A DNA stretch of 23,580 nucleotides, taken from positions 1-23,580 of IMG/VR virus record IMGVR_UViG_3300024432_000067. One strand, written 5' to 3'. Position numbers and translations under genes: made by a program. Source of the DNA: a virus. The first letter of the stretch is position 1, and each line of letters starts with the position of its first letter. The notes under the pieces are model-generated. The model was not told the origin of the DNA and ran no database searches. It was given only the letters and a program-made list of their open reading frames with translations. Of the stretch, positions 1 through 23,580 are shown one piece after another.

Positions 1-1
1 C

Positions 2-820
2 AGATATACCGACCTGTATACTAAGGATAAAGGCGTAGCTGTAAGCACGGGACTTATTGATTTAGATACAAAGCTAGGCAGTGGACTATTCCCTGGAGAC
101 CTTATAATCGTGGGGGCTAGACCAGGCGTAGGCAAGACAAGCCTGCTAGAGTGTATATCCAACCATATAGGACGACAACATAATGTCCTCTTCTGTAGTG
201 CTGAAATGAATGTTGAGGGTTTGAGTGACAGGGACGTGGCCGGTGTGATAGGCATACCAGTAGGACAGGTCAGGCAAGGTGGCTATGAAGAGGGAGTTTA
301 TCAGAATATAATTGATAAGGCGATCCCTTACATTTCAGAATTGAATATATATCACATGGACATTACTAGGACCTACCAACTTACCACAGCAAACGTATAT
401 CAGGCTGCATTTGAACTGCACGCAAGACATGGACTGGCTCTTGTGGTAGTTGATTACTTGGGGATACTCAACGATAGGTTTGGCAATAATAATAATGACC
501 GCATAGGTTATATCACAAGAAACCTGAAGCAGATGGCTATGACACTTGACATTCCAGTGCTGTGTGCCCACCAACTTAACCGCGCACTTGAAGTAAGGGA
601 CGAGAAGCGTCCTCAACTGCATGATTTGAGGGATTCGGGTAATGTAGAACAGGATGCAGATATAATTCTATTTATCTACCGGGAAAGCTACTATAACCGG
701 GGAAGCGATAGCAAGGTAACAGAAATACTGATAGCGAAACAGCGCCAGGGTCCATCCGGCAAGGGAATAAAAGTTTTGTGGGATGATGTTGCTCAGACCT
801 ACCGTAATATGGTTCTGTGA
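2..820 (+). CDS. dnaB: Replicative DNA helicase, DnaB-like C-terminal domain (5' partial)
   Basis: The reading frame is open from base 2 with no start inside the window, so the N-terminal part lies upstream. It shows the RecA-like motor of DnaB-family helicases: a Walker A loop GARPGVGKTS, the family's SAEM segment after it (CSAEMNVEGLSDRD), a Walker B strand ending in an acidic pair region (LVVVDYLGIL), then the sensor and DNA-binding stretch with HQLNRALEVR, LHDLRDSGNVEQDAD and an IFIYRE-like end. DnaB hexamers encircle the lagging strand and unwind the fork using ATP. An internal GTG at 110 would start inside the Walker A strand and is not a real start. A second replication gene, an organiser-like protein, sits far away on the other strand at 7048-7614. 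The family call is secure; the missing N-terminal domain cannot be assessed. Confidence 0.95.
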   Translation, partial: RYTDLYTKDKGVAVSTGLIDLDTKLGSGLFPGDLIIVGARPGVGKTSLLECISNHIGRQHNVLFCSAEMNVEGLSDRDVAGVIGIPVGQVRQGGYEEGVYQNIIDKAIPYISELNIYHMDITRTYQLTTANVYQAAFELHARHGLALVVVDYLGILNDRFGNNNNDRIGYITRNLKQMAMTLDIPVLCAHQLNRALEVRDEKRPQLHDLRDSGNVEQDADIILFIYRESYYNRGSDSKVTEILIAKQRQGPSGKGIKVLWDDVAQTYRNMVL

Positions 821-915
821 GATGATAAAGGGTGAGTCAGTCTGTGTTGACGGGGAGAATTACAGGAGAGTGAAGTGAAACCTTATCAGGCAATATATGC
901 TGAAAGGAGAGGAGA

Positions 916-1107
916 ATGATATTAGCCAGTGCTGTAGAACTTGCCAGATTTGCGGAGAAGAATAATTGGCTCTTGATAGAGAAAAGTGGTGAAGAAGACT
1001 TGAAGATAGAGAATGATTATTTGCGCTACCTAACACCACAGGGAAAAACAGTTGTTGTAAACTTCTGGATAACTGGTGGTAGTATTAAGCAGATTTGCAC
1101 GATGTAG
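916..1107 (+). CDS. Hypothetical 63-aa protein
   Basis: ATG preceded by a GAAAGGAGAGGAGA ribosome binding site. The product has an N-terminal helix (residues 1-25) and then a short beta-rich half ending in VVVNFWITGG. I do not recognise a family. It lies in the same direction as the helicase and the NinG-like gene, so it belongs to the early module. It has no cysteine pair, no membrane segment and no signal peptide. Confidence 0.6.
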   Translation: MILASAVELARFAEKNNWLLIEKSGEEDLKIENDYLRYLTPQGKTVVVNFWITGGSIKQICTM

Positions 1108-1174
1108 AGGGGTTTAATCTAGCGCAATGCAGTAGCCAATCAGTTATGAAGTTAGACCTATAGGAGGGTAAATA

Positions 1175-1711
1175 ATGGAATTGTTGACACCAGAGGAAAT
1201 AGATATATGCTATGAGAAATGGTTTAGAGAAACTGACAATTGCAATGTATCAAAGGAATTAGGCAATACCTTTTCTCTAGCTATAGCCAAAGCCCAATTA
1301 GCCAAACAGCACAGTGTACACATAATTAAAGGACATGAACACACAGAGGAATTTACTCAGCCCAGGAGTAGACCTGACAGGGGGAAGATAGAACTGTATG
1401 AGTGCCAATTTTGTGGTGCGTGCTATGTTCCACCAAACTTAGAGGACAAGGATTTGAGGTGGCACGACTGGTATTACTACAAAAAGAATTGTCAGGCACT
1501 CAAGTTAATAGCTGACCAAATCATAGCCCTCTTTGATGTAGAAGAGATAGAGAAGGCTGAGAGGGAGAGGATAATAACTGAACTTTTTGCTTGCTTGCAG
1601 ATAGAAGATGCTGAGATTTTTGATAGCGGCTATGGTGAAATGATTGTGAAATGCCTATTCTATTGCGCAGAAGACTCAGAGCTATGGCGGTCTCTGAAGG
1701 AAGGGAAATGA
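1175..1711 (+). CDS. Hypothetical protein with a Cys-rich motif, 178 aa
   Basis: ATG with a textbook TAGGAGGG site seven bases upstream. The product is soluble and acidic. The notable feature is a clustered C-x2-C-x2-C (C77, C80, C83, in YECQFCGACY) followed by a WHDWYYYKKNC segment (C106), which could be a small zinc site with a histidine or the later cysteine as fourth ligand. The C-terminal half is predicted mostly helical from its charge pattern. I do not recognise the family. The stop codon overlaps the start of the next gene (ATGATGA), so translation is probably coupled. Confidence 0.7.
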   Translation: MELLTPEEIDICYEKWFRETDNCNVSKELGNTFSLAIAKAQLAKQHSVHIIKGHEHTEEFTQPRSRPDRGKIELYECQFCGACYVPPNLEDKDLRWHDWYYYKKNCQALKLIADQIIALFDVEEIEKAERERIITELFACLQIEDAEIFDSGYGEMIVKCLFYCAEDSELWRSLKEGK

Positions 1712-1833
1712 TGACTGAGGAAGAAGCAAAGGAATTAGCAGAAGCACACTGGAAATGGCTTGAGTCATTGCTTCATAAGATATTTGTGGATGCTATGGTT
1801 CACGGTATCAAGCATGGGCAGGAGACTAAATAA
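1708..1833 (+). CDS. Hypothetical 41-aa protein
   Basis: The open frame extends upstream to an ATG at 1651, but that start lies deep inside the previous gene and lacks a ribosome binding site. The ATGs at 1708 and 1711 follow GGAAGGGA and overlap the previous stop in a normal coupled junction, so I place the start at 1708. The product is one or two amphipathic helices (EEEAKELAEAHWKWLESLL), and its stop touches the NinG-like start. Function unknown. Confidence 0.55.
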   Translation: MMTEEEAKELAEAHWKWLESLLHKIFVDAMVHGIKHGQETK

Positions 1834-2231
1834 TGAAAGTACGAATTGACAAGTTGGATGTCTTATTCTCACAGTATATTAAGTTAAAAGCTGGTGGGCT
1901 TTGTGAGTTTTGTGGTCAACCGCCTAAATCCCAGTATGGCTATCACTGTCATCACGGGGTAGCTGGAAGGCGCTACTTAAATACACGATGGCTAGAGGAT
2001 AATTGCATAGCTGCTTGTAACGGCTGCCATAATTTCTTAGGTGACTTCCCTGGTATTAACGCTGACTTTTTCAAGAAAAGAATAGGAACCAAACGCTATG
2101 AGGAGCTAGAGATAATTGCTCGCACATATAGGAAGATGACACCAGAAAGAAAAGAGGAAATCAAGCTAGACCTTAAAGAAAAGATTAAACAAAGCCTTCA
2201 TAGCCTCTATAGTTCTTCTAGTTGGGTATAG
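1833..2231 (+). CDS. NinG-like HNH/zinc-finger recombination protein
   Basis: The 132-aa product starts with the family-typical KLDVLFSQYIKL segment, then has C24-x2-C27, a histidine cluster (H38, H40, H41), N57 and C62-x2-C65-H66. This Cys4/His arrangement around the HNH core is seen in lambda NinG (Rap) and related phage proteins, which act on recombination intermediates such as Holliday junctions and D-loops. After the core comes KRIGTKRYEELEIIAR, also usual for this family, and a lysine-rich helical tail. The start overlaps the preceding stop by one base (TAATG). Its 3' end overlaps the convergent minus-strand gene by 25 bases. The HNH fold is clear; true NinG activity versus another HNH endonuclease role is inferred. 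Confidence 0.8.
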   Translation: MKVRIDKLDVLFSQYIKLKAGGLCEFCGQPPKSQYGYHCHHGVAGRRYLNTRWLEDNCIAACNGCHNFLGDFPGINADFFKKRIGTKRYEELEIIARTYRKMTPERKEEIKLDLKEKIKQSLHSLYSSSSWV

Positions 2232-2479
2232 GGGAGTGCAGAGTAACCTTTACTAGTTGAGCAGACGTAAAAGCCAGGATAATCGCCAAGAATACGTAAG
2301 CATTTTCTACAATAACCAGGACCTAAGTCTTCAAGGGTGCCTTCTATCTCAACTATTTCTTCGTGCCCATTGTAATCAGAACCGAACCAACACTGACAAT
2401 AGGGACATTGCAATTCCATTGTCCCACCTCGCCACAGGTACTTCTTCCCTATTTCTATTTCAGGTATTAAATTCTGCAT
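2207..2479 (-). CDS. Zinc-ribbon-like hypothetical protein, 90 aa
   Basis: The start at 2479 overlaps the upstream gene's stop (TAATG) and follows GCAGGAGAGGG. A second candidate ATG at residue 21 also has a GAGGTGGG site, so a shorter form is possible. Two cysteine pairs, C25-x2-C28 (CPYC) and C57-x2-C60 (CRKC), about 30 residues apart, fit a two-knuckle zinc ribbon. It is the last gene of the minus-strand block and runs 25 bases into the end of the NinG-like gene. Partner and function are unknown. Confidence 0.7.
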   Translation of the reverse strand: MQNLIPEIEIGKKYLWRGGTMELQCPYCQCWFGSDYNGHEEIVEIEGTLEDLGPGYCRKCLRILGDYPGFYVCSTSKGYSALPYTQLEEL

Positions 2480-2793
2480 TATCCCTCTCCTGCTAATATT
2501 CTGAGTTCTTGCCTATACCTCTCAAAACCTTGTTCTTTTGCCATACGGATATTCTCCACCACATCAACATAGCCAACAAAGGGATTAGGCAGCTCAGTAG
2601 CCTGTCTTACTGCATCCTTTAGTTGCTCTTGGGCTATGTTTCTTCCATAAAGAATACACTTTGCTACTAACTGTTTTTCTTCCAAAGAAAGTAATGCGGC
2701 TATGGCATCATCAGGCTCTGCAAGATATTCCTCTACCTGCTCTTTACTTGGAGCGCAAGCATCCTGTGCCTCTTCACTCAATGTTTTTATCAT
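2479..2793 (-). CDS. Hypothetical acidic helical protein, 104 aa
   Basis: The frame is open to an earlier ATG at 2823, but the ATG at 2793 has GGGAGAGGTTAAA directly upstream and sits one base after the previous gene's stop (TAAAATG), so I choose 2793. The product is acidic and helical (EEAQDACAPSKEQVEEYL; AALLSLEEKQLVAKCILYGR). I see no catalytic motif, membrane segment or zinc site. Unrecognised. Confidence 0.65.
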   Translation of the reverse strand: MIKTLSEEAQDACAPSKEQVEEYLAEPDDAIAALLSLEEKQLVAKCILYGRNIAQEQLKDAVRQATELPNPFVGYVDVVENIRMAKEQGFERYRQELRILAGEG

Positions 2794-2794
2794 T

Positions 2795-3016
2795 TTAACC
2801 TCTCCCTTTAATCTGGTCTGCAAGTTCCTGGCTAATCGGCTCCATTTCTTCAGGTAAGTATGCCGGCACTCCGTGTTCCCATAGTAGCTGTTTTATATTC
2901 TTAGCTATCAAATTGAACTCGGTATAGTTACAACTGTGCCCTGTGTATAGTTTATCCTGGCTAAACATCTCTTCTTCAGCTTCTAAGTCTGTGCCACAAT
3001 ATTCACATAGGCTCAT
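2795..3016 (-). CDS. Small CxxC protein, 73 aa
   Basis: It opens with MSLCEYCGTD, a cysteine pair C4/C7, with H27 and C29 (GHSC) as possible further zinc ligands. The rest is a helical segment ending in a lysine/arginine tail. The start lies inside the last 14 bases of the upstream gene, so translation is coupled. This resembles the many single-domain zinc-knuckle proteins of phage accessory regions; no function can be assigned. Confidence 0.65.
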   Translation of the reverse strand: MSLCEYCGTDLEAEEEMFSQDKLYTGHSCNYTEFNLIAKNIKQLLWEHGVPAYLPEEMEPISQELADQIKGRG

Positions 3017-3371
3017 CGTTTTCTTCCCTTTGTAGATTCCAATTATCTATATCTTTGAGTTCACATGTGGGCTCCTCTTTCATAAGATTTACCCACTGAT
3101 TGTGCCCTTTTTTGGCTTCTTCACTCGACTCATACTGGCTAACTATAACCCACTTCCCTTCGACTGATTGCCTCAGTATTCCTGTTTCCCATACTCCAGT
3201 ATCGCTAGGAATACATGTATCAATGGTTATATCGCCTATCTCATCTGTTAGAGCCTTATCTCTTCCTGAGACATCCTTCCCTAGAGCGTTATCTTTTATC
3301 ATATCCACTACCGATAATGCTCCTATCAGGGGATTAACTGACGTTACTTTCTTCCCTATTGGTCTTTCCAT
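3003..3371 (-). CDS. Hypothetical phage protein, 122 aa
   Basis: The frame extends to an ATG at 3440, but the ATG at 3371 follows TAAGGAGGGAACT, the strongest site in reach, and the longer form would overlap a small upstream gene. I therefore start at 3371. The C-terminal half has the pattern WETGI...W.IV..YES.EEA..GH..WV..M, which I recall from phage hypothetical proteins of unknown role. The N-terminal part (residues 1-45) is separate and less compact. Soluble, no zinc site. Confidence 0.7.
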   Translation of the reverse strand: MERPIGKKVTSVNPLIGALSVVDMIKDNALGKDVSGRDKALTDEIGDITIDTCIPSDTGVWETGILRQSVEGKWVIVSQYESSEEAKKGHNQWVNLMKEEPTCELKDIDNWNLQREENDEPM

Positions 3372-3381
3372 AGTTCCCTCC

Positions 3382-3501
3382 TTAATAAATTCTCTTATCC
3401 TTGAGCCATTCAGCAATAGCTCCCAGGCAAGCCCATACAATAAATATTAGAAGTAATATCAGGAAGCAGATACATCCTGTCAGGTCTTTAAGGATGTTCA
3501 C
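3382..3501 (-). CDS. Small single-span membrane protein, 39 aa (GTG start)
   Basis: GTG start overlapping the upstream stop as GTGA; the codon before it is a stop, so no earlier start exists. The product begins MNILKDLTG, then has a hydrophobic stretch of about 20 residues (positions 10-30, rich in I, L, F, W and small residues), then a charged tail EWLKDKRIY. This is a clear transmembrane helix with a positive C-terminal end. The start has only a weak ribosome binding site, so translation depends on coupling. It fills the gap between two clear genes. Possible roles (holin-like, superinfection exclusion, toxin-like) cannot be separated from sequence. Confidence 0.6.
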   Translation of the reverse strand: MNILKDLTGCICFLILLLIFIVWACLGAIAEWLKDKRIY

Positions 3502-3950
3502 TTAATATTACTCTTTGTTTTTTCTGTCAGCCTTAGTAACTTCTTAAAATCATAGAGTGTTGACCAACTATCCTCTTTCACATCTTCAACCAGCCACTTC
3601 TGGTCTGTGCTATGGTCATATCTGCCAACAAGAGGCTCTCTATCATAATAGAAACAATAGTCACCAGAGTGGGCATAATCCCAACCATACCAATAGTATC
3701 CTTCCGGCCAAGCACCTTTACCCTCACTGCTGTATGTTAGTCCTCCGTGAGCACAAACAGGCAAATCGTCATAGTTATGGCCCGCAAGTGGATGAGCTAT
3801 CGGGATGCCTATATAGGCACATAGACTGACAGGACCACGCATTATGATAAACCTAATGCCTTCATCAAACTCATCGTATAGAATATTGCCACTCTCTTTT
3901 GCCATCAATTGCTCCCAGTCCATTTGGTCTTTCTTTACTTTATCGTTCAT
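3498..3950 (-). CDS. Hypothetical phage protein, 150 aa
   Basis: ATG with AGGGAGGTTAGT upstream, overlapping the previous gene's stop as ATGA. The centre is unusually rich in Gly, Tyr, Trp, His and Asp (HPLAGHNYDDL, VCAHGGLTYS, WYGWDYAHSGDY), a conserved-looking core that I recall from many phage hypothetical proteins. The invariant-looking His and Asp residues suggest a metal or ligand site, but that is inference. No membrane segment. Confidence 0.75.
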   Translation of the reverse strand: MNDKVKKDQMDWEQLMAKESGNILYDEFDEGIRFIIMRGPVSLCAYIGIPIAHPLAGHNYDDLPVCAHGGLTYSSEGKGAWPEGYYWYGWDYAHSGDYCFYYDREPLVGRYDHSTDQKWLVEDVKEDSWSTLYDFKKLLRLTEKTKSNIK

Positions 3951-4090
3951 ACTAACCTCCCTTCAATTACTCCATGCTGTTGACTCTTAACAGGTTTAGC
4001 TCTCTTGTTAAAGTGCTTGAGACAGTAAGGCTTATGGTTTATCTGCCCGGATACGGCACTCGGCTTTTTACCACAGTCTGAGCACTTCAT
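3947..4090 (-). CDS. Small zinc-knuckle protein, 47 aa
   Basis: ATG at 4090 overlaps the upstream stop (ATGA), with GAGGGAGAA upstream. The product opens MKCSDCGKKPSAV, giving a C3/C6 pair, and has H19 and C23 (INHKPYC) later as probable second-half zinc ligands. The tail is basic. Its own stop overlaps the next start, again as ATGA. The unbroken overlap chain on both sides is the main argument that it is real. Function unknown. Confidence 0.65.
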   Translation of the reverse strand: MKCSDCGKKPSAVSGQINHKPYCLKHFNKRAKPVKSQQHGVIEGRLV

Positions 4091-4269
4091 TTTTTGTATT
4101 CTCCCTCAGCGCGTTTTAAGGACTGCTTCGCCACACGCAATTCAGTTTCTAGTTCCATACAACGCCAGTTAAGTGTCGTTAGGCATTGCTGGGGGGTATG
4201 GCCTGGGTGCTCTGTAAGAAAAGGGTCATCAATATAGTGAGTTCCACAAAGGTGGCAAATCTTATCCAT
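4087..4269 (-). CDS. Small CxxC protein with C-terminal helix, 60 aa
   Basis: It opens MDKICHLCGTHY (C5/C8). H21, H24 and C29 follow and could complete a zinc site. Residues 35-60 form a charged helix (MELETELRVAKQSLKRAEGE) likely to make a coiled coil. The start overlaps the upstream stop (TAATG) and the stop overlaps the next start (ATGA). Together with its downstream neighbour it makes a run of tiny zinc-type proteins. Unrecognised. Confidence 0.65.
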   Translation of the reverse strand: MDKICHLCGTHYIDDPFLTEHPGHTPQQCLTTLNWRCMELETELRVAKQSLKRAEGEYKK

Positions 4270-4472
4270 TATTTCTCCTCAAATTTAGCTAGTGCTTGTT
4301 CACGAAGTTTAGTAACATCTTTAAGAGCCTGATTGTAGCCATCATTAAAATGTCCTCGGTCGTTCATCCACTTCTTAGGAATATCACCGCCAGTATACGC
4401 AGCATCAGCTAGGATTGACTTTGGTTCAGGTAACTGCTTCAAAGCCTCATACATATCTGATATGCTTTCCAT
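4269..4472 (-). CDS. Hypothetical helical protein, 67 aa
   Basis: ATG at 4472 with only AAAGGG very close upstream. The strong AAGGAGGG site nearby instead serves an overlapping ATG at 4489 in another frame (see the separate entry). The product (MESISDMYEALKQL..., then FNDGYNQALKDVTKLREQAL) is soluble and helical at its C-terminus, with no cysteine. I do not recognise it. Confidence 0.65.
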   Translation of the reverse strand: MESISDMYEALKQLPEPKSILADAAYTGGDIPKKWMNDRGHFNDGYNQALKDVTKLREQALAKFEEK

Positions 4473-4489
4473 ATCCCTTTAGTATACAT
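4439..4489 (-). other. Possible 16-aa leader ORF overlapping the next start
   Basis: The best ribosome binding site in this junction (AAGGAGGG, six-base spacing) points at an ATG at 4489, which reads MYTKGIWKAYQICMRL and stops inside the following gene. The main gene's own ATG at 4472 lies within this short frame. It may be a coupling leader, or simply a misplaced site. Confidence 0.35.
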
Positions 4490-4500
4490 AGTTACCCTCC

Positions 4501-5115
4501 TTACTTTAGTCCTCTTATAGCCTTGAAGAACGATGGTAAACTAAGCTTATCATCATTAAAGCCTAGTTTATAGCAGTTCTTGCCATACTGTGTCACTAGT
4601 GGACAGTGATTACAGGTCGCCATGCCTTCCTTAGACTGAGAGTACTCACACAGAGGACAGTCACCCCAGTAGTCCTTATTTACCCACTTCTCATCAGCAG
4701 GCGTGCGAAGAAACTCTGTCTTACTCAGTCCTGACTCTTCAATCTCCCTCCAAAGCTCCTTACACTCTTTGATAGCTTGTCTCTTGTTCATGTTACCTCC
4801 TTCCTTAATCCAGGCCTCACCTCTTTGTTTGATGGCATCTAGTATCTGCTGTGCATTCTTTTTGTTTCTTTTCCGCCAGAAGAGGGGCTTAGGGTCAAGG
4901 TAATAATCGTTGTATTGAGCACAGATGTCAGGGTATAGAGGACAGAAGGATTCGCAAATCGTATTACCTTCTATTCCTATTGTAGGTTTGCGACCAAGTG
5001 TTCTTGCTGCATATTCACAAAACCCGCAGTTATCGCTTTCTCGCCCCTTTCCGTTTGCAAATGCCTCCCACTTCTTAGTGCTCATTTCCACGGCGTCCTT
5101 CTTACTAAATGTCAT
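4501..5115 (-). CDS. Duplicated Cys-rich (putative zinc) protein, 204 aa
   Basis: ATG with AAAGGAGAGTAAC upstream. The protein is two related halves. Residues 1-105 carry C30-x2-C33, C54, C58-P-L and C65. Residues 109-204 carry C153-x2-C156, C168-x2-C171-P-L and C181. Each half starts with a short basic helix (SKKDAVEMSTKKWEAF and NKRQAIKECKELWREI). The link between halves encodes a strong in-frame site, AAGGAAGGAGGTAAC, ahead of an ATG at 4791, so the second half (96 aa) may also be made alone. This looks like a gene duplication followed by in-frame fusion. Function unknown; metal binding is inferred from the cysteines. Confidence 0.75.
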   Translation of the reverse strand: MTFSKKDAVEMSTKKWEAFANGKGRESDNCGFCEYAARTLGRKPTIGIEGNTICESFCPLYPDICAQYNDYYLDPKPLFWRKRNKKNAQQILDAIKQRGEAWIKEGGNMNKRQAIKECKELWREIEESGLSKTEFLRTPADEKWVNKDYWGDCPLCEYSQSKEGMATCNHCPLVTQYGKNCYKLGFNDDKLSLPSFFKAIRGLK

Positions 5116-5126
5116 GTTACTCTCCT

Positions 5127-5273
5127 TTAATTAGAATTAGCCTTTAGATAGTCCAGCCAGTACCACCAGGGGGCTTTGTATTCTGGTGAACTTAGTAACT
5201 GGTAAAGGTAAAAGAGTTTATTCCTTTTCTCTGCTGCTTCTTTCAAGAGGTCTAAGTATGTGGTCTCTTTCAT
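5127..5273 (-). CDS. Hypothetical aromatic-rich protein, 48 aa
   Basis: ATG at 5273 lies five bases after the upstream gene's stop, with AGAGAGG inside that gene's end as ribosome binding site. The product has an N-terminal helix (YLDLLKEAAEKRNKLFYLYQ) and an aromatic cluster APWWYWLDYL. It fills the space between two clear genes in the same direction. Unrecognised. Confidence 0.55.
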   Translation of the reverse strand: MKETTYLDLLKEAAEKRNKLFYLYQLLSSPEYKAPWWYWLDYLKANSN

Positions 5274-5278
5274 ATCCG

Positions 5279-5473
5279 CTAAGCCTCTCTGTTTATTCTG
5301 ACAACTTCCTTGATGATCCCCCGCGCTTTCTTGTCGCCTGACTGGACCCTGACCTGTAGCTTGTTGTTTACAAGCACCTCAATACCCAGGCTGTCAATCT
5401 CCGCTTGGGTATGGTCGTTCTTGTGCTGCTCTAACCATGAGCGACCGCATAACGGCTCATACATAGGCTTCAC
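5279..5473 (-). CDS. Hypothetical 64-aa protein (GTG start)
   Basis: The GTG at 5473 overlaps the upstream helix-turn-helix gene's stop as GTGA, the same junction type as at 3501, so I take it as the start. An ATG at 5464 with AGAGGTG upstream is a close alternative that shortens the product by three residues. The middle reads GIEVLVNNKLQVRVQSGDKKARG, a small beta-rich basic segment. No family recognised. Confidence 0.6.
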   Translation of the reverse strand: MKPMYEPLCGRSWLEQHKNDHTQAEIDSLGIEVLVNNKLQVRVQSGDKKARGIIKEVVRINREA

Positions 5474-5640
5474 CTCTTCTTCCTGAGTCTATCTAGCTTT
5501 CTGAGATGGACTGGCCGGGGCCTTCGCTGTCCATGTTCCCACTTGGATACCGTGTCTTTACAAACACCCATTATCTTAGCAAACTCTGGCTGTGTTAGCA
5601 TGCGCTTCTTCCTGAGTTTCTGTATCTCTTTTGGTGTCAT
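5470..5640 (-). CDS. XRE-type helix-turn-helix protein, 56 aa
   Basis: ATG preceded by AAAGGAGGTAAG. The product is almost only a DNA-binding domain: residues 4-12 EIQKLRKKR, 15-28 LTQPEFAKIMGVCK (helix 2 and turn) and 29-36 DTVSKWEH (recognition helix), then a very basic tail (GQRRPRPVHLRKLDRLRKKR). The layout matches Cro/XRE regulators in which the recognition helix ends in W-E-x-G. It is too short for a dimerisation domain beyond the tail. A role in controlling the minus-strand block or the divergent control region is plausible but inferred. Confidence 0.8.
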   Translation of the reverse strand: MTPKEIQKLRKKRMLTQPEFAKIMGVCKDTVSKWEHGQRRPRPVHLRKLDRLRKKR

Positions 5641-5688
5641 CTTACCTCCTTTAGTGTCCTGATGGCTGAGTAGGAGCTATGTTTTATT

Positions 5689-5877
5689 TTACCTTGCTTT
5701 AATTGGTTCGTTGACGGCTATTGTATCATCTGGGTCTGGTAGAGGGAGGAGACCTATCCTAATTACATTAGCTAGTCCCCGGTGGTGTTTCTCAATAATG
5801 CCCTCAGCTATCTTCCAAGCCTCGTGCCTGGTTTCTGCTTGAATGGCGAAAACTATTTCTGTCTCCCACTTTTTCAA
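5689..5877 (-). CDS. Hypothetical 62-aa protein (TTG start)
   Basis: The start is TTG at 5877, seven bases after GGAAGGAG; no ATG lies near. The product begins MKKWETEIVFAIQAETRHEAW, a beta strand followed by a helix (HEAWKIAEGIIEKHH), and ends in an acidic/proline loop. The strand-helix pattern is like small ferredoxin-fold phage proteins, but I cannot assign a family. Confidence 0.6.
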   Translation of the reverse strand: MKKWETEIVFAIQAETRHEAWKIAEGIIEKHHRGLANVIRIGLLPLPDPDDTIAVNEPIKAR

Positions 5878-5922
5878 GTCTTACTCCTTCCGCTCCTACC
5901 CAACCATCAAGATATTAAATTG

Positions 5923-6081
5923 TTAAGGTGCTGGTATATCGTTTCGAGCTTCGTTGGCTACCTCAGTAAATATTGCTAGCTTTGCCAATTTCTGTAGTTT
6001 TGCCTTGCTCTTGTAGCGTCTGCGCAAGTAAAACTCATTGCGCCTTGCTACTTCATCGGTAAACTTAATTGTCAGTATCAT
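5923..6081 (-). CDS. Basic hypothetical protein, 52 aa
   Basis: The frame extends upstream into the structured gap, but the ATG at 6081 follows GGAGGTAAGAGAGGA, so I start there. The product is strongly basic in the middle (ARRNEFYLRRRYKSKAKLQK) with a helical C-terminus, consistent with nucleic-acid binding, though no motif proves this. Confidence 0.6.
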   Translation of the reverse strand: MILTIKFTDEVARRNEFYLRRRYKSKAKLQKLAKLAIFTEVANEARNDIPAP

Positions 6082-6101
6082 TCCTCTCTTACCTCCTGCC
6101 T

Positions 6102-6197
6102 GGCTTGCTGGGGCTGGGGTCGGTAGGTACCCCAATCGGGCTTACTCTTGCTTTTCAGCCGTCTGTACAGTCCCTTCTACTGCCACCCCAGCAAGCC
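6102..6197. repeat. Long-range inverted repeat with nested hairpin
   Basis: GGCTTGCTGGGG at 6102-6113 is the exact reverse complement of CCCCAGCAAGCC at 6186-6197. Between them TGGGGT (6115-6120) pairs with ACCCCA (6129-6134) over an eight-base loop. This fills most of the 143-base gap (6082-6224) in the minus-strand block. I see no convincing gene here. Confidence 0.6.
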
Positions 6198-6224
6198 AAA
6201 GGGCAGTCTGTCAGTAGGTTAGGT

Positions 6225-6416
6225 TCATCTGTACCTATAATATTTATCCCAGATTTCCTCAGCCGTCTCATCATCCCAATCGTTCAATCTACGTTGGTTT
6301 TCGAAATCATCTTCTGAACCTTGCTCAATCCCTCGTGGTGCGCCTTCACATTCAAGGGCATGCTCAGTATAGTGACAATCGTAATAGCTTTGACATCTAC
6401 CACAGTATCCAGCCAT
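6225..6416 (-). CDS. Small Cys-rich protein, 63 aa
   Basis: ATG with AAAGGAGGCAAAC upstream. The product opens MAGYCGRCQSYYDCHYTEH (C5, C8, C14, then C23), a likely zinc site, followed by a very acidic C-terminal part (DDFENQRRLNDWDDETAEEI). The stop abuts the structured gap. Function unknown. Confidence 0.65.
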   Translation of the reverse strand: MAGYCGRCQSYYDCHYTEHALECEGAPRGIEQGSEDDFENQRRLNDWDDETAEEIWDKYYRYR

Positions 6417-6435
6417 GTTTGCCTCCTTTCTTCTG

Positions 6436-6456
6436 TCAGAATGTGATTGCTTTCAT
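6436..6456 (-). other. Orphan start region with six-residue ORF
   Basis: AAAGGAGGGTAGACAATG reads MKAITF and then stops. The leader and first two codons copy those of the gene starting at 6642. It looks like the head of a lost duplicate gene, or a tiny coupling ORF for the gene at 6416. Confidence 0.4.
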
Positions 6457-6470
6457 TGTCTACCCTCCTT
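6451..6470. repeat. 20-bp exact direct repeat, copy 1 of 2
   Basis: Bases 6451-6470 are identical to 6637-6656. Read on the minus strand both are a ribosome binding site, GTAGACA spacer, ATG and an AAA codon. A shorter relative (CTACCCTCCTTTAA) occurs at 6938-6951, upstream of the gene starting at 6932. Confidence 0.85.
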
Positions 6471-6477
6471 TACTTGG

Positions 6478-6642
6478 TTAGCTATGGTTGTTTTCCCAAA
6501 CGCGGCTAAGATTTTTGACACCCTTAACCGATAGACGGGTACCAGTACCTCTTAGCTTCACAATCCAATTGTATTTACTCACCTGTATTACTATGTGTCC
6601 CTCTCCCCGGAGATTCGCGACTATTACTTCCGATGGTTTCAT
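6478..6642 (-). CDS. Small beta-rich basic protein, 54 aa
   Basis: ATG at 6642 with TAAGGAGGGTAGACA, one of the strongest sites in the block. The product alternates hydrophobic and polar residues (SEVIVANLRGEGHIVIQVSK; WIVKLRGTGTRLSVKG) as in a small beta barrel, and is basic, so nucleic-acid binding is possible. Its leader is duplicated at 6451-6470. Not recognised. Confidence 0.65.
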   Translation of the reverse strand: MKPSEVIVANLRGEGHIVIQVSKYNWIVKLRGTGTRLSVKGVKNLSRVWENNHS

Positions 6643-6656
6643 TGTCTACCCTCCTT
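6637..6656. repeat. 20-bp exact direct repeat, copy 2 of 2
   Basis: Matches 6451-6470 base for base. This copy holds the ribosome binding site and first codons of the 54-aa gene. Confidence 0.85.
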
Positions 6657-6668
6657 AATGTGATACGA

Positions 6669-6932
6669 TTAGCTGATTGGTTGCCAGAATCTTGATGCTG
6701 ATTCTATGAAATTGTAGTTACCTATATTAACTTGGACTCTTTGGTAATAGTGGTCAATATTGGGAGCATATAGGATATTGTTAACAAACCCTTGCTTGCC
6801 ATGATTTTTGCTTTCTGGGCACTCAAACTTTAATATCTGCCCTGGTCTGTAAATAGGCTCTCTTATATCAAACTCACTAGGTATGTCATAGGGACTCTGG
6901 TATACTTTGTGTTCACTAATCTTTTGTGTCAT
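6669..6932 (-). CDS. Hypothetical 87-aa protein, possible SH3-like barrel
   Basis: ATG with AAAGGAGGGTAGAGGA upstream. The middle reads PGQILKFECP...NHGKQGFVNNILY, where a GKxG-V turn between strands resembles KOW/SH3-like barrels. The C-terminal half continues as strands (YYQRVQVNIGNYNFI). This is the first gene after the promoter at 6966-6994. The fold is a guess from pattern. Confidence 0.65.
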   Translation of the reverse strand: MTQKISEHKVYQSPYDIPSEFDIREPIYRPGQILKFECPESKNHGKQGFVNNILYAPNIDHYYQRVQVNIGNYNFIESASRFWQPIS

Positions 6933-6955
6933 TCCTCTACCCTCCTTTAACCTTA

Positions 6956-6983
6956 GTCTACTATCAGTCTACCATACGTCTAC
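6956..6983. promoter_or_regulatory. Three 11-bp-spaced GTCTAC iterons
   Basis: GTCTAC (GTAGAC on the minus strand) occurs at 6956-6961, 6967-6972 and 6978-6983, exactly 11 bp apart, about one helical turn. The repeats cover the -10 region and spacer of the minus-strand promoter, a position suited to a repressor or activator binding one face of the helix. Confidence 0.55.
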
Positions 6984-6994
6984 TAGCCTGTCAA
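6966..6994 (-). promoter_or_regulatory. Sigma70-like promoter for the minus-strand block
   Basis: On the minus strand, a perfect TTGACA (6989-6994) is followed by a 17-base spacer and TAGACT (6966-6971), four of six matches to the -10 consensus. It lies in the 115-base gap between the organiser-like gene and the rest of the block, 34 bases before the ATG at 6932. Confidence 0.6.
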
Positions 6995-7047
6995 CCCCCG
7001 AAACACCCAAAACCCTAAGCATTTTTGCCTATCTTTTAGACCACTAA

Positions 7048-7614
7048 TCAACCCCTGTTTATTGCGTTAAGGATACCATTAAAAAGGATGGTATATTTCT
7101 TTCCCAGCTTCTTGCCGTACTTCTCAGTGAAGTAGTTAATTATTTCAGGGTCGTATGGCCCGCACTGTAGTTCCTCTTCGTAGGCTGTGATTACACAACC
7201 CAGGCTATCCTCTATGGCAGCCCTGTCCTTTGAGAACTCAGCCTCGCTATAAGCAGGTGTATCGGCTTGGCGATAAGGTTTCTGCCGCTCATACTCTGAT
7301 TGATACGCCATATAGTTTGAGATATGAATAACGCCGGTGTCGTCAATCCGTATCATATTCTCATCAATTGCTTTAGCAATGAATCTATCAAGCAAAGAGC
7401 GCTTGATGTTGAGCTGGTTAGCAATGAAATCAAGGGGCAAAGGACGGCCATCATTATCACATATCGCCCCATCTTTTTGAGCTTCTCCCGCTAAAGCGAG
7501 AAAATCTGCCCAAACTCCCCGCTCTTCTGCTTTCAGTTGCCAGCGTATAGTTCCGTGCAACCATCCAGTGACATATAGCTTTATCCATCTCTTCTTCCAA
7601 CTACCTCTAGGCAT
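7048..7614 (-). CDS. Replisome organiser-like winged-helix protein, 188 aa
   Basis: ATG with AAAAGGAGGGTTTT upstream; it is the first gene leftward from the control region. Residues 10-105 look like the N-terminal domain of phage replisome organisers: a WIKLYVTGWLHGTIRWQL start, EERGVWADFLALAGEA helix, then a winged-helix part (LPLDFIANQLNIKRSLLDRF, ENMIRIDDTGVIHISNY). In characterised members this domain binds origin DNA and a variable C-terminal part recruits the helicase or loader. Here the C-terminal part ends YGKKLGKKYTILFNGILNAI. Its partner would be the DnaB helicase at 2-820. The N-terminal fold is fairly secure; the role is inferred. Confidence 0.7.
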   Translation of the reverse strand: MPRGSWKKRWIKLYVTGWLHGTIRWQLKAEERGVWADFLALAGEAQKDGAICDNDGRPLPLDFIANQLNIKRSLLDRFIAKAIDENMIRIDDTGVIHISNYMAYQSEYERQKPYRQADTPAYSEAEFSKDRAAIEDSLGCVITAYEEELQCGPYDPEIINYFTEKYGKKLGKKYTILFNGILNAINRG

Positions 7615-7635
7615 AAAACCCTCCTTTTAGTTACT

Positions 7636-7655
7636 TAACCTGTGCCAACAGGTTA
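7636..7655. promoter_or_regulatory. Perfect 8-bp palindrome (operator candidate)
   Basis: TAACCTGT-gcca-ACAGGTTA, 20 bp in all. It overlaps the best -10 candidate of the leftward promoter and lies 22 bases before the organiser-like gene. A half-site TAACCTG recurs downstream in the same gap (TAACCTGCG near 7702). This is a typical operator position. Confidence 0.6.
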
Positions 7656-7679
7656 CCATTAATGTTACCAAGTTGTCAA
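7650..7679 (-). promoter_or_regulatory. Leftward promoter, -35 clear, -10 weak
   Basis: Minus-strand TTGACA at 7674-7679. With an 18-base spacer the -10 is TAACCT (7650-7655), only three of six matches and inside the palindrome, so it may need an activator or be tightly repressed. Confidence 0.45.
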
Positions 7680-7715
7680 GTGTTTAGTGCAACTTCCCTT
7701 GTAACCTGCGTGTAA

Positions 7716-7780
7716 CAAAGGGATGTAGGGGAGGGGATAAGATAAGATAAGAGTAGAGAAGATAAGACCGGGGGTTGTTA
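7716..7780. repeat. Purine tract with GATAA repeats and G9 run
   Basis: The plus strand is nearly all purine for about 50 bases (GGGATG..., GGGGAGGGG, then GATAAGATAAGATAAGAG and AAGATAAGA), followed by CCGGGGG and nine G at 7772-7780. It lies between divergent operons beside the small terminase gene. Such tracts occur at replication or packaging sites, but nothing here proves either. Confidence 0.5.
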
Positions 7781-7806
7781 AGGGGGGGGGAATAAACTCA
7801 AGCAAC

Positions 7807-7835
7807 TTGACACAGGGCCCCCGTTGTGTTATTTA
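7807..7835 (+). promoter_or_regulatory. Late promoter ahead of terminase
   Basis: TTGACA (7807-7812), a 17-base spacer and TATTTA (7830-7835, three of six matches). The expected start of transcription falls at about 7842, the A of the terminase ATG. ACACA (7810-7814) and TGTGT (7825-7829) form a symmetric pair across the spacer. Confidence 0.5.
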
Positions 7836-7841
7836 TTAACT

Positions 7842-8240
7842 ATGCTGACTCAACGTCAGGAAACTTTTAGAAACCTTGTCTTCCAAGGTATCATTCCTTT
7901 CAAAGCTTACGAACAAGCAGGCTTCAAAGTTACTACCAAGCACGCCGCTGAATCAAATGCTTCTCGTCTGCTGAAAAATGCTGAAATTCAAGCTTCCTTG
8001 GAAGAACTACGCAAGCCTGCAAAGAAAGCTCTTATTGCCACAAGAGACGAATTAGGAGAGATTTATACCATAGCTGTCAAAGGGTCAAAGACGAACATCA
8101 GGGATAAGGTATTAGCAGGCAGAGAAATCAGCCAATTATACGGGTATTATAACCAGCCACCGGGACAGAATGTCAATATCGTTTTTCTAATTGGCAAGGG
8201 ATATGCAAATCAATTAAAAGAGGGTAAAGGTGGCCACTGA
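7842..8240 (+). CDS. terS: Terminase small subunit
   Basis: The frame could start at TTG 7824, but that lies within the promoter. The ATG at 7842 begins the family-typical MLTQRQETFRNLVFQG, so it is chosen, giving 132 aa. Residues 1-60 form the helix-turn-helix DNA-binding region of small terminases (AYEQAGFKV...ESNASRLLKNAEIQASLEEL), followed by a helical oligomerisation region (LGEIYTIAVKG; IRDKVLAGREISQLYGYY). The protein recognises the packaging site and regulates the large subunit. No ribosome binding site precedes the ATG. The last 11 bases overlap the large-subunit gene. Confidence 0.8.
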   Translation: MLTQRQETFRNLVFQGIIPFKAYEQAGFKVTTKHAAESNASRLLKNAEIQASLEELRKPAKKALIATRDELGEIYTIAVKGSKTNIRDKVLAGREISQLYGYYNQPPGQNVNIVFLIGKGYANQLKEGKGGH

Positions 8241-9480
8241 AGTTAAGGTAGTCTGGGAGCCTATCAACAAGCCACAAGATGGTTTTGTGGCTTCTCAGGC
8301 TCCCCGTTCTTTGTTTTCTGGGGCGTTTGGGGCTGGTAAGACGATAGCCTTATGCGCTAAGGCACTGAAGCTGTCTCTTGATTATCCCAGGAATTACGGT
8401 CTGATATGTCGTAAAGTCAGGGCAACTCTCGGTCAAACCACCCTCAAAACTTTCCTTGAAAAAGTATGTCCTCGAGAACTTATTGCTAGCTATAATAAGA
8501 GTGAGGGGTTGGTTACGCTTAATAATGGCTCTCAAATACTTTTTGGTGGGCTGGATGACCCTCTAAAGCTCGGTTCATTGGAGTTGGGTTGGGCTGGTCT
8601 AGACGAGGCTATAGAGACTAATGAGGATGACTGGCGCATGATTGAAGGGAGATTGCGGTTGCCGGACGTTCCTCATCAGATATTTGCTGCTACTAACCCT
8701 GGTCCTCCGACTCATTACCTTTACCGAATGTTTTTCCAAGAGCAGAAAGGAGATGTTTACCAAGCCAGCAGTTATGATAATCCAGCACTACCAGAGGATT
8801 ACAGGCAACGCCTCTCTGAGTTTGAGGGAGTTTACAAAGACCGATACGTATTAGGGTTATGGAAAGGGCTGGAGGGTTTAGTATATTCAGCATTTGATGA
8901 GAAGATATGTTTGATACCAAGGTTTGAGGTTGATAAAAAGTGGCCTGTTTATGTGGGCCATGACTTTGGTCGGGTAAATGCTGCTGCTTTATTTTATGCT
9001 GAAAGTCCTGGTACAGGGGACTTCTTTGCCTTCGCAGAATATTGGCCTTCTTCTGAGATGAGCTATTTTGACCATGTGCAGGCTTTTAAGATGATTACCG
9101 ATGGGTGGAATGTGTTAAGGCGAGTAGGTGGCAATCATCAGGAGACAGGGGAAAGGCAAGCGTATACGGCTCAGGGTTGGCCGATAAGTGAACCGAAGCA
9201 TAGTCTTGATAAGCCTCTCCAAATTAAAAAGGTTCAAGCGATGCACCGCTTGAATAAGGTTTATATCTTTAACGACTTAACTAATTATGTCAGAGAGAAG
9301 TTCAGTTTTGTATTTAAGGGTGAGGTCATAGATAATGAGGCTAAATTTCACTTAATGGCTTGTGAGAGGGCTATATTGAGTGACTTTGTGCCTGAGACCG
9401 TGAATACAGGAGTACCAGTAGCGGTAAGTAACGCAACTGGTAGGCCTTTAAGGAGTAGAACAAGGAGGATAAGATGGTAG
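8230..9480 (+). CDS. terL: Terminase large subunit (packaging ATPase/nuclease)
   Basis: GTG start overlapping the small-subunit gene, with AGAGGG upstream; 416 aa, normal for the family. ATPase domain: Walker A GAFGAGKT (31-38), Walker B strand ending in D125-E126 (WAGLDEA) and a coupling motif FAATNPG (152-158). Nuclease domain (RNase H-like): first acidic residue D245 in YVGHDFGR, later segments GGNHQETG (E305) and FHLMACERAIL (E379). The canonical aspartate of the last motif is replaced here, as I recall for some related phage terminases. The motor threads DNA through the portal and cuts concatemers. The tail is short and basic. The call is secure. Confidence 0.95.
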   Translation: MATEVKVVWEPINKPQDGFVASQAPRSLFSGAFGAGKTIALCAKALKLSLDYPRNYGLICRKVRATLGQTTLKTFLEKVCPRELIASYNKSEGLVTLNNGSQILFGGLDDPLKLGSLELGWAGLDEAIETNEDDWRMIEGRLRLPDVPHQIFAATNPGPPTHYLYRMFFQEQKGDVYQASSYDNPALPEDYRQRLSEFEGVYKDRYVLGLWKGLEGLVYSAFDEKICLIPRFEVDKKWPVYVGHDFGRVNAAALFYAESPGTGDFFAFAEYWPSSEMSYFDHVQAFKMITDGWNVLRRVGGNHQETGERQAYTAQGWPISEPKHSLDKPLQIKKVQAMHRLNKVYIFNDLTNYVREKFSFVFKGEVIDNEAKFHLMACERAILSDFVPETVNTGVPVAVSNATGRPLRSRTRRIRW

Positions 9481-9489
9481 AAAGGAGGT

Positions 9490-9762
9490 ATGATGTATAC
9501 TGTAACATCTAATACTGATATATGTTTTGACTTCCAAGATGTGAAGGTAGAGTACTTTTTCGTTGGAGTGGCACCTAAAAACTGGGTTACACGGATACTA
9601 TTGGGGTTTCTGAGGTTCGAATTGAAGTGTATGTGGATTGAGGAGGGCGAGTCCAGTGACACTATCAGACTATCTGGTACTATTCAAGCGACTGGGGAAG
9701 GCCTCGACCTGCCCCAATTCACCGCCGAAGATGTAGACGTTAAGGAGGCAAAATATGGTTGA
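9490..9762 (+). CDS. Hypothetical 90-aa protein
   Basis: Two adjacent ATGs (9490, 9493) follow AAAGGAGG; the second has the better spacing. The product is beta-rich (DVKVEYFFVGVAP; RFELKCMWIEEG; IRLSGTIQATG), soluble and acidic at the end. Its position right after the large terminase gives no firm role. Not recognised. Confidence 0.65.
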   Translation: MMYTVTSNTDICFDFQDVKVEYFFVGVAPKNWVTRILLGFLRFELKCMWIEEGESSDTIRLSGTIQATGEGLDLPQFTAEDVDVKEAKYG

Positions 9763-9982
9763 AAGAAAAAGTTGCGACCCCCCACTGAATGAGTTAATTG
9801 AATCAGGACGTGTTTTTGTTCCTTTAGTTGCGGAACACCTGAAAGTGGATGCTGAGGCAAGGATTATAGGATTGGAGGAGGAGTTAAAATACCTTTATGG
9901 GAAGGAAGATGAGATAAGAGAACGGATTAAAGAAAAATGTTTAGCCTTAATAGAAGCGCGGGATAGATTGTTACTTTATTGA
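9755..9982 (+). CDS. Coiled-coil protein, 75 aa
   Basis: ATG with TAAGGAGGC upstream, overlapping the previous gene by eight bases. Residues 30-75 are a continuous charged heptad-like helix (ARIIGLEEELKYLYGKEDEI, then RERIKEKCLALIEARDRLL). Probably a small structural or adaptor protein; unrecognised. Confidence 0.65.
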   Translation: MVERKSCDPPLNELIESGRVFVPLVAEHLKVDAEARIIGLEEELKYLYGKEDEIRERIKEKCLALIEARDRLLLY

Positions 9983-9989
9983 AGGAGGC

Positions 9990-10391
9990 ATGATGGAAGC
10001 TTATTCAAAGGAATTCAAGTGTCCTGTCTGTGAACTAAAGGCGTGGTTAATCGTCATATTGAAGATAGATGAGCCCTATCTTCCACCGCTTGAGGGATTC
10101 TTTGAGGGGATAGTTAAAGAGATGAAAGAAAGTGGGATGGTTAAAGGGGATTGGGCTTTCTCTCTTGATTCTAAGGAGGGACCAGTCGCAGACGACCGTC
10201 TTCTCGGTTCTCTGCCAATAGGGTCTGAGATACCCGGATATGGTTTCGTTACTGATATATGTCCTGAGTGTGGTTGTATATATACTAGAATGCTTCGAAG
10301 AAGGGTGATGAAGAAGGGACTAGCTCCAGTAGAACTCTTTAACAGGGAGCAGAGAAGGCACGGCTTTCAAATGCCACCGTTACAGAATTAA
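9990..10391 (+). CDS. Zinc-ribbon-like protein, 133 aa
   Basis: ATGATG after GAAGGAGGC. Two distant cysteine pairs, C11-x2-C14 (KCPVCE) and C91-x2-C94 (CPECGC), could fold together as a zinc ribbon with a 75-residue insertion (helical, acidic, GFFEGIVKEMKESGM). The tail is basic (RMLRRRVMKKG). Not recognised. Confidence 0.65.
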   Translation: MMEAYSKEFKCPVCELKAWLIVILKIDEPYLPPLEGFFEGIVKEMKESGMVKGDWAFSLDSKEGPVADDRLLGSLPIGSEIPGYGFVTDICPECGCIYTRMLRRRVMKKGLAPVELFNREQRRHGFQMPPLQN

Positions 10392-10399
10392 GGAGTATT

Positions 10400-10687
10400 A
10401 TGGCAACTAGAGAAGAGATAAGGGAAGGAATACTAAAAATTCAAAGATGCGAAGATGGAGGTGATTGCCCTGAGGATTATGAGGGTGATGACCCTTGTCC
10501 TGAATGCAGAACCGAAAAACTAACAAACTACCTCCACTCACAGGGGGTAGTGATAAAGGTAGAGGGGAAGTTGCTTGATACTATCCCCGACCTTTGTGTG
10601 GTGAATCTTGTGGAAGGAAGGGGTTACCCTAGATGTATGGCTGGCTATGAAGCAGTAGAATCTTTAATAGAGGTGAAGGATGACTAA
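10400..10687 (+). CDS. Hypothetical 95-aa protein, paralogue A
   Basis: ATG with AAGGAG upstream. N-terminus MATREEIREGILKIQ, a Cys cluster (C17, C23, C33-x2-C36), then LHSQGVVIKVEGKLL and a C-terminal AGYEAVESLIE. The same start, QGxVxKVE and AGYEAV-xx-LIE blocks occur in the next gene, so the two are tandem paralogues. I recall this block order from uncultured-phage proteins of unknown function. Only this copy has the cysteines. Confidence 0.65.
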   Translation: MATREEIREGILKIQRCEDGGDCPEDYEGDDPCPECRTEKLTNYLHSQGVVIKVEGKLLDTIPDLCVVNLVEGRGYPRCMAGYEAVESLIEVKDD

Positions 10688-10991
10688 GCAAGAAGGGATA
10701 AGGGAAATGACTAAGAACTACCTAGTAGGATGTATTCACGGAGCTACTGCGAGTTATGCTAGTTTAAGTGGATACGATAAGTCAACAGTGGACTTTGAGA
10801 CAGATGAACTACTAGAAGAACAATCCAAGCAGGGGTTAGTTCTCAAGGTAGAGAGGGAGTTGCCTGTAATAACGTGGAACTCAGATGACCCCCTATATGA
10901 CATAGCTTTTCAGAGGGGTATAGCAGAAGGTATGGGTAAATTACTCAAAGCTGGCTATGAAGCAGTAGTGCCACTGATAGAGGGGGAATGA
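10680..10991 (+). CDS. Hypothetical 103-aa protein, paralogue B
   Basis: Overlaps paralogue A by eight bases. It shares MTKQEGIREM, SKQGLVLKVERELP and KAGYEAVVPLIEGE with it but has lost the Cys cluster and carries a different middle (NSDDPLYDIAFQRGIAEGMG). Divergence after duplication is the simplest reading. Function unknown. Confidence 0.65.
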   Translation: MTKQEGIREMTKNYLVGCIHGATASYASLSGYDKSTVDFETDELLEEQSKQGLVLKVERELPVITWNSDDPLYDIAFQRGIAEGMGKLLKAGYEAVVPLIEGE

Positions 10992-10993
10992 TA

Positions 10994-11107
10994 ATGAAAT
11001 GTGCTTATTGTAAAGACCCGATTTATAAGAACCAAAGGCTAAAAGTGGAAGGAAAAACACTCCCCTTTCACAAAGGTTGTCTTAACATTGCACTTCGCAA
11101 GCAATAG
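10994..11107 (+). CDS. LIM-like mini zinc finger, 37 aa
   Basis: ATG at 10994 just after the previous stop, with AGGGGG upstream. The product MKCAYCKDPIYKNQ...KTLPFHKGC has C3-x2-C6 and H27-x2-C30, a one-knuckle treble-clef or LIM-like pattern. Very short but well placed in the operon. Function unknown. Confidence 0.6.
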   Translation: MKCAYCKDPIYKNQRLKVEGKTLPFHKGCLNIALRKQ

Positions 11108-11124
11108 AATCTTAAGGAGGGATA

Positions 11125-11298
11125 ATGCCATTAAGTAAGTTTCTTAAGAAACTTTTGAGAGAACAAAGAGAGTATGAGGAGTGGGACATGGCATTACTTG
11201 AAGCGTGCTTAGATGAGGTTGGCTTCTGGAGAGGCTTGTGGTGTTATATTCTGTGTCATATCTATATAGAGTTGAAATCTATCAGGGGGGGTGGGTAA
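11125..11298 (+). CDS. Hypothetical 57-aa protein
   Basis: ATG with TTAAGGAGGGATA upstream. N-terminal basic helix (LSKFLKKLLREQREYEEW), then an amphipathic to hydrophobic half rich in W, C and L (GFWRGLWCYILCHIYIEL), possibly membrane-associated. The final codons run into the ribosome binding site of the next gene. Unrecognised. Confidence 0.55.
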   Translation: MPLSKFLKKLLREQREYEEWDMALLEACLDEVGFWRGLWCYILCHIYIELKSIRGGG

Positions 11299-11300
11299 AG

Positions 11301-11546
11301 ATGCCAAAGAAGACAAATCTACCGAGTGAAACAAAGATGTATAGTATAAACCCTTCAAATGGTGAAGTTTTAGTTCACCATCTACCCTGGGCAGAAGACA
11401 GTCCCCAATTGCAGAAGTATATAAAGAGGGGATTCACTTATGAGAGGCCAGAAGGTATAACTCAGGTGACTGGTTTTTTCTGTGAATGTGGTAAGGAGTG
11501 TTCTTCAAAAGCAGGTCTCAAAGCGCATGAGAGGAGTCATAAATGA
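11301..11546 (+). CDS. C2H2-like zinc finger protein, 81 aa
   Basis: The frame is open to 11238, but ATG 11301 sits three bases after the previous stop with a GGGGTGGG site, so it is chosen. The C-terminus FFCECGKECSSKAGLKAHERS ends in H-x3-H, a compact C2H2-type finger like those at the ends of many small phage proteins. The N-terminal 55 residues are not recognised. The stop overlaps the next start (ATGA). Confidence 0.65.
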   Translation: MPKKTNLPSETKMYSINPSNGEVLVHHLPWAEDSPQLQKYIKRGFTYERPEGITQVTGFFCECGKECSSKAGLKAHERSHK

Positions 11547-11752
11547 ATACTGAGTTAATTGAAGCGTTAGACAATTTTCAAAAGGCAAGGCAAGAGCTTA
11601 ATAAGTTTACTCTTCCGTTCACAATTGATGTGGATGGTGAGTATTACACCTTGAGTTGTCCGACTTGTGGAACTATCTTTGGGAGAGGTGATCGCACGGG
11701 GTTTATTCACTTCGATATCCCGATAATATGTTGCGATAAGATTCTACAGTAG
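11543..11752 (+). CDS. Small Cys-rich protein, 69 aa
   Basis: ATG overlaps the previous stop; the ribosome binding site AGAGGAG lies in the zinc-finger gene's end. N-terminal helix (ELIEALDNFQKARQEL), then C39-x2-C42 (CPTCG) and C63-C64 near the end, consistent with a zinc ribbon. Unrecognised. Confidence 0.65.
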   Translation: MNTELIEALDNFQKARQELNKFTLPFTIDVDGEYYTLSCPTCGTIFGRGDRTGFIHFDIPIICCDKILQ

Positions 11753-11760
11753 GAGGTTTT

Positions 11761-11784
11761 ATGGCAACTAGAGAGGAGTCATAA
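11761..11784 (+). pseudogene. Seven-codon remnant of the paralogue A family
   Basis: GGAGGTTTT then ATGGCAACTAGAGAGGAG, reading MATREES and a stop. The first 15 bases equal the start of the gene at 10400. The following bases GAGAGGAGTCATAAAT equal the end of the gene at 11546. It looks like a deletion or recombination scar that left a start and a ribosome binding site for the gene at 11788. Confidence 0.5.
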
Positions 11785-11787
11785 ATA

Positions 11788-12213
11788 ATGGATACATCAG
11801 AGACTTATATCAAGATGAGGTTCGCAGCAATACCAGACTTGGGGCTAGGTGTACCGTGTGAGCTTGACAGCCCTTATATTGACAACCGAACCTTCATGGA
11901 TAAGAAGGGGGACTGGTATGCAGTCCTTAAAGGAAGCAGTGGTATTTGTACTATCTGCCAACTTGAACGCCAAGACCAGTTTCAGGAGATGCTAACGGAT
12001 ACCTTTCCTGATGGCGTGTGGAAACCATTTGATGTGTTCAAGAACTTCTGGTACTGGTTTGCCCAGTGGGATAATTGGGGGGAAGAACCCGATCTTTACT
12101 TCGATGTTCCTGTGGCAGCAACCTCAATGGAACAACTCTGGTTAGCGTTTTTAATGAAGGAAAAACACAATAAGATTTTGGATGGTGAAGTATGGCAGAC
12201 ACTTGGGAGATGA
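11788..12213 (+). CDS. Hypothetical protein, 141 aa
   Basis: ATG with GAGAGGAG upstream, inside the MATREES remnant. The product is tryptophan- and acid-rich in its C-terminal half (GVWKPFDVFKNFWYWFAQWD; LYFDVPVAATSMEQLWLAF) and has a CTIC pair near residue 54. It ends 22 bases inside the portal gene. The place just ahead of portal suggests a head or packaging accessory role, but nothing in the sequence proves it. Confidence 0.65.
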   Translation: MDTSETYIKMRFAAIPDLGLGVPCELDSPYIDNRTFMDKKGDWYAVLKGSSGICTICQLERQDQFQEMLTDTFPDGVWKPFDVFKNFWYWFAQWDNWGEEPDLYFDVPVAATSMEQLWLAFLMKEKHNKILDGEVWQTLGR

Positions 12214-13871
12214 TAGACAGCCGTATGCGAGACCTTAAAGGTCTTACTGATAAGATGGATAAAGTCAAAGACCGGCTCTATCTTTCGGCCTATTCCTTGT
12301 TGGACTTTGATGGTAAAACTCCGTTAAATGACGTAATAAATGTAACTGAGAATAAGTCAGCCACGTATGTAACAAGGATAGTAGCTGGCTTAATGGCTGC
12401 ACAGTGGCAGGGTGTAGTTGCGGGTTCTGTTACGAAAAGGGAAGCTAAGAAGATAGAGCAGTTTATTGAGGATTCTCTGGAGCAGGGTGATGAGTATATG
12501 CTCAATAAATTCGGGTTAGCTGGTCTAAATGCCTGGCTGTGTAATCACGTATGTACCAGGAGCTTGATCGGGGTGCAATGGATGTCGTACGTGAAGGAAG
12601 GTGAATATATAGTTGAGTGTCTTCCTGTAGATATGAGATGGACTCCCTTTGTCTTGAATAAATGGGTAGCCCCGATAACGTTCAGAAGTAAAGAGGACTT
12701 GCTACAAGAGCTTGAAGGGTACAAGGAAGCACCTGGTGTATACAAAGAGCCTGGTGAATTAAAGGACCTGGATAATGAGGTCAGGGATTTCTGGGATGGT
12801 GAGAAGAATGAGTTATGGATTGAGGGACAACTAGTTTTTGAACAACCCTCCCCATATAAAAAGCCACCCTTTGTAATTGTCTTCCCCCCTTCAGGTTTTA
12901 TGTTTAGGGATAAGGGGTATCTTGAGCACGAATCGCCAAGTCTTCTATTTTTGAATGAGGGGTTGTATGACGAGATAAGCAGGCAATTATCTATAGATGC
13001 TACTCTCGGCTTTGAGCCAGTCGTGCCGAGGTATGAATACGAGACAGAGCTTCCAAAAAGTGGGCCATCGGACGCCCCTCCGGAGAGAGGTGCGACACTA
13101 GCACGAAAGACAGGTGAACTGCATAAGTTAGTGCCCCGGCCTGATGTGAACACGGCTACACTGGCCTCTCGCGAAGAAATCTTAAGGCTGGTGGATGAGG
13201 CTGCTCCTATTGCGCCGAGGGCATATACTCAACCACCCTCTGCTATAGAGGTGACTACGGAGGTTGAACTACTGAATCAACTTCAGAATCCACGTATTAA
13301 AGCCTTAGAAATGTTAAAGGAACAGTTAGCCCGCTTGATGATTGAACAATTTATGGAGGTAGAAGGGGAAGTCCTGGTTGGGAAGACGGGCAGGAAGAGA
13401 CAGCATTCGATGGGGGAATTGAAAGACCCTGACAAATATACTATCTCTTATCGGTTAATGACAAAGAACAAGAGGTTGGAGATAGTAAACGAAGCACGCT
13501 TTCTGGCATTATATGGTAAGGCACCACTTGATTTTCTACTTCGGGATGTTTTGATGGTAGAAGACCCTGATGGGTGGACGAGGGCACTCGAATTGGAAGA
13601 GGCTCGACAAGCTGACCCTGCACTAGCTTTATTTGAAATGGCACTCAGGTATGTAGAAGAGGCAGAAGATACGGAGGATAAAGAAGGTGCAGAACTGAAG
13701 AGGTTCGAATCAATGATGCTGGTTGATAGGGGTGTGGCTATAGTAAAACAGAGGATGGAACCTGCGCCTTTACCACAAGAAGCCCAGACACCGACACCAG
13801 AAAAGCCGAAGGGGAACGCAGGGGGTCTTGTTTCTCTGGTAAGTAAAGGGCAACCTGAGGGGGTTATTTAA
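12192..13871 (+). CDS. Portal protein (probable)
   Basis: 559 aa, a usual length for phage portals, and placed after terminase. Residues 50-130 have helical segments with YVTRIVAGLMAAQWQGVVAG; the middle (FVIVFPPSGFMF, SPSLLFLNEGLYDEISRQLS) resembles the portal stem/clip region where a long helix follows a beta-rich wing. Later helices (EVELLNQLQNPRIKALEMLK, EQLARLMIEQFMEVEGE) fit the stem and crown. The tail is proline-rich and disordered. Portals form a 12-subunit ring at the capsid vertex through which terminase pumps DNA. No short motif defines the family, so the call rests on length, order and helix pattern. Confidence 0.75.
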   Translation: MADTWEMIDSRMRDLKGLTDKMDKVKDRLYLSAYSLLDFDGKTPLNDVINVTENKSATYVTRIVAGLMAAQWQGVVAGSVTKREAKKIEQFIEDSLEQGDEYMLNKFGLAGLNAWLCNHVCTRSLIGVQWMSYVKEGEYIVECLPVDMRWTPFVLNKWVAPITFRSKEDLLQELEGYKEAPGVYKEPGELKDLDNEVRDFWDGEKNELWIEGQLVFEQPSPYKKPPFVIVFPPSGFMFRDKGYLEHESPSLLFLNEGLYDEISRQLSIDATLGFEPVVPRYEYETELPKSGPSDAPPERGATLARKTGELHKLVPRPDVNTATLASREEILRLVDEAAPIAPRAYTQPPSAIEVTTEVELLNQLQNPRIKALEMLKEQLARLMIEQFMEVEGEVLVGKTGRKRQHSMGELKDPDKYTISYRLMTKNKRLEIVNEARFLALYGKAPLDFLLRDVLMVEDPDGWTRALELEEARQADPALALFEMALRYVEEAEDTEDKEGAELKRFESMMLVDRGVAIVKQRMEPAPLPQEAQTPTPEKPKGNAGGLVSLVSKGQPEGVI

Positions 13872-14089
13872 TGTATAGACCTGAAGGATGGGAGAACCCA
13901 TATCAGTATGAGGCTTCAGGAGTCAGTGGAAGAGTTAAGGGAGTATTGAACTTACAACATTTAGCTGTTGAAGCTGGTGCTGATGCTATGTTGGTGGCAT
14001 TGAGAGAAGAGATGAAGGATTTTGGGACACACCACACAATAGGTATCTTTATTGAAGAAGTGATGGGAGAGGAGTTAGCATGGCGTTAA
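13871..14089 (+). CDS. Hypothetical 72-aa protein
   Basis: The start overlaps the portal stop (TAATG). The product MYRPEGWENPYQYE... continues to a helix (HLAVEAGADAMLVALREEM). Soluble and acidic. It is co-translated with portal and may be a small head protein. Unrecognised. Confidence 0.65.
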   Translation: MYRPEGWENPYQYEASGVSGRVKGVLNLQHLAVEAGADAMLVALREEMKDFGTHHTIGIFIEEVMGEELAWR

Positions 14090-14226
14090 AGTGGACACGT
14101 AAAGATTGTATCGAACACATAACTCAATTAAAGAGTCCTTTTGAGGATATGAAGGCCAAGGAGAATCTACCAGAGAGACTGAAAAATATCTCTAGGAATA
14201 GGCGAGAAGAAAATCCGAGGACATAG
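14080..14226 (+). CDS. Basic hypothetical protein, 48 aa
   Basis: ATG at 14080 follows GGGAGAGGAG and overlaps the previous gene by ten bases. The product is basic (MALKWTRKDCIEHITQL; NISRNRREENPRT). It fills the gap before the next gene in the same direction. Function unknown. Confidence 0.55.
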   Translation: MALKWTRKDCIEHITQLKSPFEDMKAKENLPERLKNISRNRREENPRT

Positions 14227-14234
14227 GAGAATAG

Positions 14235-14483
14235 ATGATGAGATTTGACAAATATTGGCTACATGCGAAGCAGTGTCCTATCCCTAAAGGATACGGGTTT
14301 GCCTATTGTGAATATGACAGGGCAGTTGAAGTATATTATCCTCTCCCACTTAATTATATCATAAGGTATGCGAGAAAGGTCTATTGGAAGTTTCTACGAG
14401 CCTTTCATTGGCTAGGGCTTATTGATGTTGCAGCAGGTGAAGTGTTTACATGGAACGATTTCTACAGAATAAAGACTCACTAG
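14235..14483 (+). CDS. Aromatic-rich hypothetical protein, 82 aa
   Basis: ATGATG after ATAGGAGAATAG. Rich in Tyr, Trp and Phe. Residues 38-62 form a strongly amphipathic helix (NYIIRYARKVYWKFLRAF) that may touch membrane or a partner. It sits directly before the giant gene. Unrecognised. Confidence 0.65.
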   Translation: MMRFDKYWLHAKQCPIPKGYGFAYCEYDRAVEVYYPLPLNYIIRYARKVYWKFLRAFHWLGLIDVAAGEVFTWNDFYRIKTH

Positions 14484-14491
14484 GAGTATAG

Positions 14492-17400
14492 ATGGTATTA
14501 AGTACTAAGAAACCAGGTTGGATGCTTGAAGAGGCTAAGAAAAGGCGAGAGGAAGAAAGCAAGTTAGGTAAGACAGTTCACACTTTTGATTATTGGTATC
14601 AGCAACTTGCGATAGAAATAAGGCCTAAACCTCCAGTAAAAGAGCCTGAAGAACCCATAGAGGAACCAATACTTCCAAGTCTTCGTGCTCGTGGATTCAT
14701 TGAGAGAATAGGGCGAGAACCTTTACCTCCCATTGAGGAACCGAGAGAAGAACTCCCTGAAGTAGCGCCCACTGAAGAAATAACAGATGAAGACCTTGAG
14801 ACTTTTGTTGACGAGATAGAGATTCAGGGCAGGACTCCTGAACTTGAGATGTTACTGGTAGAGATGGGGGCTACTCCTGAAGATGTCGATGAGATATTTG
14901 GTGTGCCAGCGGAAGTGACAGATGAGGAATTTCTTTATCAAGAATACCTCCGTACTGGTGGGAAACTAGATGTTAGTGCATGGAGAGTAGTTGGAAGTCC
15001 CATCCGTCCTGAAGATGAGAGGGAAGAAGTGGGGGTGAAACCACGAGCAACAAAATACCTTGAAAATCAGTGGGGAGAATGGTTAGTAAAAGAAGTCTCT
15101 GAAGGCCTTAATAAATCATACATGCTTGTAACAAATGTTGACATAGAGGATTATATTGTAGACCATCCTGATGTATGGGAGCGTGTTGAAGCATGGCAAA
15201 AGGAGTTTCCTGCATTAACTTTAATGGATGAGGTTGGTATTTTGGGGGGGAGCCTATTGATGCTCCCCCAACAATGGGGTGCAGCAATTCTACAAGCAAC
15301 TCAGGGCTTTGGGGGAGCAAGTGTTGTAGACCCTGATTGGGCTGACAGGTTTATAGAGGATGCCAATAGAGAGATGAATGAATTTGTCAGCGAGGTTTCT
15401 ATAAAATATAAGGAGAGACCATCGCTACTGGGCATATCTCCTGCGGATATGGCATCGGTCTCTCGTAATATTGCTTATTCCCTAACTTCAATGGGGGCAG
15501 GTCTTATTGTTGGCTTACCGACAGCCCTAATTCCGGTGCCTGGAGCAAGGGTTGCTGCTTGGACAGCAGGAACGGCTGCATCAGGAGCCGTTGCTTATCA
15601 AATGACTACTTATCAAATAACGCAAACATATTTGGAGTTAATGAATGAAGAAAAGATAGCCAGAACAGGTACGGGATTAACTAGGGAAGAAGAGGAACAA
15701 CTAAAAGATGATTTCTTTGACAAGGCAAGGAAGTATGGTCTGTGGGAAGCAGTCCCAGAGGCTCTTAGTAATCTTGCCTTTGCAAAGTTATTAACTGGCC
15801 CTTTAACTGGGATGGTTGGTAGGTCAATAGCTTCTCGGATTGTTGTTAAGGTAGGTGGAATCTATGGTGAGGAGTTGTTGACTGAGACAATAACGCAGAA
15901 GGGGCAGTCGGATATTGAGGTGGAGGCTGGATTGAGAGAGGGGAGAATAAGTTGGCAAGAGGCATTCAAAGAAGTAGCTCCTCAAACGTTCCTCTTAACA
16001 ACGATAATGGGGGGTCTTGGGCAAGTAACTGTATCCTCGGTTAATAAGATAAAGGCATCCTTAAAAAGTGAAATAGGTGAAGAACATCCTTTATTTAAGG
16101 AAATAAATGAAAACATCACAGAGGATATTATTCCTACTTCTACAGAACCAGAGTTAGCATTGCCTGAAGAAGTTATCACTCCAACAGAAGTTCCAACTAG
16201 AGTTCCTCCAACAAAACCACCTTTAACTGAGGCTCTTATTAAAGAAGCTGATGAGATAGTTACTAAAGCGGAAGCTATTCAACCTGAAAATCCTTCTGTA
16301 ATTGAGTTCAGGAGGTTGGTTAATGAGGCACAAGGAGCAACTGGTGAGGTTCAAAGGCAGGCTCTTATCAAGATGGAAGCACTTGAGGATGAGATAAGAG
16401 CAATAGTTCCTGAAGAACTCCCCACAGTAGAACCTGAAGTAGTCCCAACTAAAGCAGTAACCCCTACAAATTGGCAAAGAGCTTTAACAGAAGCTGATGA
16501 GACTATGGTTTCATTAAAAACTGGGCAACTTCGTCCTGATTTAACAGTAGATACGCAAGAATATCAGGATTTTATTGACAGTGAAATAACTAGAATAGCC
16601 AGTAAATATGGTGTGCCTGAAGCAATCTTGCGGAAACAAACCTTGTGGGAACCGAGTCCTGCGGGAGTAGAAGAAAGGATACCACTTACTGAGGCTGAAA
16701 TAGATGAACTAGTTGCTAGTGTTGCCAAACCCCCTGAAGTTGCAAGAGGTGAAGAGGGTTTCGTTAGGTTGCCTGGGGAACCAGAACCTGTTAGAACTTT
16801 ACCAGTGGAAGAAGTATCTAAGTTAGAGACTAGAATACCCATAGACCTCATACGGAAAGATGAACCAGAAACGATTAGAAGACTAACTGAGGAAATTCAA
16901 AGGGAAGGCATAAAGGAACCGATTGTAATAAGAATCCGAGAAGATGGCTCTCAAATAGTATGGGATGGAATACACAGACTTATAGTAGCACAAGATTTAG
17001 GAATTAAGGATATTCCTGTTAGATTCATTAGTGATGAGGGTTTAGGAGTTAAGCCTCCAACAGAACCCGAACCTCCGACTCTTCCTCCTGGATTAAAAAA
17101 ACCAATTGAGTCACTATCTACAGCAGAATTAAAACAACGTATTGAAAAGGCTACTCCTTATAGGAAACTTTACCAAGCTGAATTAGATAGGAGAGCAAAG
17201 CCTGAAATTGTTGAAGCACCCCCAGTAGAAGAAGTTGTCTCTGATGATAAGGGGGTAATAACACCTCCACCTGATGAGGTTTTACCAAAGGCTGTTGAAG
17301 ACAATACTCCTATGATACAGGATATTGGCGTAAAGGAAAGGGTTAGAGGAAGTCGCCACGTCTTTGACAAAATGGGTGTATATGAGATATGGGAAGGGAT

Positions 17401-20400
17401 TACTGAAGCCGAGGTGCTAGTATCTGAGGCTAACACAGTCTTCAATAAAGAAGTAGATGCAATTACTAAGCGTGTTGGTAAGGATAAGGAACGCTGGGGT
17501 TTAATCTTTGATGACGCTAATGAAAAAGGTAGCGTAGTGGGACTTACTTTTGAAGAAAAGAGGGCTGTAAATTATATCAGAAACTGGGCAAATGAATGGG
17601 CAGAAAAAAAGAACTTGCCTCAAGAGAAGAGAATAGAGGATTATATCCCTCACCTTTTTGAGCAGGAAATGATTGACCAGATTAAAGAACGGGATGGTAT
17701 ATCGCCTGAAATTGCTGGCGTATTAAACGAGAGAGTATCAAAGAAAATCACAGACCCATTTCTTAAGGAACGTCTAGGTGCTTTAGGCTTTATACGCGAC
17801 CCCTTTAGAGCTATGAAGGCTTATAACGCTGTTTCTAATAGGGTTCTTTATTATGAGCCATTTCTACAAAAGATAGCAGCTATAGCCAATGATACTTCTA
17901 TGCCCAAGAGGTCAAGGGAATATCTTAAAGATTACTCTCGAAGGATGACAGGTGAACCATCTAAACTAGACCAGGATATAAACAAGTCTCTTGCTGAAGT
18001 TGGTGAGGCAATAAGGAAATTGCCGGGTGGCGAGGGATTGGCTAATCTTCTTACTAAAGGTAATCCCTCTGGCTTGGCTGCCTATAATCTTACGAGTGCT
18101 CTATATACTCTTTGGTTAGGTTTTAAGGCTACGTCTGCTATTAGAAATCTTAGTCAGCATGGGTTGATAATTGGTGAAGTCGGGCCAATTCACTTTGCCA
18201 ATGGAATAAGACTAAGGATTACTAAAGAGGGGCGAGCAGCGTTAGAGAAGTCCCTTGTTCTAAGAGGACGCAAGATGGCGTTCACAGCAGGTCTTGATGC
18301 TTCTTTTGCTGATAATTGGGCAGGCAAGTTTAGGGAAACTGCGCTATGGATGTTTAGGTATGCTGACAAGCAAAATGTGTCTGATGCCTTTCTTTCTGGT
18401 TACTCTGAAGCCAAGTCTTTGCTTCCTGATGCTGACCCATCGGTGTGGATAAAGCGTGCTGATGAGGTCGCCGCTGATACCCAGTATTTATATACCAAGA
18501 TGAACAGTATGGCCATCGCTCAAAATGCTCCTGGCAGGGTATTCTCTATGCTCACTACGTGGACTGAAAACTGGATTGAGTTGACGGGTAAGTGGATAAC
18601 ACGTAGACCATCAAAGGTTTACTCTGAATATAATGAAGCTACAGGTGTAGATGTATCTGGTGCAAATTGGTCTACTACATACAAAGCTGTTGCAATGTAT
18701 CTTATTATAGCAGCCATCGGGTATATTCTCAAGGAAAAGACTAGATTGAAGGCTCTTGAATATACAGGTATTACATCACTCAAATATATGGCTGGGGTGG
18801 TTGGTGGGGAGTTCCCAGCATTAGAGGCACCTGGGGCTGTTGCTGACCTCATAGCAGGCGTATTAACTCAAGATGATAGGTTGATGAAGCAGGGTTGGAA
18901 TCAGGTAAAGAATATCTTTACTCCTGGAGTAATAAGGCAGATTATGGGGGTAGCTTTGGGCGATAAGGACTGGTTGACATTATTCTTTTACCTTGAAGGC
19001 AAGAGTATAGAAATTAAGAGATTAAGGGATAAATGGAAGAAGGGATGGGAGGGCTATGAGGATTTATCCGATGTGTTAATTAGGGGCAAGGAGTATCCTA
19101 CTCTTACTAAGGGTCAAGCACAAAGCAAATGGAGAGAAGATAATCCCTTTTTAGAAGCACAGATGTTTGTTGTTGGCCAATTCACGACACTATCCTCAGA
19201 AGAAGCACGGCAAGGAGTATCCTACCTTATTGAGACAAATAAGTTAGACCCTGAACTAATAGAGGGTTATGAGAAGGTCTTTGGGATAGATACCTCAACA
19301 GAACTAGCTCCATTTCAAAAGCGGATAGGCAACCTTGAGAAGCTGGTAATAGGGGAAGAAGCTGAATACTTTGATATGGGTCGCTTTGCTGGTGAAGTTC
19401 ATAAGTGGGTAAACACTCAAGGTAGGTCTAAGGTTATGAGAGACGGACACCCCTTAGCGGTAGAACTGCTAAATGCTGAGGACTTATGGGAACCCTATTT
19501 TAACCAAGAGTCTGCTGACCAGAGGAAATTAGATAGGCAGAGAGACCCTGAATTAGAGGGCCAGTTATATTTCTGGGGCAAGGTTCAATCCTTTGAAAAC
19601 CCAAAGAGTGCTGAGATTCTTTTGAGTTTGATGAAGAAATATAATATACCTCCAGAGGCTATCAATGCTTTTCAGCAAGACCCTCAGAAGTATGATGATT
19701 TGTTCACACAGAAGTTTGAGTTAGAAAAGAAGTCGTTTGAACTGGATACTCTGTATGACAACTATGGCAATACTGAATCTGATGTTTATATTGAAGACCT
19801 GGAGGAGCGCAAGGAATCAAGAACTAAACTCAAAGAAGATAACCCTGAGTGGGTAGCTGACCTAAGACGCATTGAGGCCATTGATAATGAGGCTGATGAG
19901 GGAACTATTGAAAGTTGGGTAGAACGAGGTAAAACGGTAGATGAATTTGGGGCTGGTAGTTCCGAAGGTAAGGTCTGGTTGCTTGACAATCCTGAAGCGC
20001 ATAAATGGGCTTTGGAGCAGAAACTACTTACCGATGATGGTTCAGATTGGAATGAGAATGTTTTGAGGATAAATGTCCAATGGGCAAAGGAAGATGATGA
20101 ATACAATGCCCTCCCTGTAGAAGATAGGGAAGTTTACCTTGATAAACATGAGGGCTATCGCAAGGACAAGCGGAGGCGGGATGGTTACAGTAAGGGAATA
20201 ACTGAAATAGAAGACTATGTAGCTTTTTATGAACTACCGACTAAGGGGTATTGGCAGGAGAGATTTTTAGTTGAACATCCTAAATTAGCTAAAGAGATGA
20301 ACAGGGATATTCCAATTAAAGTTCTACCAGAAGAATATGATATATTGCGCGAAAAGGAAGATAAGACTCCAGAAGATAAACTCCGAATTACTGCCTATGA

Positions 20401-20782
20401 AAAGGAAGTTCCTGAAAATCAACTTGATACCTATGTCTCCTACTACTCAATAGAGAAACCCGAAGACTACCCAAAGAACACAACATACTGGGAAGATGAT
20501 TGGTTTTTAGTGGAACATCCTGACTTCTATAAAGAGGTCTATATCGGAGTCCTTGGGAATCAGGAAAGGGACTTTACTAAAGTTCCAACACGTGAGGTTG
20601 GAGCCAAATATATACATTACAAGACACTAACAAGCCAGATGGAGAGAGACCAATACCGTCTAGATAATCCTGACTTAGATGAGTGGGGTGTCTCAGTGGG
20701 GATATGGTCAGTTACTATGAGTGAGAAGAGACGGAGGTTAGGTTTAACACCTGGTGAAAGATTTAGGGAGTCTCTTAAATAA
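14492..20782 (+). CDS. Giant 2096-aa polyvalent/internal virion-type protein with ParB-like domain
   Basis: ATG after a TAGGAG site; one uninterrupted frame. Order: 1-200 acidic, proline-rich linkers; 335-370, 433-463 and 500-517 hydrophobic Gly/Ala-rich segments; 560-770 helices and Pro/Glu linkers; about 775-848 a ParB-type domain (RIPIDLIRKDE ... WDGIHRLIVAQDLGIKDIPV, with the G-x-H-R box); 960-1530 a large helical domain with hydrophobic stretches near 1196-1220 and 1393-1417; 1540-2096 repeats of a short NP/HP motif. Giant proteins fusing enzymatic and linker domains and packed in the head for ejection are known in phages (polyvalent and internal virion proteins). Position between portal and capsid fits. 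Its activity and ejection are inferred, not shown. Confidence 0.75.
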   Translation: MVLSTKKPGWMLEEAKKRREEESKLGKTVHTFDYWYQQLAIEIRPKPPVKEPEEPIEEPILPSLRARGFIERIGREPLPPIEEPREELPEVAPTEEITDEDLETFVDEIEIQGRTPELEMLLVEMGATPEDVDEIFGVPAEVTDEEFLYQEYLRTGGKLDVSAWRVVGSPIRPEDEREEVGVKPRATKYLENQWGEWLVKEVSEGLNKSYMLVTNVDIEDYIVDHPDVWERVEAWQKEFPALTLMDEVGILGGSLLMLPQQWGAAILQATQGFGGASVVDPDWADRFIEDANREMNEFVSEVSIKYKERPSLLGISPADMASVSRNIAYSLTSMGAGLIVGLPTALIPVPGARVAAWTAGTAASGAVAYQMTTYQITQTYLELMNEEKIARTGTGLTREEEEQLKDDFFDKARKYGLWEAVPEALSNLAFAKLLTGPLTGMVGRSIASRIVVKVGGIYGEELLTETITQKGQSDIEVEAGLREGRISWQEAFKEVAPQTFLLTTIMGGLGQVTVSSVNKIKASLKSEIGEEHPLFKEINENITEDIIPTSTEPELALPEEVITPTEVPTRVPPTKPPLTEALIKEADEIVTKAEAIQPENPSVIEFRRLVNEAQGATGEVQRQALIKMEALEDEIRAIVPEELPTVEPEVVPTKAVTPTNWQRALTEADETMVSLKTGQLRPDLTVDTQEYQDFIDSEITRIASKYGVPEAILRKQTLWEPSPAGVEERIPLTEAEIDELVASVAKPPEVARGEEGFVRLPGEPEPVRTLPVEEVSKLETRIPIDLIRKDEPETIRRLTEEIQREGIKEPIVIRIREDGSQIVWDGIHRLIVAQDLGIKDIPVRFISDEGLGVKPPTEPEPPTLPPGLKKPIESLSTAELKQRIEKATPYRKLYQAELDRRAKPEIVEAPPVEEVVSDDKGVITPPPDEVLPKAVEDNTPMIQDIGVKERVRGSRHVFDKMGVYEIWEGITEAEVLVSEANTVFNKEVDAITKRVGKDKERWGLIFDDANEKGSVVGLTFEEKRAVNYIRNWANEWAEKKNLPQEKRIEDYIPHLFEQEMIDQIKERDGISPEIAGVLNERVSKKITDPFLKERLGALGFIRDPFRAMKAYNAVSNRVLYYEPFLQKIAAIANDTSMPKRSREYLKDYSRRMTGEPSKLDQDINKSLAEVGEAIRKLPGGEGLANLLTKGNPSGLAAYNLTSALYTLWLGFKATSAIRNLSQHGLIIGEVGPIHFANGIRLRITKEGRAALEKSLVLRGRKMAFTAGLDASFADNWAGKFRETALWMFRYADKQNVSDAFLSGYSEAKSLLPDADPSVWIKRADEVAADTQYLYTKMNSMAIAQNAPGRVFSMLTTWTENWIELTGKWITRRPSKVYSEYNEATGVDVSGANWSTTYKAVAMYLIIAAIGYILKEKTRLKALEYTGITSLKYMAGVVGGEFPALEAPGAVADLIAGVLTQDDRLMKQGWNQVKNIFTPGVIRQIMGVALGDKDWLTLFFYLEGKSIEIKRLRDKWKKGWEGYEDLSDVLIRGKEYPTLTKGQAQSKWREDNPFLEAQMFVVGQFTTLSSEEARQGVSYLIETNKLDPELIEGYEKVFGIDTSTELAPFQKRIGNLEKLVIGEEAEYFDMGRFAGEVHKWVNTQGRSKVMRDGHPLAVELLNAEDLWEPYFNQESADQRKLDRQRDPELEGQLYFWGKVQSFENPKSAEILLSLMKKYNIPPEAINAFQQDPQKYDDLFTQKFELEKKSFELDTLYDNYGNTESDVYIEDLEERKESRTKLKEDNPEWVADLRRIEAIDNEADEGTIESWVERGKTVDEFGAGSSEGKVWLLDNPEAHKWALEQKLLTDDGSDWNENVLRINVQWAKEDDEYNALPVEDREVYLDKHEGYRKDKRRRDGYSKGITEIEDYVAFYELPTKGYWQERFLVEHPKLAKEMNRDIPIKVLPEEYDILREKEDKTPEDKLRITAYEKEVPENQLDTYVSYYSIEKPEDYPKNTTYWEDDWFLVEHPDFYKEVYIGVLGNQERDFTKVPTREVGAKYIHYKTLTSQMERDQYRLDNPDLDEWGVSVGIWSVTMSEKRRRLGLTPGERFRESLK
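19127..20707 (+). repeat. Degenerate NP/HP repeat in the giant protein
   Basis: The motif [W/R/F]-x-[E/L]-[D/E]-[N/H]-P followed by an acidic/aromatic helix recurs at about residues 1545 (WREDNPFLEAQ), 1778 (KLKEDNPEWVAD), 1828 (WLLDNPEAHKW), 1923 (FLVEHPKLAKEM), 2004 (FLVEHPDFYKEV) and 2054 (YRLDNPDLDEW). Spacing is 50 to 230 residues, shorter toward the end. Confidence 0.6.
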
Positions 20783-20793
20783 GGAGGTTAAAA

Positions 20794-20982
20794 ATGCCAG
20801 CAAAGTCAAAGGTACAACAGCAAGCTGCGGGTGCTGCACTGTCAGCAAAAAGGGGAGAAAGGAAAGTATCTTCTCTGAAGGGTGCAGCTAAAGGTATGTA
20901 TATGTCTATGACAAAAGAAGAACTGGAGGAGTTTGCTGGAACTAAGACCAGAGGTTTGCCCCGAAAGGTAAAGAAGAGTTAA
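20794..20982 (+). CDS. DUF3008-like small basic protein, 62 aa
   Basis: ATG with AAGGAGGTTAAAA. The product MPAKSKVQQQAAGAALSAKR ... MTKEELEEFAGTKTRGLP matches my memory of the DUF3008 pattern (start MPAKSKAQQ, middle SMTEEELEDFA, end TKHKGLP). Members are small, basic, lysine-rich proteins found in phages and bacteria with no known role. The spacing of blocks agrees over the full length, so the family call is good; the function is open. Confidence 0.8.
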   Translation: MPAKSKVQQQAAGAALSAKRGERKVSSLKGAAKGMYMSMTKEELEEFAGTKTRGLPRKVKKS

Positions 20983-20986
20983 CACT

Positions 20987-21358
20987 ATGAGTGAGGTATA
21001 TATTAAAAACGAAGGATTGTTTGTTACACTTTCTTGTAGTAATGTTGAGCCTAATGAAATGGGCAGGAAACAATTCTATGAGGAACAATCTTTAGGTGTT
21101 AAAGCTTTGAAACCAGACCCTTATTATTTATCTTTAGTAGAAGGTAAAACTAACTTTGATTTCCTCTTCACTGAATATAAGAAAATGTATCTTTCTGGTG
21201 AGTGGTGGGGATTCTTACTTCTATGGAAGGATTGGGAAGGCAAGCGTTGGGTATTGCCCCATTTATGTAAATGGTATGTTAAAATCACAGAGAGAGAACT
21301 TCCTGAATGGTTGCACAAAGAGATAACTTATGAGGCACTACGGGAAGAACTCTTTTAG
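20987..21358 (+). CDS. Hypothetical 123-aa protein
   Basis: ATG four bases after the DUF3008-like stop, with a weak site (AAGAGTTAAC). The product has a beta-rich start (GLFVTLSCSN) and an aromatic middle (SGEWWGFLLLWKDWEGKRWV). No known motif; not membrane-spanning as the Trp-rich part contains charges. Unrecognised. Confidence 0.6.
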   Translation: MSEVYIKNEGLFVTLSCSNVEPNEMGRKQFYEEQSLGVKALKPDPYYLSLVEGKTNFDFLFTEYKKMYLSGEWWGFLLLWKDWEGKRWVLPHLCKWYVKITERELPEWLHKEITYEALREELF

Positions 21359-21536
21359 GGGTAGCTTGACAACTAAAAACAATTGTGATAACGTAAAAAT
21401 AGAACTAACCAGAACTCAACAGGTTTTCTTGGAATTTTGTAAAGAGTTTGGTTGGGGTAAATTAGAAGTTACGGTTGTAAGAGGTGAGCCGGTCGCCAGT
21501 AAAGAGCTTGAACGGACTCACCGACACGATGCTTAA
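21330..21536 (+). CDS. Hypothetical small protein (68 aa, or 56 aa from TTG)
   Basis: The ATG at 21330 overlaps the previous gene by 29 bases with a weak site. A TTG at 21366 follows AGGGG just after the previous stop and is a fair alternative. The core VKIELTRTQQVFLEFCKEFG, then WGKLEVTVVRGEP is a helix-strand unit I recall from small phage proteins of unknown role. A hairpin-forming sequence (GGTGAG ... CTCACC, 21483-21522) lies in its last codons. Confidence 0.6.
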   Translation: MRHYGKNSFRGSLTTKNNCDNVKIELTRTQQVFLEFCKEFGWGKLEVTVVRGEPVASKELERTHRHDA

Positions 21537-21546
21537 CAATTGAATA

Positions 21547-21715
21547 GGTTTGCTGCGGTGTAGGTGCATATGTCTGGTGACTGAAGGTGAGAGTCCTTCT
21601 TGGAGCCAGTAATCGGCAGCCAGTGAGGGGTTGAAGCGTAATCAGCCAGCAAACCAGGCGAATCTAGGAAGATAGCCGAATTTGATTCCTTCGGGAATTG
21701 GGTTCGGCTTTTTTT
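21547..21715 (+). ncRNA. Structured RNA of unrecognised class with terminator
   Basis: A 195-base gap between genes (21537-21731) has no open frame but strong RNA structure. GGTTTGCTG (21547-21555) pairs perfectly with CAGCAAACC (21647-21655), closing a 91-base domain. Inside are CTGG/CCAG (21574-21577 with 21606-21609) and GAAGG/CCTTC (21583-21587 with 21595-21599, loop TGAGAGT), and three AGCCAG copies (21604, 21618, 21644). It ends in a long UUCG hairpin and T run. The GGTGAGAGTCC loop recalls a box in cobalamin riboswitches and in group II intron domain I, but the rest of those families is absent. Class and role are unknown. Confidence 0.6.
21674..21715 (+). terminator. Strong intrinsic terminator with UUCG loop
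   Basis: A 16-bp stem (21674-21689 with 21694-21709, four of the pairs G-U) closed by a TTCG tetraloop, then seven T (21709-21715). A ribosome binding site for the next gene follows within 20 bases, so scaffold and capsid need read-through, antitermination or another promoter. Confidence 0.85.
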
Positions 21716-21731
21716 ATTAAAAGGAGGAACT

Positions 21732-22520
21732 ATGGAAACGGGCGTAAAAGAAACCCCTCCAGGCACTATGCCAGAAGCAGAAGGGCGTAAGGGAATATCC
21801 CCTGATGAAGGGCGTAAAGAGATATCCTCTCCTGAAGAAGGCAAAACCCCTGAGAAGGAAAAAACTGTATCCCCGGAATCCCCGGAAGAAGAACCCTTAC
21901 TTTATAGCCAGAAACAGTCTGATGCTCTAATTCTTGCTGCCAAGTCTGAAGATGGCAGGAAGTCGGCTGAACGTGAAAGAGAACTTACGACCCTAAAAGA
22001 GCAGATTCTCTCGAGGGAAAACGAACTGGAGGACGTTCAGGCGGAAATAAAAACCCTTGAAGAACAGATTAATGACCTTACCAGTGGTGACCCGAAGAAG
22101 TTCGACCTCGTGAAGATGGGTAGGGATTTACGGGAAAGGGAACGTGGCCTGAAATCTAAAATATCTAACTTTGAAAGCAAGGAAACATCGTTCCTTGAAA
22201 GAGAAAAGCGGGTGAACTCCTTTGAGTTGGACATCCTTATAGAAACCGTTGCGGAGAAATATGAGGATGGCGATTCTGGCAGGTTGAAAAAGGCAATCGG
22301 TGTTTTTGAGAATCCGACTGAGGAGCAGGTAGGCACTATCGCTGAGATATTGTTTAGTACCAAGGCAAAAGTGTCACCCAAGACCTATTCTGGTAAAACT
22401 GATGGGGGTGGTGGGTTAATTCATACGAGAGCTGACATAGCTAAGCGAGACTATTGGGACAAAAATAAGGAAGACATCCTGAAAGCTCAAGCTGAACCAG
22501 GTCAGCCTCGAATAAAGTAG
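21732..22520 (+). CDS. Capsid scaffolding-like protein, 262 aa
   Basis: ATG after AAAAGGAGGAACT. Acidic, low-complexity N-terminus with a short repeat (GRKGISPDE, GRKEISSPEE, residues 19-37), then coiled-coil helices (about 76-118 and 130-165, e.g. LTTLKEQILSRENELEDVQA), then a compact C-terminal part ending DYWDKNKEDILKAQAEPGQP. A soluble, acidic coiled-coil protein immediately before the major capsid gene is the standard place and shape of a scaffold, which guides shell assembly and leaves before or during packaging. Scaffolds share little sequence, so this rests on context and composition. Confidence 0.75.
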   Translation: METGVKETPPGTMPEAEGRKGISPDEGRKEISSPEEGKTPEKEKTVSPESPEEEPLLYSQKQSDALILAAKSEDGRKSAERERELTTLKEQILSRENELEDVQAEIKTLEEQINDLTSGDPKKFDLVKMGRDLRERERGLKSKISNFESKETSFLEREKRVNSFELDILIETVAEKYEDGDSGRLKKAIGVFENPTEEQVGTIAEILFSTKAKVSPKTYSGKTDGGGGLIHTRADIAKRDYWDKNKEDILKAQAEPGQPRIK

Positions 22521-22531
22521 TGAGGTAATAT

Positions 22532-23392
22532 ATGACATTAAGTGGAAGAACCCCAACTGGGGCTGATACCGCAGGTCATGTGCCTGAAATATGGAGTCAG
22601 CAAACTATAGATGAAGCTGAGAAGGAACTGGTTGCCTGGGATGCAACCGACCATAGCTGGCAGAAGGACTTGGTAAAGGGTGACACTGTGAACATCGGTC
22701 TTATCAACAATGTAGACGCTACCGAAGTGGTCGTAGGAACTAAGGCTGCCAGTCTGGATATAGCTACAGGCAGTAAACTCCAACTCATCATGGACCAGTG
22801 GTTTGAAGCCCCAATAGATGTGGATACCATGACAGTCAAGCAGTCTCAGACAAACTGGGCTACTAAGGCTCGGGGAAAGGCAGCTGAGTCCATTAGACGG
22901 AAGGTTGATTCTACTGTTTGTGCCCTGTACTCCAGCCTTAATACTTCGATTGGTGTAAAGGGTGTTGACGGAGATGAGATAACTGATGACCTTTTGCTTG
23001 AGCTCAAGGAGATACTGCTTGAGGCAGATATTCCAATGGACAACGATTTGTTCTTGATTTTTGACCCATCCGGTCTAACTGACATGCTGAAATACGATAA
23101 GTTCGTTGCTGCACAGTATGTCGCTATTGGAGCCGTTAATAATGGGCAGATTGGGAAAACACCTATCTATGGTTGCAATGTTCGAGTAACCAATAACCTG
23201 ACGGCAGCGACTACAGGTGCCTATGCAGCGATGGTACACAGGTCGGCCATTGCCAGTGCTCTTCAGATAGAGAGTCCCTGGACAAAAGATTTTGAAGAGC
23301 TACATCAGGTTAGATTCCAGCATGAGGCTCTTTGGGGTGTCCTGGAGGTCAGAGACACCTTTGGCATCTGCTTCTTTACCAGGAAAGCGTAA
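22532..23392 (+). CDS. Major capsid protein (probable HK97-fold)
   Basis: 286 aa, starting 12 bases after the scaffold stop, with a TGAGGTAATAT site. The N-terminal arm (VPEIWSQQTIDEAEKELVAW) is followed by KGDTVNIGLINNVDATEVV, a strand pair common in this capsid group, then the spine-like helix (KARGKAAESIRRKVDSTVCA), a domain with DNDLFLIFDPSGLTDMLKYD, and IYGCNVRVTNNLT near the end, closing in LEVRDTFGICFF. Capsid proteins of this fold form the icosahedral shell around scaffold. Length, order after scaffold and this block order support the call; the exact family is not assigned. Confidence 0.85.
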   Translation: MTLSGRTPTGADTAGHVPEIWSQQTIDEAEKELVAWDATDHSWQKDLVKGDTVNIGLINNVDATEVVVGTKAASLDIATGSKLQLIMDQWFEAPIDVDTMTVKQSQTNWATKARGKAAESIRRKVDSTVCALYSSLNTSIGVKGVDGDEITDDLLLELKEILLEADIPMDNDLFLIFDPSGLTDMLKYDKFVAAQYVAIGAVNNGQIGKTPIYGCNVRVTNNLTAATTGAYAAMVHRSAIASALQIESPWTKDFEELHQVRFQHEALWGVLEVRDTFGICFFTRKA

Positions 23393-23393
23393 T

Positions 23394-23580
23394 ATGCCAA
23401 TTTACGAATATCTGTGCGAGTCGTGCGAGAGATGTAAAGAGGTCGGCCCAAGTGCAGAGTCACCTCCTACTTGTTGTGGTGTGATTATGAGACGCACTTA
23501 TTCAACGGTGGGGATTAGGGATTCTAAAGCCATTACTGGCAAACGGCGTGAACTCTGGATAGACCGTATGGATGAGATAC
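23394..23580 (+). CDS. FmdB-like zinc ribbon protein (3' partial)
   Basis: ATG one base after the capsid stop (TAATATG). It opens MPIYEYLCESCERCKEVGPS with C8, C11 and C14 and then C27-C28 (PPTCCG) and MRRTYS, close to the FmdB zinc ribbon (MPIYEY-x-C-x2-C ... P-x-C-x2-C ... MRRxxS). Such proteins occur in phage structural operons with no clear function. The frame runs off the window at residue 62. Confidence 0.75.
   Translation, partial: MPIYEYLCESCERCKEVGPSAESPPTCCGVIMRRTYSTVGIRDSKAITGKRRELWIDRMDEI

Follow-up and report, generated by a model that had tools for sequence, protein, structure and literature searches.

The best-known unit in which a promoter, a short non-coding transcript and a strong intrinsic terminator are placed ahead of phage late genes is the lambda pR'-6S RNA-tR' unit, which is opened by Q. 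The sites belonging to this system are a factor-binding element in the promoter and, early in the transcribed sequence, a -10-like pause element (PMC6606751). In HK022, antitermination is achieved by RNA alone, the put RNA of about 70 nt and two stem-loops, which acts on the polymerase in early operons (PMC9378689). Units with a promoter and a terminator can also be extra elements, absent in relatives at the same place, as in the case of the ant moron of P22-like phages, and morons can still influence downstream late expression, as described for epsilon34/P22 (PMC2629481).

The DNA analyzed here (the window) spans 23,580 nt, positions 1 to 23,580 of record IMGVR_UViG_3300024432_000067. An earlier note had placed a structured noncoding RNA in the gap between late genes and the scaffold and capsid genes (21537 to 21731). 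The sequence features it described are found there, but its boundaries are too short, since the promoter evidence puts the RNA start near 21401. The reading we tentatively prefer, while holding it somewhat short of probable, is that of a self-contained promoter-leader-terminator unit before the scaffold-capsid operon, acting as a transcription gate like lambda pR'-6S RNA-tR'; most likely, the unit would be a fresh instance of this known kind of gate. A host-type extended -10 promoter (21366 to 21394) would start a mostly non-coding, folded leader RNA of about 315 nt (21401 to 21716), an intrinsic terminator would stop most polymerases with the release of a short RNA, and scaffold and capsid would be made on read-through, whether by leakage, through a change that depends on the leader or with the help of an antitermination factor of the phage. 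The gene order, the terminator and the promoter motif with its statistics are read from the sequence, as is the lack of any other sigma-70-like promoter; the start and stop of transcription at the unit, and regulated read-through with its agent, are what we infer.

As in lambda, a promoter, a short non-coding transcript and a strong intrinsic terminator lead into late genes. However, the lambda unit precedes lysis and all late genes, whereas the one described here precedes scaffold and capsid; its leader is predicted at about 315 nt, and no Q homologue, Q binding element or -10-like pause site was identified, with nothing obvious by eye for the latter in positions 21401 to 21425. Among those early and small proteins that were scanned against Pfam and PHROGs, no Q-like or other antitermination protein was recognized, which counts against the gate; Q proteins are diverse. 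Given the promoter and terminator, the reading that fits best is the one suggested in the earlier note, a leader acting in cis or a target of antitermination. The likeness to HK022 put lies in a phage leader RNA made of stem-loops near a promoter and upstream of a terminator, although, judged by size and description, the predicted RNA is about four times longer and has several domains. If the unit works as proposed, it would provide a concrete gate on structural gene expression for an uncultured phage group, and its promoter motif could be used for mapping transcription units in that group. It also illustrates how a structured RNA called from raw sequence can come down to a strong terminator and an overlooked promoter.

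Gene order and coding potential

The phage genome is complete, at 39.8 kb, in another record (IMGVR_UViG_3300009488_000011, approximately 39.8 to 39.9 kb), whose shared sequence is identical to the window. The ends of that record overlap by 123 nt, indicating that the genome is circular or terminally redundant. On the plus strand, the order is terminase, a portal-like gene, a giant gene of 2,096 aa, a DUF3008 gene (20794 to 20982, a known family), two orphan frames, the gap, a scaffold-like gene and the capsid gene. The scaffold-like gene (21732 to 22520, plus strand), assigned by its place ahead of the capsid gene and its counterparts in related phages, encodes a coiled-coil protein of 262 aa and is preceded by an AGGAGG ribosome-binding site at 21723 to 21728, 6 nt past the terminator. 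It is followed by the major capsid gene (22532 to 23392, plus strand), a PHROG 267 head protein (E = 2e-19), in line with the placement of the gap given in the earlier note.

The giant gene (14492 to 20782) has an N-terminal third conserved in six other phages (46 to 84% identity), while the remainder varies between phages and its L021 version reaches 3,165 aa. Elsewhere in the sequences, an exact 35-nt repeat (window 884 to 918 and L012:8225-8259) terminates at the start codons of two different small genes (916 and L012:8257) and includes a shared ribosome site, so that duplicated regulatory leaders are possible.

The gap was described as carrying no open frame, which holds for the sense strand, where none is open across 21537 to 21731; an antisense frame of 103 aa is present and is probably due to chance. 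Of the two orphan frames, the first (20987 to 21358) has no homologues that we could find. The second, a doubtful frame of 68 aa (21330 to 21536, plus strand), overlaps both the preceding gene and the promoter. It gave no match in Pfam, PHROGs, NCBIfam, phages or the collected loci, and none that was credible in plasmids. Past the promoter, the only candidate start is a TTG at 21429, which would open a 35-aa frame with a weak ribosome site. Since the C-terminal part of the 68-aa frame resembles a small protein, this frame may be a decayed gene.

Promoter and terminator

The predicted promoter begins eight bases past the stop codon of the preceding gene and reads TTGACA-N14-TGA-TAACGT on the plus strand, that is, a TTGACA box (21366 to 21371), a 17-nt spacer ending in an extended -10 TG, and TAACGT (21389 to 21394), with a predicted transcription start near 21401. 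To the motif TTGACA N13-15 TGNTANNNT belong three copies in the genome, compared with a mean of 0.08 in dinucleotide-shuffled genomes (a 36-fold excess), and none of 60 shuffled genomes reached three copies. Both other members of the class (with TTGACA and an extended -10 TGGTA) lie on the minus strand directly before genes: one at 7679 to 7650, 35 nt before the start codon of gene 7614, and one at 6994 to 6966, 33 nt before that of gene 6932, and both genes bear AGGAGG-type ribosome sites. In L010/L005, the motif is kept before the homologue of gene 7614 with a changed spacer. Together, the motif statistics and placement argue that transcription would begin at the promoter at 21366 to 21394.

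This promoter scores 11 in a sigma-70-like promoter scan. No second promoter of that kind was found in 21395 to 21725, where the best score was 7.5 compared with a genome mean of 9.0 per stretch of equal length. Because scores in this interval fall below the genome mean, an RNA carrying the scaffold ribosome-binding site should have to cross the terminator.

The terminator (21669 to 21716, plus strand) consists of a 16-pair stem (21674 to 21709) with a UUCG loop (21690 to 21693), followed by a U7 tract (21710 to 21716), just as the 16-bp UUCG terminator of the earlier note was described. With a hairpin of -21 kcal/mol (z = -5.75), it surpasses every other terminator-like site of the complete 39.8-kb genome, the rest being -19.5 kcal/mol or weaker on either strand. 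Four neighboring pairs of the stem are wobbles (three U-G, one G-U), and the stem therefore can form in full in plus-strand RNA only. Its end lies 15 nt from the scaffold ATG. A promoter upstream and a strong terminator directly before the scaffold ribosome-binding site are best fitted by a terminated or attenuated leader.

The same anatomy would also suit a trans-acting phage small RNA of about 315 nt, freed at the terminator and pairing with host or phage mRNAs or binding a protein. Its own promoter, a strong terminator and a well-defined fold with repeated AGCCAG motifs are what such an RNA would show, but it has no homologues and no conserved seed, and the position directly before a ribosome-binding site suits a cis element better; we regard a small RNA as distinctly unlikely. 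As for the preferred gate, upstream late transcription might leak through the terminator, which would speak against it.

The junction in related phages

An alignment of the giant gene yielded six further phage contigs, and one of the capsid yielded L026 (72% identity), whose contig stops before the junction; alignment of the portal against GTDB genomes gave no relative. Counterparts of the scaffold-like gene are present in L017, L019, L020 and L021. The scaffold follows the giant gene after 27 nt in L021 (capsid 58% identical), after 65 nt in L017 and after 18 nt in L020, and these three phages have no counterpart of the three small frames or of the RNA, so that everything in the 950 nt between the giant gene and the scaffold (the DUF3008 gene, the two orphan frames and the RNA) is missing. 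In L019, the gap at the same junction measures about 540 nt and is unrelated.

These observations bear on the main rival of the gate, a moron-like insert between the upstream late genes and the scaffold, which would carry its own promoter, then a small RNA or a tiny gene, and at the end a terminator as insulator. Scaffold and capsid would then be transcribed from an upstream late promoter past the terminator, and the leader would have no specific role. The absence of the 950-nt stretch at the same junction in L017, L020 and L021, together with the unrelated gap in L019, is as expected of an insert, and a unit that opens with a promoter and closes with a terminator is built like a moron, as in the ant unit of P22-like phages. 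However, the enclosed frame lacks relatives as well as a convincing start past the promoter, which leaves no convincing gene inside, the DUF3008 gene being located upstream of the promoter, and one relative carries a promoter of the same class immediately ahead of its scaffold. For these reasons we consider a moron unlikely, while still taking it seriously.

That relative provides what we regard as the most telling point. In L017, a promoter of the same class lies 34 nt before the scaffold gene, showing that a scaffold operon in this phage group can have its own promoter; this suggests that the promoter at 21366 to 21394 belongs to the scaffold operon as well. In the window phage, the scaffold ATG is 337 nt further on, past a terminator. 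L020 and L021 lack promoter and leader, and L017 has the promoter without the leader, so the group can do without such control, which counts against the gate. We also considered whether a leader with a terminator is a conserved trait of distant capsid relatives, and rejected it: when all gaps up to 2.5 kb ahead of the capsid were considered, 2 of 67 loci had a terminator-like site, both more than 2 kb away.

Fold and family of the predicted RNA

The minimum free energy and centroid folds of the predicted transcript (21401 to 21716, plus strand, the interval from promoter to terminator) are almost identical, so that the RNA is predicted to have a single clear fold, in favor of the gate. They include a 5' hairpin (21405 to 21455), a hairpin formed by the inverted repeat GGTGAGCCGGT / ACGGACTCACC (21483 to 21522, pairing probability 1.0), which lies upstream of 21537, and a central junction domain (21545 to 21667) closed by a 10-pair helix (21545 to 21554 with 21658 to 21667). 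Within this domain are an apical hairpin, GAAGG-TGAGAGT-CCTTC (21583 to 21599, pairing probability 0.93 to 0.99), with the GGTGAGAGTCC loop, and three AGCCAG copies at 21604, 21618 and 21644 (21604 to 21649), exactly the number previously reported. The perfect 9-bp closing helix of the earlier note, GGTTTGCTG (21547 to 21555) with CAGCAAACC (21647 to 21655), is an exact inverted repeat, but it is not the dominant closer: it is favored until the terminator is complete, and in the finished transcript the overlapping 10-pair helix wins, leaving the 9-bp helix (21547 to 21655) with a probability of about 0.1 once the terminator has been transcribed.

Much of the folding strength of the transcript comes with the terminator, the z score being -3.3 with it and -1.5 without it. 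Without the terminator, z was -1.5 for 21401 to 21668, -1.5 for 21537 to 21668 and -2.4 for 21546 to 21657; hence, by these folding models, the leader appears only modestly better folded than shuffled sequence and not exceptionally structured, which counts against the gate. When all sampled 112-nt stretches of the genome are ranked by energy, the central domain falls in the best 0.5%, or in the best 2% after GC correction. In dinucleotide shuffles of 21537 to 21668, a perfect 9-bp inverted repeat arose in 1.35%, a 6-mer occurring three times in 2.25% and both in 0.05%, whereas 5 of 1,983 real 132-nt windows of the genome had both; the combination of the 9-bp repeat and AGCCAG is unusual, though chosen after the fact.

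These modest values, the five real windows with both features, the failure of every search to find a relative and the resemblance of the 21330 to 21536 frame to a decayed small gene would all agree with a terminator that is functional alone, the remainder being unconstrained spacer or decayed coding sequence and the repeat and AGCCAG copies chance. The promoter statistics, which favor a start of transcription there, speak against such a spacer, and we give it little credence.

A structured phage leader RNA of a new class, deciding read-through into scaffold and capsid through RNA-only or ligand- or protein-sensing attenuation, would have two states. Read-through would combine the 9-bp repeat with a possible antiterminator hairpin overlapping the terminator base (GGC..ATCT-AGGA-AGAT.GCC, 21657 to 21677, plus strand, predicted), while the stop state would combine the 10-pair helix with the terminator. 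Until the 3' arm has been transcribed, the former pairing is about 1 to 2 kcal/mol less stable than the free minimum, and at full length the difference is 6 to 9.5 kcal/mol. An equally stable fold occurs in 32% of shuffled leaders, which is not significant, and the two-state candidate therefore carries no weight. No antiterminator pairing rose above chance in comparison with shuffles, which also counts against the gate; the leader can pair with the terminator's 5' arm at -13.0 kcal/mol, a value that 131 of 500 shuffles also reached. Pairing of the leader with the scaffold ribosome-binding site was likewise no better than in shuffles. A new class has a slim chance, and since the RNA is an orphan, claims of one would need homologues or RNA data.

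Blastn of the region against phages and plasmids gave matches at chance level only. The exact GGTGAGAGTCC core was found in IMG/VR in the same phage alone, and loosened cores matched only coding DNA or dissimilar sequence, that is, by chance. A near-exact hairpin search in 85k genomes gave one match, inside a helicase-like coding sequence, and a covariance model of the central domain recovered only itself from 90 sources (about 0.91 Mb). With no counterpart in relatives either, no source of the RNA outside this phage lineage is known.

Rfam 15, at gathering and relaxed thresholds, contained nothing relevant in the window, in agreement with the earlier opinion that no class could be named. Scanning the region alone, as had been proposed, gave as the sole match at E up to 10 group-II-D1D4-4 (RF02003), with 9.0 bits and E = 9.4, 40 bits below the gathering score of 49. 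The GGTGAGAGTCC hairpin, which we take to resemble part of group II domain I and of the cobalamin riboswitch core, shares with RF02003 one hairpin with GGUGARAGUCC. This likeness and the weak alignment would speak for a group II intron remnant or a cobalamin riboswitch that has diverged, but the score is far under the cut-off, the Rfam scan of the region gave neither a domain V nor, at E up to 10, a cobalamin match, and reverse transcriptase (PF00078) is absent from the complete genome, as had been noted for the window. Such a remnant is already largely refuted and extremely improbable. A search for TnpB gave none that was convincing, and no tRNA was found.

The phi29 pRNA is likewise a structured phage RNA tied by position to head genes, and a virion or packaging RNA of its type had been proposed. 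Nothing supports this: no Rfam 15 pRNA match was obtained, the terminase lies 12 kb off instead of adjoining, and ordinary terminase genes are present. The RNA thus belongs to no known family, and there is no evidence for a new one or for a packaging RNA.

Further features were seen elsewhere. An inverted repeat of about 104 nt (75% identity) links window 5519 to 5621 with L012:8703-8600 within the same genome, and L012:7654-8058 is a phage gene for S-adenosylmethionine decarboxylase (AdoMet_dc in Pfam, E = 3e-18), an enzyme of polyamine synthesis. The gap at L012:454-604 carries a G-rich/C-rich hairpin with a T run after it on the minus strand, and an untranslated region closed by GACGGG/CCCGTC precedes the gene at L012:604, with a z of only -1.46.
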